Below are positions 1 to 64,000 of a DNA stretch of 64,000 nucleotides, in pieces; positions within the stretch are counted from its first letter, which is position 1; each line of letters begins with the position of its first letter. A model generated the notes under the pieces. It made no database searches, was not told the DNA's origin, and worked only from the letters and a program-made list of their open reading frames with translations. The position numbers and the translations under genes are program-made. Source of the DNA: an uncultured Pelagibacteraceae bacterium (GTDB taxonomy: Bacteria > Pseudomonadota > Alphaproteobacteria > Pelagibacterales > Pelagibacteraceae). Location: assembly GCA_902536305.1 (NCBI GenBank), contig CACAWX010000004.1, positions 1 through 64,000 on the forward strand, written 5' to 3'.

Positions 1-45
1 TCAAAAAACTTACACAAATATTCTGATTGGCTTGATTAATTGCGC

Positions 46-2430
46 TTAATGAGTACTTAGCTCATCTTTTAATTTATCTTTTTTTGCTATTTGGTCAACT
101 TCTACCCACTCGACTCTTTTTAAAGGTTTAGTTAACGCAACCTTTAGAACTTCATCTACATTTTTGACTGGGATTATCTCAATAGAATCTAATACGGTTT
201 TAGGAACTTCTATTAAATCTTTTTTATTTTCTATTGGAATTAATACCTTCTTAATTCCAGCTCGGTGAGCTGCTAATAATTTTTCCTTTAAACCTCCAAT
301 TTGAAGCACCAAACCTCTTAGGGTTATCTCTCCTGTCATAGCAACGTTTTTGTTAACAGGTATCTCAGTTATTGCTGAAATGATTGATGTTACCATTGCT
401 ACTCCGGCAGAAGGTCCGTCTTTTGGCGTAGCTCCTTCAGGTACATGAATATGAAAATCTTTTTTATCAAAAACTGGTGGTATAATTCCATAATCTAAAC
501 TCTTTGATCTTATGTATGATTTCGCAGCTTTAACTGACTCTTGCATTACATCACCTAATTTTCCCGTAATTTCCATTTTACCTTTTCCTGGCATAACCGC
601 TGATTCAATTTTTAAAATTTCACCTCCAACCTCAGTCCAAGCAAGTCCGGTTACCACACCAACTCTGTTTTCCTCCTCGATTTCTCCATAATTAAACTTC
701 TGAACTCCCAACAAGTCTTTTAAATCTTTGTCATTAATAGGGTTATTAACTTTATCTTTATTATCTATTTTTTTTACAAGTTTCCTAGCAATTTTAGATA
801 TTTCTCTCTCAAGATTCCTCACGCCAGACTCTCTTGTGTAGTGTCTAATAATTTTCCTATTAATATCTTCATCAATTGCCCACTCTTCTTTTTTAAGACC
901 ATTATTTTTACTTTGATTAGGTATTAAGTATTTTTGAGAAATATTTACTTTTTCGTCTTCGGTATAACCCGACAATCTAATTACTTCCATTCTATCTAAC
1001 AATGGAGGTAAAATGTTTAAAGTATTAGCGGTTGTCACGAACATAACATCAGATAAATCGTAATCTACTTCTAAATAGTGGTCGTTAAATTCTTTGTTTT
1101 GTTCAGGATCTAATGCTTCCAACAGAGCAGAAGAGGGATCTCCCCTATAATCATTCCCAACCTTATCTATTTCATCTAATAAAAAAAGAGGATTTTTTGT
1201 TCCAGCTTTTTTCATCATTTGGATTATTTTTCCTGGCAAAGAACCAATATAAGTTCTTCTATGGCCCCTGATCTCGGCCTCATCTCTGATACCACCTAAT
1301 GAAATTCTAATGAATTTTCTATTAGTAGCTTTTGCAATTGATTTTCCAAGAGAAGTTTTACCCACTCCAGGAGGACCAACTAAACACAAAATAGGTCCTT
1401 TCATTTTTTGTATTCTTTTTTGTACTGCTAAAAATTCAATTATCCGCTCTTTTACTTTTTCTAAACCATAATGATCTTCGTCAAGAATTTTTTGAGCATT
1501 TTTTAAATCAGTATTTATCTTTGACTTATTTGACCAGGGAAGTTCCGTCATCCAATCCAGGTAATTTCTTACCACTGTAGCTTCCGCTGACATTGGACTC
1601 ATAGATTTAAGTTTTTTTAATTCAGACAAACACTTTTCTTTAGCAAGTTTAGGCATTTTAGCTTCTGATATGGCTCTAGACAAAGATGTAAGTTCGTCTT
1701 TTCCTTCATCAATTTCACCAAGTTCTTTTTGAATAGCCTTCAACTGCTCATTTAAATAATACTCTCTTTGAGTTTTTTCCATTTGATTTTTGACTCTTCC
1801 ACGAATTTTTTTTTCAACTGAGAGAACGCTAGTTTCTTTCTCGATTAATTGATGAATTTTTTCTAGCCTTTTTTTAAGATCAAAAATTTCAAGTAACTCT
1901 TGTTTCTCAAATATTTGTATATTTAAATTTGAAGAAATATTGTTTGCTATTTGAGAGGGGTCTTTTAAATTTTTTAGATTACTAGATCCGTCATTTAAGT
2001 CTCTCTTAGTCAAAACTTGAAGTCTATCAAACTTTTTAACTAATCCAAAAGCCAATGGTTCAAGTTCTTTAGATACATTTTCATCCTCAGCTATTTCTAC
2101 TTCACAATTTAAATAATTATTACTATCTTCACTATGTTTTAAAATCTTAATTCTTTTTTCTCCTTCAACTAACACTTTTACCGTGCCATCTGGAAGTTTC
2201 AAAAGTTGTAAAACTTTACTTAAACATCCGAATTGATAAAGATCTTTGCTTGTTGGATCGTCAATTTCAGAGTTTTTTTGTGTGACTAAAACTATAGATT
2301 TATCTGTTTTCATTACCTCTTGAAGAGCTTTAATAGATTTTTCTCTTCCGACAAAAAGCGGAACGACCATGGAAGGAAATATTACTATGTCTCTTAATGG
2401 TAGTAGAGGTTTGATATAAGTAGCTTTCAT
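46..2430 (-). CDS. lon: ATP-dependent protease Lon
   Basis: Cytosolic AAA+ serine protease that degrades misfolded and short-lived regulatory proteins. The 794 residues show the full family layout: an N-terminal substrate-binding LAN domain with a coiled linker (about 1-300), an AAA+ module with Walker A GPPGVGKT at 352-359 and Walker B LFLLDEIDK near 423, and a C-terminal protease domain. The catalytic dyad is Ser674 (in DGPSAG) and Lys717 (in GGLKEK), at the family's usual 43-residue spacing. It is the last gene of the tig-clpP-clpX-lon block, 50 bases after clpX. Length is close to the E. coli protein (784), so it looks intact. Confidence 0.98.
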   Translation of the reverse strand: MKATYIKPLLPLRDIVIFPSMVVPLFVGREKSIKALQEVMKTDKSIVLVTQKNSEIDDPTSKDLYQFGCLSKVLQLLKLPDGTVKVLVEGEKRIKILKHSEDSNNYLNCEVEIAEDENVSKELEPLAFGLVKKFDRLQVLTKRDLNDGSSNLKNLKDPSQIANNISSNLNIQIFEKQELLEIFDLKKRLEKIHQLIEKETSVLSVEKKIRGRVKNQMEKTQREYYLNEQLKAIQKELGEIDEGKDELTSLSRAISEAKMPKLAKEKCLSELKKLKSMSPMSAEATVVRNYLDWMTELPWSNKSKINTDLKNAQKILDEDHYGLEKVKERIIEFLAVQKRIQKMKGPILCLVGPPGVGKTSLGKSIAKATNRKFIRISLGGIRDEAEIRGHRRTYIGSLPGKIIQMMKKAGTKNPLFLLDEIDKVGNDYRGDPSSALLEALDPEQNKEFNDHYLEVDYDLSDVMFVTTANTLNILPPLLDRMEVIRLSGYTEDEKVNISQKYLIPNQSKNNGLKKEEWAIDEDINRKIIRHYTRESGVRNLEREISKIARKLVKKIDNKDKVNNPINDKDLKDLLGVQKFNYGEIEEENRVGVVTGLAWTEVGGEILKIESAVMPGKGKMEITGKLGDVMQESVKAAKSYIRSKSLDYGIIPPVFDKKDFHIHVPEGATPKDGPSAGVAMVTSIISAITEIPVNKNVAMTGEITLRGLVLQIGGLKEKLLAAHRAGIKKVLIPIENKKDLIEVPKTVLDSIEIIPVKNVDEVLKVALTKPLKRVEWVEVDQIAKKDKLKDELSTH

Positions 2431-2480
2431 TTATTATTAATATGGCAATTAATTCAGTAATTTCAAGAAACAAATCATCG

Positions 2481-3734
2481 TTAAGCTACTGATGTTGATG
2501 ACTTTTTACCATATGTGACAATGGGCTCAGAGACACCTTTTACTGAAGATTTATCTACTGTTACTTTCATTACATTTTCCATATCGGGTAATTCAAACAT
2601 TGTTTTTAATAAAATATTTTCAAGTATAGATCTCAATCCTCTTGCTCCAGTTTTTTTTGAGATAGCTTTTTTTGCTATTTCTAGAATAGCTTCATTTTGA
2701 AATTCTAGTTCTACTTCTTCAAATTCAAATAATCTTTGATATTGTTTGATCAATGAATTTTTAGGTTCTGTTAAAATTTTTACCAAAGATTTTTCATCTA
2801 GATCATTAAGTGTTGCGATAATTGGCATCCTTCCAATAAATTCCGGTATCAATCCATATTTGATTAGGTCTTCCGGCTCTAACATTTTCATTATTTCAGA
2901 AAGCGGTTGCTGTTTATAGTTTTTAACTTTTGCTCCGAATCCAATTGAACTTCCTTTCCCTCTACTATCGATTAATTTATCTAATCCTGCGAATGCACCT
3001 CCGCATATAAATAAAATATTTGTAGTATCAACTTGTAAAAACTCTTGTTGAGGATGTTTTCTTCCACCTTGTGGTGGGACGCTTGCTACAGTCCCTTCCA
3101 TTATTTTTAATAAAGCTTGTTGAACACCTTCTCCAGAAACATCTCTCGTGATAGAAGGGTTTTCAGATTTTCTACTGATTTTATCTACTTCATCAATGTA
3201 AACTATTCCTCTTTGAGCTTTCTCAACATTATAGTCAGCAGCTTGCAATAACTTTAAAATAATATTTTCAACATCTTCACCTACGTAACCAGCTTCAGTC
3301 AAAGTAGTAGCATCAGCCATTGTAAATGGAACATCTAATATTCTTGCAAGAGTTTGGGCTAATAAAGTTTTACCACAACCTGTTGGTCCAACTAAAAGTA
3401 TATTTGATTTTGAGAGTTCAATATCTTTATTATTTTTTGTTTCGTGATTAAGTCTTTTATAATGGTTGTGAACTGCAACAGATAAAATTTCTTTAGCAAA
3501 TTTTTGACCTATTACATAATCATCTAATACATTACAAATTTCTTTAGGAGATGGAACCCCATCCTGATGTTTTACAAGTGAACTTTTATTTTCTTCTTTA
3601 ATAATATCCATACAAAGCTCAACACACTCATCACAAATAAACACTGTTGGACCTGCAATAAGTTTTCTTACTTCATGTTGGCTTTTTCCACAGAAGGAGC
3701 AGTACAAAATATTTTTATTATTTTTTTCTGACAT
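2481..3734 (-). CDS. clpX: ClpXP unfoldase subunit ClpX
   Basis: AAA+ unfoldase that recognises tagged substrates and threads them into ClpP. The N-terminal zinc-binding domain has Cys12, Cys15, Cys34 and Cys37 in the C-x2-C-x18-C-x2-C pattern. Walker A is GPTGCGKT at 116-123, followed by a Walker [10 protein letters not shown] and a C-terminal sensor-2 region containing GARGLR. At 417 residues it matches the family. It lies 79 bases downstream of clpP on the same strand and upstream of lon, the common alphaproteobacterial order. A small opposite-strand open frame within its 3' end is a shadow. Confidence 0.98.
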
Positions 3735-3813
3735 ATCGAATCAATATGGATAATATAAAACTCTGCTAAATGCATAGCAAGTTGAAGTTGCAAAATTAAC
3801 TATATATTGTGTG

Positions 3814-4440
3814 TTATTTTCTTTTCTCCACAACAGAGTCCACTAAGCCAAATTTTTTTGCCTCATCTGCAGTCATAAAATTATCTCGCTCTAAAGCTTC
3901 AGATATTTCATCAACTGATTTACCGGTGTGTTTTGAATAAATTTTATTCAATCTTTCTTTTAAGGATAAAATTTCCTTAGCATGAATTTGAATATCAGTA
4001 GCTTGACCTTGAAATCCAGCTGAAGGTTGGTGAACCATAATTCTGGAATTGGGAAGCGAGTACCTTTTTCCTTTTTCACCAGCTGCTAAAAGAAAAGAAC
4101 CCATAGATGAAGCTTGTCCAATACAAAGAGTTGAAACTGGAGAATTGATATACTGCATTGTATCATAAATTCCTAATCCAGCAGTAACTAAACCTCCAGG
4201 ACTATTAATATAAAAATTTATTTCTTTATTAGGATTTTCTGACTCTAAAAATAATAATTGTGCAGTAACAAGCGATGCAACAGCGTCATTAACTGGACCA
4301 ACTAAAAATACTATTCTCTCTTTTAATAGTCTTGAATAAATATCGTAAGCTCTTTCCCCTTTGCTTGTTTGTTCAACAACCATGGGAATTAGACTATTCA
4401 TTTTCTCTTCAAGTTCGCGACTCATATCTGGTTTATACAA
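3814..4440 (-). CDS. clpP: ATP-dependent Clp protease proteolytic subunit
   Basis: Serine peptidase that forms the barrel of ClpXP. The catalytic triad is visible: Ser112 in GQASSMG, His137 in MVHQPSAG and Asp186 in ERDNF. The 208-residue length matches the family. The predicted start lies directly after the tig stop codon with no spacer, which implies translational coupling; an in-frame Met6 is a possible alternative start. The first residues probably form the short propeptide and axial loop. Co-transcription with tig and clpX is inferred from spacing. Confidence 0.98.
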
Positions 4441-5820
4441 CTATTGTTTACTTTTTACTAATTTTTTTTGTTTAGATTTAGTCTTTGCAGGTGATGAGGG
4501 TTTTGATTTATCAGAAGTCTCCCCAGTAGGTTTGTTAAACTCAGAAATTATTTTTTCTGCTTCTTTAGAACTTACTTCTTTTGAAGAAAGATTAATTTTT
4601 GATTTAATTAGTTCAATAATTTTTTCTTCATACAGAGAACCCTTTAAACTCTGAGATGCGTTAGGATTTTTTTGATAATATTCTAGAACCATTTTTTCTT
4701 GTCCAGGCATACCTTTAATCTGTTTTTGTATCTCGGCTCTAACTTCATCATCTGATACTTTTAGATTATTTTTTTCACCATATTCGTTTAACAACAAACC
4801 TAGTTTAATTCTCGATTTTGCTAATTTTTCATTATTAGCCTTATGTTTTTCTTTTTCTTCTGGCTTAAGGTTTTGTGTCATTATAGAAATTTCTTGATCT
4901 ATTAAATTTTGTGGTAAATCTACTTGATGGTTTTTTTCAATTTGGTCTAAAATTTCTTTTTTAGTTATAGAATTTAAAGCTTGTAAATATTGGCTAGAGA
5001 TTTGTTTTTCAATCATAGACTTTAAGTCTTTTATATCTTTTGCTCCCATTAATTTAGCAAATTCATCATCTGTTTTACTAGTTTTAGGTTTTTTAACATT
5101 TAAAATTTTACATTCAAATTTAGTTTTCTTATTAGCTAATTCTTTTTTTGGGTGATTTGCTGGAAGTACTGCATCAAGTGTTTTTTGGTCACTTTTTTTT
5201 ACTCCAACTAATTGTTGATCAAAACCTTTTAGGAATAAATCTTTACCTAACTCTATTTGCACACCCTTACCTTCACCACCTTCAAATTTATTTCCATCTA
5301 CAGTAGCTGAATAATCAAAAATAACTTGATCTCCATTAACTGCTCTTTCATTTTCATTTTTATCTTCAAATTGCTTATTTTGATTTGCAATTTCTTTAAG
5401 TTTTTCTTCAACGATTTTGTCTTCGATTTTTACTTTAAAATTTGTTGCTTTAAACTTGTCAAAACTCTTTAAAGTTACACTCGGTAGACAGTCTATTTGA
5501 AGTTCATAATTTAAATCCTTTCCTTCGCCAAATTGTTTAAGATCGATTTTAGGTTGACCAGCGACTTTTAATTTTTTTTCATCAATTGCTTTGGAGCTAG
5601 TTTCTCTCAATATTTTGTCTACTACTTCTCCGTAAATAGATTTGCCAAACTGACTCTTAATCACTGCTGGAGGAACCTTGCCCGGTCTAAAACCTTTTAA
5701 AGTAACTTCCTTTTGAAGCTCAATTAACTTTTCATCGATTTTTGTCTTAATATTTTTTTTATCAACTATTACAGATAAAACTGTTCTAAGACCTTTTTTT
5801 GATTTTACTTCTACTTTCAT
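4441..5820 (-). CDS. tig: trigger factor, ribosome-associated chaperone
   Basis: Ribosome-bound chaperone and peptidyl-prolyl isomerase acting on nascent chains. The N-terminal ribosome-binding domain carries the GFRPGKVP loop (about residues 41-48, the family signature), followed by an FKBP-type PPIase domain (about 155-245) and a long helical chaperone domain. At 459 residues it is longer than the E. coli protein (432) because of a C-terminal tail rich in Lys, Ser and Pro after about residue 435. It is the first gene of the chaperone/protease block and sits just downstream of a tRNA-Leu gene. Confidence 0.97.
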   Translation of the reverse strand: MKVEVKSKKGLRTVLSVIVDKKNIKTKIDEKLIELQKEVTLKGFRPGKVPPAVIKSQFGKSIYGEVVDKILRETSSKAIDEKKLKVAGQPKIDLKQFGEGKDLNYELQIDCLPSVTLKSFDKFKATNFKVKIEDKIVEEKLKEIANQNKQFEDKNENERAVNGDQVIFDYSATVDGNKFEGGEGKGVQIELGKDLFLKGFDQQLVGVKKSDQKTLDAVLPANHPKKELANKKTKFECKILNVKKPKTSKTDDEFAKLMGAKDIKDLKSMIEKQISSQYLQALNSITKKEILDQIEKNHQVDLPQNLIDQEISIMTQNLKPEEKEKHKANNEKLAKSRIKLGLLLNEYGEKNNLKVSDDEVRAEIQKQIKGMPGQEKMVLEYYQKNPNASQSLKGSLYEEKIIELIKSKINLSSKEVSSKEAEKIISEFNKPTGETSDKSKPSSPAKTKSKQKKLVKSKQ

Positions 5821-5827
5821 AATATTT

Positions 5828-5913
5828 TGGTGGGCAAGAAGAGACTCGAACTCTTAAGCCTTGCGGCACTGGTTTCTAAGACCAGCGCGTATACCAATTC
5901 CGCCACTTGCCCA
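5828..5913 (-). tRNA. tRNA-Leu (anticodon UAG)
   Basis: Read on the minus strand, the acceptor stem GGGCAAG (5907-5913) pairs perfectly with CTTGCCC (5832-5838). The anticodon stem CTGGT/ACCAG encloses the loop CTTAGAA, giving anticodon TAG. A long variable arm, as expected for a class II tRNA, precedes a T arm with stem AAGAG/CTCTT around TTCGAGT. The discriminator base is A at 5831 and CCA is encoded at 5828-5830. It lies only a few bases upstream of tig on the same strand. Confidence 0.97.
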
Positions 5914-5941
5914 TTTAATAATCGTTGTTTTATATATCAAT

Positions 5942-7003
5942 TTAATTTTTTGTTAAACGATAAAGTCTTAAATAAATAGCTAAATAAATTATTATTAAAG
6001 AAAAAAACCAATACCTGCTAATCATTGGATCTTTTGCAAATACAAAAGCTGGTAAAACAAAAGATAAATAACCTAAATTAATAATCAACGAGTTGATATA
6101 ATTGCCCTTTTCCTTTCCAAAAATGAATGAAACATTTTTAAAAATCAGCATATGTAGATGTTTATTATCGGGATGAATCGGTGATTTTTTTTGTATTATT
6201 TTTCTAAAGAAAGAAAAAAATACTTCAAAGAATAAATAAAATAAAAGTGTGCAGAAAAAAAATGATGAATAATCTGGATTTATATTATTTGTTATGATTA
6301 CGTTAAGAGCGACTGTGGATCCCAAGAGATAAGAGCCGCTGTCCCCTAAAAATAGTTTAGCACTTGGAAAGTTAAATAGAAGAAATGAAAATAAAACAAT
6401 TACTTGTCCAATGATTACAACAGAAAACTCATTTATTCCATCTGCTAAATTTATATAAGCTAATATTGAGTTGATAATAATTAAATTAATAGCAAGAAGT
6501 CCATTAAAGCCATCAATTAAATTTGCGCCATTAATTATGAATAAAAAACACAAGAGAACAAATAAAGAAGAGAAAGTATTATTACCTAATAGTGTAGATA
6601 AAAAAGGAATATCAATATTTAAAATTTCAATAGACATTAATCGAATACAAAGAAATAAAAAGATAATCATTAAAATTAGTCTTCTAAATGGACTGATTTT
6701 AAATTTAAAATCGTCTAAAAGTCCGATTAAAAACATTAGATTACAGATAAAAAGATATTCAAATAAGATTTTGGAATATATTAAATAATAAAATACAAAA
6801 AAAATATTAAAAGAAATTACCCCTGCTATTCCTCCACTTCTCGATATAGGGGATTGATGAAACGCCTGAGGTTTATTAAAATCTTGATCAAGAAGTATAC
6901 CATCTTTAATTTTATGGGAATATTTATTTAAGATTAAAAAAATAAAAAAAGTTATTAATGCGAATACTGATAAAAAACTAGATTCTAATGACTCATTTTG
7001 CAT
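5942..7003 (-). CDS. WecA/MraY-family undecaprenyl-phosphate sugar-phosphate transferase
   Basis: Integral membrane enzyme of the glycosyltransferase 4 family, which moves a sugar-1-phosphate from a UDP-sugar to undecaprenyl phosphate to start a glycan. About ten or eleven hydrophobic segments are visible. Family motifs present: Asp97-Asp98 after a membrane helix, NLIDGFNGL (Asn161, Asp164, Gly165), FLGDSG at 218-223, and HPDNKHLH ending at His284. The HLH motif is nearer WecA/TagO/WbpL-type enzymes than MraY. The likely role is starting an O-antigen or surface polysaccharide; the exact sugar cannot be told. It follows the EamA transporter gene with a 3-base gap. Confidence 0.88.
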   Translation of the reverse strand: MQNESLESSFLSVFALITFFIFLILNKYSHKIKDGILLDQDFNKPQAFHQSPISRSGGIAGVISFNIFFVFYYLIYSKILFEYLFICNLMFLIGLLDDFKFKISPFRRLILMIIFLFLCIRLMSIEILNIDIPFLSTLLGNNTFSSLFVLLCFLFIINGANLIDGFNGLLAINLIIINSILAYINLADGINEFSVVIIGQVIVLFSFLLFNFPSAKLFLGDSGSYLLGSTVALNVIITNNINPDYSSFFFCTLLFYLFFEVFFSFFRKIIQKKSPIHPDNKHLHMLIFKNVSFIFGKEKGNYINSLIINLGYLSFVLPAFVFAKDPMISRYWFFSLIIIYLAIYLRLYRLTKN

Positions 7004-7006
7004 TTA

Positions 7007-7891
7007 TTAAGCTAACCCTTTGTTATTTTTCTTAAATATATAAATTCCAACAAGTATTACAACCAATGAAACGATTACCTTCCAAGTGATCACCTCATCC
7101 ATTAGAAAAAATCCAAAAATAATTCCAAATACTGGTATTAAATATGCTACTTGAGTTTGAAATACTAATCCGTTTACAGTCAATATTCTAAATCTTATTA
7201 ACCATGCCAAACCTGTTGCTACTACTCCAAGATATAACAATGATAATGTAGATTCTAATGATGGATTAGCGTTCCAGGGTGCCTCAAATATAATTGATAG
7301 AGGTAACAAAAAAATTACTGACCAAAGAGTTGTGGAAGTTGTAACATTCTCATTAACCTTATTTTTAAGTTTAAGAGTTAATAAACCTCCAATACAATAA
7401 AAAGTAGAACCGAGGATTGTTATAAGAACAAATAAGTAATTTTCACTATTAATAACTACTCTATCAAAAAATAATAAAACAATTCCGCTGAAACCAACTA
7501 AAACGCCTAAAGATTTCATAAAAGATAATTTCTCATCTTTTGTAAAAAAATGAGCAAGTATTGAACCGCTTAAGGGTGTTGTGCTCATTAAAATGGCTGC
7601 TAAATAACTATTAATTTTTGCAGTTCCAATAGCAATTAAAACAAATGGTATTGCTATATTACAAAGTCCTATTAATGCATAAGAGTGCCAGTTTTTACCA
7701 AATGCTAGTAGTTGTATCTTTTTATATCTACAGAGCAAATAAAGAGGAATACTTGCAAATAGAACTCTTACTAAAGCCAAGGTAAAAGGTTCATAAGAGT
7801 AAGTAGCAATTTTAATATTGAAAAAAGCAGATCCCCAAATAATTGAGAGTAATATTAAAAGAGAAAGATCTTTAGTGTTAGCCTCTCTCAT
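7007..7891 (-). CDS. EamA/DMT-family transporter
   Basis: Inner-membrane permease of the drug/metabolite transporter superfamily, with about ten hydrophobic helices arranged as two EamA repeats (about 10-140 and 150-290). The N-terminal segment WGSAFFNIKIATYSYEP is typical of RhaT/YdcZ-like DMT proteins. The substrate cannot be predicted; members export amino acids, nucleotides or drugs. It is divergent from glnA, which makes an amino-acid link tempting but unproven, and is probably co-transcribed with the downstream WecA-like gene. Confidence 0.85.
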   Translation of the reverse strand: MREANTKDLSLLILLSIIWGSAFFNIKIATYSYEPFTLALVRVLFASIPLYLLCRYKKIQLLAFGKNWHSYALIGLCNIAIPFVLIAIGTAKINSYLAAILMSTTPLSGSILAHFFTKDEKLSFMKSLGVLVGFSGIVLLFFDRVVINSENYLFVLITILGSTFYCIGGLLTLKLKNKVNENVTTSTTLWSVIFLLPLSIIFEAPWNANPSLESTLSLLYLGVVATGLAWLIRFRILTVNGLVFQTQVAYLIPVFGIIFGFFLMDEVITWKVIVSLVVILVGIYIFKKNNKGLA

Positions 7892-7993
7892 TTCAAGTAG
7901 AGATTGTATTTATGTGTATTATGCATAGCTGATATTTATATTTAAATATACTTAACGAAAATTACATTATATATGAATATGACGTCCGGATAG

Positions 7994-8020
7994 TATAATA
8001 ATATCAATTTTATTAAGGAG
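7994..8020 (+). promoter_or_regulatory. candidate -10 element and ribosome binding site of glnA
   Basis: The 133-base gap between the divergent EamA gene and glnA contains a consensus TATAAT at 7994-7999 and a strong Shine-Dalgarno AAGGAG at 8015-8020, four bases before the ATG. No good -35 hexamer lies 16-18 bases upstream of the TATAAT, so a regulator may be needed. The leader would be about 20 bases, too short for a riboswitch. The promoter is inferred from sequence only. Confidence 0.4.
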
Positions 8021-8024
8021 ATAA

Positions 8025-9431
8025 ATGAGTGCTAAAAATATTTTAAAGTTTATTAAGGATAAACAGGTAGAATACGTAGATTTTAGATTCACCGACCCTA
8101 GAGGTAAATTACAACACGTTACACAAGATTTACTTACAGTTAACGAAGATATGTTAAACGATGGAATTTTTTTTGATGGCTCCTCAATAGCTGGTTGGAA
8201 AGCAATTAACGAGTCCGACATGATCTTAAAACCTGATTTATCGAATAGTTTCATAGACCCATTTTTTTCACACAGCACATTAGCAATTTTTTGTGATATA
8301 ATGGATCCGATTACAAAAAATTATTATGAGAGAGATCCTCGATCAACTGCAAAAAAAGCAGAGGCATACCTAAAAAAGACTAAGATTGGAGATAAGGCTT
8401 ATTTTGGACCTGAACCAGAATTTTTTGTTTTTGATGATGTAAGATTTTCTAACTCAATGAATAAAGTAAGTTATGAAGTCGATAGTGCTGAAGGTCCTTA
8501 TAATACTGGAAAAAAATACGAGAATGGAAATATGGGACATAGACCAAAAGTTAAAGGAGGTTATTTTCCCGTTCCACCAGTAGATAGTGCACAAGATTTA
8601 AGATCTGAATGTTTAAAAGCAATGAGAGATATGGGTGTGAAAGTTGAAAAACATCACCATGAAGTTGCACCCAGCCAACACGAACTTGGTACATTATTTA
8701 ATACTTTGGTTAATCAAGGTGATGCTATGCAAATTTATAAATACGCAGTTCACAATGTAGCTCATTCGTTTGGTAAAACAGCTACATTTATGCCAAAACC
8801 GGTAAAGAATGATAATGGTTCAGGAATGCACGTTCATCAATCAATTTTTAATGGTGAAAAGCCTTTATTTGCTGGAGACAAATACGCTGGATTATCCGAC
8901 GACTGTTTATACTATATCGGTGGAATCATTAAACATGCTAGAGCGCTTAATGCTTTTTCAAATGCTTCAACAAATAGTTATAAACGACTAATACCTGGTT
9001 TTGAAGCACCTGTACTGTTAGCGTATTCATCAAGAAATAGATCAGCAAGTTGTAGGATACCATTTAGTGATAGTAAAAAAGGTAAAAGGGTGGAGGTAAG
9101 ATTTGGTGATGCATCTGGAAATCCTTATTTAACTTTTGCATCTATGCTGATGGCTGGAATAGATGGTATAAAAAATAAGATCAAACCTGGTAAGCCAATG
9201 GATCAAGACTTATATGCTTTAGGCCCCGAGGAACTCAAAGGAATTCCAACTGTATGTTCATCTTTACGTCAAGCTTGTGTCGCATTAGATGAAGATAGAA
9301 AATTTTTAACTGAGGGTGGAGTGTTTACTGATGATCAAATAGATGCTTACATTGACTTAAAAATGGAGGAAGTAAATAACTTTCAAGATACTCCACATCC
9401 TATTGAATACGAAATGTATTATAGCTGTTAA
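8025..9431 (+). CDS. glnA: glutamine synthetase, type I
   Basis: ATP-dependent condensation of glutamate and ammonia to glutamine, the main ammonium entry point. The 468-residue length and the order of motifs (DGSSIAGW near residue 52, the [19 protein letters not shown]/glutamate site, the NRSASCRIP loop) are those of GSI. The adenylylation tyrosine is kept at Tyr397 ([10 protein letters not shown]), so control by GlnE is possible. No glnB lies beside it, which is unusual for the group. It converges on the glutaminase gene with only five bases between stop codons. Confidence 0.98.
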
Positions 9432-9436
9432 ACGGC

Positions 9437-11452
9437 TTATTTAAAATCTTTAAGATAATTGATTACAGATTTTCTCTTTTCTCTTTTAGCTTCATCTAAA
9501 GGTGTGGCACCCCATCTATCGCGAACGAATAATGGGTGTCCATGCGAGACTAAATACTCAACTACCTCCAAACAACCTTCTGCTGCTGCAAGATGTAAAG
9601 CTGTTCTAGAGTCATAATCTCCTGCATGTACGGGCACTCCTTTTGCAACCAGGGTTCGAACACCCTCAACGTTATTTTCAAAAGCAGCAAATAATAATTC
9701 AATTACTGCTAGTTCATCATCATAAATTGCCATTTTATCTGTTTTTCCATTTGGGTCTTCAACTAAATGTGTTGCTGGAGTATAATTGATATCGAGTTTT
9801 TCAAATTCTTTTACAACATCTTTGTGGTTATTATTTTTTGCATCAAAATAACCATAGCCTCCCCAACGATCAGGAATCGGTTTGACACCTTGTTTAAGTA
9901 AAAATTGAACAGCTTCTAGTTGACCTTCAGCTGATGCTAAGTGCAACGGTGTTCTCATATCATAGTCTCCATTTTGTAGATCTCTTTGTTCACTTACTAA
10001 ACGCTCTAAAGTTCTAATATTTCCATTACTTGCAGCCCAAATGGCTTCTCCACAACTATTAGCCCGCCACTTTGAAATCGGTATTTTTGGATCAAGACGA
10101 TCTGTATCTGTCATTGTACCATCAAAAGTATGAACTAAATATTTTGATGTAATTCGTTTTGCCATCTCAATCCCTCGAACACTATTGCCTTGCTTGTCTA
10201 AACGAGGAGAAAAAACACATATTCCCATTAATCTTGGAATTATCAAAATAACTCCTCCTCCTACTCCACTTTTTGCTGGTAATCCTACTTGTTGAAAGAA
10301 TGTACCGCTAGCATTGTACATTCCGCTAGTTTGTAAAACTGGTAAACAATTTCTTACTGTTTTCTGACTTAACACACGATCTTGAGAAATAGGACAAACA
10401 CCACTATTGGCAAGTGTTGCAGCAGCAGTTGCAAAATTTACTGAGGACATCTCTAATGAGCATATGCTAAAATAAAGTTTAAGAGCTTCTGTGACTGCAG
10501 GTTCAGAATAAAAATCAAATTCATCTTCATCAGGATGAATATCATTATGAAGCTCAGTTTTAGTGTGAGGTAAATTACCTGTAGCCATCAAAAGATAACC
10601 CATGGCAATATTATTATATCCTGTAAAATTTTCCTGTCGTGCCATATTCTTATTAAATCTGGGTAACTCAGCACCAAATTCATTTTTTGGAGACCACCCT
10701 ATTAGTCTTCCAAATTGTTGTCTTATATATCTCAATCTTTGACTGTGTGATTCCTCTGGACCTATAAGACCTGCTGTCATTATAGCGCCAGCATTGACCA
10801 TGGGATTAAAAGGTATTCGGTTAAGTTGACCGACAGCAGTTTTAGCTAATAGGGTAAGATCATCAAATTGTCTACCAGAGGGTTCTTGACCGACATGTTG
10901 GTGAACTTTTTCTAATCCTAATTTTTCCATTGCAAAGCAATAATTAAAAGGTTTACACATAGATTGAATTGAAAAATCAACCTCACTGTCACCCTTTTGG
11001 TATATTTGACCATCTGTTGTAACAATTGCGACGCCAAATTGTTCTGGATCAACATTTGCTAGAGGAGGAATATACGAAGCTAATTCACCTGATGTAACTT
11101 TTTTGGCCTCATCAAACATATTATCTAAATTTTTTGCAAAGTAGGTGAAGTCTGGTATTGATAGTTCACCTCGTAAGGCTTTTTCAACAATCAACTCTGA
11201 ACTTCGGATAATTTCAATAAAGTCTTCAAATACAATTTTATCGCCATGAGCGTCTAAATTTCGAAAAAGGCTAAACAGTCTTTTATCATTCTCTTTTAAG
11301 CCTGAGTTTAATAAAACATCTTTAAATCTTTTTGTTTTAATTAAATTATCTTCCTCTTCGCAAAGAGAGAAGAATATATTTGCTTCACGTTTTGATATTT
11401 TTTTTAACTTTTCTAATAAAGCTTCTTTGTTTTTATAAGAGTTTTTTTTCAT
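9437..11452 (-). CDS. glsA: glutaminase with N-terminal EF-hand-like domain and C-terminal ankyrin repeats
   Basis: Hydrolyses glutamine to glutamate and ammonia. The 671-residue chain has three parts: an all-helical N-terminal domain (about 1-125) resembling the EF-hand-like region of animal kidney-type glutaminase, a serine-dependent beta-lactamase-fold catalytic domain (about 125-430) with Ser164-x-x-Lys167 in SMCK and NPMVNAGA, and two ankyrin modules starting near residues 495 and 611 with GDYD-x-RT-x-LHLA. Compact bacterial GlsA proteins are about 310 residues and lack the flanking domains. It is downstream of the suf operon on the same strand (61-base gap) and convergent with glnA. Confidence 0.93.
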   Translation of the reverse strand: MKKNSYKNKEALLEKLKKISKREANIFFSLCEEEDNLIKTKRFKDVLLNSGLKENDKRLFSLFRNLDAHGDKIVFEDFIEIIRSSELIVEKALRGELSIPDFTYFAKNLDNMFDEAKKVTSGELASYIPPLANVDPEQFGVAIVTTDGQIYQKGDSEVDFSIQSMCKPFNYCFAMEKLGLEKVHQHVGQEPSGRQFDDLTLLAKTAVGQLNRIPFNPMVNAGAIMTAGLIGPEESHSQRLRYIRQQFGRLIGWSPKNEFGAELPRFNKNMARQENFTGYNNIAMGYLLMATGNLPHTKTELHNDIHPDEDEFDFYSEPAVTEALKLYFSICSLEMSSVNFATAAATLANSGVCPISQDRVLSQKTVRNCLPVLQTSGMYNASGTFFQQVGLPAKSGVGGGVILIIPRLMGICVFSPRLDKQGNSVRGIEMAKRITSKYLVHTFDGTMTDTDRLDPKIPISKWRANSCGEAIWAASNGNIRTLERLVSEQRDLQNGDYDMRTPLHLASAEGQLEAVQFLLKQGVKPIPDRWGGYGYFDAKNNNHKDVVKEFEKLDINYTPATHLVEDPNGKTDKMAIYDDELAVIELLFAAFENNVEGVRTLVAKGVPVHAGDYDSRTALHLAAAEGCLEVVEYLVSHGHPLFVRDRWGATPLDEAKREKRKSVINYLKDFK

Positions 11453-11513
11453 TAAATCACTTAAATTAGTAATTTAATTTTAAAAAAACAACCCTAAATA
11501 TATTAAGAATAAA

Positions 11514-11849
11514 TTATACTTTAAATGACTCCCCACATCCACAACGCTCAGTTTCATTTGGGTTTTTAAATATAAATTGAGATGAAAACTTCTCTTTTTT
11601 ATAATCCATTTCTGTGCCTAAAAGATACATGATAGCTTTTGGATCAATTAAAACTTTAACTCCTCTATCTTCAATAATCTCCTCGTTAGGTTTAATTTCT
11701 TTTGCGTATTCCATCACATAAGACATTCCTGCACAACCGCCAGACTTAACACCAACTCTAACCCCTATAGCTTTATCTTCAGCTTTAGACATAATCTCTT
11801 TTATTCTTTCAGCTGCGTTTTCACTAACTTTTATAACTTGCTCGCTCAT
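11514..11849 (-). CDS. sufA: A-type iron-sulfur carrier, SufA/ErpA/IscA family
   Basis: Small carrier that passes assembled Fe-S clusters to target enzymes. The 111 residues carry the three conserved cysteines: Cys39 in SGGCAGMSY and Cys103 and Cys105 in the C-terminal CGCG. It is the last gene of the suf operon, and its ATG overlaps the sufT stop as ATGA. Family members are hard to tell apart by sequence; SufA is preferred because of the operon. Confidence 0.93.
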   Translation of the reverse strand: MSEQVIKVSENAAERIKEIMSKAEDKAIGVRVGVKSGGCAGMSYVMEYAKEIKPNEEIIEDRGVKVLIDPKAIMYLLGTEMDYKKEKFSSQFIFKNPNETERCGCGESFKV

Positions 11850-12148
11850 AAATTTAACTCTAATTTAGCTGCTTCTGACATTTTATCTTTTGTCCAAGGT
11901 GGGCTCCAAACTAATTTAAGATCTACATCGCTTACACCTTCCACGCTTAATATATTATCTTTAACCATTTTAGGCAAACTTTCAGCAACTGGACAATTTG
12001 GTGATGTTAAAGTCATTTCTACTTCAACTTTATTTTTATCATCTATTTCAATCTTATAAATAAGGCCTAACTCATAGATATTTACTGGTATTTCAGGATC
12101 ATAGATTTTTTTAATTTCTGAAACTATTTTTTCTTTTAATTCACTCAT
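11846..12148 (-). CDS. sufT: SufT, DUF59/MIP18-family Fe-S maturation protein
   Basis: DUF59-domain protein that assists Fe-S cluster maturation or transfer. I place the start at the ATG ending at 12148, which overlaps the sufU stop as ATGA, giving 100 residues beginning MSELKEKIV. A longer reading frame from 12196 lies inside sufU and is unlikely. Motifs YDPEIPVNIYELGLIY near the N-terminus and TLTSPNCPVAESLP mid-protein, with its reactive cysteine, match the family. Its place between sufU and sufA is typical of alphaproteobacterial suf operons. Confidence 0.92.
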   Translation of the reverse strand: MSELKEKIVSEIKKIYDPEIPVNIYELGLIYKIEIDDKNKVEVEMTLTSPNCPVAESLPKMVKDNILSVEGVSDVDLKLVWSPPWTKDKMSEAAKLELNL

Positions 12149-12585
12149 TTTGTTTCTATTGCTGACATTAAAGTATGCCATGCCATTGTTGCACATTTAA
12201 CTCTCATAGGAAACTCTTGTACTCCTGACAATGAGGTTATCGTTGTCATTTGATCAGGTGTGAGACTGTTTATCGTAATCTTTTTTTTATTTTTAATCAT
12301 ATTTATAAAATCATCACTTACTCTTGTTATAAATGAAAGGTCTTTTCCTTTAACTGTTTCTGTAAGAATTGATGCAGAGGCAAGAGAAATTGCACAGCCC
12401 TCTCCTTCAAAACTTAAATCTTCAATTTTTTTATCTTTGTTAAGTTTTAAATAAATATGAACTTTATCACCACACAAAGTATTATGTGCTTTTGCATCAT
12501 TTGTAAAACCTTCACACTTTCCTTTATTCCTAGGATTTTTACCGTGATCTAAAATTATTTCTTGGTAAAGTTCTTTAAGTTCCAT
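12145..12585 (-). CDS. sufU: SufU-type Fe-S assembly protein
   Basis: NifU/IscU-fold protein. Its three conserved cysteines are Cys38 (LCGD), Cys64 (GEGCAIS) and Cys131 (VKCATMAW), with Asp40. The 67-residue spacing between the second and third cysteines is longer than in IscU (about 43) and fits SufU, which has an insertion there and acts as a zinc-dependent sulfur acceptor for SufS. No SufE is encoded nearby, so SufU is the likely SufS partner here. It begins directly after the sufS stop codon. Confidence 0.93.
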   Translation of the reverse strand: MELKELYQEIILDHGKNPRNKGKCEGFTNDAKAHNTLCGDKVHIYLKLNKDKKIEDLSFEGEGCAISLASASILTETVKGKDLSFITRVSDDFINMIKNKKKITINSLTPDQMTTITSLSGVQEFPMRVKCATMAWHTLMSAIETK

Positions 12586-13803
12586 TTAAACCTGAAATAC
12601 TTTCTGACAATTTTTTATTGACTCTGAAAATATATCCATATCTTCTTTGTTATTATAAACTCCGATAGAAGCCCGCGCAGTTGCTGCAATCCCAAGCTTA
12701 TCATGTAAAATTTGACAACAATGATGCCCCGCCCTAATTGCTACTCCATCATCATCTAATATTGTCGCTATATCATGAGGATGAATATCTTTAATTGTAA
12801 AACAAAGAACAGAACCTCTGTTTTTAGGACTACCAATAATATTAACAGAATTATTTTTTCTTAGTTTTTCTAAACCATATTCTAAAACTTCATTTTCATG
12901 AGAGGCAATATTTTTAATTCCTATCTTTTCAATAAAGTTAAGAGCTTCCGCAAAAGAAACTACTTCTGCAGTTTGCATAGTACCCGCTTCAAACTTCGTA
13001 TGTTCTTCTGCAAAAGTTATACTATCTTGCTTAACCTCATCAATCATTCCACCTCCACCTTGATAAGGAGGTAAATCATCGACCCATTTTTTTTTCATAT
13101 AAAGTATTCCAAGACCATTTGGACCATACATTTTGTGACAGGATATAGCATAAAAATCACATCCAATTTTTTGCATATCGATGTGAGAATGTGGTGCTCC
13201 TTGTGTTCCATCTATTAAAACAGGAATATTTCTTTCTTTAGCCAGATCAACAATTTTTGCAATAGGTAAAACAGCGCCGGTTACGTTTGATATATGAGTA
13301 ATTGCAATAATTTTAGTTTTGTTTGTAATTTGTTTTTTTATTTCGTCAATTTCAACATCTCCATCCGAATTAACTTGGGCAAATTTAATGACTGCGCCTT
13401 TTTCAGATCTTAAATAATGCCATGGAACATAATTTGAATGATGCTCTAACTCTGTAACTAATATTTCATCGCCCTTATTAATATATTTTTTTCCGAAAGA
13501 TGAAGCGACCAAATTAATACCCTCGGTAGCACCTTTTGTAAAAATTATTTCTTCACGGTGTTTAGCGTTAATGTATTGTTTTACTTTATCTCTTACAGCT
13601 TCAAACCTATTCGTAGCTTTTACAGCTAGGGTGTGAACACTTCTACCTACATTAGAAAATTCCGTTTCATAAAAATTTGAAATTTTGTCTATCACTACTT
13701 TTGGTTTTTGAGATGAATTTGCACTATCTAGGTATACTAATGGTTTTCCATTAATCTTTTGTTTAAAAATTGGAAATTCTTTTTTTATATTTTTAATTTC
13801 CAT
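12586..13803 (-). CDS. sufS: cysteine desulfurase SufS
   Basis: PLP-dependent group II cysteine desulfurase that supplies sulfur for Fe-S clusters. The PLP lysine is Lys224 in ISCHKMYGPNG and the persulfide cysteine is Cys362 in RAGHHC. The 405-residue length is normal. It overlaps the end of sufD by 11 bases and is immediately followed by sufU, supporting a SufS-SufU pair. Many alphaproteobacteria carry a second sufS earlier in this operon; only one is present here. Confidence 0.97.
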   Translation of the reverse strand: MEIKNIKKEFPIFKQKINGKPLVYLDSANSSQKPKVVIDKISNFYETEFSNVGRSVHTLAVKATNRFEAVRDKVKQYINAKHREEIIFTKGATEGINLVASSFGKKYINKGDEILVTELEHHSNYVPWHYLRSEKGAVIKFAQVNSDGDVEIDEIKKQITNKTKIIAITHISNVTGAVLPIAKIVDLAKERNIPVLIDGTQGAPHSHIDMQKIGCDFYAISCHKMYGPNGLGILYMKKKWVDDLPPYQGGGGMIDEVKQDSITFAEEHTKFEAGTMQTAEVVSFAEALNFIEKIGIKNIASHENEVLEYGLEKLRKNNSVNIIGSPKNRGSVLCFTIKDIHPHDIATILDDDGVAIRAGHHCCQILHDKLGIAATARASIGVYNNKEDMDIFSESIKNCQKVFQV

Positions 13804-15037
13804 TGATTTGATCTTCTAGTTTTTTTAATAAAAAGAATTTTACGTTTTCTTCAGTTAATTTTTCTAAAGTATCACTTAAAAAACCGCTAATAAGCATTTT
13901 ATAAGCCTCTTTTTCCGGAATCCCTCTAGACTTTAAATAATGTAAAGAGTCTAAATCTATATTTCCAGATGTTGAGCCATGAGAGCATTTTACGTCATCG
14001 GCATAAATTTCTAACTCTGGCTTTGCATCAAATTCAGCATCATCGTTTAAGATTAAAGCTTTACTAAGTTGATAAGCATCTGTTTTCTGAGCAATTTTTT
14101 TTACAAAGATTTTCCCCTGATAAACACCTTTGCTCTGATCGCTTAATACGTTTTTAATTTTTTGATAACTTTGACAATTTTGAGAATTGTGATTAATTCT
14201 AGTTTTTATTTCCTGATGTTCAGATTCTAGTAAATTTAACGCAGAGAATACCGTGCTTTTAGCATATTCTTGATTTAGATTAATTTCAATGTCTAGCTTA
14301 TTAAATTTTAAACCCGAAGAAAGTATATAATTTTCAAAAACTGAGTTTTTTTCTAAATCACTTTTTATATACTTATAAAAATAACTAGCATTCTTTGAAT
14401 TGTTGATAAAAATATTTTTTAAAAGAGCATCTCTTTTTATCTCGATGTTCTCCATGGAATTTACCATGAAGTTATCTTTAGAATTATTATCAATATAATT
14501 GATTAAAGTTAATTCTGAATTATCATTTAGAATTATTGAATTTTTATTATTGATAATCGTTTCTTTTAGGTTTTTAGAATAATAATTATAAATAATTAAA
14601 GGTTTATTTAACTTATAATTTTTTGATATTTCTAGCGTAAATCCTCCGCAGGCTAATGCATTGTTAAGTAGATTTAGAGAATTATTTTTATCTATAGTCA
14701 TATTATTTTTATAATTAAAATCTATTATAGAAATTTTATTCCTGTCCTCGAAATTAAAATCACTAGAAATTAATTTGCCATCTATCAGAAAAATATGATT
14801 ATGGTCAAATTCATTGATTAAGTTAAGTTTTTTGCTATCAAGTAAAAAATCTTTATTAGTAATATTATCAAAATTTTTACTTAAAATAGAATTTAAATCA
14901 GTAAATTTCCAATCTTCATATTTTTTATTTGGAAATCCATTTTTATAGAAAAGATCCAAGTTTTCTTTTCTTAAACTTTTATCTTCAGGTGAAAGATTTT
15001 TTATTTTTTCAATTTTAAAATCGTAAAACTGTTTCAT
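13793..15037 (-). CDS. sufD: SufD, scaffold subunit of the SufBCD complex
   Basis: Partner of SufB in the SufBC2D scaffold. The N-terminal half (about 1-180) is low in similarity and very rich in Asn and Lys; the C-terminal half keeps the right-handed parallel beta-helix signature, including KCSHGSTSGNID and the motif RGIPEKEAYKMLISGF. Length 414 residues. It sits between sufC and sufS, adjoining sufC with no gap and overlapping sufS by 11 bases. Confidence 0.94.
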   Translation of the reverse strand: MKQFYDFKIEKIKNLSPEDKSLRKENLDLFYKNGFPNKKYEDWKFTDLNSILSKNFDNITNKDFLLDSKKLNLINEFDHNHIFLIDGKLISSDFNFEDRNKISIIDFNYKNNMTIDKNNSLNLLNNALACGGFTLEISKNYKLNKPLIIYNYYSKNLKETIINNKNSIILNDNSELTLINYIDNNSKDNFMVNSMENIEIKRDALLKNIFINNSKNASYFYKYIKSDLEKNSVFENYILSSGLKFNKLDIEINLNQEYAKSTVFSALNLLESEHQEIKTRINHNSQNCQSYQKIKNVLSDQSKGVYQGKIFVKKIAQKTDAYQLSKALILNDDAEFDAKPELEIYADDVKCSHGSTSGNIDLDSLHYLKSRGIPEKEAYKMLISGFLSDTLEKLTEENVKFFLLKKLEDQINGN

Positions 15038-15772
15038 TTAAGCTATATTTGTGTATCCTGTTTTTTCTAGTTCAACGCCTAGCTCTGCACCACCCGTTTT
15101 AGCAATTTTACCGTTAGACAAGACGTGTATAAAATCTGGTTTGATATAATCTAATAGTCTTTGGTAGTGAGTTATAATTAAAAAAGCGTTATTTTTATTT
15201 TTATATGAATTAACTCCATCTGCGACTATTCTTAAGGCATCAATATCTAACCCTGAGTCTGTCTCATCTAAAATTGATAACTTAGGTTGAAGTAATTTCA
15301 TTTGTAATATTTCATTTTTTTTCTTTTCTCCCCCTGAAAAGCCAACATTTAATTGACGGGATAAAAACTTTTCATCAATACCTAATTCAGAAGCTTTTTC
15401 CTTTATTAATTTTAGAAAAGTTAAAGTGTCTATTTCTTTTTCACCTTTTGCTTTTCTTAGTGCGTTTAAAGAAGTTCTTAGAAATATATTTGTGTTAACC
15501 CCTGGTATTTCTAAAGGGTATTGGAAGGCTAAAAATATTCCCTTTTGCGCTCTCTTCTCTGTAGTGAGATCGCTAAGATTTTCTCCATTGAATTTAATTT
15601 GGCCTTTTGTTTCATAACCATTTTTACCTGATAATACATTTGCCAAAGTACTTTTACCTGAACCATTGGGCCCCATTATTGCGTGAACTTCGCCTGGGTT
15701 AATGTTTAAATTCAAGCCATTTAAAATGTTTTTGTTGTCAATTTTAGCCTCTAAATTTTGAATACTTAACAT
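15038..15772 (-). CDS. sufC: SufC, ABC-type ATPase of the SUF complex
   Basis: Soluble ABC ATPase that drives rearrangement of SufB-SufD during cluster assembly; it has no membrane partner. Walker A GPNGSGKS is at 34-41, the signature NVGFSGGEKKKNE lies in the second half, and Walker B LSILDETDSGLD follows. The 244-residue length is normal. Its ATG overlaps the sufB stop by one base (TAATG), so the two are translationally coupled. Confidence 0.98.
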   Translation of the reverse strand: MLSIQNLEAKIDNKNILNGLNLNINPGEVHAIMGPNGSGKSTLANVLSGKNGYETKGQIKFNGENLSDLTTEKRAQKGIFLAFQYPLEIPGVNTNIFLRTSLNALRKAKGEKEIDTLTFLKLIKEKASELGIDEKFLSRQLNVGFSGGEKKKNEILQMKLLQPKLSILDETDSGLDIDALRIVADGVNSYKNKNNAFLIITHYQRLLDYIKPDFIHVLSNGKIAKTGGAELGVELEKTGYTNIA

Positions 15773-17208
15773 TAACCTACGCTCCCCTCTAAACTAATTG
15801 AAACAAGTTTTTGTGCCTCGACTGCAAATTCCATAGGCAATTGTTGTAGGACTTCCTTGCAAAATCCATTAACAATCAAGCTTACTGCCTCTTCTTGATC
15901 TAATCCCCTTTGATTGCAATAATAAAGTTGATCCTCATTTATTTTTGTTGTTGTTGCTTCATGTTCTATTGTTGATGTTGCATTATTATTTTTAATATAA
16001 GGAATGGTATGTGCCCCACATTTATTACCCATTAATAATGAGTCACACTGAGTATAATTTCTTGAGTTACTGGCTTTATTTTTAATATCTACAAGCCCTC
16101 TATACATATTATCTGCATTACCAGCAGATATTCCTTTAGAAATTATTTTACTTTTTGTATTTTTTCCAAGATGTATCATTTTTGTGCCAGTATCAGCTTT
16201 TTGATAATTATTTGTGATAGCTATTGAGTAAAATTCTCCAACTGAATTATCTCCTTGTAAAATACAACTAGGATACTTCCATGTAATGGCTGATCCAGTT
16301 TCAACCTGTGTCCATGAAATTTTTGAATTTTTTCCTCTACAAGCTCCTCGTTTAGTAACAAAATTATAAATTCCACCTACACCATTCTTGTCACCTGGAT
16401 ACCAATTTTGAACTGTTGAGTATTTAATTTCTGCATCATCTAAAGCTACTAATTCTACATTAGCTGCATGAAGTTGATTTTCATCTCTCATGGGAGCTGT
16501 GCACCCCTCTAAATAACTTACGTAACTTCCCTTATCTGCAATGATTAAGGTTCTTTCAAATTGACCGGTTTCAGATGCATTAATTCTAAAATAAGTTGAT
16601 AACTCCATTGGGCATCTTGTGTTAGGAGGAATGTAAACAAATGAGCCGTCTGTAAATACAGCAGAATTTAAAGTAGCAAAATAATGATCGCTTAAAGGTA
16701 TTACTGAACCAAGATATTTTTTAACAAGATCAGGGTGTTTTTGAATTGCTTCTGATATAGAGCAGAATATTATTCCTTTTTTTGTTAATTCATCTTTGAA
16801 TGTTGTTGCTACAGAAACAGAGTCAAATACTGCATCTACAGCTATCCCATTAAGTCTTTTTTGCTCTAACAACGGTATACCAAGTTTTTGATAAGTTTCT
16901 AGAATTTTAGGATCTATATCCTCTAAGTTTTTAGGTTTTTCAGATGCACTCTTCGGTGCAGAATAATAGTACAGGTCCTGATAATTTATTTTTGGGTATT
17001 TAGGTTTTTGCCAGTTTGGTTCTTTTAAAACTTTTAATCTATTATAGGCTTTAAGTCTCCAATCCAACATCCATTTTGGTTCATTTTTTATTTTAGAAAT
17101 AAATTTAATAGTTTCTTCATTGAGTCCTTTTGGAGCTCTTATGTTCTCTACATCTGTAGAAAAACCGTATTTATAATCTTGAGTGTTTTTTAAATCTTCT
17201 GTTTTCAT
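15772..17208 (-). CDS. sufB: SufB, Fe-S scaffold subunit
   Basis: Core scaffold on which the Fe-S cluster is built. The 478 residues match the family and contain the conserved blocks [35 protein letters not shown] and the C-terminal [17 protein letters not shown]. Cysteines in the conserved core are kept, including the one in EGCTAP. It overlaps the iscR-like gene by four bases (ATGA) and sufC by one, placing it second in the operon. Confidence 0.97.
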
Positions 17209-17630
17209 CTATTCAAAGTTTGGTTTTTTTTAACTAAATCTTGTAGTTTTACTTTTTCAAAGAAATTATTGATATGCTGATCTAGCTGATCCCATAAATT
17301 ATGCGTAATACATTTTGAGGATTTATTGTTACACCCTTTTTTTGATTCTTTTTTGCAATTTAAAGTTTTTATTTCTTCATCTACTGCTGAGATAATATTA
17401 GAGATTTTTATCTCATCCGGTGAAATTTCTAGTACATATCCACCTTTTGCACCTCTGACACTTTTTACTAAGTTATTATTTTTAAGTTTGATAAAAATTT
17501 GTTCTAAATATGCTAAGGAAATATTTTGTCTTAAAGAAATATCTGTCAAACTTATAGGGCCTTTATCTTTGAACATGGCGAGGTCTGCCATAGCCATAAC
17601 TGCGTATCTGCCTTTAGTAGTTAATTTCAT
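17205..17630 (-). CDS. iscR: Rrf2-family iron-sulfur-sensing repressor, IscR-like
   Basis: Winged-helix regulator (141 residues) heading the suf operon. The HTH and wing occupy about residues 1-70 ([23 protein letters not shown]). The probable cluster ligands are Cys92, Cys100, Cys107 and His110 (KCITHNLW). E. coli IscR uses Cys92, Cys98, Cys104 and His107, so the loop is a few residues longer here while keeping the pattern. It probably senses cluster demand and represses its own operon. Whether it is closer to IscR or to RirA cannot be settled by reading alone; the C-x-T-H-x-L-W ending favours IscR. Confidence 0.9.
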
Positions 17631-17663
17631 AAATTAGCATTGTAATACATCATTTTTTATCTA

Positions 17664-17682
17664 ATTCCTACTAATCCGGTAT
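17664..17682. promoter_or_regulatory. candidate operator upstream of the iscR-suf operon
   Basis: The region 34-52 bases upstream of the iscR-like ATG contains the imperfect inverted repeat ATTCCTACTAATCCGGTAT, with half-sites ATnCC and GGnAT. Rrf2-family regulators bind sites of about this size and autoregulate, so this is the best candidate in the 132-base divergent gap. The match to a published IscR motif has not been tested. Confidence 0.25.
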
Positions 17683-17739
17683 GATTTAAAAAAAAATATT
17701 TGCCGCATAAAAACATGTTATAAAACATTACTTTTTTTT

Positions 17740-17758
17740 AAAAATAATAATCATTATC
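17740..17758 (+). promoter_or_regulatory. Fur-box-like sequence just before the hydrolase gene
   Basis: The 19-mer AAAAATAATAATCATTATC matches the enterobacterial Fur box GATAATGATAATCATTATC at 16 of 19 positions by eye. It ends four bases before the hydrolase ATG and lies about 110 bases from the divergent iscR-like start. Both consensus and genome are AT-rich, so a chance match is possible. No other Shine-Dalgarno sequence is visible at this start. Confidence 0.3.
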
Positions 17759-17762
17759 AAAA

Positions 17763-18419
17763 ATGAAACCTAAAAGTTTAGAAATTTTTATACCCGGTCC
17801 TGCTGGAAGGCTTGAAGCTAAATATTATAAAAATCCAAAGTTTGGTTCACCAGTTGCAATAGTTTTACATCCGCATCCACAATACGGAGGAACGATGAAT
17901 AACAGAATAGTTCAACTTATGTATAATATTTTTTTAGAAAATGGTTTTTCTGTGATAAAGGTAAATTTTAGGGGTGTTGGAAGAAGCGAGGGCGTTTTTG
18001 ATAATGGTCAAGGCGAACTATCTGATGCAGCGGCGGCATTGGACTGGATTGAAAGACAAAACTTAGATTATAGTCAATGTTGGGTTTCTGGATTTTCTTT
18101 TGGTTCTTTAATTTGTATGCAATTAATTATGAGAAGACCTGAAGTTAACAATTTCATTGCTGTATCGCCACAACCAAATGTTTACGATTTTTCTTTTTTA
18201 GCACCATGTCCAACTTCAGGGCAAGTTATTTATAGTGATAACGATGAATTAGTTACGAAAGAAAGCATTAATGAATTAGATAACAGAATTAAAAATCAAA
18301 AAGCTGTTGAAGTTATTTTTTCTAAAATTAAAAATTCTAATCATTTTTTTAAGAATAAAGAAAAAGAACTTGAATCTGAAATTGAAAAGTACTTAAAAGA
18401 AAAAACTGCTTTAATTTAG
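17763..18419 (+). CDS. alpha/beta-hydrolase, COG2945-like
   Basis: Single-domain alpha/beta-hydrolase of 218 residues. The nucleophile elbow is GFSFG with Ser112; an oxyanion-side HPHPQYGG segment lies near residue 36, the acid is likely the Asp in YSDNDELV, and the His is in SNHFF. These fit the uncharacterised dienelactone-hydrolase-like group often found beside tyrS or suf genes in alphaproteobacteria. The substrate is unknown. It is divergent from iscR and shares a four-base overlap (TTAG) with the end of anmK. Confidence 0.85.
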   Translation: MKPKSLEIFIPGPAGRLEAKYYKNPKFGSPVAIVLHPHPQYGGTMNNRIVQLMYNIFLENGFSVIKVNFRGVGRSEGVFDNGQGELSDAAAALDWIERQNLDYSQCWVSGFSFGSLICMQLIMRRPEVNNFIAVSPQPNVYDFSFLAPCPTSGQVIYSDNDELVTKESINELDNRIKNQKAVEVIFSKIKNSNHFFKNKEKELESEIEKYLKEKTALI

Positions 18420-19534
18420 TTTTTAATTAGTTCGCCTCCTACACAAGGTTTTTTGCAGCCAGTAGTATTTGGATAAGAAATTGGTAATCCCTGAAATGAT
18501 CTCACAGCTAAAAAAGCAAATGCCTGGGACTCAATAAAGTCACCATTAATATTATAATCATCAATTAATTTTAAATTAATATTTGGGAATATATTTTCTT
18601 CAATTTTTTTAAGTAAAAGTTTATTTTTTCTACCACCTCCACAAATTAGTACGTCTAAAGAATTTTCTTTAAATTCTTTTAAAGATAAAGATAGCTCTTC
18701 AGCGATAGTACTTGCTGTAAAATCTGTAAGAGTGGCAACACCATCTTGAAGATTTAAACCTCTTACAAAAGATATATCAAAATCATTTACGTCAAAGGAT
18801 TTTTTTTTTTTACTATTCCTATTAGCATATAATTCTTGAGCTTGTTCAAAAATTATTTCATTTTTTGTTCCAGTTGATGCAAGAAAACCGTCTTGATCAA
18901 ATTTTTTATTTGAATTTTTTCTTACCCAATTATCGATTAAACAGTTTCCCGGGCCAATATCCTTACTAATTAATTTAGAGAGATTTTTTCTTTCTTTAAC
19001 AATAGTGATATTAGAGATCCCTCCTATATTAAGAAAACATACAGGTAATCTAATTTTGTTTTTCATACTAATTAAATGATGAAAGACTGGTGTTAACGGT
19101 GCTCCTTGACCTCCATTTAAAATATCATTTTTTCTAAAATTAAAAATTATATTTTTATTTGTTAATTGATGTAACAGCCTACCGTTTCCTAATTGTCTAG
19201 ATATTTTTTCATCAGAATTATGGTAAATAGTTTGACCATGAAAACCTACTATTATATTCTCACTCGTATTTAATTGTTTAATTATTTCAGCGTGAAAAAT
19301 CGTTATATTTCTCTCTAAATTATCAATTTCGTCTTTGTATTTATCTAGGTGTTCAATTTTATGAATTTTTTCTTTTAAATTGTGAATATCTTTATAAATT
19401 TTTAAGTCATATTCAAAATACTTATCTTTGATCAATTCATATTCGTTAATTCCATTAGTCCTAACTATAGAGGCATCTACTCCATCCCCAGAAGTACCAC
19501 TCATTAAACCCAAAGAGATCTGACTTTTTTGCAT
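18416..19534 (-). CDS. anmK: anhydro-N-acetylmuramic acid kinase
   Basis: Phosphorylates and opens 1,6-anhydro-MurNAc, recycling murein breakdown products. The N-terminal phosphate-binding signature LGLMSGTSGDGVDAS (residues 7-21) and the mid-protein LNIGGISNIT and DIGPGNCLID blocks define the family. Length 372 is normal. It is divergent from tyrS (55-base gap), the usual alphaproteobacterial arrangement. Its retention implies active peptidoglycan recycling. Confidence 0.96.
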   Translation of the reverse strand: MQKSQISLGLMSGTSGDGVDASIVRTNGINEYELIKDKYFEYDLKIYKDIHNLKEKIHKIEHLDKYKDEIDNLERNITIFHAEIIKQLNTSENIIVGFHGQTIYHNSDEKISRQLGNGRLLHQLTNKNIIFNFRKNDILNGGQGAPLTPVFHHLISMKNKIRLPVCFLNIGGISNITIVKERKNLSKLISKDIGPGNCLIDNWVRKNSNKKFDQDGFLASTGTKNEIIFEQAQELYANRNSKKKKSFDVNDFDISFVRGLNLQDGVATLTDFTASTIAEELSLSLKEFKENSLDVLICGGGRKNKLLLKKIEENIFPNINLKLIDDYNINGDFIESQAFAFLAVRSFQGLPISYPNTTGCKKPCVGGELIKN

Positions 19535-19589
19535 ATTTTTATTTATTTATAACAATTTTTGTATAATAGTTGCTTAAGTAAATAGCACT

Positions 19590-20828
19590 ATGAAAAATGA
19601 TTTTTTACAGGAAATGCAAGTTAGAGGATTTCTCAATCAATGCACTGATTTAGAAAAATTGGGGGAAATTTGTAATAAAAAATCAATATCTGGGTATATA
19701 GGATTTGATTGCACTGCCAGTAGCTTGCACGTTGGTAGTTTATTGCAAATTATGATTTTAAAGTTAATGCAAAAATATGGTCACAAACCAATCGTGCTTC
19801 TGGGAGGAGGTACGACTTTAATAGGAGACCCATCAGGAAAAGATTCTACAAGAAAAATACTAAAACAGAGTGAAATTAACAATAACATTAAGAGTATAAA
19901 AAAAGTTTTTAATAAAATTTTAGATTCATCAAATAAAAAGACTTCCACGGTATTTGTAGATAACGCCGATTGGTTAACGAAATTAAATTATATTCAATTT
20001 CTAAGAGATACGGGTAGTCATTTTACAATTAATAAAATGCTTACTTTTGACAGTGTAAAACTAAGATTAGATAGAGAACAGTCTCTTAGTTATATGGAAT
20101 TTAATTATATGATCTTACAAGCATATGACTTCTATCAATTATTTAAAAATAATAATTGTATTCTACAAATTGGTGGGTCAGACCAGTGGGGTAACATTGT
20201 TAATGGTGTAGATCTAATTAGAAGAAAATTGCAAAAGGAAGCTTACGGACTTACATCGCCGTTAATCACATTAGCTTCTGGAGCTAAAATGGGTAAAACT
20301 GAAAAAGGAGCAATATGGTTAAACGAGGATAAACTTTCTCCGTACAATTACTGGCAATTCTGGAGAAATACAGATGATAGAGATGTAAAAAGATTTTTAA
20401 ACTATTTTACTGAGATTCAGCCAAAAGAATTGAATGAGATAATTAATAAAGAGAAAAATATCAACAATCTAAAAATTTTATTAGCTAATGAGGCTACTAA
20501 AATACTACATGGTGAAGCAGCTTCAAAAAAAGCAGAAAAAACTGCTAAAGACACTTTCGAAGGAGGGGAGCTAAGTTCAGGCTTACCAGAAATAACAATT
20601 GAGTCTTATGAGATTGAACAAGGTATTAATATTTTAGATTTTATCTCAAAAAATAAAATTTTATCTTCAAAAAGTGAAGCTCGAAGAGTAATAGCTAATA
20701 AAGGATTTAAAATTGATGATAATATTATTGAAGATGAAAAAAAAGTCATTCGATTAAAAGATTTTAAAAATAATGTTTTTAAACTTTCATATGGAAAGAA
20801 AAAACATTATTTAGTCAAGATTATTTAA
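19590..20828 (+). CDS. tyrS: tyrosyl-tRNA synthetase
   Basis: Class I aminoacyl-tRNA synthetase charging tRNA-Tyr. The HIGH-type motif is HVGS at 47-50 and the KMSKS-type motif is KMGKT at 233-237, as in bacterial TyrRS. The tyrosine pocket GGSDQWGNI is present and a C-terminal S4-like RNA-binding domain covers about 340-412. The 412-residue length is normal. It overlaps the convergent AsmA-like gene by eight bases. Confidence 0.98.
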   Translation: MKNDFLQEMQVRGFLNQCTDLEKLGEICNKKSISGYIGFDCTASSLHVGSLLQIMILKLMQKYGHKPIVLLGGGTTLIGDPSGKDSTRKILKQSEINNNIKSIKKVFNKILDSSNKKTSTVFVDNADWLTKLNYIQFLRDTGSHFTINKMLTFDSVKLRLDREQSLSYMEFNYMILQAYDFYQLFKNNNCILQIGGSDQWGNIVNGVDLIRRKLQKEAYGLTSPLITLASGAKMGKTEKGAIWLNEDKLSPYNYWQFWRNTDDRDVKRFLNYFTEIQPKELNEIINKEKNINNLKILLANEATKILHGEAASKKAEKTAKDTFEGGELSSGLPEITIESYEIEQGINILDFISKNKILSSKSEARRVIANKGFKIDDNIIEDEKKVIRLKDFKNNVFKLSYGKKKHYLVKII

Positions 20829-22992
20829 TCTCTTTATTTCTTTCGATAACCTTTTGTATAAATCTTGGGGTTAATGTTTTAATAGGATTGATTGTAGTTT
20901 TTATATTACCTTTAGGGCCCTTCATTTTAAAGCTTATACCAAATAAACCTTCTCCAACTTCTTTAGGGATAACAATATTTCCAATCACAGGTATTTTTGA
21001 AATCATTTTATTTAACGTTTTTGCTGGGACTATAGTTCCTCGTAAACTTGTAAGACCACTTTCGTCTTGATAACCCTCCATTAAAACTGACAAGCTTGGG
21101 CCTAAAGCAAGTATTTCATTTAATTTTAAAAGATTTTTATTTTTTTCCATACTAATTTCTAAAATATCAAAAGACAATCCCTCACCTTCAGCTAAATCTG
21201 CTAATCCACCTAAATCAGCTAAAGATAACAATTTTATCATTCCAGGTGCATTTATAACTTTAAAATTTTCAATTTTAAGTTTTGAATTAGATTTTGTGCC
21301 ATCAATTATTGAGGTGAAGTTTAATTTTCCACCGGAAAGCCCTTTAAAAAAACTATACTCACTTAGCAAAGGTTGTGTGAGATCTGAATAAATCTCTAAA
21401 TATTTCTTATTATCATTTTTGTTTACCGCCATTGATATATCTAAGAAATTATTATTACCATAATCACCTTTTGAAGATATTTTCACAAATCGACCTTTTT
21501 TAATTTCACCTATTAATTTGAAGTTTTGTAACTTCTCAGACATTGGAACATTAATTTTCTTAAAATCAATTTCAATAGCGCTATTAATTTTTGAAAGAAT
21601 TTTCACTTTACCGCTCTTGTTGAAAACTTTAACTAGATTGGTTGCATCAAATTTAGTACCTTTAATTTTGATTTTTTTCCCTTTTTCAATTTCAAAATCG
21701 TTATTAGCTGTTTTTACTTCTATCTTTTTAAAAGATAAAAGTGTGTTGTTATTTAAATTTAAATCTTGAATTTTAATTGAATTATTCTCTTCCTTAAAAT
21801 TTAACTCATTTATAGTAATGTCGTCTTTTTTCTTCTTTAAAACTAAAAATATATTCGCTACTGAGTTTTCTGGTTTTTTGTAATTTATTAAATCTAATTG
21901 TATATTTTTGATATAATCAAAGTCTAATTTTAAATTGAGAATTTTATTATTAAAGTTATTTTCTAAATTTACATCTAAAAAATTTGACTCATCAAAAGAA
22001 TATTTTCCATCACCACTAATTTTTATATCATTAGGTTTAAAAGATGTTTTCATTCTTAAGTCTGAAAAATAAATATTTTTTATATCTTCAAATATAAAAT
22101 TGTTCTTAATCGGACTTAATAATTCAAACTTAATTTTTTGTAATTTTCCATTAATGTTATAGTTATAATCTTTAACTTTATAAGTATTGTCAAATTCGAT
22201 AGAAAAATTATTATTTAAATCAGCTTTTAAAGTCCTCAAACTTTTAATAACATCGTATTTTTTAAAAAAATCGATATATTTTTTTGTGACTTGGTCACTA
22301 AGATCAATTTTTGAATTAAAATTTGAATTTAACTTAATTCCATTTTCTAAATTTAACCTTATATCACCGTCAGAAATCTTTATTTCTTCCAAAAAACCGT
22401 AAATATTTTTAATCAATATATCATTTTTATCTGCAAAAAAATTTAGATTTGTTTTCTTTAAATTGATATTATTAAATAATTCAACTTTTAAATTTCTTAT
22501 ATTGCCTTTAAATATAAAATCTTTTATTGAGCCATCTTCCTTTAAAAATATTTCAATTTCAGAGATTAATTTTCCCTCTTTAATTTTATTATTTAATAGG
22601 CTTTTGAAAGTGGATGGCTTAATAATTGATGATAGTTTACTTATTTGAATAATACTCAATTCCCCAGACATAAGGTTAATTTTCTTAATTATTAGATCAG
22701 CTCTAAATAATGATAAAAAATCGACATATACCTTAATGTTATTAACTGGCATTAATAAATCCCTATATTTAATCTCAGGATTTTGTGTCTCTAAAAATAA
22801 ACTGAATTCTTTTGGATTGATCTTAAATTTAATTGTTTTCAATTTTAAACTTATATTTTTATCCTGAAATGTCCTTTCGGTTACTAATTTATTAAACTTA
22901 TTAGTTTCAATACCTATTGTTGATAATATTAAAATTAGAGAAATAAATGATATAATTACAAATAAAATAAGATTAACTAATATTTTTTTCAT
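20821..22992 (-). CDS. AsmA/YhdP-like large periplasmic protein
   Basis: 723-residue protein with one N-terminal membrane anchor (about residues 4-26) and a long beta-rich periplasmic region very rich in Asn, Lys, Ile and Leu. The C-terminal third (from about 560) has the AsmA-like C-terminal signature, including GxLxF-type and GPKGNIKTTINP segments. YhdP/TamB/AsmA proteins bridge the periplasm and help move phospholipids to the outer membrane; a role here is inferred from family only. It overlaps the prfB stop by four bases, so the two are likely co-transcribed. Confidence 0.75.
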   Translation of the reverse strand: MKKILVNLILFVIISFISLILILSTIGIETNKFNKLVTERTFQDKNISLKLKTIKFKINPKEFSLFLETQNPEIKYRDLLMPVNNIKVYVDFLSLFRADLIIKKINLMSGELSIIQISKLSSIIKPSTFKSLLNNKIKEGKLISEIEIFLKEDGSIKDFIFKGNIRNLKVELFNNINLKKTNLNFFADKNDILIKNIYGFLEEIKISDGDIRLNLENGIKLNSNFNSKIDLSDQVTKKYIDFFKKYDVIKSLRTLKADLNNNFSIEFDNTYKVKDYNYNINGKLQKIKFELLSPIKNNFIFEDIKNIYFSDLRMKTSFKPNDIKISGDGKYSFDESNFLDVNLENNFNNKILNLKLDFDYIKNIQLDLINYKKPENSVANIFLVLKKKKDDITINELNFKEENNSIKIQDLNLNNNTLLSFKKIEVKTANNDFEIEKGKKIKIKGTKFDATNLVKVFNKSGKVKILSKINSAIEIDFKKINVPMSEKLQNFKLIGEIKKGRFVKISSKGDYGNNNFLDISMAVNKNDNKKYLEIYSDLTQPLLSEYSFFKGLSGGKLNFTSIIDGTKSNSKLKIENFKVINAPGMIKLLSLADLGGLADLAEGEGLSFDILEISMEKNKNLLKLNEILALGPSLSVLMEGYQDESGLTSLRGTIVPAKTLNKMISKIPVIGNIVIPKEVGEGLFGISFKMKGPKGNIKTTINPIKTLTPRFIQKVIERNKEIK

Positions 22993-24081
22993 TTTTTATT
23001 TTTAATCCCCTCCTCAATAAATTGATCGATGTTCCCGTCTAAAACACTTGAAGGATTTGTATTTTCTATTTTGTTTCTTAAATCTTTTACTAGTTGATAA
23101 GGCTGTAACACATATGATCTAATTTGATGTCCCCAACCTATGTCTGTTTTATTGTTTAATTCTTTCTGATTTTCTTCCTCTTTTTTTTGCATTTCATGCT
23201 CATACAATCTTGCTTTTAACATTTTAAAACAAGTCTCCTTATTTTTATGTTGTGACCTTTCATTTTGACACTGAACCACAATTTTTGAAGGTAAGTGAGT
23301 TATTCTTACCGCACTATCAGTTGTGTTAACATGTTGTCCACCAGCTCCACTAGATCTATAGGTATCAATTCTTAAATCTTTTTCATCAATCTTTATGTTA
23401 ATATCATCTTCCACTGCCGGATAAACCCATACACTTGCAAAACTAGTATGCCTTCTTGCTCCACTATCGAAGGGTGAAATTCGTACTAATCTATGAACTC
23501 CAGACTCAAATCTCATAAGACCATATAAATAATCACCATCAACTTTTAAAGTTGAAGATTTTATCCCGGCTTCTTCTCCTTTATGTTCGCTAATAATTTC
23601 ATATTTAAACTTTTTTTTATCAAACCACTTCATGTACATTCTACGTAACATGTTAGCCCAGTCTTGGCTTTCTGTACCACCTGCACCAGCGTGGATTTCT
23701 AAGTAAATATTATAGTCATCATTTTGACCTGATAAAAAACAATTAATTTCATTTTTTTTTATCTTTTGTAATATTTGTATAATTTTTTTGTTACAGTCAT
23801 TAATTGTTTCTTCGTCTTTTTCTTCAGAAGCTAATAAATACAAATCTTTAAGATTGTTCAGATTTTTTATCGATAATTTATAAGAAGTTAAAATATTTTG
23901 AAAAATTTTTTTTTGTTTTAGTGTTTTTTTTACTAAATTTTGATCTTTCCAAAAATTTTCTGATGAAGAAATTTTATCTAATTCTTTAAGTTTATTTTCA
24001 ATATCTTCGTTATCAAAGATACCCCCTAATATTATTTAGGGATTTTTCTGTGGCTAATAATAAAGAATCAAAGTTTTCCAT
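22989..24081 (-). CDS. prfB: peptide chain release factor 2, with programmed +1 frameshift
   Basis: Recognises UGA and UAA stop codons and triggers peptide release. The ATG at 24081-24079 opens 22 codons ending at CTT, followed by an in-frame TGA at 24015-24013; a +1 shift continues as GAT AAC GAA through the main frame to 22989, giving 363 residues. The whole length is 3n+1, as required. RF2 hallmarks are the anticodon-like SPF in RISPFDSG and the GGQ in SSGAGGQHVN. Its ATG overlaps the mrcA stop by one base and its stop overlaps the AsmA-like start by four. Confidence 0.97.
24013..24027 (-). promoter_or_regulatory. programmed +1 frameshift signal of prfB
   Basis: On the minus strand the sequence AGGGGGTATCTTTGA has all parts of the classical signal: an internal Shine-Dalgarno AGGGGG, a three-base spacer, the slippery CTT and the UGA that RF2 itself reads. 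Low RF2 lets the ribosome slip and make more RF2. A TAA follows the TGA directly in the unshifted frame, giving a double stop. Confidence 0.96.
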
Positions 24082-26444
24082 TAATAAAATTGTCTAAATT
24101 TTATTATTTTATCACGACCGTTTGTAAGGATTAAGTTATTATTATTTAAACTGTTAATATCTCTTAATTTCAAAGCCTCAATAATTGTGTTTTTTTCTCC
24201 AGCTGCTGCTTTTGCTCCTGTATCATAATTTAATGATGTTAAATAAATATTTTTTGGTATTATAAATTCATTAAAATCTTCTTTATAAAGAGCCTTTTCA
24301 ATAAAATCTTTGAAAATGGGTAAAGCAGCTTTCGAACCTGTTTCGAATTTTCCAAGACTTTTTGGATTATCGTAACCAATGTAAACTCCAATAATCAAAC
24401 TAGAGGAAAATCCGATAAACCAAGCATCATAGTTATCGTTAGTAGTTCCTGTCTTACCTGCCAGTGGAACATTTAAAGATTTTAGTTTTTTAGCAGTCCC
24501 TCTTTTTACTGCTCCTTGTAGTATTGAAGTCATTTGGTATGCAGTTTCTTCACTAATTACCCTTTCATTATAATTTTCAATTTTTGGAAGTTCAGTCTCA
24601 TCATTACTTATAAATTTATCGCAACCTATACATCTCACATTTTTTTCATTAAAAATTGTTTTACCTCTTCTGTCTTGTATTCTAGAAATTAATTTTGGAT
24701 TAATCTTTTTTCCTCCATTAATAAATGGTGCATATGCAGATGTTAAATTCATCAAAGTAGTCTCTGCAGCACCTAATGAAACTGATAATAATTCAGGTAT
24801 TTCATTATATATATTAAGTTTTTTTGATAAATCTAAAATTTCCTCTAAACCTAAAATTTTTGCAATTCTAACTGTCATTAAATTTCTTGAATATTCAATA
24901 CCTTTTCTAAAAGTTGAAGGACCATAAAATTTTTTTCCATAATTTTCCGGTTTCCATCTTTTAAGGCCTACTCCCTGACTTTCTACAAAAGGAGCGTCTA
25001 ATATTATTGTGTTAGGTGCAAATTCTTTCTCTAAAGCAGCAGCATAAACAATTGGTTTAAAGGCAGATCCAGGTTGTCTTTTTGCCTGAGTTACTCGGTT
25101 AAATTCACTTTTTTTAAAATTAAATCCTCCTACCAATGCAAGTACATCTCCGGTAAAAGGATTTAAAACTACAATTCCACCGTTAACTTTTGGATATTGT
25201 TTTAAATTCCAAATATTATTCTCTTTTTTTACAAAAATGATATCTCCAACTTTATGAATATCTTTAACTAATTTTTTTTTGGGAATAGACCACTTAAATT
25301 TTTCATAAGTCAAAGTCTCTGTTTTTTTTTCTTTTTTATCGTCAATTGTTTTAAATTTTATTTCAGTTTTTTCTAAAGAAATAATTTCAACTAATTGCCA
25401 ATTTAAAGTTGGATCTAGTTTGTATTGAGAAATAATTTTTTTCCAATTTTTATTTACTAATTTATTTGTAATTGGACCTCTCCAGCCTCTTCTGCGATCA
25501 TAGTCCTCAATTCCCTTCCTAAGAGATTTTAAGGCTTGCATTTGATAATCAATTCTTAGAGGAGTACTTATTGATAAACCTTGTGAATAGAGTTTTTCAA
25601 AGCCGTAAATATCTTTTACGGTTTTTCTTACCTCTTCGGTGTAGGAATTGGCCTCGTTAACAATTTCAATTATTCTTCTTTTTAAATTCAATTTTGAATT
25701 CTTAAAATTAATTAATTCTTTTTTTGATATAAATTTATTTTCTTCGAGATTTTCAAGAACTAGATTTCTTCTGAATTTTGCAACATCTGAATATTTATAA
25801 GGATCATATTTGCTCGGAGCTTTTGGTAATGCAGCTAGTAAGGCAGCTTCTGGATAATTTAATTCTTTAATTGATTTATCAAAATATTCCAGACTAGCTG
25901 CGGCTATTCCATAAGTGCCTTGTCCTAAGTAAATTTGGTTTAAGTAAAGTTCCAAAATTCTTTGTTTGGTGTATGCTCTCTCAATACGAAAAGCTAAAAT
26001 TGCCTCTTTAACTTTTCTTTTCAAAGAAACTTCGTTAGTTAATAAAAAATTTTTTGCTACTTGTTGGGTAATAGTAGAGGCTCCTTCAAGTCTTTTGTTC
26101 TGCGAAATATTTTTGATATTCTTAAATATTGCTCTTAATATTCCCTTGGCGTCTATTCCTGGATGACTAAAGAAATTTTTATCCTCGGCAGACAGGAATG
26201 CATTTACGACTTTATCAGGTATAGACTCGAATGGTATAAATAATCTTTTTTCTAAAGCATACTCAGCAATTAATTTATTATTCTCTGAATAAACTCTGCT
26301 TGAGATTGGGGGTTGGTAATTTGATAAGTTTTTATAATCAGGTAATCCTATAGAAAAGTACCATAAAGTTGAAAAAGCAAAAAATATTAATATAACAAAA
26401 AATATTATTATAAATTTGATTGAAAAGTTCAAAAATTTAAACAT
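24081..26444 (-). CDS. mrcA: penicillin-binding protein 1A (transglycosylase/transpeptidase)
   Basis: Bifunctional class A PBP that polymerises and cross-links peptidoglycan. An N-terminal membrane anchor (about 10-33) is followed by a GT51 domain with catalytic Glu87 in AEDKNFFSHPG and EGASTITQQ, then a transpeptidase domain with Ser460-x-x-Lys463 (SAFK), SRN and the KTGTTND box. At 787 residues it is in the family range. It is divergent from rne and leads into prfB with a one-base overlap. The amidase gene that often sits between rne and mrcA in relatives is absent. Confidence 0.96.
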   Translation of the reverse strand: MFKFLNFSIKFIIIFFVILIFFAFSTLWYFSIGLPDYKNLSNYQPPISSRVYSENNKLIAEYALEKRLFIPFESIPDKVVNAFLSAEDKNFFSHPGIDAKGILRAIFKNIKNISQNKRLEGASTITQQVAKNFLLTNEVSLKRKVKEAILAFRIERAYTKQRILELYLNQIYLGQGTYGIAAASLEYFDKSIKELNYPEAALLAALPKAPSKYDPYKYSDVAKFRRNLVLENLEENKFISKKELINFKNSKLNLKRRIIEIVNEANSYTEEVRKTVKDIYGFEKLYSQGLSISTPLRIDYQMQALKSLRKGIEDYDRRRGWRGPITNKLVNKNWKKIISQYKLDPTLNWQLVEIISLEKTEIKFKTIDDKKEKKTETLTYEKFKWSIPKKKLVKDIHKVGDIIFVKKENNIWNLKQYPKVNGGIVVLNPFTGDVLALVGGFNFKKSEFNRVTQAKRQPGSAFKPIVYAAALEKEFAPNTIILDAPFVESQGVGLKRWKPENYGKKFYGPSTFRKGIEYSRNLMTVRIAKILGLEEILDLSKKLNIYNEIPELLSVSLGAAETTLMNLTSAYAPFINGGKKINPKLISRIQDRRGKTIFNEKNVRCIGCDKFISNDETELPKIENYNERVISEETAYQMTSILQGAVKRGTAKKLKSLNVPLAGKTGTTNDNYDAWFIGFSSSLIIGVYIGYDNPKSLGKFETGSKAALPIFKDFIEKALYKEDFNEFIIPKNIYLTSLNYDTGAKAAAGEKNTIIEALKLRDINSLNNNNLILTNGRDKIIKFRQFY

Positions 26445-26500
26445 AAATATAAATTATATTAATAATTCTGACTATCTTTAGGCATACAACAATTAAATTC

Positions 26501-26514
26501 GTGTATTTATACAC
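26501..26514. repeat. perfect inverted repeat in the mrcA/rne divergent region
   Basis: GTGTAT-TT-ATACAC, six-base arms with a two-base centre, lies 76 bases before the rne ATG and 57 bases before the mrcA start. It could be an operator for a dimeric regulator or a weak hairpin in the rne leader. A partial repeat TGTATAAAATG follows at 26520. There is no T-run, so it is not a terminator. Confidence 0.35.
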
Positions 26515-26589
26515 AAAAATGTATAAAATGAACCCTATGACAAATTTAAAAAATAAAAATTATAATCATTTAAAAGGAATTCTTATAAA

Positions 26590-28419
26590 ATGGAAAAAAA
26601 TTTATATATTGATGCTTCGCATCCTAATGAAACGCGTATTGTTCTTAAATCAAATAATTCAATCGAAGAGTATGAATTTGAAGATAAAAATAATTTAAAC
26701 TTTAAGAATAACATTTATCTTGCAACAATAAGTAGAGTTGAGCCCTCTCTGCAAGCTGCCTTTGTTAATTTCGGGAGAGAACGACATGGTTTTTTAGCTT
26801 TCAACGATATTCAGTCTGATTATTATCAACTGCCATCTGAGGATAAAGAAAAGATTAGAGAAGTAGAAGAAAAAATAAGAGAGGAATTAAAAGAAAAAAC
26901 TTCAGAAGATAATCAAGATAATTCAGTTTTAGAAAACCAATCGGAGAGAGAAAATAAAGGTGAAAAAACTAATCAGGATGAACTTCACGTTGAAGAGGTA
27001 AATAAAAAGCAAGAATACAGAGATAAAGTAAAATCATCATTTGGAATAAAAAGATATAGAATACAAGAAGTTATAAAACCAGGGCAAGTAATCTTGATTC
27101 AAGTAATTAAGGAAGAGAGAGGGCAAAAAGGAGCTGCGCTAACAACATTTATTTCTTTAGCTGGTAAATATATGGTCTTAATGCCTAACACTCCTAAAGG
27201 AGGGGGTATATCAAGAAAAATTTTTAATTCATCAGATCGTCAGAAGATAAGAAATATTCTTAATGATATTGAGATTCCAAACAGCATGGGAGTAATTGTT
27301 AGAACAGCAGGAGCAAATAAAACTAAGAATGAAATAGAAAAAGATTTTAAAAATACACTTAAAACATGGGAAGAAATAAAAGAAAAAGCTCTAGAGTCTA
27401 ACGCTCCCTCCCTTGTTTATGAGGAAGGTGACATTATTAAGAGAACATTGAGGGATACATACGACAATGAAACAAAGAATGTTTATGTAGAGGGAAATGA
27501 GGCATATCAAAAAGCGAAAAAATTTATGAAAGAATTAATACCAAAAAATGTAAAAAATGTAAAAAAATATAGAGGCAAAATTCCTTTGTTTCATGATGCA
27601 AATATAGAGAAAGAATTAAATAATATATATGAACCCATTGTTAAATTAAAATCGGGTGGGTACTTAGTAATAAACCCAACAGAGGCATTAGTCTCAATAG
27701 ATATAAACTCTGGACAATCTACAAAACAAATTAATATTGAAAAAACTGCTTTAAATACTAACTTAGAAGCCGCGGAGGAAATAGCCCACCAAATCAAGTT
27801 AAGAGATTTATCTGGTCTTATCGTAATTGACTTCATCGATATGATAAACTTTTACAATAGAAGAATAGTAGAAAGGAAAATGAGAGAGAGTATAAAAAAA
27901 GATAGAGCAAGAATACAAATTGGAAAAATAAGTAATTTTGGCCTTCTTGAAATGACAAGACAAAGGTTACGTGAAGGATCAATTAAATGGGAAACGCAAT
28001 TATCTCTCTCTTCTTTTTCGCAAAAAATTTTAAAAAAAATCCAACACTTAGCTTTTACAGATAAAGTAAAAGTTATTAATGCTTACGTGCCTGAGAAAGT
28101 TAAAATTTATATTGAGATAAATTTGTTAAATGAATTAAAATATTTTCAAAAAAAATACTCTTTTGAAGTAAAAATTTTAGCTGATAATAAATTTATTATT
28201 CCTGAATATAAAATCGAATTAGTAAGTAGATCAAAAAAACTTATTAACTCTATTGAAAATACCAATTCAATTATTGAGATAAATAATAGAAAAAATAATA
28301 ACAGTTCAGCAAAAAAGATTAAAGAAAATTTAAAAAGCAAAGATAAAGTTAAGGTAAAAAAAACTAAAACTAAAAAGAAAATTCGAACACTTTGGGTAAG
28401 AAGAAGAAAAAAAATTTAG
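26590..28419 (+). CDS. rne: ribonuclease E/G
   Basis: Endoribonuclease for mRNA decay and rRNA/tRNA processing. The 609 residues contain an S1 domain split by an acidic, Lys/Glu-rich insert (about 85-145), a central catalytic region with metal-binding Asp371 (SIDINSG) and Asp417 (IDFIDM), and a short basic C-terminal tail ending LWVRRRKKI. The CPxCxG zinc-link expected after GLLEMTRQR (from residue 451) is missing, and the protein has no cysteine at all. There is no long degradosome scaffold; the tail may still be a short partner-binding motif. It converges on thiG, sharing TTAG. Confidence 0.95.
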
Positions 28420-29189
28420 ATCAAACCTTTTGTTGGGGAGCTTGCTGATGCAAAATAGTTTTTATTCATTCTTCCTGCTAGATATGAATTTCTTCCAGAA
28501 ACTACAGCGTCTTTAAAAGCTTTAGCCATTAAAATTGGTTTTTTAGCATTTGCTATAGCGCTATTAATTAAAATACCATCACAACCTAATTCCATTGCAA
28601 TCGTTGCATCAGAAGCGGTTCCTATCCCTGCATCTATTATAACTGGTACTTTTGATTGTTTTATTATTAATGAAATATTAATTTTATTTTGTAACCCTAA
28701 CCCTGAACCAATTGGTGAGGCTAATGGCATAATTGCTGAAGCTCCATTGTCTTCTAATTTTTTTGCTAATAAAGGATCATCAGTGCAATAAACCATTACT
28801 TTAAATCCCTCTTTAACTAATGTTTTGGTGGATTTAATTGTTTCAATCATATTCGGAAATAAAGTTTTTTTATCACCTAATACTTCTAGCTTTACTAATT
28901 TCCATCCGCCCATCTCTCGAGCCAACCTTAAAGTTCGCAGAGCCTCTTCAGATGAAAAACAACCAGCTGTATTAGGTAAAAAAATTATTTTTTTAGGATT
29001 TACATAGTCAGTTAATATTGGTTTTTTTTTATCCAAAATATTTACTCGTCGTACTGCTACTGTAACCATATCTGCGCCCGAGGCCTTTATTGCTCTAGCA
29101 GTTTCAGAAAAGCTTTTATATTTTCCAGTTCCCACTATAAGTCTAGATTTAAGTAGCTTACCAGCAACTTTAAAAATATCTTTTTTCAA
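28416..29189 (-). CDS. thiG: thiazole synthase ThiG
   Basis: TIM-barrel enzyme that builds the thiazole ring of thiamine from deoxyxylulose phosphate, dehydroglycine and ThiS-thiocarboxylate. Typical segments are LIVGTGKY near the N-terminus, [24 protein letters not shown] and the phosphate site [14 protein letters not shown] place the start at the TTG ending at 29187 (protein begins with Met-Lys-Lys-Asp-Ile), because a strong Shine-Dalgarno lies just upstream at the end of thiS. A TTG at 29204 inside thiS is the alternative. This gives 257 residues. Confidence 0.93.
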
Positions 29190-29190
29190 A

Positions 29191-29394
29191 TTAACCCCCT
29201 CCAATAAAGTGTACTATTTCTATTTTATCATTATTTTTTAAATTTCTTTTCTTGTAATTAACTTTTGAAATAATTATTCCATTGTGTTCAACAGCGATTT
29301 TTTTGTTGATTAGTTTGTATTTTTTTAAAAGTTCAAATAAAGAATAATTTGATTTAATTACTACTTTTTTTCCATTTAATTGTATTTTTGCCAT
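29191..29394 (-). CDS. thiS: ThiS sulfur carrier protein
   Basis: Ubiquitin-like sulfur donor for thiazole formation. From the ATG at 29394 it has 67 residues, beginning [11 protein letters not shown] and ending in the required Gly-Gly terminus (IGGG). A longer reading frame from 29460 would run into the divergent aroQ gene and lacks homology, so it is rejected. It directly precedes thiG. No thiC, thiE or thiF is present here. Confidence 0.9.
29195..29202 (-). promoter_or_regulatory. ribosome binding site of thiG within the last codons of thiS
   Basis: The three terminal glycine codons of thiS (GGA GGG GGT) contain GGAGGGGG, a strong Shine-Dalgarno placed five bases before the preferred TTG start of thiG. 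This site decides the thiG start and couples the two genes. Confidence 0.6.
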
Positions 29395-29422
29395 AATTAA
29401 GTTATTCAATGTTAAGAAATTT

Positions 29423-29866
29423 ATGAGTAAAATTATAATTCTTAATGGACCAAATCTCAACCTTTTAGGTGAAAGAGAAAAAAATCAATACGGAAATTTT
29501 ACTTTAAAAGATGTCGAAAGAAAATGTAAAGAATATTCAAATGAAAATGATATCGAGCTATCTTTATTTCAATCAAATATTGAGGGAGAATTAGTTGACC
29601 AGATTCAAAATTCAAGAGATAATCAAGATGGTTTAATTATTAATGCTGGAGGCTATACTCATACTTCAGTGGCAATTCATGATGCTCTGAAAATACTAAA
29701 AATTCCGATAATTGAATTGCATATCAGCAATATTTATAATAGAGAAGAATTCAGGCACAAATCTTTAATTAGCAAAGTAGCTAAAGCTATTATTTGTGGT
29801 TTTGGAATAAACGGATACTTAATGTCCTTGAAAGCAATGAACAAATTTATTGAAAATGAAAATTGA
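29423..29866 (+). CDS. aroQ: 3-dehydroquinate dehydratase, type II
   Basis: Third step of the shikimate pathway. The 147-residue protein begins with the family signature ILNGPNLNLLGERE and the catalytic-loop tyrosine in NQYG; the catalytic histidine is in ELHISN. It is divergent from thiS with only 28 bases between starts and overlaps accB by 11 bases. The aroQ-accB-accC order is common in bacteria. Confidence 0.97.
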   Translation: MSKIIILNGPNLNLLGEREKNQYGNFTLKDVERKCKEYSNENDIELSLFQSNIEGELVDQIQNSRDNQDGLIINAGGYTHTSVAIHDALKILKIPIIELHISNIYNREEFRHKSLISKVAKAIICGFGINGYLMSLKAMNKFIENEN

Positions 29867-30281
29867 TAAAAAGTTAATAAAGGAATTAGTTGATAATCTT
29901 AAAGAATTCGAATTAGCAGAATTAGAATATCAAGATGGTCAAACAAAAATTAAAGTTTCAAAAGCTTCTAAAGGAATTGAAATAGGAAAAACTAGTTCTA
30001 TTGTATCTCCCAATAAGTCAGTTCTAAAATCCTCAGATGATAGTGAGGGTGTGAGAGTGAAATCTCCGATAATAGGAACTGCTTATTTAGCTCCTGAACC
30101 AGGTGCCAAAAAATTTGTTGAGATTGGAGATAAAATTAAAAAAGGTCAAACTGTTATGATTGTCGAAGCTATGAAGACTATGAATCATGTTCCTTCAACT
30201 TCTGACGGAGAAGTTAAAAAGATTTTAATTGAAGATGGACAACCTGTTGAGTTTGGCCAAACGCTAATTCTTCTAAAATAA
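29856..30281 (+). CDS. accB: biotin carboxyl carrier protein of acetyl-CoA carboxylase
   Basis: Carries the biotin group for the first step of fatty-acid synthesis. The C-terminal biotinyl domain has the EAMKTM motif with biotin attached at Lys107. I choose the ATG at 29856 (141 residues, MKIDKKLIKEL); a TTG two codons earlier is possible. A flexible linker rich in Ser and Lys joins the N-terminal helix to the biotinyl domain. It overlaps aroQ by 11 bases and is followed eight bases later by accC. Confidence 0.96.
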   Translation: MKIDKKLIKELVDNLKEFELAELEYQDGQTKIKVSKASKGIEIGKTSSIVSPNKSVLKSSDDSEGVRVKSPIIGTAYLAPEPGAKKFVEIGDKIKKGQTVMIVEAMKTMNHVPSTSDGEVKKILIEDGQPVEFGQTLILLK

Positions 30282-30289
30282 ATTTAATA

Positions 30290-31627
30290 ATGTTCAAAAA
30301 AGTTTTAATAGCAAATCGCGGAGAAATAGCTGTTAGGGTTATAAGAGCTTGCAAGGAATGGGGTATAAAAACTGTTGCGGTCCATTCCAATGTGGACGCA
30401 GAGTCAATGCATGTAAGACTTGCAGATGAAAGCGTTTGTATAGGCTCACATCAACCACAAAATAGTTATCTAAATATTTCATCAATAATGTCTGCTGTAG
30501 ATTTGACTGGTGCGGAGGCAATTCACCCTGGTTACGGTTTTTTGTCAGAAAACGCAAAATTTTCAGAAATTGTTAATAAACACGGAATTAAATTTATTGG
30601 CCCTAATGCTGAGATAATTTCAAAGATGGGTGATAAGATCGAAGCGAAACGGATTGCAAAAAAAAATGGCTTACCTGTAATTGAAGGCTCAGAAGGTGGG
30701 GTTAAATCATTCTCTGAGGCAAAAACAATATGTAAAAAAATTGGATATCCTGTCTTAATTAAAGCTGCGGGTGGTGGTGGTGGAAAAGGAATGAAAGTAG
30801 TTGAGGAAGAAAGCAAACTAGAAAGTTTATTTTTAACAGCTAAATCTGAAGCTAAAAAATTTTTTAATAATGATGAGCTTTATATAGAAAAATATTTTAA
30901 AAATCCAAGACATATAGAAGTTCAGATTATGTCTGGTAAAAACAAAACAGTTCATCTTGGCGAAAGAGATTGTTCAGTTCAAAGAAGACATCAAAAATTA
31001 ATTGAGGAAACTCCAAGTCCAGTTTTAACTGAAAAACAAAGAAAAGATCTATTAGAAAAAACTGTAAAAATGGTAGAACAAATTAATTATGAAGGTGCTG
31101 GGACAGTAGAATTTATATATGAAAATGGTAAATTTTATTTTTTAGAGATGAATACAAGGGTTCAAGTTGAACATCCAGTAACTGAAGTTCAAACAGGTAT
31201 TGATATTGTAAAAGAACAACTTTGGATTGCTTATACTGGTAATACAGCTTTGAAACAAGATGATATAGATCCTAGAGGTCATACTATTGAATGCAGAATT
31301 AATGCTGAAAATCCAGCATTAGATTTTCAACCCAGTCCTGGAACAATTAGTGTTTGCCACCAACCATCTGGATTTAGAACAAGAGTTGACGGTTCAGTTT
31401 TTCAAGGTTGCAAAGTCACTCCCTATTACGATAGTTTAATTGCAAAAGTTATTTGTAAAGGTAGGAATAGAACTGAAGCTATTCAAAGAACATTAAGATC
31501 ACTCGATGAGTTTGTATTAGAAGGTATAACTACAACGATTGATTTGCATAAAAAAATATTAAATCACAAAAAATTTATAAATTCAGATTTTGACACAAAT
31601 TGGTTGGGAAAAGAGAAATTTTATTAA
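30290..31627 (+). CDS. accC: biotin carboxylase subunit of acetyl-CoA carboxylase
   Basis: ATP-grasp enzyme that carboxylates biotin on AccB. Family blocks in order: KVLIANRGEIAVRVIRAC at the N-terminus, IHPGYGFLSENA, the glycine-rich KAAGGGGGKGM loop, and EMNTRVQVEHPVTE with its catalytic residues. Length 445 is normal. It is in one transcription unit with aroQ and accB and converges on the DUF2155 gene with a four-base TTAA overlap. Confidence 0.98.
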   Translation: MFKKVLIANRGEIAVRVIRACKEWGIKTVAVHSNVDAESMHVRLADESVCIGSHQPQNSYLNISSIMSAVDLTGAEAIHPGYGFLSENAKFSEIVNKHGIKFIGPNAEIISKMGDKIEAKRIAKKNGLPVIEGSEGGVKSFSEAKTICKKIGYPVLIKAAGGGGGKGMKVVEEESKLESLFLTAKSEAKKFFNNDELYIEKYFKNPRHIEVQIMSGKNKTVHLGERDCSVQRRHQKLIEETPSPVLTEKQRKDLLEKTVKMVEQINYEGAGTVEFIYENGKFYFLEMNTRVQVEHPVTEVQTGIDIVKEQLWIAYTGNTALKQDDIDPRGHTIECRINAENPALDFQPSPGTISVCHQPSGFRTRVDGSVFQGCKVTPYYDSLIAKVICKGRNRTEAIQRTLRSLDEFVLEGITTTIDLHKKILNHKKFINSDFDTNWLGKEKFY

Positions 31628-32127
31628 GCTTTGTTGCAATTTAAAAGTTTTATATCATAAATTGCATGATCAAATGGTGTTAAACTAGAATCAGATGCAA
31701 ATGTCCATCCGTTAAATATGAATACTTGTTCGTTTTGATTTTTTGTTAAATCCTTAACCTGCATATAAGCTACACTATCAATTCTATCTTTCATTTTAAC
31801 TTTACCACATTTTAATATTTTAATTTTTAATTGACCAAACTGTATACTTTCATTTAAATTTACTATTAATTCCGATGATTTTGCAGTAATTTTATCTAGC
31901 CCGATTAAAATTGCTTGAGATGATTTCAAATTTTTTATGATTTTTTTCTCTTTTAGATTTTGACCTGAAGGAATTTTCTCATTGTCATTGACTAATTCTT
32001 CAAAGCTAGGTTTTATCTGCTCTATGTTAATAAGGGGTGTAGACGAGATCTTCTCATCTGCCTTAGAAAAATTAAATAAGAAAAAAAATAAAATTAAGAT
32101 TTGATAAATTCTATTTCCAAGTTTCAT
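31624..32127 (-). CDS. secreted DUF2155 protein
   Basis: 167-residue protein with an N-terminal signal sequence (about 1-23). The C-terminal part (about 85-165) matches DUF2155: a KILKCGKV strand, then FIFNGWTFASDSSLTPFDHAIYDI and a final cysteine. In alphaproteobacteria this family is regularly found beside the NDUFA12-like gene, as here. The function is unknown; a periplasmic location is inferred. Its start overlaps the NDUFA12-like gene by 17 bases. Confidence 0.8.
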   Translation of the reverse strand: MKLGNRIYQILILFFFLFNFSKADEKISSTPLINIEQIKPSFEELVNDNEKIPSGQNLKEKKIIKNLKSSQAILIGLDKITAKSSELIVNLNESIQFGQLKIKILKCGKVKMKDRIDSVAYMQVKDLTKNQNEQVFIFNGWTFASDSSLTPFDHAIYDIKLLNCNKA

Positions 32128-32461
32128 ATTTTTTTTTAATATTACTTTTACTTATTTTAACTGGTTTAAAACTATTGCTGGTCCCAGTTTGGTTTTCTAA
32201 ATGTCTTTTTTGCCAAGGATATTTATTAACTTTATTATCTGGAATTTTGTCTATTGTATGATGCATCCATAGATACCAATCAGAAGTAATTTTTGTTGCT
32301 TCAATATTATTAGCATAAATAACCCATCTTTCATTTTTTTTACTTTGATAATATTTATTTCCCAAATCGTCGGAACCAACATATTTTCCAAAGAACAAAG
32401 TTTTTAAAAATGTCCCGAGAGTTTGATTGTTCCACCAAGTAAAAATTATTTTGAAGCTCAT
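32111..32461 (-). CDS. NDUFA12/B17.2-like complex I accessory protein
   Basis: Homologue of the 17.2-kDa accessory subunit of NADH:ubiquinone oxidoreductase, found in alphaproteobacteria and mitochondria. From the ATG at 32461 it has 116 residues. Signature segments are FTWWNNQTLGT near the start, VGSDDLGNKYYQ, and SDWYLWMHHTIDKIP. An upstream ATG at 32485 is less likely because homologues start near MSFK. It attaches to complex I, whose main genes are not in this window. Confidence 0.87.
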   Translation of the reverse strand: MSFKIIFTWWNNQTLGTFLKTLFFGKYVGSDDLGNKYYQSKKNERWVIYANNIEATKITSDWYLWMHHTIDKIPDNKVNKYPWQKRHLENQTGTSNSFKPVKISKSNIKKKYETWK

Positions 32462-32561
32462 ATTTGAAATTTTAAATCCACACACTTCATAATTGTATTA
32501 TTAAGTAATAGACACTTTATACAATTAATATATATCTAAATAAAGAGATTCCATAAATCAA

Positions 32562-33380
32562 ATGAAAAAATATATTGTTGAAACTTACTATACCTGTACT
32601 TTTAAAACTGTTCACACTTTAAATAATTTAGATGACGCTGAATTGTCTAAAATTGATAAAAGAACTGATGGTGACGTAGAAGTCATAGATGTAAAATTAA
32701 ATAACCGAAAAACAAAAAAAATTGGTGGAAAAAAAGAGGAAAAGCGTAATGACACAAAAGTAGATAATGTTTTACCTAAAAATGTTATAAATAAGATTAA
32801 TGATTTAGAAAAAAATCAAATAGATAACACACCTAATCTAAAGATTAAGAATAACGCTAGATTTAAAATGCCAGATAGGCGTAAGGGTTATATTCAAAAA
32901 GCACAAATTGGTGATCATAAGGTTTATTTACATACAGGTGAATACGATGATGGAAAAATTGGGGAAATATTCATTGATACAAATAAAGAGGGCGAACTTG
33001 TTAAAGCTATGATGAATAATTTTGCAATAGCAATTTCACTAGGATTACAGTATGGCGTTCCACTTGAAGAGTATGTGGATGCATTTATTGATACTAAATT
33101 TGAACCATCCGGTAACGTAATTGGAAATGATAGAATAATAAGTGCATCATCAATTCTTGATTATGTTTTTAGAGAACTTGCAATTTCTTATTTAGGAAAA
33201 GAAGAATTAGCACATACTCCATCTATAGCAAATGCAAAAAATTTAGATATAGAAAATGGAGAGGATAAGTTTCTTAAAATTGTAAAAAATATAACCTCGA
33301 AGGGTTTTGTAAGAAGCAATTATGAGGAGAAACTAGTAGACCTTTCTGATGTAAGGATTAATCTTAAAACTAAAAATTAA
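32562..33380 (+). CDS. stand-alone homologue of the NrdJ (B12-dependent ribonucleotide reductase) C-terminal region
   Basis: 272-residue protein with a variable Lys/Asn-rich middle (about 50-105). Residues from about 105 to 225, starting at [13 protein letters not shown] and running through [39 protein letters not shown] and [13 protein letters not shown], closely resemble the C-terminal region of class II ribonucleotide reductase. The 50-residue N-terminus ([14 protein letters not shown]) is separate. No reductase catalytic barrel is present. Its role is unknown; a partner or regulator of a reductase is one idea. It converges on aspS with a TTAA overlap. Confidence 0.72.
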
Positions 33381-35164
33381 TTTTTTTTAATATCTTTTTT
33401 TATACTTAGTTCTTTTAATTGTTTTTCATCTATTTCAGACGGTGCTTGCATCATAAGATCTTGTGCATTTTGGTTCATAGGAAAAAGCGTTACTTCTCTT
33501 ATGTTTTCTCTCCCTGCTAGAAGCATTACAATTCTATCAATACCAGGTGCTATTCCTCCATGAGGTGGCGCCCCGTAGCTGAACGCATTGATCATTCCAC
33601 TAAACTTTTTATTAACCTCTTTTGCACTGTACCCGGCTATAGAAAATAATTTATACATTAATTCTGGAATATGATTTCTTATTGCTCCGGAAGATAATTC
33701 GATACCATTACATACAATATCATACTGATATGCTTTAATATCTAGAGGTTTATCAAAATTTAATTCTTTGATATTACCCTGGGGCATTGAAAAAGGATTG
33801 TGGCTAAATTTAACTTGTTTTGTATTTTCATCAAGTTCATACATTGGATAATCAACAATCCAACAAAAGGCGAATTGATCTTTATCAATGATATCTAGAT
33901 CTTGAGCTATTTTATCTCTAGCTAAAGAAAGAATTTTCTCAATTTCCTTCTCCTTTCCACATGCAAGGAAAACACTGTCACCAATTTCTGCATTGCAGTT
34001 TTTCATTAATTCTTTAATTGAGTCTTCGCTAAAAAATTTACCAACTGGGCCTTTACCTTTAATTTCTTTATCTTGGTCAATAGTAAAGTAAGCTAAACCA
34101 GAAGCGCCCTGCTCTTTTGCCCATTTATCAATATTATCAAAAAAACTTCTCGGTTGGTCTTTGGTATTTTTAGTAATTATTGCTCTTACAATAGAGCCTG
34201 ATTTTACTAATTTTTTAAATAAATCAAATTTAACATCGTCTCTTATAAATAAATCAGTAACTTCTTGTATAATTAATGGGTTTCTTAAATCTGGTTTGTC
34301 AGTTCCATATCTTTTCATTGATTCTTCATAAGTTATTCTTAAGAATTTTTTATTTAAGATTTTTTTTGAAGAAAACTGTTTAAATAAACTAACCATTAAT
34401 TTTTCTACAATTGCAAAAACATCTTCTTGTTCAACAAAAGACATTTCTAAATCTAATTGATAAAATTCACCTGGACTTCTATCTGCTCTAGCGTCTTCAT
34501 CTCTAAAACAAGGGGCAATCTGAAAATATTTATCAAAACCTGACACCATTATAAGTTGTTTAAATTGTTGAGGTGCTTGAGGCAAAGCATAAAATTTTCC
34601 AGGATTTAATCTGCTAGGTACTAAAAAATCTCTTGCACCTTCAGGACTAGAGGAAGTTAATATTGGAGTTTGATATTCTAAAAAACCTAATTTTAACATT
34701 TCAGACCTAATAAAAGAAATTACTTTTGATCTTAAGATAATATTTTTATGCATTTCCTCTCTTCTTAGATCTAAAAATCTGTATTTAAGCCTTATATCTT
34801 CAGGGTAATCTTGCTCACCAAAAACCGGCATTGGTAATTCTTTTGCATCTGATAAAACTTCAACGGACTCTATTGAGACTTCAATTTTGCCTGTTATTAA
34901 ATCCTTGTTTTCAGTTCCGCTTGATCTTTTGACAACCTTACCGACTATTTTAAGGACGGACTCTGGTTTAGATTTCTCTAAAACTGAAAAAAGATTGTTA
35001 TTATTTTCAATTACACATTGAGTCATCCCATAATGATCTCTTAAATCTATAAATAATAAATTTCCATGATCTCTTTTCCTATGTAACCAGCCAGAAAGAC
35101 GAACATTCTGATTGACCTCTTTTTCGGTCAATTCGGAGCAGTTATGCGTTCTATATTTATTCAT
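33377..35164 (-). CDS. aspS: aspartyl-tRNA synthetase
   Basis: Class II synthetase of the bacterial type. An N-terminal OB-fold anticodon-binding domain (about 1-110), the catalytic core with motif 2 [19 protein letters not shown], a bacterial GAD insertion domain (about 290-410) and motif 3 [19 protein letters not shown] are present. Length 595 is normal. It overlaps the hda-like gene by eight bases. Whether it also charges tRNA-Asn cannot be told here. Confidence 0.98.
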
Positions 35165-35816
35165 TGTTTAATACTTTTTTTATTAAATTAATATTAATTG
35201 ATTTTCCAGAAGATAAAGACATTTCATCTACTTCTTTTAAAAATTTGAACAACTTTTCATATGATCTCTCTACATTATTAATAATGAAATCAGATATTTT
35301 AGGGTTAATGCTTATCTGATTATCAGACAATGTCTTTGATATAATTACCTTTAATAGATCATCTGTCGGTAAATCGACTCCTATGTATAAAAAACTATTC
35401 ATTCTTGATTTAAGATCTTCTAGTTTAAAATTGATATTTTTAATAGAAGGGATTGAATTAATTAAAATATAATTATTAAGTTGTTTAGATTGATTTAAGA
35501 TAGAATAAAGTATTTTTTCATCTATATTATTATTAAAACTATCGATAATTAAACAATCTAGTTTATTTAACTCTTTAATTATTTCATCATTTATATTTAT
35601 AGCATCTACAATTTTAACTTTATTAATTTTTTTTTCTAGTATTTTTGCCAAATGCGTTTTCCCTGATCCAGAGTCACCAAAAATATTTAACCACTTGCCT
35701 GGCCAAGTTGGCCAACTTTCTATTAATTTATAAGCAGAAAAATTATTGCTTGATACAAAAAAATCCTGTTCATAATATTTTTTTGAAAATGGAAATTTAA
35801 ATATAAGTTGATCCAT
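35157..35816 (-). CDS. hda: DnaA-related ATPase, Hda-like
   Basis: Short DnaA-like AAA+ protein. From the ATG at 35816 (MDQLIFKFPF) it has 219 residues. Walker A is GDSGSGKTH, the Walker-B-like strand is DCLIIDSFN, and there is no DNA-binding domain IV, so it is a regulator rather than an initiator. Hda proteins switch off DnaA-ATP after initiation. It starts two bases after the DUF2066 stop, and a DUF2066-hda pair is usual in this class. A frame extended to 35840 would overlap DUF2066. Confidence 0.85.
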   Translation of the reverse strand: MDQLIFKFPFSKKYYEQDFFVSSNNFSAYKLIESWPTWPGKWLNIFGDSGSGKTHLAKILEKKINKVKIVDAININDEIIKELNKLDCLIIDSFNNNIDEKILYSILNQSKQLNNYILINSIPSIKNINFKLEDLKSRMNSFLYIGVDLPTDDLLKVIISKTLSDNQISINPKISDFIINNVERSYEKLFKFLKEVDEMSLSSGKSININLIKKVLNNE

Positions 35817-35818
35817 TA

Positions 35819-36862
35819 TTATAAACTTGTAATAACCCACTGACTATTTATTAATTTTAATTTAATATCTTCTTTTTTTAATTGATTTATTATTTTTTCT
35901 AATTTTCCTAAAAACTTAATTCTTAGTTTCATGGAGTCTTTATTAAATTCTTGAACATAAATATTCTCTATCGAGTCAATTTTTTTTATTTTTGAGTTTA
36001 ATTTAACAAGATTATTTCTTTTATTTAGCTCAAACTTTACATTTAAAAATGAAGGCGTCCTGATATCTATTAGGTTTTTTGATTTTACTAAATTCGTTAA
36101 TTCTTTTTTAGTCTCTGTAATAACTGTTTCATGGAAATTTTCTATTGTTAATTTTTTACTTCTTAAATCTAAATTTTTGGATATCTTTTTTCCCTGTATA
36201 ATTGCTTTTATATAAATTTTTTTATTTGTTTTATTATTTTCAATAAAAATAATGGCAGAATTTTTATTTGAATATTCTTTAAATAAGTCAGATATATTTA
36301 TATTTATTAAATTATTTTTATAATCGTTAATAATTTTTATGATTTCAATATTTTCCAATGGTAAAATAAATTCAATTAATTCGTTTTCATTTAACTTATT
36401 CCAATTTTTATAAAAGATATTATTATTGAACACATTAATCTCATTATTTTCCAATAATACTGGTAAAACATATAATTCTTTATCTAAAATTTCAGAATAC
36501 GATATTCCTCTTTTATAAAACAAATCATGCATTTTGGCTTTATCAAATTTAACGCTAAAATTTACTAATCCTTCTTTCTGATTTTTTTCGGGAATATCTA
36601 TAACCTGATAGTACATAACTAATTGTTTAATTAAGGAAAGTTTTAGATCTGAAAGTTTTTTAATATCTTCTTCGAGCAAAATTCTAGTAGTTAATTGATT
36701 AAAACCCTTTTTGATAGCCATGTTGGCAAGTCTGTTGTTAGTAATTTTATCTTTTTTTTCTAACTCAATATTATTAACATTAAATAAATTGTTTTCAGAA
36801 AAAAGAGTTTCAGTTTTAAAAAAAACCACTAAAATAATAACAATTTGTGTATACAGTTTCAT
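35819..36862 (-). CDS. secreted DUF2066 protein
   Basis: 347-residue protein with an N-terminal signal peptide (about 1-22). The first half has the DUF2066 features: a helical NRLANMAIKKGFNQLTTRIL segment, the YYQVIDIP strand and ELYVLPVLLENN. The second half is Asn/Lys-rich and less conserved. The function is unknown. It is divergent from purM with only 24 bases between starts, as in many alphaproteobacteria. Confidence 0.8.
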   Translation of the reverse strand: MKLYTQIVIILVVFFKTETLFSENNLFNVNNIELEKKDKITNNRLANMAIKKGFNQLTTRILLEEDIKKLSDLKLSLIKQLVMYYQVIDIPEKNQKEGLVNFSVKFDKAKMHDLFYKRGISYSEILDKELYVLPVLLENNEINVFNNNIFYKNWNKLNENELIEFILPLENIEIIKIINDYKNNLININISDLFKEYSNKNSAIIFIENNKTNKKIYIKAIIQGKKISKNLDLRSKKLTIENFHETVITETKKELTNLVKSKNLIDIRTPSFLNVKFELNKRNNLVKLNSKIKKIDSIENIYVQEFNKDSMKLRIKFLGKLEKIINQLKKEDIKLKLINSQWVITSL

Positions 36863-36886
36863 AAAAGTTTATTTATCAATCTATAG

Positions 36887-37915
36887 ATGAAAAAAAAAAA
36901 ATATAGTTATAAAAAAAGCGGTGTTAATATTTCGTTAGCTAATAAACTTGTAAAATATATATCTGGAGTATCGAGGAAAAGTGTCAAAAAAACGGACAAT
37001 TATTCTTATAAAGATGCGATTGGAGGATTTGGTTCGTTGTTTGATATTAGCAATATTAAAATTAAAGATCCAGTAATAGTTTCATGCACTGATGGAGTTG
37101 GCACTAAAATTGACTTAGCTAATAAGCATAAAAAATTTGACACGATTGGAATTGATTTAGTGGCAATGTGTATTAATGATTTAATAGTTCAAGGAGCAAA
37201 ACCATTATTTTTTTTAGATTATATAGCTGTTGGTAAATTAAACTTTTACAAAACTAAGAATATTTTAAAAGGTATTTTCAAAGGATGTAGGATATCTAAA
37301 TGTAAACTGATTGGTGGAGAAACTGCTGAAATGCCAGGAGTTTATTCTAAAGATAAATTTGATTTAGCTGGTTTTAGTGTAGGTATAGTTTCAAAGAAAA
37401 AAATACTAGACAAAAGAAACGTAAAAGAAGGTGATATCATTTTAGCAATACCCTCTAATGGAATTCATTCAAATGGATATTCTCTTGTTAGATCTATATT
37501 AAAAAAAAATAAAATCCCTAAAAATTTAAAAAAAGAGATACTTCGACCTACTAAAATTTACTCTAATGAAATTTTAAAGCTTACTAATAAAAATTTAATT
37601 AAAGCCGGGGCCCATATAACTGGAGGTGGATTAGTAGAAAACTTATTAAGATCAGTTCCAAAGGATTTGACTTTAAATATTGATTTTTCGAAAATTAAAA
37701 TAATAAAAATTTTCAAATGGTTAAAAAGTAAAAATATTTCAGATCGAGAAATGATACAAACCTTTAATTGTGGAGTTGGTTTTTGTTTAATTGTCTCAAA
37801 GAAAAATATTTTAAAAATAAAAAAAATATTCCCAAAAAGATTTGTTCCTTATGAAATTGGTTATATTACAAAAGATAAAAAGAAATTGAATTTATCAAAT
37901 TCTTTAAAATGGTAA
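36887..37915 (+). CDS. purM: phosphoribosylformylglycinamidine cyclo-ligase
   Basis: AIR synthetase, fifth step of purine synthesis. Signature blocks are SCTDGVGTKIDLA, VAMCINDLIVQGAKPLFFLDYIA split across the first third, GGETAEMPGVY, and the C-terminal AGAHITGGGLVENL. Length 342 is normal. The stop overlaps the purN start by seven bases, so the two are coupled. Confidence 0.97.
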   Translation: MKKKKYSYKKSGVNISLANKLVKYISGVSRKSVKKTDNYSYKDAIGGFGSLFDISNIKIKDPVIVSCTDGVGTKIDLANKHKKFDTIGIDLVAMCINDLIVQGAKPLFFLDYIAVGKLNFYKTKNILKGIFKGCRISKCKLIGGETAEMPGVYSKDKFDLAGFSVGIVSKKKILDKRNVKEGDIILAIPSNGIHSNGYSLVRSILKKNKIPKNLKKEILRPTKIYSNEILKLTNKNLIKAGAHITGGGLVENLLRSVPKDLTLNIDFSKIKIIKIFKWLKSKNISDREMIQTFNCGVGFCLIVSKKNILKIKKIFPKRFVPYEIGYITKDKKKLNLSNSLKW

Positions 37916-38472
37916 AAAAGAAAACATGCGTTTTTATCTCAGGTCAAGGCTCAAATCTTAACAATCTCATAATTCGTTCTAGAGAAAATAATTTTCCTAT
38001 AAAAATAAGTTTGATAATTAGTAACAACAAAAATGCTAAAGGAATCAGTTATGCCAAGAAATATAGGATTCCTTATTTTTATATAGATACTAAAAAGCTT
38101 AATTATGAAAAAATTGTTTTATATAATTTAAAAAAATATAAAATATCTTTTATTTGCTTAGCTGGATATATGAGAATTATTTCAAGTCATTTAATCAGAA
38201 ATTATCAAAATAAAATTATTAATGTACACCCCTCACTACTTCCTAAATTCAAAGGGTTAAATACTTTTTCAAGAATGTTGAAAAAAGGTGAAATTAAAGC
38301 TGGGTGTACAGTTCATTACGTAAATAAAAAACTAGATAGTGGTAGTACGATTGTTCAAAAATTTTTTTATATAAATAATCATGATAACGAAAATACTTTA
38401 AGGGAAAAAACCCAAAAACTTGAATACAAAGCTTTTCCTGAAGCAATTATAAAAATTTTCAGAAATATTTAG
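37909..38472 (+). CDS. purN: phosphoribosylglycinamide formyltransferase
   Basis: Third step of purine synthesis, using 10-formyl-tetrahydrofolate. The N-terminal phosphate site ISGQGSNLNNLI, the catalytic INVHPSLLPKFKG (Asn and His) and the Asp in KKLDSGSTI are present. Length 187 is slightly short but complete. It follows purM by overlap and converges on ndk with a TTAG overlap. Confidence 0.96.
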   Translation: MVKKKTCVFISGQGSNLNNLIIRSRENNFPIKISLIISNNKNAKGISYAKKYRIPYFYIDTKKLNYEKIVLYNLKKYKISFICLAGYMRIISSHLIRNYQNKIINVHPSLLPKFKGLNTFSRMLKKGEIKAGCTVHYVNKKLDSGSTIVQKFFYINNHDNENTLREKTQKLEYKAFPEAIIKIFRNI

Positions 38473-38879
38473 TTTTTAAAAAAAAATTCAATTTCTTTTT
38501 TGGCATTATCAATAGAATCTGATCCGTGCACTGAATTTTTATCGATTGAAATACCATATAATTTTCTAATTGTATTTTCCTCAGCATCTAATGGGTTTGT
38601 TGCTCCCATTAATTTTCTATTTACTAATACTGCATTTTCTCCCTCTAAAATCATAACAATAATGGGGCCTGATGATAAATAAGCGCAAAGATCATTGTAA
38701 AACGGTTTGGATTGGTGAACTTTGTAGAATTCAGCTGCCTCGTCTTTAGTTATATGAATTTTTTTATTTTCTTTAATTTTTAAATCGTTTTTTGTAAAAA
38801 TATTTTTGATATTTTCACTAAGATTTCTCTCAACTGCATCAGGTTTTATTATTGATAAAGTTTGTTCAATATTACTCAT
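38469..38879 (-). CDS. ndk: nucleoside diphosphate kinase
   Basis: Balances NTP pools by phosphate transfer through a histidine. The active His118 lies in NSVHGSDS, and the N-terminal QTLSIIKPDAV is typical. Length 136 is normal. It overlaps the pepA stop by eight bases. In many relatives holC (DNA polymerase III chi) separates pepA from ndk; it is absent here. Confidence 0.98.
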   Translation of the reverse strand: MSNIEQTLSIIKPDAVERNLSENIKNIFTKNDLKIKENKKIHITKDEAAEFYKVHQSKPFYNDLCAYLSSGPIIVMILEGENAVLVNRKLMGATNPLDAEENTIRKLYGISIDKNSVHGSDSIDNAKKEIEFFFKN

Positions 38880-40329
38880 AATTTTCTTCTATAAGCTGGT
38901 TAAGCAGTCTAACGCCAAATCCTGTTGCGCCACTTGAATTTAAAGATCCTCCATATTTTGAAAAGGCCATACCGGCAATATCTAAATGCGCCCAGGGAGT
39001 TTTATTAAGAATAAATCTTTGTAAAAATTGAGCTGCTGTTGTAGATCCAGCTCCACCAACATAATTTATATTTTGCATGTCGGCGTTTTTAGAGTTTATT
39101 AGTTTGTCATAATTTTTATGAAGAGGCATTCTCCATAGTTTCTCTTCGACTTTTTCACCTGCGCTCAAAATTTGTTTTGATAATCTATCATCATTTGAAA
39201 AAAGTCCAGCATATTCTGATCCGAGTGAAACAATTATTGCACCAGTTAAAGTTGCTAGATCAATTATGAATTTAGGTTTAAATTTTTTTTCTGTGTAAGT
39301 TAAAGCATCTGCTAAAACCAAGCGACCCTCAGCATCTGTATTCAATACTTCAATAGTTTTACCACTATAAGATTTAACAATATCTCCAGGTCTTTGGGCA
39401 ACACCACTAACCATATTTTCAACAAGTCCAACGACTCCTACGGCATTAATTTTTGCTTTTCTCAAAGCTAAGCTTTTCATTAAGCCAACTACTGCCGCAG
39501 ACCCTGCCATATCGTAAGTCATATCTTCCATAAACCTAGCTGGCTTTAATGAGTAACCACCAGTGTCAAAAGTAACTCCTTTTCCAACAAACGCTACAGG
39601 TTTAGAATTATCTTTTGCTCCTTTCCATTCCATTGTTACAAGATAAGATCCTCTAACACTTCCCATCCCTACGCCCAGCAATGAGTGCATACCAAGTTTT
39701 TTTAATTTATTTTTATCAAAAATATTAATTTTTAATCGATCTTTTCTAAGACTGCTCAGTCTTTTTGCATATTCATCGGGATGCAAAATATTTCCTGGTT
39801 CCGATACTAAATCTCTTGCATAAAAAGTACCTTCTTCCAAAGCTTTAAATTTTAATTGAATTTTAGTTGATGGCTTATTTTTATTGCCGATTACATTAAT
39901 ATTGATAATTCTGGTTTCTTTTTTTGTTTTATATTTTTTAAATTCATATGATTTTAATTTTAACCCATGAAGAAAATGCCCTAAAAAATTATCATATTTA
40001 CCTATTACGGTATCAGAATTTATAAAATATTCCTCATTTTTTCCGTAGTTTATCCGACCATAAAATTCTGCTCCTAAAGCTTCTATATCTGAGGTATTTA
40101 AATTATTTTTTATCGATATTAAAATTATTTTTCTTTTTGAATTAATTTCATATACGAGTATATTTTTTTTTAAGTCTTCATTTCTCAATAAATTGCCAAT
40201 GTAGTTTTTCTCCGATTTGGAGATATATTTTGTTAACTGGCTTATATTGAATTTATCGTTCACGTAAAAAACGATATTGCCTGAAGATTTTGCGCTAGTT
40301 TTTTTTGAATAGTTAATTTTAACGGACAT
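38872..40329 (-). CDS. pepA: leucyl aminopeptidase
   Basis: Two-metal M17 aminopeptidase, cytosolic. The C-terminal catalytic half carries GKGVTFDTGGYSLKP, the signature NTDAEGRLVLADAL with metal-binding Asp and Glu, and DLATLTGAI. The N-terminal half (1-170) is diverged and Lys/Asn-rich, as usual. Length 485 is normal. It is divergent from lptF across a 133-base gap, a standard alphaproteobacterial arrangement. Confidence 0.97.
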   Translation of the reverse strand: MSVKINYSKKTSAKSSGNIVFYVNDKFNISQLTKYISKSEKNYIGNLLRNEDLKKNILVYEINSKRKIILISIKNNLNTSDIEALGAEFYGRINYGKNEEYFINSDTVIGKYDNFLGHFLHGLKLKSYEFKKYKTKKETRIININVIGNKNKPSTKIQLKFKALEEGTFYARDLVSEPGNILHPDEYAKRLSSLRKDRLKINIFDKNKLKKLGMHSLLGVGMGSVRGSYLVTMEWKGAKDNSKPVAFVGKGVTFDTGGYSLKPARFMEDMTYDMAGSAAVVGLMKSLALRKAKINAVGVVGLVENMVSGVAQRPGDIVKSYSGKTIEVLNTDAEGRLVLADALTYTEKKFKPKFIIDLATLTGAIIVSLGSEYAGLFSNDDRLSKQILSAGEKVEEKLWRMPLHKNYDKLINSKNADMQNINYVGGAGSTTAAQFLQRFILNKTPWAHLDIAGMAFSKYGGSLNSSGATGFGVRLLNQLIEENYE

Positions 40330-40462
40330 GAAATTTAAATTTCTCCATAAAGATGGTTGGTTTATATGTTTTAATAAGATAATTCAAAGATAAATTTGTC
40401 ATTGTTCACTCTAGAGTTGAATTTATTTTGAGGATGCATTATCAATATACAATATATTTCCA

Positions 40463-41587
40463 ATGCTTCAAAACAAAATTTTTTACAATTATCTAATTGA
40501 AATTTTCAAGACATTTTTGCTAATTCTTTTTGGTTTATCATTAATTGCCTTAACTATTAGAGCTGTCAATTTTTTAGATTTAATAGTTGAAAACGGTTAT
40601 CCAACGAGCATTTACTTCTCTTATTCATTTTTAAACTTATTTGGTCTATTTCCAAAATTTATTCCCCTTTCTTTTCTAATTGCTATATTTTTATTCGTCT
40701 ATAAGCATATAGAGAATAGTGAGTTTTTGATTCTATGGACCTCAGGACTTAAAAAAATTAATTTAGTAAATTTATTTTTTAATTCGTCATTAATTGTCTT
40801 AAGCTTTTATTTAATTTTTTCAATTTATATAACTCCTTTAATGCTTAATAAATCAAGACAACTTTTAGCTAATGACAAATATAATTCTATATTACCAACA
40901 TTAAAGACTAATGAATTTAATGATTCTTTTAAAAATTTAATTATTTTTGTTGAAGAAAAATTTGAAAATAAAGTTAAAAATATTTTTATACAGGATAACG
41001 GAAATTATTTAAAAAAATTAACACCTAATTCATCAAAAAATCAAATTACCAATATCATAGCAAATGAGGGTATAGTTCAAAAAAAAGAATTATTTTTAAT
41101 TAATGGGCAGATAATATCTTTTAATAAACAAAGTAAAAAAAATGAAATTATAAAATTTGACCAGTTAGGTATTAATTTTTTAGATATTGATACGAATCAA
41201 ATAAAACAACCGAAAATACAAGAAACTTCAACTAATAAATTATTCAAATGTGTTTTTACAAATGAACTCAATAACAATTTTTGTAATAATGAATCAAAAA
41301 AAGAAATAATACCTGCACTAAATAGACGTTTATCTCTTCCACTTTATATTCCAGTCATATCATTACTGTGTTCATTGCTTATAATTAAATCAAAAAAAAT
41401 ATATTACAAAAAATCAATTATATTTTCATATTGTTTTGTTTTATTAGTTATCATTGAGTTGTGTATAAAATACACTGGCCTAAATTACATAACACAAATT
41501 ATATTTTTAATTATACCGTTTATCTTAAGCGTGTTTTTGTACATTTTTTTAAATGGTACTTTCTCAAAGGAATATAAATCATCATGA
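40463..41587 (+). CDS. lptF: LPS export permease LptF
   Basis: One of two YjgP/YjgQ-family permeases that, with LptB, extract LPS from the inner membrane. About six membrane helices are visible: three before and three after a periplasmic beta-jellyroll region (about 125-265). Length 374 is normal. Its stop overlaps lptG by four bases (ATGA). No good Shine-Dalgarno is visible before the ATG. Confidence 0.9.
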   Translation: MLQNKIFYNYLIEIFKTFLLILFGLSLIALTIRAVNFLDLIVENGYPTSIYFSYSFLNLFGLFPKFIPLSFLIAIFLFVYKHIENSEFLILWTSGLKKINLVNLFFNSSLIVLSFYLIFSIYITPLMLNKSRQLLANDKYNSILPTLKTNEFNDSFKNLIIFVEEKFENKVKNIFIQDNGNYLKKLTPNSSKNQITNIIANEGIVQKKELFLINGQIISFNKQSKKNEIIKFDQLGINFLDIDTNQIKQPKIQETSTNKLFKCVFTNELNNNFCNNESKKEIIPALNRRLSLPLYIPVISLLCSLLIIKSKKIYYKKSIIFSYCFVLLVIIELCIKYTGLNYITQIIFLIIPFILSVFLYIFLNGTFSKEYKSS

Positions 41588-42672
41588 ATAGTATCTTAAT
41601 AAATTATATATTAAAAAATTTTTTAAAAAGCTTTTTAATAGTAACAATTATATTTTATTCATTTGGAATGATATTAAACTTATTTGAGGAAGTGGAATTT
41701 TTTAAAAATCTTAATGTTTCTTTTACAGTTCCTTTTGTTATGACGAGTATTTTTATTCCTAGTATGATAATTAATATTCTCCCATTTATAATATTTATTT
41801 CAAGTATTTGGTTCATTCTAAAAATTAAAAATAATAAAGATTTTTTAACACTAAAAGTATTTGGTTTTTCAAATTTAAAATTGTTTTTTTTACTTGCGAT
41901 GACCGCTTTTTTACTCGGATGGTTTATTTTATTTTTTATAAATCCAATTACATCATCATTGTCAAAATATTATGAAAATACAAAATCTAAATATTCAAAG
42001 GATATAGATCATTTGATTACTTTTAATTCCTCTGGACTTTGGATTAAAGAAAATATAGAAAATAAGCAGAGAGTCATATTTGGGTCTGGAATTGATGGAA
42101 ATAATTTAATTGATGTCACTATCTTACATTATGATAAAGACTCTAATTTAATTCAAAAAATAATTGCAAATAAAGCTAATATTGTAACAAATGAGTGGTT
42201 CCTTAACGAGGTCCAAATTTTTTCACCAGAAGACGGGGCCATTAAATATTCTAAAATTAAAGAACTAAATATTAAATCTAATTATAATCTTCAAAAAATT
42301 AATAGTTTGTATAAAAATTTTGATACATTATCATTCATAGATTTAATTTTTAACTTTCAAAAGTTAATTGATACTGGATATAGTGAAAAGTTTTTAAATA
42401 AGAGTTTTCATGCAATGTTGGCACTACCTTTTTTCTTAATGCTAATGACAGGAATAGCATCAATATTTACAATGAGCACTTTTAAAAGATCAAATAATTT
42501 TACAATAATAAGTTTTGGTTTAATTACAACTGCTGCTACTTTTTATTTCAAAGATCTTTCTATTGCGTTAGGACAAACTGAGCGAATTCCTCTTATATTA
42601 TCTTTATGGTCACCCATCATTATTTTGGGTCTAATAACTATCGTCGGAGTTTTACAAATAAATGAAAAATAA
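41584..42672 (+). CDS. lptG: LPS export permease LptG
   Basis: Second permease of the LptB2FG transporter, 362 residues with the same layout of three helices, a periplasmic region (about 125-260) and three helices. It starts by ATGA overlap with lptF and ends 11 bases inside lptD. Assignment as LptG rests on second position in the pair and on the direct link to lptD. Confidence 0.9.
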   Translation: MNSILINYILKNFLKSFLIVTIIFYSFGMILNLFEEVEFFKNLNVSFTVPFVMTSIFIPSMIINILPFIIFISSIWFILKIKNNKDFLTLKVFGFSNLKLFFLLAMTAFLLGWFILFFINPITSSLSKYYENTKSKYSKDIDHLITFNSSGLWIKENIENKQRVIFGSGIDGNNLIDVTILHYDKDSNLIQKIIANKANIVTNEWFLNEVQIFSPEDGAIKYSKIKELNIKSNYNLQKINSLYKNFDTLSFIDLIFNFQKLIDTGYSEKFLNKSFHAMLALPFFLMLMTGIASIFTMSTFKRSNNFTIISFGLITTAATFYFKDLSIALGQTERIPLILSLWSPIIILGLITIVGVLQINEK

Positions 42673-45067
42673 AGTATCAATTATATTTTTTTTTGTTTTT
42701 TTTTCTAATTATTTATTAGCAGACTCATTAGAAATACAATCCAAAAATATTTCATTAGATAAGGATACAAAAGTTTCAACTTTCAAAGGGGAAGTATTTG
42801 TAAGAACTCAAGATGGAAATACAATAAATAGTGATTATGCAAAATATAATAAAGAAAGTGGCATTATCGAAATGGAAGGCAATGTTGTAGCAAAGGACAA
42901 AAAAAATAATATAATAAAGTCAAGTTATGCTGAATATGATGAAAAAACTCGAATTCTAAAAACTATAGGGCCTACAATTATTAATACGTCAGAAAACTAT
43001 TTAATAAAAAGCGAAGACATATTGGCCGATCATAATTCTAAATTTATTAAATCAAATAAGAAAACTGAGATTCAAGATATAGATAAAAATAAAATTTTTT
43101 TGGATAATTTTGAGTATTTGGTAAACGAAAATATTTTTAAATCATTAGGTTATATAAACATTAAAGATAATTTAAACAATTCTTATGAATTTTCTCAAAT
43201 ATATATAGATACAAATAAAAAAGAAATATTTGGTACAGACATAAAAGCAAATTTAAATTCAAATGATTTTAAAGTTAATCCAAAAAATAAACCAAGAATC
43301 TTAGCAAATACTGTTAAAATAGATAAAGAAAAAAAATCATTTGGAAAAAGTGTTTTTACAATATGCAATTATAGAAAAAAAGATAAGTGTCCTCCTTGGA
43401 CTATAAAAGCTTCAGAAATGATTCATGATGAGAAGAAAAAAACAGTTTATTATAATAACGCTATAATAAAAATTTATGATATACCCATATTTTATACTCC
43501 TAAATTATCTCATCCTGACCCGAGTGTTGATAGAAGAAGTGGTTTTTTACTTCCAAAATTTTCAGACTCCAAAAATTTAGGCTCTGGTTTATCAATTCCG
43601 TATTATTACGCTAAGGGTAAAGATAAGGATTTCACATTAACAAATAATTTTTACTTAAATGAAAATCCTCTTTTTTTAGGTGAATACCGTCAAGCATTTA
43701 AAGATTCAAATTTAACTTTAGATGCCGGATATACTGAAGGATATAAAAAAACAAATGTATCTAAAAGAAGTGGAAATAAATCTCATTTTTATTCAAATTT
43801 TGTTAAGTTATTTAAAAGTAACAATAATTCTGAAAATTTATTAAAAATTAAAACTCAAAATGTCAGTAATGATAAGTATCTTAAATTATATAGGGTTCAA
43901 TCTGACTTGGTTGATTATAATCAAGATATTTTGGAAAATTATTTTGATTTTTCTCATTCTAATGAAGATTTTTTTCTTAGCTCAAATGTAACTATCTATG
44001 AGAGTTTAAAAGAAAGTTATAACGACAAATATGAATATATTTTTCCGGATATTACAATAGATAAAAATTTATATGAAAATGATCTTTTTGGTAGTCTCGA
44101 CTTACAAAGTAATTTTAGAATTAATAATTATGATACAAACAAAACTGCAAAATTTTTGATAAATGATTTTAATTGGAAAATGGATGATAATTTATTTGAT
44201 TCAGGTTTAAAAGGTAGCCTTTTTGGTAAATTTAAAAATGTGAATTATGAAAGTAAAAATATAGATGGATTCAAACAAAACACTACCAATGAATTATATG
44301 GCGCAATTGGATATCTTGCTGAAATTGACTTGATTAAAAAAAATCAAAAAAATAACTCTGAAAGTTTGTTGTCTCCCAAAATTCTTATCAGACACTCACC
44401 GGGTGAAATGAGAAAGCAAAATAGTGGACCAAGGCTAGACCCATTAAATGCTTTTTCATTAGATAGATTGAGTAATTCAGAAGTTTTAGAAACCGGTCTT
44501 AGTGCTGCAATTGGTTTTGACTATGAAATGAAGAAAAATAATCTGGAACATACTCTAGCAGTTGCACAAATTTTTAACAAAGAGGAAGATAAAAAAATGG
44601 CGTCTACAACAAGCTTGGACGAAAAAGCATCTGATTTAGTTGGTTCTTATAAATATAAGTTTAAAAATAATATTAATTTTGATTACAATTTTTCTGTTGA
44701 TGAAAATTACAAGAGCTTAAATTATAATAACGTGGTTACTTCATTAAATTTTAATCCGATAAAACTTGATTTCAGCTTTGTTCAAGAAAAAAAACATATA
44801 GGTCAGAACGAATTTTTAACAACTGGTCTTAGTTACGATAAAGGAGACCAAACAAAACTATCTTTCAAAGTAAAAAGAAATTTAATTACTAACTCTGCAG
44901 AGTTTTATGATTTAAGTTATGAATATTATAATGATTGTCTAAGAGCAGGACTAGTCTACAGGAGAGAGTTTTATAATGACTCAGAGTTAGAATCTGAAAA
45001 TGCTTTAATGTTTAAAATAACATTAGTACCTTTTGGAGATATTAGTGCACCAGCAATAAACAGATAA
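42662..45067 (+). CDS. lptD: LPS-assembly outer membrane protein LptD
   Basis: Outer-membrane translocon that inserts LPS in the outer leaflet. A signal peptide (about 1-20, ending LLADS) is followed by an OstA/LptA-like jellyroll (about 25-150) and a large beta-barrel with the marker RRSGFLLPKFSDSKNLG. Cysteines occur in the pairs CNYRKKDKC and one near the C-terminus, fewer than in E. coli LptD. Length 801 is in the alphaproteobacterial range. It is co-transcribed with lptFG and surA. Confidence 0.94.
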   Translation: MKNKVSIIFFFVFFSNYLLADSLEIQSKNISLDKDTKVSTFKGEVFVRTQDGNTINSDYAKYNKESGIIEMEGNVVAKDKKNNIIKSSYAEYDEKTRILKTIGPTIINTSENYLIKSEDILADHNSKFIKSNKKTEIQDIDKNKIFLDNFEYLVNENIFKSLGYINIKDNLNNSYEFSQIYIDTNKKEIFGTDIKANLNSNDFKVNPKNKPRILANTVKIDKEKKSFGKSVFTICNYRKKDKCPPWTIKASEMIHDEKKKTVYYNNAIIKIYDIPIFYTPKLSHPDPSVDRRSGFLLPKFSDSKNLGSGLSIPYYYAKGKDKDFTLTNNFYLNENPLFLGEYRQAFKDSNLTLDAGYTEGYKKTNVSKRSGNKSHFYSNFVKLFKSNNNSENLLKIKTQNVSNDKYLKLYRVQSDLVDYNQDILENYFDFSHSNEDFFLSSNVTIYESLKESYNDKYEYIFPDITIDKNLYENDLFGSLDLQSNFRINNYDTNKTAKFLINDFNWKMDDNLFDSGLKGSLFGKFKNVNYESKNIDGFKQNTTNELYGAIGYLAEIDLIKKNQKNNSESLLSPKILIRHSPGEMRKQNSGPRLDPLNAFSLDRLSNSEVLETGLSAAIGFDYEMKKNNLEHTLAVAQIFNKEEDKKMASTTSLDEKASDLVGSYKYKFKNNINFDYNFSVDENYKSLNYNNVVTSLNFNPIKLDFSFVQEKKHIGQNEFLTTGLSYDKGDQTKLSFKVKRNLITNSAEFYDLSYEYYNDCLRAGLVYRREFYNDSELESENALMFKITLVPFGDISAPAINR

Positions 45068-45985
45068 ATGAGTCGTATTTTTTATTTAATTTTTTTATTT
45101 ATATCTTTAAAATTTAATTATCTTGTTGCTCTAGAGAACAAAATAATTGTTAAAGTAAATAATGAAATTATAACTTCCTACGATTTAAAGCAGACAATTT
45201 TAACAACTTTAGTTTTAGCAAATCAAGAAATTAATCAAGACATTGTTAATCAATCTAAGTCGGCCGCAGTTAAATCGTTAGTAAATTCTATTTTAAAAAA
45301 GAATGAAGCAAAGAGGTATAACATAACTTTAAATAAAAATGAGTTAAAAAATCAATTATTAAAAATTTCAGGAGGAGATATAATAAATTTTAAAAAAAAA
45401 TTTGAAATAAATAATTTGAATTTTTCTTTATACGAAGAAAAACTAAAAACGGAATTATTGTGGCGTAAAATTATTTTCAATATTTATCAAGAAAAGGTAA
45501 AAATTAATGAAAACGAAATTCAAAATGATTTACTTTTATTAAAAGATGAAAAAAAAAAGGAAGAATATAGAATTTCAGAAATATTATTAAATTTTGGCAC
45601 TGAGAAAGAAAAAATAGATTTAATAAATAATATTAATGATCAAATAAATAAAATTGGATTTGAAAATACTGCTCTTAGATATAGTGAGTCAACATCGTCT
45701 ATTGATAATGGTGATTTAGGTTGGGTAAATATAGATGGTTTAACAAAAAAAATTAGTAATGTTTTAATTAAAATGAATATTAAAGATGTTTCTGAACCCA
45801 TTCTAATTGGTAACTCGATAATTTTCATTAAACTTACTGATAAAAAAAGTTCAACAATTTCTGCTGAGGAAATTGAAGATTTAAAGAAAAAAATTACTAT
45901 TACCAAAAGAAATGAGCTTTTTAATTTATATTCTGCTAGTCATTTATCTAAATTAAAAAATAATTCAATTATTGAATATAAATGA
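45068..45985 (+). CDS. surA: SurA-like periplasmic peptidyl-prolyl isomerase
   Basis: Periplasmic chaperone for outer-membrane proteins. A signal peptide (about 1-22) precedes a SurA N-terminal helical domain (about 25-160) with KVNNEIITSYDL, then one parvulin-type PPIase domain (about 165-270) with SESTSSIDNGDLGWV. E. coli SurA has two parvulin domains and 428 residues; this one has 305 and one domain. It begins right after the lptD stop, which supports a role in LptD assembly. Confidence 0.88.
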   Translation: MSRIFYLIFLFISLKFNYLVALENKIIVKVNNEIITSYDLKQTILTTLVLANQEINQDIVNQSKSAAVKSLVNSILKKNEAKRYNITLNKNELKNQLLKISGGDIINFKKKFEINNLNFSLYEEKLKTELLWRKIIFNIYQEKVKINENEIQNDLLLLKDEKKKEEYRISEILLNFGTEKEKIDLINNINDQINKIGFENTALRYSESTSSIDNGDLGWVNIDGLTKKISNVLIKMNIKDVSEPILIGNSIIFIKLTDKKSSTISAEEIEDLKKKITITKRNELFNLYSASHLSKLKNNSIIEYK

Positions 45986-46950
45986 AAAAAAAAATATTAA
46001 TTGTAGGTGGTGATCCGAATAGTATAAATTCTGAAATAATCTTTAAAAGCTGGAATAAAATTAATAATTCTATTAAAAAAAAAATTTATCTTATAACGAA
46101 CTTTAATTTAATACAGGATCAATTTAAAAAATTAAAATTCTCATTAAAAATAAAAAAAGTGAAATCCATATGTGAGGACTCGGAAGACAGAACTTTAAAA
46201 ATAATAAATGTTCCTATTGAGTATAAGAATCCTTTTAATATCTCAAAAGCAAATTCATCTAAATTTGTAATTGAGTCTTTAAACTTAGCTCATAGGATGA
46301 GTATTAAAAATAAAAAAGTTATTGGAATTATTAATTGTCCAATTGACAAAGCTCTTTTAAAAAAAAATAAGATTGGTGTAACAGAATACTTAGCTTTGAA
46401 GTGTGGAGTTAAAAAAAATTCAGAAGTAATGCTGCTATGGAATAATATAATTTCTGTAGTACCAATGACTACTCATATTGATTTGAGTCAAGTTTCCAAA
46501 AATATAAAAAAACAGATAATTATTAAAAAAATTAAATCTATTAACAATTGGTTTATATTGAAACTAGGGATTAAACCAAAAATTTGTTTACTTGGTCTAA
46601 ATCCTCATAATGGTGAATTAAGAGATGACTCAGAAGAAAAAAAAATAATTTTACCTGCTATTAAAAAATTAAAAAAAGATGGGATTACTGTGTCAGGTCC
46701 GCTACCTGCTGATACAGTTTTTGTGGAGGAATACAAAAAATATAATGTTATTGTAGGCATGTACCATGATCAAATATTGCCTCCTTTTAAAACATTATTT
46801 AAATTTGATGCAATTAATATTACTTTAGGGCTGAAATATTTAAGAGTTTCTCCTGACCATGGTGTTGCAAGAGAAATAATAAAAAAAAATAAGGCTAATC
46901 CTTTGAGTTTAATCAATTGTATTAAATTTGTTAATAAATTTAATCAATGA
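45982..46950 (+). CDS. pdxA: 4-hydroxythreonine-4-phosphate dehydrogenase
   Basis: Pyridoxal-phosphate synthesis by the DXP-dependent route. Conserved metal and substrate segments include LGLNPHNGELRDDS, GPLPADTVF and VGMYHDQILPPFKTL. Length 322 is normal. It overlaps surA and ksgA by four bases each. The surA-pdxA-ksgA order is widely kept in proteobacteria. Confidence 0.96.
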   Translation: MKKKILIVGGDPNSINSEIIFKSWNKINNSIKKKIYLITNFNLIQDQFKKLKFSLKIKKVKSICEDSEDRTLKIINVPIEYKNPFNISKANSSKFVIESLNLAHRMSIKNKKVIGIINCPIDKALLKKNKIGVTEYLALKCGVKKNSEVMLLWNNIISVVPMTTHIDLSQVSKNIKKQIIIKKIKSINNWFILKLGIKPKICLLGLNPHNGELRDDSEEKKIILPAIKKLKKDGITVSGPLPADTVFVEEYKKYNVIVGMYHDQILPPFKTLFKFDAINITLGLKYLRVSPDHGVAREIIKKNKANPLSLINCIKFVNKFNQ

Positions 46951-47729
46951 AATTTCCAAAAAAATCTCTTGGTCAAAATTTTTTAATCGATAAAAATATT
47001 ACAAGAAAGATAATCAATTTAACAAAAATAGAAGATTGTAATGTTGTCGAAATTGGACCTGGCCATGGAGCTCTCACAGACGAAATTTTAAAATCACGAC
47101 CTAAATCTTTATCAATTATAGAAAAAGATGAGGAATTATTTTCTAAATTAAAATTTAGATTTTTAAAAAATAAAAAAATACATATTTTTAATAATGACAT
47201 TCTTCGATTTGATTTAAAAAAAATATTAAAAAAAAAAACAATTATATTTGGAAATTTACCATATAATATTTCCTCTCAAATATTAATTAAGATAATAAAG
47301 TTAGAATCCCTAAATAATTTACAGGATATCATTTTTATGTTTCAAAAAGAATTAGGTGAAAAAATTATTAGCAAATATCCCTCAAAACATTATGGGAGAC
47401 TGTCAATTTTATCTAATTATAAATTAAGTGTTAAGAATAAATTTTTAGTAAGTCCTAATTGTTTTTATCCAAAACCAAAGGTAAATTCTATGGTAATTCA
47501 TTTTAAACCAAAAAAAAATTCTTTATTTATAAAAGATTTAAATAACCTTGAGAAAGTAACCAACATTTTATTTTCAAATAAAAGAAAAATGATAAATAAA
47601 AATATCAAAAAAATTTTTAATAGCAAAGAAATCGGAAAATTAAAAAAAATTAAATTAAGCTCCAGACCATCCGAAATAGACCCAAACATTTACTATAAAA
47701 TAGCTATGATTTATGAAAATCAAAAATAA
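46947..47729 (+). CDS. rsmA: 16S rRNA dimethyladenosine transferase
   Basis: KsgA-type SAM-dependent enzyme that dimethylates two adjacent adenosines near the 3' end of 16S rRNA. N-terminal KSLGQNFLID, the SAM loop VEIGPGHGALT and the catalytic NLPYNIS are present. Length 260 is normal. It converges on gmk, overlapping it by 26 bases, the longest convergent overlap in the window. Confidence 0.97.
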   Translation: MKFPKKSLGQNFLIDKNITRKIINLTKIEDCNVVEIGPGHGALTDEILKSRPKSLSIIEKDEELFSKLKFRFLKNKKIHIFNNDILRFDLKKILKKKTIIFGNLPYNISSQILIKIIKLESLNNLQDIIFMFQKELGEKIISKYPSKHYGRLSILSNYKLSVKNKFLVSPNCFYPKPKVNSMVIHFKPKKNSLFIKDLNNLEKVTNILFSNKRKMINKNIKKIFNSKEIGKLKKIKLSSRPSEIDPNIYYKIAMIYENQK

Positions 47730-48294
47730 AATTTTTTTGTGACTTTATTATATTTTCAATTTGTTTAAAGCAAATCTCAAGATTTTTGTTTATAAGGACA
47801 TAATCGTAGTCTTTCCAATGTTTGCTATCTTCGTCGAAAGAATTAAATCTTTTGTCTATATCTGTTTTTGTATTTTGATTTCTCTTTATTAATCTTTTGT
47901 GTAATTCTTCTTTATCAATGATTAAAAAAATTTTAATAAATTTTAAATTTTTAAATTTAATAATCTGCTTAGTACCTTGCCAATCGATATCAAAAATAAG
48001 ATCATTACTAATTTTGAGTTTATCTACCTCTTTTTTGGAAGTTCCATAATAATTTTCAAATATTTTAGCATATTCATAAAAGCTATCTTTTTTGATTAAA
48101 TTATTAAATTCTTTAGTAGATATAAAATAATAATCGACACCATCTATCTCGTTGGATCTAGGTGATCTTGTGGTATGAGAAACAGAGACTTTAAAAGAAT
48201 GATATTTCTCTTGAATTTTTTTTGTTAAAGTAGTTTTTCCAACACCGGAAGGAGAGGATAATATAACCATGATATTTTTATTATCATGTGTCAT
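47704..48294 (-). CDS. gmk: guanylate kinase
   Basis: Converts GMP to GDP. The P-loop SSPSGVGKTT lies near the N-terminus, followed by SHTTRSPR and the GMP-binding GVDYYFIS. The ATG at 48294 gives 196 residues; Met9 is an alternative start. It follows acpP by 15 bases. In relatives fabF and mltG usually lie between acpP and gmk; neither is here. Confidence 0.96.
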   Translation of the reverse strand: MTHDNKNIMVILSSPSGVGKTTLTKKIQEKYHSFKVSVSHTTRSPRSNEIDGVDYYFISTKEFNNLIKKDSFYEYAKIFENYYGTSKKEVDKLKISNDLIFDIDWQGTKQIIKFKNLKFIKIFLIIDKEELHKRLIKRNQNTKTDIDKRFNSFDEDSKHWKDYDYVLINKNLEICFKQIENIIKSQKNFIFDFHKS

Positions 48295-48309
48295 GAATAA
48301 TGATATGAC

Positions 48310-48549
48310 TTAAGAGGATTTACTCTCAATAAATTTTATAGCGTCCCCTACTGTTAAAATTTTTTCAGCTTCGCTATCAGATATTTCTGACCCAAATTCC
48401 TCTTCGAAAGCCATTACTAATTCAACAGTATCTAAACTGTCTGCTCCTAGATCGTCTATGAAACTTGACTCCTCAGTTACTTTTTCTTGCTCAATACCGA
48501 GGTGATCGGCAACAATTTTTTGAATTTTTCCTTTAATATCTTCTGACAT
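48310..48549 (-). CDS. acpP: acyl carrier protein
   Basis: Carries growing acyl chains on a phosphopantetheine arm attached to Ser38 in the GADSLDTVE motif. The 79-residue acidic protein is typical. A good Shine-Dalgarno (AGGAAAGGA) precedes the ATG. It lies 49 bases after fabG. Confidence 0.98.
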
Positions 48550-48598
48550 GAAATCCTTTCCTAAGTTTAATTTCTTAATAGATTATTAGATAGAATTG

Positions 48599-49330
48599 TC
48601 AAGACATATACATTCCACCATTAACATGTAAAGTTTCACCGTTAATATAATTAGCCATATCAGAAGCTAAAAAAGCTACACAATTTGAAACATCCTCACC
48701 TGACCCAAGACTGCCAGCTGGAATTTTGCTCAATAGAACTTTTTTAAAGTCTTCATTAATTTTATCAGTCATATCTGTCTTTATAAAACCAGGAGATACG
48801 CAGTTAACATTTATATTTTTTTTCGCATATTCTAAAGCTAAACTTTTTGAGAAGGCAATAATACCAGCTTTTGATGCAGCATAATTAGCTTGTCCTACAT
48901 TTCCAGTGTGGCCTACTATTGAGGTAATATTAATTATTTTTCCAAATTTATTTTTTAACATTTTTTTTATTGCGAATTTACACATTAAAAAACTCGAAGT
49001 TAGATTAATATCCATGACTTTTTGCCAGTTTTCCTCTGTTAATCTAATTGACAGATTGTCTAAAGTAATTCCTGCATTGTTAACTAAAATATCTAACCCA
49101 TTTAGTTTTGTGTATATAGTGTCAATAAATTTTTCAATTTTATTATGTTCTTCTAATTTAAATTTTTCTATATATATATTTGGATATTTTTTTTTAAGAT
49201 TATTGAGTTTTTCTTCATTTGTTCCGGTTGCTATTATTGAAGATCCAAAATTATTAAATTTTTCAATTAAAGAATTTCCTATGCCACCTGTTGCACCGGT
49301 AATTAAAATTTTTTTATTTTTTAAATTCAT
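48599..49330 (-). CDS. fabG: 3-oxoacyl-ACP reductase
   Basis: NADPH-dependent short-chain reductase of fatty-acid synthesis. The nucleotide loop TGATGGIG begins at residue 11, NNAG follows, and the catalytic Ser-Tyr-Lys set is seen in ITSIVG and YAASKAG. The C-terminal VNGGMYMS is typical. Length 243 is normal. It overlaps the fabD end by 17 bases. Confidence 0.96.
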   Translation of the reverse strand: MNLKNKKILITGATGGIGNSLIEKFNNFGSSIIATGTNEEKLNNLKKKYPNIYIEKFKLEEHNKIEKFIDTIYTKLNGLDILVNNAGITLDNLSIRLTEENWQKVMDINLTSSFLMCKFAIKKMLKNKFGKIINITSIVGHTGNVGQANYAASKAGIIAFSKSLALEYAKKNINVNCVSPGFIKTDMTDKINEDFKKVLLSKIPAGSLGSGEDVSNCVAFLASDMANYINGETLHVNGGMYMS

Positions 49331-50255
49331 TAATAAAATTTTTAATATCAGTAATTGAGTTGATTGAAAAGCAATTTGGTTCTTTAACTGTTCTTTTAAC
49401 CATGCCTGTTAAGACTTTACCTGGTCCAATTTCTACAAAATTCTTGATACCTCCGTTAGACATATAGATTAAACCTTCACGCCATTTGACTGTGGAAAAA
49501 ATTTGTTCAATTAAAAGCCTTTTTATAGTATTGGGTTTTGACTCAGAATTAGCTGTAACATTGCTTATAATCTTAAATAGCGGGTCTTTAAATTCAGTAT
49601 TATTTATTTTTTCTTCCATGCTCTTTGCAGCAGGTTTCATCAATAAACAATGAAAGGGTGCGCTTACTTTAAGTGGAATTGATTTTATTTTATACTCTTT
49701 TAAAGTCATTTGAAAAGACTCTACACTTTTTTTGTCTCCACTTATAATTACTTGTCCATTAGCATTATCGTTTGCAATTTCACATATACCTTCATTTTTA
49801 TTTCTTGAATTTAACAAATCATTAATATCGTTAATTTTCATTCCAAGCACTGCAATCATACTGCCAGTACCAACAGGCACTGCTTCCTGCATTGCTTTTC
49901 CTCTTTCGTGTAACAAATAAAGTGCATCATCAAATGATAGTGACCCGGCACAAACTAAAGCACTATATTCTCCCAATGAGTGACCAGCAAAATATTTGAA
50001 AGTATTTAAATCAAAACCAAATTCATCCTTTAAAACTCTAAATATAGAGTAACTTACAGTTAAAATTGCTGGTTGTGTGTTTTCAGTTAATTGTAATTTA
50101 TTTTCTGGTCCTTCAAGTATCAATTTTGTAATTGAATAATTTAATTTGCTATCAGCTTGTTTAAATATTTTTTTTACAAGATCAAAGTTTGAATAAAATT
50201 CTAATCCCATGCCTACCACTTGTGAACCTTGACCTGGAAATAATAAAGCGCTCAT
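49314..50255 (-). CDS. fabD: malonyl-CoA:ACP transacylase
   Basis: Loads malonyl groups onto ACP. The catalytic Ser93 is in AGHSLGEYSAL and the catalytic His in SAPFHCLLM. The N-terminal FPGQGSQ is the family mark. Length 313 is normal. It heads the fabD-fabG-acpP-gmk unit and is divergent from rpsF across 103 bases. Confidence 0.97.
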   Translation of the reverse strand: MSALLFPGQGSQVVGMGLEFYSNFDLVKKIFKQADSKLNYSITKLILEGPENKLQLTENTQPAILTVSYSIFRVLKDEFGFDLNTFKYFAGHSLGEYSALVCAGSLSFDDALYLLHERGKAMQEAVPVGTGSMIAVLGMKINDINDLLNSRNKNEGICEIANDNANGQVIISGDKKSVESFQMTLKEYKIKSIPLKVSAPFHCLLMKPAAKSMEEKINNTEFKDPLFKIISNVTANSESKPNTIKRLLIEQIFSTVKWREGLIYMSNGGIKNFVEIGPGKVLTGMVKRTVKEPNCFSINSITDIKNFINEFKK

Positions 50256-50284
50256 TTTATAGATTAATTTAACGATTATTAGTA

Positions 50285-50312
50285 TTGCTATAAATAATTA
50301 TTATAGTATAAA
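50285..50312 (+). promoter_or_regulatory. candidate promoter of rpsF-rpsR-rplI
   Basis: TTGCTA (50285-50290) and TATAAA (50307-50312) are separated by 16 bases and would give a leader of about 40 bases before the rpsF ATG. A second AT-rich TATAAT lies at 50325-50330. I see no GC-rich hairpin typical of an S6:S18 autoregulatory leader. Confidence 0.35.
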
Positions 50313-50358
50313 CCACATTTTATATATAATTAATAAAACTTAATTAACACAACAAATT

Positions 50359-50679
50359 ATGGCTTTTTACGAAAACACTATCATAGCTAAACAGGACTTA
50401 GCTGAAAAAGATTTGAAGACAATCAAAAACAAATACAACGAAATTATCAATAATTCCTCTGGAAAAGTAATTAAAATTGAGGAATGGGGTCTTATAAATT
50501 TAGCAAACAAAATTAAGAATTATAAAAAAGGTTTTTATATTCATTATAAATTTGAGGGAAACAATAAAACCTTATCTGAAATTAAAAATAAAATTAGTAT
50601 CGACGGAGCGATTATTAGACATCTTACTGTTAAGTATAAAAAATTGGATACCTCTGTTGAATACTTTAAAAAAAAATAG
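50359..50679 (+). CDS. rpsF: 30S ribosomal protein S6
   Basis: Small-subunit platform protein that pairs with S18. The 106 residues begin MAFYENTIIAKQDL and include the usual strands YKKGFYIHYKFEG. The long acidic C-terminal tail seen in some relatives is missing. It is first in the rpsF-rpsR-rplI run; rpsR follows after nine bases. Confidence 0.96.
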   Translation: MAFYENTIIAKQDLAEKDLKTIKNKYNEIINNSSGKVIKIEEWGLINLANKIKNYKKGFYIHYKFEGNNKTLSEIKNKISIDGAIIRHLTVKYKKLDTSVEYFKKK

Positions 50680-50688
50680 ATAGATAAA

Positions 50689-50961
50689 ATGAAAAGAAAA
50701 AATAAAAAATTTCAAAAAAAAAGTTCTAATTCCTTAAATAAGTTAAGCTTATTTCAAAAAAGTAATAATAAATTCTCAAGAATATGTCCTCTTTCAGTCA
50801 AAAAGGCTCCGGTTGTTGATTATAAAAATATAAGCCTTTTAAAAAAATACTTATCTGATAACGGAAAAATAATTTCATCAAAAATTACATCTGTATCTTC
50901 TGGTAAACAGAAAAAACTTACCAAGGAAATAAAAAAAGCTAAAATTTTAGGACTTTTATAA
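50689..50961 (+). CDS. rpsR: 30S ribosomal protein S18
   Basis: Highly basic 90-residue protein of the small subunit. The core DYKNISLLKKYLSDNGKIIS and the C-terminal KKAKILGLL are the family signature. Its TAA overlaps the rplI ATG by one base (TAATG). The DUF2232 membrane gene often found after rpsR in relatives is absent. Confidence 0.95.
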   Translation: MKRKNKKFQKKSSNSLNKLSLFQKSNNKFSRICPLSVKKAPVVDYKNISLLKKYLSDNGKIISSKITSVSSGKQKKLTKEIKKAKILGLL

Positions 50962-51416
50962 TGGAACTGATTTTATTAGAAAATATTCTGAATTTAGGAA
51001 ATATAGGCGACAAAGTAACTGTTAAAAATGGTTATGGTAGAAATTTTCTTTTAAAAAAAGGTAAAGCTTTAAGATTTAATAAAGATAACGAATTACTTGT
51101 TAGTAAGAGAAAAGATGAACTTAACAAAAAAAATAACGAAATTAAAAATAAGTATAAAGAGATAGCAAAGCTTATAAATAACAAAACTTTTACCTTTAAT
51201 AAAGAAAGTAAAGAAAACGGTGAACTTTATGGTTCAATAAAACCCAAAGAAATTACAAACTTAATTAAAGAAAGAAATAACGTAGATGTTAGTCCTTCTC
51301 AAATAATTTTAAAACGCGATTTAAATGTAATTGGTTCATTCAAAGTCGAGATAAATTTTCATACAGAAGTTAAATCGCACATCTTAATCAAAATAGAAAA
51401 AATACAATCTAAATAA
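50961..51416 (+). CDS. rplI: 50S ribosomal protein L9
   Basis: Large-subunit protein with an N-terminal RNA-binding domain (MELILLENILNLGNIGDKVTVKNGYGRNFLL, first third), a long connecting helix (about 45-80) and a C-terminal domain. Length 151 is normal. It is coupled to rpsR and lies 74 bases before dnaB. Confidence 0.97.
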   Translation: MELILLENILNLGNIGDKVTVKNGYGRNFLLKKGKALRFNKDNELLVSKRKDELNKKNNEIKNKYKEIAKLINNKTFTFNKESKENGELYGSIKPKEITNLIKERNNVDVSPSQIILKRDLNVIGSFKVEINFHTEVKSHILIKIEKIQSK

Positions 51417-51490
51417 CTTTTCCACAGACATAGAAATAAAGTGTGTAACTTTTTTCTTTATATCACTGATTATTTTCTTATTATAATTGA

Positions 51491-52918
51491 GTGAAAGAGA
51501 TTAAATCCACTCAAAATACTCAAGAAAATAAACAGCCATCAAATTTAGAAGCTGAACAAGCTCTTCTAGGCTCGATACTGGTAAATAATGATATAATTGA
51601 TGAAATATCAACATTAGTTAGTTCAAACATATTTTATGATCCTGCTCATGTTAAAATTTATGAAGTTATAGAAAGTCTAAATAATAAAGGAATGATTGCT
51701 AACCCTATAACTTTAAAAAATTTTTTTGAAAAAGATAATATGTTAAGTGAGGTAGGTGGAACGGAATATTTAGTCAAACTTACAAGATTTTCTGGATCAG
51801 TAAAACAATCAATTGATTATGCAAAAATTATTCACGAAATGTACTTAAGACGAGAATTAGTGCAAATATCTGATAAATTGACTACAGATACTATAAATGC
51901 AAATACACAAGAACAAAGTGCTGAAAATATTATTGAAAGCACGGAAAAATCTCTTTTTGATTTAGCGGAAAGAGGGAGTTTTTCTCAATCTTTTTTAAAA
52001 TTTAATCAAGCTTTAGATCAAACTATTGAGATGGCTACGCAAGCAATGCAAAATGATCAAGGTATTGTAGGAGTGCCTACAGGTCTAACTGATTTGGATG
52101 AGAAGCTAGGAGGCTTACATAAATCAGATTTAGTTATTTTGGCTGGTAGACCATCGATGGGTAAAACAGCTTTAGCAACCAATATTGCTTATAATGCTGC
52201 TCAAAACGTTTTAAAGAAACAAGAGAAATCATCGATAGCTTTCTTTTCATTAGAAATGTCTTCTGAGCAGCTATCAACTAGAATTTTATCTGAGCAAGCA
52301 AGAATAAAATCTGACGACATTAGGCGTGGCAAAGTTACAGAAGAAGAAATAAATAGATATATTGAAACCTCAAGGAATATTTATAATCTTCCGTTATATA
52401 TTGATGAAACACCTGCCATTACAATTGCAACTCTTAGCAATAGAGCTAGAAGAATAAAAAGATTATTTGGATTAAATTTGATAGTTGTAGATTATATTCA
52501 ATTAATGCGGTCAAGCTCTAATAAAAATGATGGGCGTGTTCAAGAAATTTCTGAGATAACTCAAGGTTTAAAAGCTTTAGCAAAAGAACTTTCCGTGCCT
52601 GTTTTAGCTTTATCACAACTTTCAAGAGCGGTAGAGCAAAGAGATGATAAACAACCTCAATTAGCAGATTTAAGAGAGTCAGGATCAATAGAACAAGATG
52701 CTGATGTAGTAATGTTTGTTTACAGAGAAGCGTATTATCTTGAGAGAAAACAGCCAAAACTTGGTTCCATTGAACACGCTGAGTGGCAGTCAAAAATGAA
52801 TGATGTTAATGGCTTAGCAGATATTATTTTAGGCAAACAAAGGCATGGACCTACTGGCACAGTCAAAGTTGAATTTGAGGGGATTTATACAAAATTTAAA
52901 GATTTAAGCAAAAATTAG
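51491..52918 (+). CDS. dnaB: replicative DNA helicase DnaB
   Basis: Hexameric helicase that unwinds DNA at the fork. An N-terminal DnaG-interacting domain (about 15-120, SNLEAEQALLGSIL) and a RecA-like C-terminal domain with Walker A GRPSMGKTA and LIVVDYIQLM are present. It uses a GTG start. Length 475 is normal, with no intein. Relatives often have alr and radA next; here an MMPL exporter follows after 53 bases. Confidence 0.97.
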   Translation: MKEIKSTQNTQENKQPSNLEAEQALLGSILVNNDIIDEISTLVSSNIFYDPAHVKIYEVIESLNNKGMIANPITLKNFFEKDNMLSEVGGTEYLVKLTRFSGSVKQSIDYAKIIHEMYLRRELVQISDKLTTDTINANTQEQSAENIIESTEKSLFDLAERGSFSQSFLKFNQALDQTIEMATQAMQNDQGIVGVPTGLTDLDEKLGGLHKSDLVILAGRPSMGKTALATNIAYNAAQNVLKKQEKSSIAFFSLEMSSEQLSTRILSEQARIKSDDIRRGKVTEEEINRYIETSRNIYNLPLYIDETPAITIATLSNRARRIKRLFGLNLIVVDYIQLMRSSSNKNDGRVQEISEITQGLKALAKELSVPVLALSQLSRAVEQRDDKQPQLADLRESGSIEQDADVVMFVYREAYYLERKQPKLGSIEHAEWQSKMNDVNGLADIILGKQRHGPTGTVKVEFEGIYTKFKDLSKN

Positions 52919-52971
52919 GCTTAGTTTTTTCTTTAGTTATAAAAAAATTAAGATATATCTGAAATATTCAG

Positions 52972-55452
52972 ATGTTTGCAAGTATATATAAAAAAATAGT
53001 CATAGATTTTTCAAAAATTACCCTTCTTTTCTTAGCAATATTAATTATTTTTTCATTATACCAGTCAAAGAATTTTAATTTAGACGCTTCCTCAGATGCA
53101 TTACTACTTGAGGGAGACCCTGATCTTAAATACTTAAGAGAGGTAAACGAAACTTATGGCTCAAAAGATTTTTTAGTTTTAACTTATACACCTGTAACAA
53201 GTTTTACTGAAAAAGAAACGATACTTAACATTCAACTTCTTAAATCAAAAATTGAAAAATTAACATGGGTAGATAGTGTGGTTACAATTATCGATGTTCC
53301 TCTTCTAAAAAGTACTGATGAGGGATTAATGGAAAGGCTTAAAAATTACAAAACTTTAGCTTACCCAGAAATTGACCGAGAGAGAGGGTTTGATGAAATC
53401 ATAAATAGTCCAATTTACAAAAATTATGTAATTAGCGAGGATGGCAGAACTTCAGGAATTGTTGTGTATTTGAAAAAAGATGAAAGGTTAACAGAATATA
53501 TAAAAATAAAAGATAAATACTTTAATCAACAGAATGAAAATGGATTAAATAAAGAGGAAAAAATAAACTATAAAAAATTTTTAAGGGAATATGAAGGATA
53601 TAAAAATTTATATAACACTAGAAATAATCAAAACATAACTGAGATCCGAGAAGTGATAGGCAAATATGGAGATAATGCTAAAATACATTTAGGTGGTATT
53701 CCGATGATCGCTAATGATATGATGAGTTATATAAAAAGTGATATTGTTGTGTTTGGAATAGGAGTTTTCGTATTTATAGTTTTAACACTGTGGTTTATTT
53801 TCAGAAATTTAAAATGGGTACTAATGCCCCTGTTAGGATGTGCAACTTCAGTAGTACTTATGGTTGGATTATTGGGTCTAATTGGTTGGAAAGTGACTGT
53901 AATTTCATCAAATTTCATTGCTCTTATGCTTATTTTAAATATGGCTATGAATATTCATGTTACTGTTAGATTTTTGCAATTGAAAAAAGAGTTTCCCCAT
54001 CTCTCAAGAAACGAAGCTGTATTTGAGACAAGCAAAAAAATGATGCTTCCAATCCTTTATACTGTTCTTACAACTATATGTGCTTTTCTATCATTGGTTT
54101 TTAGTGGTATTAAACCAATTATTGATTTTGGATGGATGATGACATTGGGTCTAATAATTTCTTTTTTTGTTACATTTTTGTTATTACCCTCTTTAATAAA
54201 TTTGCTTTCGTCAGACAATGAAATTGGTCTTAGAGATACAGAAAAGTCTTTTATTACTTCTGCATTAGGATCCTTTACAAAAAAAAGTAAAATTTTAATT
54301 TATGCTTCTACTTTTTTAGTAATAATATTTAGTACTATTGGAATACTTAAACTCGAAGTTGAGAATAGCTTTATTAATTATTTCGATAAAGAGACTGAAA
54401 TTTATAAGGGAATGAAAAAAATTGATGACGAGTTAGGTGGTACAACTCCTTTAAATATTATTCTTAAGTTTCCTAAAAAGAATGAGGCAAATAATTCTAA
54501 AAAAGATGAACTTGATGATTGGGAAGAAGAAAATGTTGCCGCAGAGGATAAAGCTAAATACTGGTTTACGAGAGATAAAATGGATAAAATCATCAAAGCA
54601 CATGATTATTTAGACTCATTACCTGAAATTGGAAAAGTTCTATCTTTTGGCTCCATTTTAAGAGTTGCAGAAGAATTAAATAATAAAAAGTTGCAAAGTT
54701 TAGAGATAGCAGTTTTATATAGTAAAATACCCAAAGAGATAAAAACTGAAATAATTTCTCCATATATTTCAGTAGATAAAGATGAAGCAAGAATAAGTGT
54801 AAGAATAAAAGATTCACTTGAAGATCTAAGAAGAAATGATCTAATCAAAAAAATAAACGCTGAGTTAAATACTAAACTTGGTTTTGAAAAAAATGAATAT
54901 AAATTAGCAGGTGTTCTTATTCTTTTTAATAATTTATTACAAAGTTTATTTAAATCTCAAATTCTTACATTAGGAATAGTAATACTTGGTATTTTTTTGA
55001 TGTTTTTTATTTTATTTAGGAATACTTTGCTCTCTTTCATAGGAGTTATTCCTAACTTTATCGCGGCTTTTTTTATTTTAGGTACAATCGGATTGTTAGA
55101 AATACCACTGGATATGATGACTATAACCATTGCAGCCATAACTATTGGTATCGCTGTAGATAATAGTATTCACTATATTTACAGATTTAAAGAAGAGTTC
55201 AAAAAAATTAATAATTATAATCAGACTTTAGATAAATGTCATAGCACAGTTGGAGTAGCAATTTTAAATACATCAATTACAATAGTTTTCGGTTTTTCAA
55301 TTTTAATAATGTCCAATTTTATTCCCACTATTTATTTTGGTGTTTTTACAGGAATTGCAATGTTATTAGCAATGATTTCAGTTTTAACTTTATTGCCAAA
55401 ATTAATTCTTACTTTCAAGCCGTTTGGTGAAGAAATTAATGAAAGTATATGA
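52972..55452 (+). CDS. MMPL/RND-superfamily exporter
   Basis: 826-residue inner-membrane protein with two similar halves: a membrane helix (about 12-30), a large periplasmic domain (about 35-240), five or six helices (about 245-415), then a helix near 440, a second periplasmic domain and a final helix bundle (about 655-820). The second bundle has GIAVDNSIHYIYRF, a typical MMPL/HpnN motif. Likely substrates are lipids or other hydrophobic molecules; this is inference. It couples to cvpA by an ATGA overlap. Confidence 0.85.
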   Translation: MFASIYKKIVIDFSKITLLFLAILIIFSLYQSKNFNLDASSDALLLEGDPDLKYLREVNETYGSKDFLVLTYTPVTSFTEKETILNIQLLKSKIEKLTWVDSVVTIIDVPLLKSTDEGLMERLKNYKTLAYPEIDRERGFDEIINSPIYKNYVISEDGRTSGIVVYLKKDERLTEYIKIKDKYFNQQNENGLNKEEKINYKKFLREYEGYKNLYNTRNNQNITEIREVIGKYGDNAKIHLGGIPMIANDMMSYIKSDIVVFGIGVFVFIVLTLWFIFRNLKWVLMPLLGCATSVVLMVGLLGLIGWKVTVISSNFIALMLILNMAMNIHVTVRFLQLKKEFPHLSRNEAVFETSKKMMLPILYTVLTTICAFLSLVFSGIKPIIDFGWMMTLGLIISFFVTFLLLPSLINLLSSDNEIGLRDTEKSFITSALGSFTKKSKILIYASTFLVIIFSTIGILKLEVENSFINYFDKETEIYKGMKKIDDELGGTTPLNIILKFPKKNEANNSKKDELDDWEEENVAAEDKAKYWFTRDKMDKIIKAHDYLDSLPEIGKVLSFGSILRVAEELNNKKLQSLEIAVLYSKIPKEIKTEIISPYISVDKDEARISVRIKDSLEDLRRNDLIKKINAELNTKLGFEKNEYKLAGVLILFNNLLQSLFKSQILTLGIVILGIFLMFFILFRNTLLSFIGVIPNFIAAFFILGTIGLLEIPLDMMTITIAAITIGIAVDNSIHYIYRFKEEFKKINNYNQTLDKCHSTVGVAILNTSITIVFGFSILIMSNFIPTIYFGVFTGIAMLLAMISVLTLLPKLILTFKPFGEEINESI

Positions 55453-55997
55453 TTGCTAATACCTTAGAATATTTTACCAAAAGCGTTAATACCTTTGATA
55501 TTTTTTTTCTAACAATTTTAATTTACTCTGTAGTTCAATGTTTTTTAAAGGGTTTTTCTTTAAGTCTAATTTCATTTATGAAATGGGTTTTATCAATTAT
55601 AATTACTATTGTTCTGGTTCCAAAATTACAGCCAATAGTCAGCGAATATATTCAATCGGAATTCATTAATAACATTGGCTTAGGGGTGGTTATTTTTGTT
55701 TTTACTTTATTTACAACAATACTTATTGGAAAAACTTTGAGTAAAGCTGTAACATGGACCGGGGTTGGTTCAATAGATAAAGGTTTTGGTTTTTTATTTG
55801 GTTTTTTTAAAGGATATATTGTTTCTGTTTGTTTGTTTTCTATTTTAAATTGGTTTTATCCTTATCAAAATTGGAGTATATCTGCGGAAGATGCAATTTC
55901 ATTTAATTTAATTAATAAAGGAAGTAATATATTAATAGAGGAGTTTCCTTCTAGTGAAGATTTCATTGATACGAAAGAAAGAATTGAAAAGATATAA
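55449..55997 (+). CDS. cvpA: CvpA-family membrane protein
   Basis: 182-residue membrane protein with about four helices and the CvpA core (DIFFLTILIYSVVQCFLKGF, then GFGFLFGFFKGY). CvpA is linked to envelope maintenance and to colicin V production in E. coli. It overlaps both neighbours: four bases with the exporter and 44 with purF. The cvpA-purF pair is conserved in proteobacteria. Confidence 0.88.
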   Translation: MIANTLEYFTKSVNTFDIFFLTILIYSVVQCFLKGFSLSLISFMKWVLSIIITIVLVPKLQPIVSEYIQSEFINNIGLGVVIFVFTLFTTILIGKTLSKAVTWTGVGSIDKGFGFLFGFFKGYIVSVCLFSILNWFYPYQNWSISAEDAISFNLINKGSNILIEEFPSSEDFIDTKERIEKI

Positions 55998-57435
55998 TTT
56001 TGATAACTTGAGAGAGGAATGTGGCATCTTTGGCATATCAAATCATGAGGAGGCGTCGGCGTTAGTTGCTCTAGGTTTACATGCTTTACAACACAGAGGT
56101 CAAGAAGGTTGTGGTATAGTATCATTTGATGGGAAAAATTATCACTCGGAAAAAAGACAGGGACTGGTTGGAGATCACTTTACAGATTATGAAACTTTAA
56201 AAAAACTTCCTGGTAATTTTTCTATAGGTCACAATCGATACTCTACTACTGGTGAAACTTCCTTAAGAAATATTCAGCCATTTTTTGCTGACTTACATAT
56301 GGGTGGATTGAGTGTGGCTCATAATGGAAACTTAACAAATGCCTTGTTACTTAGAGAAGCCTTAGTGCGGGATGGTGCAATATTTAGAACAACAAGTGAT
56401 ACTGAAACAATTGTTCAACTTATAGCTAAATCAAAAAGAGATAAATTTACAGATAAATTGATAGATACTCTTTTTCAAATACAAGGAGGTTATTCTCTCA
56501 TATTAATGACAAATAAAAAACTAGTCGGTGCTAGGGATCCATTTGGGATAAGACCTTTGATAATAGGTAAATTAAAAAATTCATATATTTTAGCGTCAGA
56601 AACGTGTGCGCTCGATATTGTCGGGGCGACATTTGTGAGAGAAGTTGAAAACGGTGAAATTGTGGTAATAGAAAATGAACAATTGAAATCAGTAAAACCT
56701 TTCTCCAAACAAAAACCAAGGCCTTGCGTTTTTGAATATATATATTTTGCAAGACCAGACAGTTTAATTAATAATAAATGTGCTTATGAATATAGAAAAG
56801 ACTTAGGTTCTGAATTAGCAAAAGAGACAGACATTAATGCAGACTTAGTTGTACCTGTGCCTGACTCTGGAGTTCCAGCAGCATTAGGTTACGCAGAACA
56901 ATCAGGAAAAAAATTTGAATTAGGCTTAATTAGAAATCATTATGTTGGAAGAACTTTTATAGAACCAACACAAAATATTAGAAGCTTAGGTGTGAAATTA
57001 AAATTAAATGCAACAAAAACGACTGTGAAAAATAAATCTATAATTCTTATAGATGACTCATTAGTTAGAGGGACGACATGTTTAAAAATTGTAAAAATGT
57101 TATTTGAAAATGGAGCCAAAGAAGTTCATGTTAGGATAGCTTGTCCTGAAATAAAATATCCAGATTTTTATGGTGTTGATATGCCAACAAAAGAGGAACT
57201 ATTAGCTCATAATAAAACTAATATTGAAATGTGTAATTATATTGGTGCTTCAAGTTTAAAATTTTTAAGTTTAAACGGACTTTATAATGCTTTGATAAAG
57301 GAAAAAAGAAATTCTAATTATCCTCAATTCAGCGATCACTATTTTACTGGAGATTATCCAATAAAACCTCTTGATAAAATTCAAGGAATAAAAATAAAAC
57401 AACTTTCACTTTTAAGTGGAAAATCAAATAGTTAG
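55954..57435 (+). CDS. purF: amidophosphoribosyltransferase
   Basis: First committed step of purine synthesis, moving glutamine nitrogen to PRPP. The glutaminase nucleophile is Cys23 (ECGIFGI), which requires removal of a 22-residue leader if the GTG at 55954 is the start; AGAGGAG lies 10 bases before it. The PRPP site is ILIDDSLVRGTT. The CxxC near the C-terminus that binds an Fe-S cluster in the Bacillus enzyme is missing (FSDHYFTGDYP). Length is 493. It converges on the BamB-like gene with a TTAG overlap. Confidence 0.96.
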   Translation: MKISLIRKKELKRYNFDNLREECGIFGISNHEEASALVALGLHALQHRGQEGCGIVSFDGKNYHSEKRQGLVGDHFTDYETLKKLPGNFSIGHNRYSTTGETSLRNIQPFFADLHMGGLSVAHNGNLTNALLLREALVRDGAIFRTTSDTETIVQLIAKSKRDKFTDKLIDTLFQIQGGYSLILMTNKKLVGARDPFGIRPLIIGKLKNSYILASETCALDIVGATFVREVENGEIVVIENEQLKSVKPFSKQKPRPCVFEYIYFARPDSLINNKCAYEYRKDLGSELAKETDINADLVVPVPDSGVPAALGYAEQSGKKFELGLIRNHYVGRTFIEPTQNIRSLGVKLKLNATKTTVKNKSIILIDDSLVRGTTCLKIVKMLFENGAKEVHVRIACPEIKYPDFYGVDMPTKEELLAHNKTNIEMCNYIGASSLKFLSLNGLYNALIKEKRNSNYPQFSDHYFTGDYPIKPLDKIQGIKIKQLSLLSGKSNS

Positions 57436-58760
57436 CTTAGGATAACTAATCTATTTTTTTTGTCTAAAAAATAAAGTAATTTATTAATTATAATTGGAAT
57501 TGAATTTAATTTTGATGGTAGTTTTTTAACAGACTGTAATTTTCCATTAGAATTAAAATTAAGTACAAAAGAATTTTTTAAAAAAATTGTGATCTTGTTA
57601 CTAAGCAACATAAAAGATTGAATTTCAACGTTTTTTTTATTTACATTTAAAAAATTTGCAATTTCTTGATTTATATAAGATGAATAAAGAATTTTATTTG
57701 TACTTAAATCAATAGAAATTAAATAATTATTTTCGGTAATTAGAAATGCATAAGTTTTATTAATTATTGGTTTTATCAATGGTACAAATGCAAATTTATT
57801 TTCTATAAAGCCTGAATTTTTATCGATAATAAAAGTTTTATTATTTGATCCAATTAATACCTTATTCTCATTGCTCACTATCTGAACACTGTTAAACAAA
57901 TTAGAGGGATTGATGTCTGTAGACTTATTTAAATTTAAAAACCAATTGATCTTCATGTTTTTAGCATCAATTGAATATAAAGATCCATAAGTATTTAAAA
58001 AAAATAAGTTATTTTTATCGTCAATAGATAAATTATTTATGAATTTATTTTTAACAATTGTTTCTTCTGTAGGGATAAATTTAATCAGATCACCATTTAT
58101 TTTGTTTAAAAAAAATAAGTTATTGTTTTGATTAGAAACAATAATTTTATTATTAAATATTTTTAGGTTTGATCGAAAAGGGATTTTATAGTTTTTGGCC
58201 CAAACTAATTTATTGTGTTTATAATCAAAAGCATATAAATAACCTATATTATCAGATACATATATTATATTATTTTCAATAATTAAATTTATTTTTTTTT
58301 TAATTTTCTTATATTTTTTTTTGTAAAAATTAAATTTATAAATTGTCTTTTTTCTTGAAATTGAATAAATAATTATATTACCCTTTTCATCATTTATTAT
58401 TAGATGGTTATTTGAAAATAATATACGTTCAAAAACTTTGTTTCTACTTAATTTTTTGCTTTTTAAAATAATTTTATTTAAGTCATCATATTGGAAATTT
58501 TTAAGATTGTTATTTAACCCAAAGAATTCATCATTCCATTCCAAATTATTAATTGGTTTTAACAATTGAAATTTATTTTTATTATCAAAAGGTATTACCT
58601 TATTGAATTTATTCTCAAACGTAGTAACTGTTTTAAAATCTTTAAAAATATTTGATTGATCATCAATATCGTTTTTTTCATTTTTCCATATTCCTGTTTT
58701 GTTATCGAAAGAACAGCTACTTAGAGTTAGACAAATTATTAAAACTGTAAAACATTTCAT
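57432..58760 (-). CDS. BamB-like lipoprotein with PQQ-type beta-propeller
   Basis: 442-residue lipoprotein: a signal ending in the lipobox LSSC (Cys16), then repeated strand sets such as IIYVSDNIGYLYAFDYKHNKLVWAKN split over several blades, typical of PQQ/BamB propellers. BamB belongs to the outer-membrane protein insertion machine. It sits four bases after a YfgM-like gene, a pairing common in proteobacteria, where der usually follows; here purF is next on the opposite strand. Confidence 0.82.
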   Translation of the reverse strand: MKCFTVLIICLTLSSCSFDNKTGIWKNEKNDIDDQSNIFKDFKTVTTFENKFNKVIPFDNKNKFQLLKPINNLEWNDEFFGLNNNLKNFQYDDLNKIILKSKKLSRNKVFERILFSNNHLIINDEKGNIIIYSISRKKTIYKFNFYKKKYKKIKKKINLIIENNIIYVSDNIGYLYAFDYKHNKLVWAKNYKIPFRSNLKIFNNKIIVSNQNNNLFFLNKINGDLIKFIPTEETIVKNKFINNLSIDDKNNLFFLNTYGSLYSIDAKNMKINWFLNLNKSTDINPSNLFNSVQIVSNENKVLIGSNNKTFIIDKNSGFIENKFAFVPLIKPIINKTYAFLITENNYLISIDLSTNKILYSSYINQEIANFLNVNKKNVEIQSFMLLSNKITIFLKNSFVLNFNSNGKLQSVKKLPSKLNSIPIIINKLLYFLDKKNRLVILS

Positions 58761-58764
58761 TGAG

Positions 58765-59277
58765 TTACTCTTGAACTAATTCTTGGGCAAGAACTTTTAG
58801 AGACGAGTTCTCCTCGATTAATTTCTTTAATATTTTATTGCCGCGCTGAATATCAGAATTTTTGATTAAATATATAGCTTTTTTTAAAAATATTAAATCT
58901 TTTTGATTTTTCGAAGAAATTGATTCTTCTAAAATTTCAAAATACTCTAATATTTTATTTTTATCTATAATAAGATTTTTTTCTATGACAGTATTCAATG
59001 CCAAAATTGAATAAAATTCGTTACCACTTAATATTATTTCTTCGTAAATTTTTGTTGCATCATCTGCTTTTTTATTAGACCCTAAATAAATACCTGCCTC
59101 AATATATTTTTCTGCAGCTATGGTATTTTTCTTTTCATTGTTAACTTTTAAAAAAAAAAATAAAAATAATGATGAGAATAAAATGAATATAAATATATAC
59201 ATTTTAGCTTTATTATTATTAAAGAAATTAATTATTTTATCTTTTATTTCTATTTTATTTTCTTCGGATTTGTCCAT
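58765..59277 (-). CDS. YfgM-like tetratricopeptide membrane protein
   Basis: 170-residue protein with a cytoplasmic N-terminus, one membrane helix (about 25-45) and a periplasmic helical region of TPR-like repeats (KYIEAGIYLGSNKKADDA and later KKAIYLIKN). YfgM is an ancillary SecYEG and periplasmic chaperone protein. The assignment rests on topology, TPR pattern and position before the BamB-like gene. It overlaps the panB end by 23 bases. Confidence 0.75.
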   Translation of the reverse strand: MDKSEENKIEIKDKIINFFNNNKAKMYIFIFILFSSLFLFFFLKVNNEKKNTIAAEKYIEAGIYLGSNKKADDATKIYEEIILSGNEFYSILALNTVIEKNLIIDKNKILEYFEILEESISSKNQKDLIFLKKAIYLIKNSDIQRGNKILKKLIEENSSLKVLAQELVQE

Positions 59278-60052
59278 TCAAATTATTTTTAATCGCCGGA
59301 AATTTTTTTAATTTAACCTCTCTAGTATATTTTTTTACAGCTTTTTCAATAATTCTATCAAGTTTCACATACTTTTTTACAAATTTTGGATAAAAGCCAC
59401 TGATCCCAAGCATGTCATCGGTTACTAATATTTGCCCATCACAGTTTGAGGAAGAACCAATGCCAATAGTAGGAATACTTAATTCTTTGGTAATTAGTTT
59501 TGCTGAGTCAGGAGATAAACATTCAAGAACTATTGAAAATGCTCCTGCCTTTTCAATTAATTTAGCCTGTTTTAGTAGTTTTTTTATTTCTAATTTTGTT
59601 TGGCCTGCAATTTTAAATTTTTTTTTAAATTGCGGTGTGTATCCAATGTGGCCCATGACAGGAATATTTTTTTTCACTATTGCTTTTATAATTTCATAGT
59701 TTGTTTTATAATTTTCCAATTTAATAGCGTCACATCCAGTTTTTTTTATAACAAATTCGGCATTTTTTAAGGCATTTTTTTTACTGTTATAACTACCTTT
59801 CGGCATATCAACTACAAGTAAAGATTTTTTTATGCCCATTTTTACACTTAATGTATGTTGAATAATATTTTCTAAACTAATTTTGTGAGTATTTTTATGT
59901 CCATACAATACGTTTGCCATAGAATCACCAACTAGGATAATATCTGCGTATTTATCTAAAATTTTAGCTATATTTTTTGAGTAAGCTGTCAGGCTTACTA
60001 TTTTTGTTTTTTTTTTTTTTAATAAAAGTTTTTTTATTTTTATATTAATCAT
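59255..60052 (-). CDS. panB: 3-methyl-2-oxobutanoate hydroxymethyltransferase
   Basis: First step of pantothenate synthesis. TIM-barrel enzyme with [15 protein letters not shown], the metal site [21 protein letters not shown] and [19 protein letters not shown]. Length 265 is normal. It overlaps guaA by four bases. Its presence implies at least partial pantothenate synthesis; panC is not in this window. Confidence 0.95.
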
Positions 60053-61608
60053 TCTAATTCTATGGTGCTAGGAGGCTTGGAAGTAATATCATATACAACC
60101 CTATTAATCCCTTTAACATTATTTATAATTTTATTAGATATATTGTCTATGAAATTCTTTGGTAAATTGAAATAGTCCGCTGTCATACCATCTTCGGAAG
60201 TAACTGCTCTCAATAAACAAATATTCTCATATGTGCGTGTGTCACCCATTACACCAACGGTTTTAATTGGAAGTAACGCTGCATACGCCTGCCATATTTT
60301 ATTGTAAAGCCCGCTTTTAATTAATTCATTAATAAAAATGTAATCTGCTTCCTGAAGAATTTTTACTCTCTGTTGTGAAATATTTCCTAAAATTCTTATA
60401 CCTAAGCCAGGGCCAGGAAACGGGTGTTTGAAATTAATATTTTTGATCAACCCTAATGACTTACCTAAAATTCTTACTTCATCCTTAAAAAAATCTTTTA
60501 AAGGTTCAACTAATTTAAAATTCATTCTTTTAGGTAACCCACCAACATTATGGTGAGATTTTATTTTTGAAGTTTTGCTACCAGTTGAAGATCTACTTTC
60601 AATTATATCCGGGTAAAGGGTGCCTTGAGCTAAAAATTTTAGGTTTTTATACTTTTTAGACTCTTTTTCAAAAACTTTAATAAATAGATTTCCAATAATC
60701 TTTCTTTTTTTTTCTGGATTGCTTATATTTTTTAATTTCGATAAAAATAATCTTGAGGCGTTAATTAACTTCACATTCAGTCTATATTTTTTTTTAAAAA
60801 TTTGATAAGTTTGTTTAAATTCATTTTTTCTCATCAATCCGGTATCAACCATAATACAAATAAGGTTTTTTTTAATTGCTTTATTTATTAATAATGCAAC
60901 CACACTGCTATCCACACCTCCAGATAATGCACATATTACTTTGTCCTTTTTTACAGTATCTTTTATTTCGTTTATTAATCTTTTTTTTTGAGATGTTGCG
61001 CTCCAATTTTTTTTTATTTTACAAATCAAAAATAAAAAATTTTTGAATAATTGTTTACCTTTATCTGTATGCGTTACTTCTGGATGAAATTGAACTCCGT
61101 AAATTTTATTTTTAGTATTTTCTATTATTGTTAATTTTGACTCTTTAGTAGACGCGACTAATTTGAAATTTTTTGGCAATTTAACCACTGCATCTTCATG
61201 ACTCATCCATACAGATCTTTTATTATTTAAAAAATTCTTAATTAAAGGTGAGGTATTTTTTTTATATAGGATAGCTCTTCCAAATTCTCTTTTTTTTTTG
61301 GAAGATTTAATTTTGCCTCCAAATATTTTAGCTATTAATTGCAAACCATAACATATTCCTAATATAGGAATTTTTTTTTTAAATATATCTTTTGGTACAC
61401 TCTGAAAACTATTTGCTGTTACAGTGGATGGGCCTCCTGAAAGTATTAATCCTTTTATGTTATGAAATTTTTTTAATTTAATAAGGCCTTTTGGCGTTAT
61501 AATTTCAGAATAAACTCCTAACTCTCTTATTCTTCTTGCTATTAATTTTGTAACCTGAGAACCAAAATCAATAATTAAAACTTTATCTTTGTATTGATGA
61601 AATTGCAT
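60049..61608 (-). CDS. guaA: GMP synthase (glutamine-hydrolysing)
   Basis: Makes GMP from XMP. The N-terminal glutaminase domain has Cys86 in LGICYGLQ and the triad His/Glu in FHPEVTHT. The ATP-pyrophosphatase P-loop is SGGVDSSV, and the C-terminal domain has [12 protein letters not shown] and the ending KPPSTIELE. Length 519 is normal. It directly follows the TPR gene with no gap and is in one run with guaB. Confidence 0.98.
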
Positions 61609-62028
61609 TTATTTTTTAGATAAATTTTCAATTTCAATTTTTAATTGATCGCTTTTGATACAGAATTTACTACATATGGATTTCAATTTTTTATTTAATT
61701 CTTTGCTTTTTTTATAGTCAGAAGAAGTTAGTTTTAATCTTGCTAGATTATAAATTGCCTCCTCGTTTTTTGGGTTTAACAACATCACTGTATTCAAATT
61801 TCTTTCCTCTAAATTTCTCTTATTTTGTTTGTTAAATATTTTTGATAAATAAAGATATGATAATTCACTTTTAGGGTTAAAGACTATATCCTGTTCAAAT
61901 TTGAATTTTGCATCATCGAATTTATTTTTATTATATAAGTCAATGCCCTCTTTTACGTAATCTGACTTGGCAAATAGATTAGTTGATAAAAAAAATAAAA
62001 TTAAAATATAGAAAAATTTTTTAATCAT
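61609..62028 (-). CDS. small secreted TPR protein
   Basis: 139-residue protein with a signal peptide (about 1-21, ending LFAKS) and two or three TPR-like helix pairs (KEGIDLYNKNKFDDAKFKFE; LNPKNEEAIYNLARLKL). It is wedged between guaB (four-base overlap) and guaA (no gap). The function is unknown; nothing links it to purine synthesis except position. Confidence 0.75.
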   Translation of the reverse strand: MIKKFFYILILFFLSTNLFAKSDYVKEGIDLYNKNKFDDAKFKFEQDIVFNPKSELSYLYLSKIFNKQNKRNLEERNLNTVMLLNPKNEEAIYNLARLKLTSSDYKKSKELNKKLKSICSKFCIKSDQLKIEIENLSKK

Positions 62029-63104
62029 AACTTATAATTTATTGTTTTCTGTGTCATTTCTACGCTGTGAACCATGCTTTCGTAAAATCCTGCTTTAGTT
62101 ATTTTGATAAATGTTGCTTTTTTGTTAATCTCTCTCAAATTTTCAGCCCCAATATATCCCATTGATGATCTCAATCCACCTTGCAGTTGATATATTATTT
62201 TTGATACTTTTCCTCTGTATTCTACTCGGCCCTCCACTCCTTCTGGAACAAATTTAGATTTATCTTTAAAGTTTTTTTGAAAATACCTATTTGCTGATCC
62301 TGCTGACATAGCTCCAATTGACCCCATCCCTCTATATAGTTTGTAAAACTTACCATTAATTTTAAACTTTTCACCGGGACTCTCATCAGTCCCAGCAAAT
62401 ATTGAACCCATCATAATAGCATCAGCTCCAGCAGCTAAAGCCTTAGCGATATCTCCTGAAAATTTAATTCCTCCATCTGAAATGATTTTAACATTTTTTT
62501 TATAAAGAGCTTTTTTTACCTCCATGATAGCAGAAATTTGAGGAACACCAATACCTGCTACCATTCTAGTTGTACAAATAGATCCGGGTCCTATACCTAC
62601 TTTAATAATATCTGCTCCTGAATTATATAGTTTTTTTGCTGCTTGCCCAGTAGCAATATTTCCAACACAGACAGGAACATTTTTTGTTATCTTTTTTATT
62701 TTTATTAATATTTGTAAAACTTTTTTACTATGTCCATGAGCGGTATCAATAACAATTAAGTCAACTCCATTTGATATTAGTGATCTTGCTCTATCTAAAT
62801 CTTCCTGATTAGTTCCTATAGCTGCACCAACAATTAGTTTCTTATTTTTTACTTTTTTGACTTCAATGGATTGTTTTTTTATATCTAAATTTCGATGAAT
62901 AATTCCTATTCCCCCTTCTTTAGCAATCGCCGTAGCCATCTTTGATTCTGTAACAGTATCCATTGCAGATGTTAAAAAAGGTACCTTAAGAAAAATTTTT
63001 TTAGTTAGCTGAAGGGAAATATTTGTTTTAGAGGGTAAAATTTCTGAATACTTTGGTAAAAGTAAAACATCATCAAAGGTTAACGCTTCTTTAATTGTAT
63101 CCAT
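62025..63104 (-). CDS. guaB: IMP dehydrogenase lacking the CBS domain
   Basis: Oxidises IMP to XMP, the branch step to GMP. The TIM barrel is complete: N-terminal [14 protein letters not shown], catalytic Cys177 in [19 protein letters not shown] and the flap [11 protein letters not shown]. At 359 residues it is about 130 shorter than usual. The missing part is the two-CBS regulatory domain, expected around residues 85-90, where EVKKVKNKK runs straight into LIVGAAIG. The catalytic Cys is Cys305 in E. coli, so the shortfall maps there. It overlaps the TPR gene by four bases. Confidence 0.96.
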
Positions 63105-63130
63105 ATAAACTTATATACAATTATTAAAAT

Positions 63131-63757
63131 TTATAAAGACTTTAAAATTTCACAATGTAAATAAGTTTCTTTAGACTCTTTTCTACTGGACTCGGGTTTA
63201 AAAAAATTTACTTTATTAAATGTAGATTTAGCTAGGTTTTTTACCTCTAAGAAGTCTTCTCCCATAAAGATTTTTGATATTAAAACACCCTTTGGTTTAA
63301 GTGTTTCTTTTGAAAAATTAATAACATCAGTGCACAATTGATTTGTTCTGATTGAGTCTAATGATTTATTGCCAGTTGTATCTGCGGCCATATCGGAAAG
63401 AATCACATCTAGATTTGATTTAAAATATTTTATTACTACAAATTTTGTCTCATCTAAAAGTATATCACCTTTGAAAAATCTAACGTTTTTTATAGGTTCC
63501 ATATTTTTAATATCTATAGACATTATTTTACCCACTTTAATAATTTGACTTGCTACTTGAGACCATCCTCCAGGAAAAGATCCTAAATCTAATAGATTTG
63601 TATTTTTTTTTATAAATTTATATTTTTTATTAAGTTCAATTAATTTAAATGATGCTCTTGAGCGAAATCCTAAAGTTTTGGATTTTTTAAAAAATTGATC
63701 TCTGTGTTGTTTGATTTTCCAAGAATTGCTTTTTTTAACTCTTTTTGATTTTTTCAT
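63131..63757 (-). CDS. rlmE: 23S rRNA 2'-O-ribose methyltransferase, RrmJ/FtsJ family
   Basis: Methylates the ribose of U2552 in 23S rRNA in E. coli. The 208 residues show SRASFKLIELN, the SAM loop LLDLGSFPGGWSQVA and the catalytic VILSDMAADTTG. A basic N-terminal tail is typical of the family. The start overlaps the upstream stop by one base (TAATG). Confidence 0.94.
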   Translation of the reverse strand: MKKSKRVKKSNSWKIKQHRDQFFKKSKTLGFRSRASFKLIELNKKYKFIKKNTNLLDLGSFPGGWSQVASQIIKVGKIMSIDIKNMEPIKNVRFFKGDILLDETKFVVIKYFKSNLDVILSDMAADTTGNKSLDSIRTNQLCTDVINFSKETLKPKGVLISKIFMGEDFLEVKNLAKSTFNKVNFFKPESSRKESKETYLHCEILKSL

Positions 63758-64000
63758 TATAAAATATCTTCATGATTATCATCAGATATTTTCTCCACAT
63801 TTTTTTTATTTCGATTTTTATATAAAATTATACTTACTGGAATTGAGATTAAGTAGATAATCCCAAAAATCAAAAGAGTTTCAAGAGTATAAAACAGTAA
63901 AGCTATAAAAACAACGCCAATACCTAGTAGTAAAAAAACAGTTGCTTTAGAAGATATGGATATTTTTTTTAATGCCAATGTAGGAATTTTACTAACCAAC
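63757..64000 (-). CDS. pssA: phosphatidylserine synthase C-terminal end, cut by the window edge
   Basis: The frame runs off the right end without a credible start; the first codon in view is an internal TTG. The visible part begins LVSKIPTLALKKISI, matching the conserved (M/L)VSKIPT segment near the end of bacterial CDP-diacylglycerol-serine O-phosphatidyltransferases, followed by two membrane helices and a charged tail. It would be the first step toward phosphatidylethanolamine. It overlaps rlmE by one base. Confidence 0.75.
   Translation of the reverse strand, partial: LVSKIPTLALKKISISSKATVFLLLGIGVVFIALLFYTLETLLIFGIIYLISIPVSIILYKNRNKKNVEKISDDNHEDIL

Follow-up and report, generated by a model that had tools for sequence, protein, structure and literature searches.

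The RNase E/G encoded in the window, i.e. the whole 64,000-nucleotide stretch of Pelagibacteraceae DNA that was analysed, has lost the zinc hook between its large and small domains. Comparison with homologs showed a shortened junction from which both hook cysteines are gone, a linker there that is constant in length and always carries W467 and L471, and retention of the predicted catalytic, sensor and small-domain features (Table 1). The explanation we favour, with slightly more confidence than doubt, is that the protein is an RNase E/G, predicted to be active, whose hook was excised once in the ancestor of the Pelagibacterales, and whose protomers would pair without a metal, with packing by W467 and L471. 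We regard it as an altered form of a known enzyme, not as a new system.

Table 1. Features of the RNase E/G gene in the window
Feature	Position	Strand	Basis or remark
RNase E/G gene	26590..28419	+	609 aa, ATG start, no Cys
74-residue stretch, residues 81-154, in S1 region	26830..27051	+	Gap between aligned stretches; E. coli has 7
D371 = E. coli D303, active site (predicted)	27700..27702	+	PDB alignment; relatives
D414 = E. coli D346, active site (predicted)	27829..27831	+	PDB alignment; relatives
Conserved helix before hook, residues 451-460	27940..27969	+	10 residues from GLLEMTRQR start
Hook-less junction, residues 461-474	27970..28011	+	~11 residues shorter than other Alphaproteobacteria
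W467	27988..27990	+	185/185 distinct Pelagibacterales sequences
L471	28000..28002	+	185/185 distinct Pelagibacterales sequences
Small domain, residues 472-553	28003..28248	+	PF20833, predicted fold
C-terminal end, residues 599-609 (11 residues)	28384..28416	+	Place of GWW PNPase-docking motif in other Alphaproteobacteria

The initial annotation had described an RNase E/G without cysteine, and the frame indeed held 0 Cys, together with 6 His. The protein scored well above the cut-offs of the family profiles TIGR00757 (468.5 against 325.95) and PF10150 (326.8 against 25.5), and below those of the equivalog models for RNase E (NF008074, 374.9 against 908) and, by far, RNase G (NF008689, 286 bits against 594). 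Its best solved relatives were E. coli RNase E chains (2bx2, E=1.4e-101, phmmer). It was the sole RNase E/G found in the source MAG of 29 contigs, where a search for a second one, at 73% completeness, returned none; a scan for distant relatives in viral contigs also found none. The TIGR00757 alignment of the protein ended at profile position 385, which is residue 463 and the expected start of the hook. In a search of the phylum with the same profile, which matched 293 of 299 genomes, the best matches listed all reached position 409-415, and the hook probably corresponds to positions 386-415.

The missing zinc link, also claimed at the outset, was confirmed: GLLEMTRQR starts at residue 451, and the next 20 residues contain no CPxCxG, the motif that comes after GLLExSRQRL in zinc-linked enzymes. 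In the comparison of SAR11 with other alphaproteobacterial enzymes that the initial annotation had proposed, CxxC stood at the hook in 0/207 informative Pelagibacterales loci (185 distinct sequences, 148 from the window's family, f1, and 37 from a second family, f2) against 133/137 loci of other Alphaproteobacteria, so the alignments indicate that the loss of the hook is not due to chance. The pair was also present in 10/10 loci from the wider phylum, which were read from the best matches listed. Both families were assigned to the Pelagibacterales by kinship labels and near-identical named contigs. The 207 loci were what remained of 210 once L301 and L303, which are short of the hook region, and L307, which had no core hit, were set aside; L001 and L002 are one gene. 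A match was absent from 27/297 genomes of the order, and 129 of the 270 with a match were read along with 80 named contigs, these 129 being picked not at random but from the best-scoring matches, the genera and the second family. Outside the order, 281/286 genomes of the class matched; the 137 loci read, likewise not a random sample, comprised 107 from the best matches listed and 30 chosen for a small genome or a low score.

The usual alphaproteobacterial pattern at this site was RQRLRPS..E.....C..CxGxG..RS.ES, and the usual Pelagibacterales pattern was RQRLR....[IV].W...L[ST]..S...K. From L460 (the L of RQRL) to K479 we counted 20 residues in 185/185 Pelagibacterales sequences, and the same span, aligned on the Ser with which the helix of the small domain starts, took 31 residues in the common alphaproteobacterial pattern. 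As judged from this alignment, the ~11 missing residues were shown to be those bearing the hook. A Trp within 12 residues after RQRLRx was found in 1/137 loci of other Alphaproteobacteria and 0/10 phylum loci. Conserved replacement ligands for zinc were sought near the junction, in columns filled in at least 70% of the 185 sequences, and none was found; the only columns with His or Cys in at least 30% of rows were 11, 66, 277 and 335, none of them in the junction or the small domain. The initial annotation had named a zinc link formed by other residues as one observation that would overturn it, and the linker and small domain held no conserved Cys or His. With the hook missing in all informative Pelagibacterales loci and no conserved replacement Cys or His, the annotation's suggestion of another interface is the natural reading of these sequences, and it is partly supported.

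The absence of cysteine from the whole protein, which the initial annotation had stressed, did not hold up as the main point. Cysteine makes up 0.85% of the window's proteins, so that ~5 would be expected in 609 residues (binomial P(0)=0.0056). Nevertheless, we rejected total absence as the main finding because it is weak evidence: 10/49 window ORFs of at least 150 aa and 4/21 of at least 400 aa had none either (RNase E counted in both), and relatives varied. Among the distinct Pelagibacterales sequences, counted on stop-to-stop frames, 86/185 had no Cys and 99/185 had 1 to 5. Cysteines in close relatives had been named as a second possible refutation; those in the 99 sequences never formed CxxC at the hook. 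The protein-wide absence is thus incidental and unremarkable.

The two proteins checked for a general abandonment of zinc suggest that there was none. ClpX (2481-3734, - strand) carried CSFC and CDEC, and DnaJ of the same genome kept four intact CxxCxGxG knuckles, a motif of the hook's kind. Two further genes of the window are recorded here in their own right. In prfB (release factor 2, 22989-24081, - strand), AGGGGG is followed by CTTTGA with an in-frame TGA at 24015-24013, a signal which we take to resemble the well-known programmed frameshift signal and which would explain the division of the gene between two frames. A 671-aa ORF at 9437-11452 (- strand) resembles, to judge from its translation, a glutaminase carrying ankyrin-like repeats at its C-terminus.

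In the large domain, E. coli D303, N305 and D346 aligned with D371, N373 and D414 of the window protein; we take N305, as well as V128 and R373, to be functional residues of the E. coli enzyme. Of the two catalytic aspartates in the initial annotation, D371 stood, and D417 did not, as it corresponds to E. coli D349, the true counterpart of E. coli D346 being D414. D371, N373, D414 and R441 occurred in 185/185 Pelagibacterales sequences. The residues R169 and T170 of the E. coli 5′-monophosphate sensor correspond to R238 and T239, which were kept, and G192, V196, R238 and T239 (E. coli G124, V128, R169, T170) were found in 182/182 rows with a residue there. Likewise, F58 and F68 (E. coli F57, F67) were present in 179/179 such rows. 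Among the E. coli residues, R169, T170, G124, D303 and D346 are named in excerpts of PMC2631609, and F57, F67, C404 and C407 are named in an excerpt of PMC9841416. The S1 domain (PF00575) reached 19.4 bits in the window protein against a cut-off of 22, and 62/63 close relatives matched it at E<=1. The 74-residue stretch in the S1 region was Lys/Glu-rich and poorly conserved in the relatives' consensus.

The initial annotation also suggested that the enzyme may be dimeric; the small domain, to which the dimer-dimer contact in E. coli is credited, is present by profile and predicted fold. PF20833 gave 25.4 bits on the window protein, just below the cut-off of 26.8, and matched 63/63 close relatives at E<=1 (best 2.7e-08); the predicted fold superposed on 2c4r_L with Z 12.2 and rmsd 3.5 over 89 residues. 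The AlphaFold model of the whole chain was poor (mean pLDDT 46.1), probably because its alignment comprised close relatives alone (>=73% identity). In a 220-residue fragment the small domain was predicted confidently, with 10-residue means of 80-92, and the W467 linker was drawn as coil, at pLDDT 32-43, so we drew nothing from these models on linker shape or dimers. E. coli RNase E headed the structure look-ups (Z 12.0-14.1), with rmsd 11-16 where both domains align. Hits at Z ~6 such as V-ATPase peripheral-stalk subunits were set aside as a common arrangement.

A quick tree of 92 rows, from which the hook and everything after it were left out, placed f1 and f2 in one group (SH-aLRT 88, not starred), each family at 99. 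Family f10 (L225, L232), which adjoins the Pelagibacterales (SH-aLRT 80), keeps the hook. The fewest changes of hook state on this tree were three, in the Pelagibacterales, in family f25 and in genome G413, with 38/89 inner branches, deep ones included, left open. The sequences thus fit a single loss in the ancestor of the Pelagibacterales and two losses elsewhere. These two other alphaproteobacterial lineages, with genomes of 0.8-1.2 Mb, became hook-less through different changes: in f25 (L262, L265, L269) the loop length was kept and the Cys pair replaced, and G413 (L234, a long branch) has its own deletion and no Trp. The tree program flagged f25 as a long branch, and its grouping with a second such lineage as a possible artefact. 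In three f2 genomes (G033, G053 and G050; loci L302, L304 and L306), the RNase E match was split into two segments, one of which contained stops.

The C-terminal tail has also changed. The median number of residues after RQRLRx was 144 in f1, 148.5 in f2 and 325 in other Alphaproteobacteria (146, 36 and 132 complete ends, respectively). Among these complete ends, GWW closed 36/36 f2, 0/146 f1 and 85/132 other alphaproteobacterial sequences. The window protein ends in LWVRR instead; LWxRR-like ends occurred in its genus, g1, and in g6 (28 and 7 sequences), and no Trp was found at the end in 53/53 complete ends from genera g2, g3, g4, g5 and g7. In Caulobacter, a change of either Trp of GWW severely disrupts PNPase binding, according to an excerpt of PMC3376730; by analogy, docking of PNPase may be weak for the window protein and absent in g2, g3, g4, g5 and g7. 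PNPase itself is encoded in the same genome (G000:C1:225642-227672).

According to excerpts of PMC2631609, the E. coli enzyme binds a single zinc through two CPxCxGxG hooks located between its large and small domains, and mutating or deleting the hook abolishes tetramers and substantially lowers activity. The small domain is credited there and in an excerpt of PMC3997798 with the dimer-dimer contact. Protein contacts contribute to the principal dimer as well, in which an RNA whose 5′ end is bound by one protomer is cut by the other (excerpt of PMC3997798). Because 5′-end sensing crosses protomers in this way and the sensor pocket is kept in SAR11, we infer that the principal dimer is still formed, metal-free, after the ancestor of the Pelagibacterales (SAR11) had probably lost the hook once; loss of the dimer would be hard to square with an invariant sensor and active site. 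The junction would be held by direct protein contacts, i.e. the DNase I interface, the small domain, and W467 and L471 at the former hook site. Such an enzyme would be unaffected by how much zinc is available, and by copper or oxidation at the cysteines of a hook. The more specific proposal that a Trp-centred protein clasp replaced the metal-sharing clasp, giving a zinc-independent quaternary structure that escapes both zinc shortage and the copper/thiol switch, is tentative, and we would put it somewhat short of an even chance. W467 could also pack inside its own chain, or contact RNA or another partner. Moreover, the enzyme may be weaker, or a monomer, since the E. coli hook mutants in the excerpts cited above lose tetramers and a substantial part of their activity.

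The main alternative is that a dispensable hook simply fell out under relaxed constraint, leaving a weak small-domain dimer or a monomer that uses direct entry, with the Trp linker packed against its own chain. The separate losses in f25 and G413 are in keeping with this, as is the decay of the PNPase tail motif; in addition, core catalysis is reportedly kept by a minimal peptide of E. coli RNase E from which the tetramer domain is missing, to go by the title of a 2006 paper by Caruthers. Relaxed loss does not predict, however, that W467, L471 and the linker length should be invariant in 185/185 sequences, nor does it sit well with the kept 5′-sensor pocket, which in E. coli serves the partner protomer. 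We consider it rather unlikely. One observation cuts both ways: a Caulobacter RNase E construct showed no zinc binding in vitro (excerpt of PMC12510024), so that the role of zinc is already uncertain in the class, which supports relaxed loss as much as metal-free pairing.

It is improbable that the W467 linker instead serves to bind RNA or some other SAR11 protein, independently of subunit contacts. Such a site would be in keeping with a linker that is predicted to be coil and has an aromatic residue that never varies, but W467 sits exactly where a subunit hook was removed, and we know of no partner protein for this linker. Far more remote is the prospect that other residues still bind zinc where the protomers of the dimer meet: the window protein has its six His to offer, against which stand the lack of Cys in it and in 85 other distinct sequences of the 185, and the lack of His/Cys-rich columns in the junction and small domain. 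A sequencing or assembly error, conceivable for a window derived from a MAG, or a pseudogene was refuted by the same change in 207/207 loci from many assemblies, including a Candidatus Pelagibacter ubique HIMB058 scaffold (L051), and by an intact open frame with its active-site residues.

Among the papers listed in a search of openly licensed literature, no title or opening of an abstract reported a hook-less RNase E. CxxC is called conserved throughout alphaproteobacterial RNase E homologs in an excerpt of PMC12510024, to which the SAR11 sequences are an order-wide exception. If metal-free pairing through W467 and L471 is correct, one of the most abundant groups of ocean bacteria has a zinc-independent RNase E. 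An order in which the hook has given way, at that very site, to a conserved substitute offers a natural test of the role of zinc, and a swap of the junction within one enzyme would make the question of what the zinc is for testable. The result is relevant, too, to how SAR11 cells degrade mRNA, given their short scaffold tail and, in genera g2, g3, g4, g5 and g7, the loss of the Trp of the PNPase motif. Moreover, if the hook cysteines act as a copper or thiol switch, SAR11 would lack that switch.

Compared with E. coli RNase E (2bx2, 2c4r, 2vmk), the window protein has the same order, with a large domain carrying the predicted active site and 5′ sensor followed by the small domain. It differs in lacking the C404/C407 hook, in its shorter junction, and in having ~55 residues after the small domain, in contrast to the noncatalytic region 530-1061 of E. 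coli. RNase G (Rng) shares the short C-terminus and gave the profile match noted above; Zn-link cysteines are, however, reported for both RNase E and RNase G in an excerpt of PMC9841416, and RNase G retains what the window protein has lost. The enzymes of f25 and G413 also lack CxxC at the hook and come from small genomes, as in the Pelagibacterales, but differ in how the hook was changed, and the tree places them apart, with deep branches open. The catalytic region matches the Caulobacter type, mostly at 43-53% identity among the class matches listed. Caulobacter RNase E has a CxxC hook (CEHC), whereas the window protein lacks the hook, its tail is short, and LWVRR stands where GWW would be. 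According to excerpts of PMC12510024, copper drives oxidation of the Caulobacter hook cysteines, and the double mutant with both changed to Ala had a ctrA half-life of 3.14 min, compared to 0.67 min.
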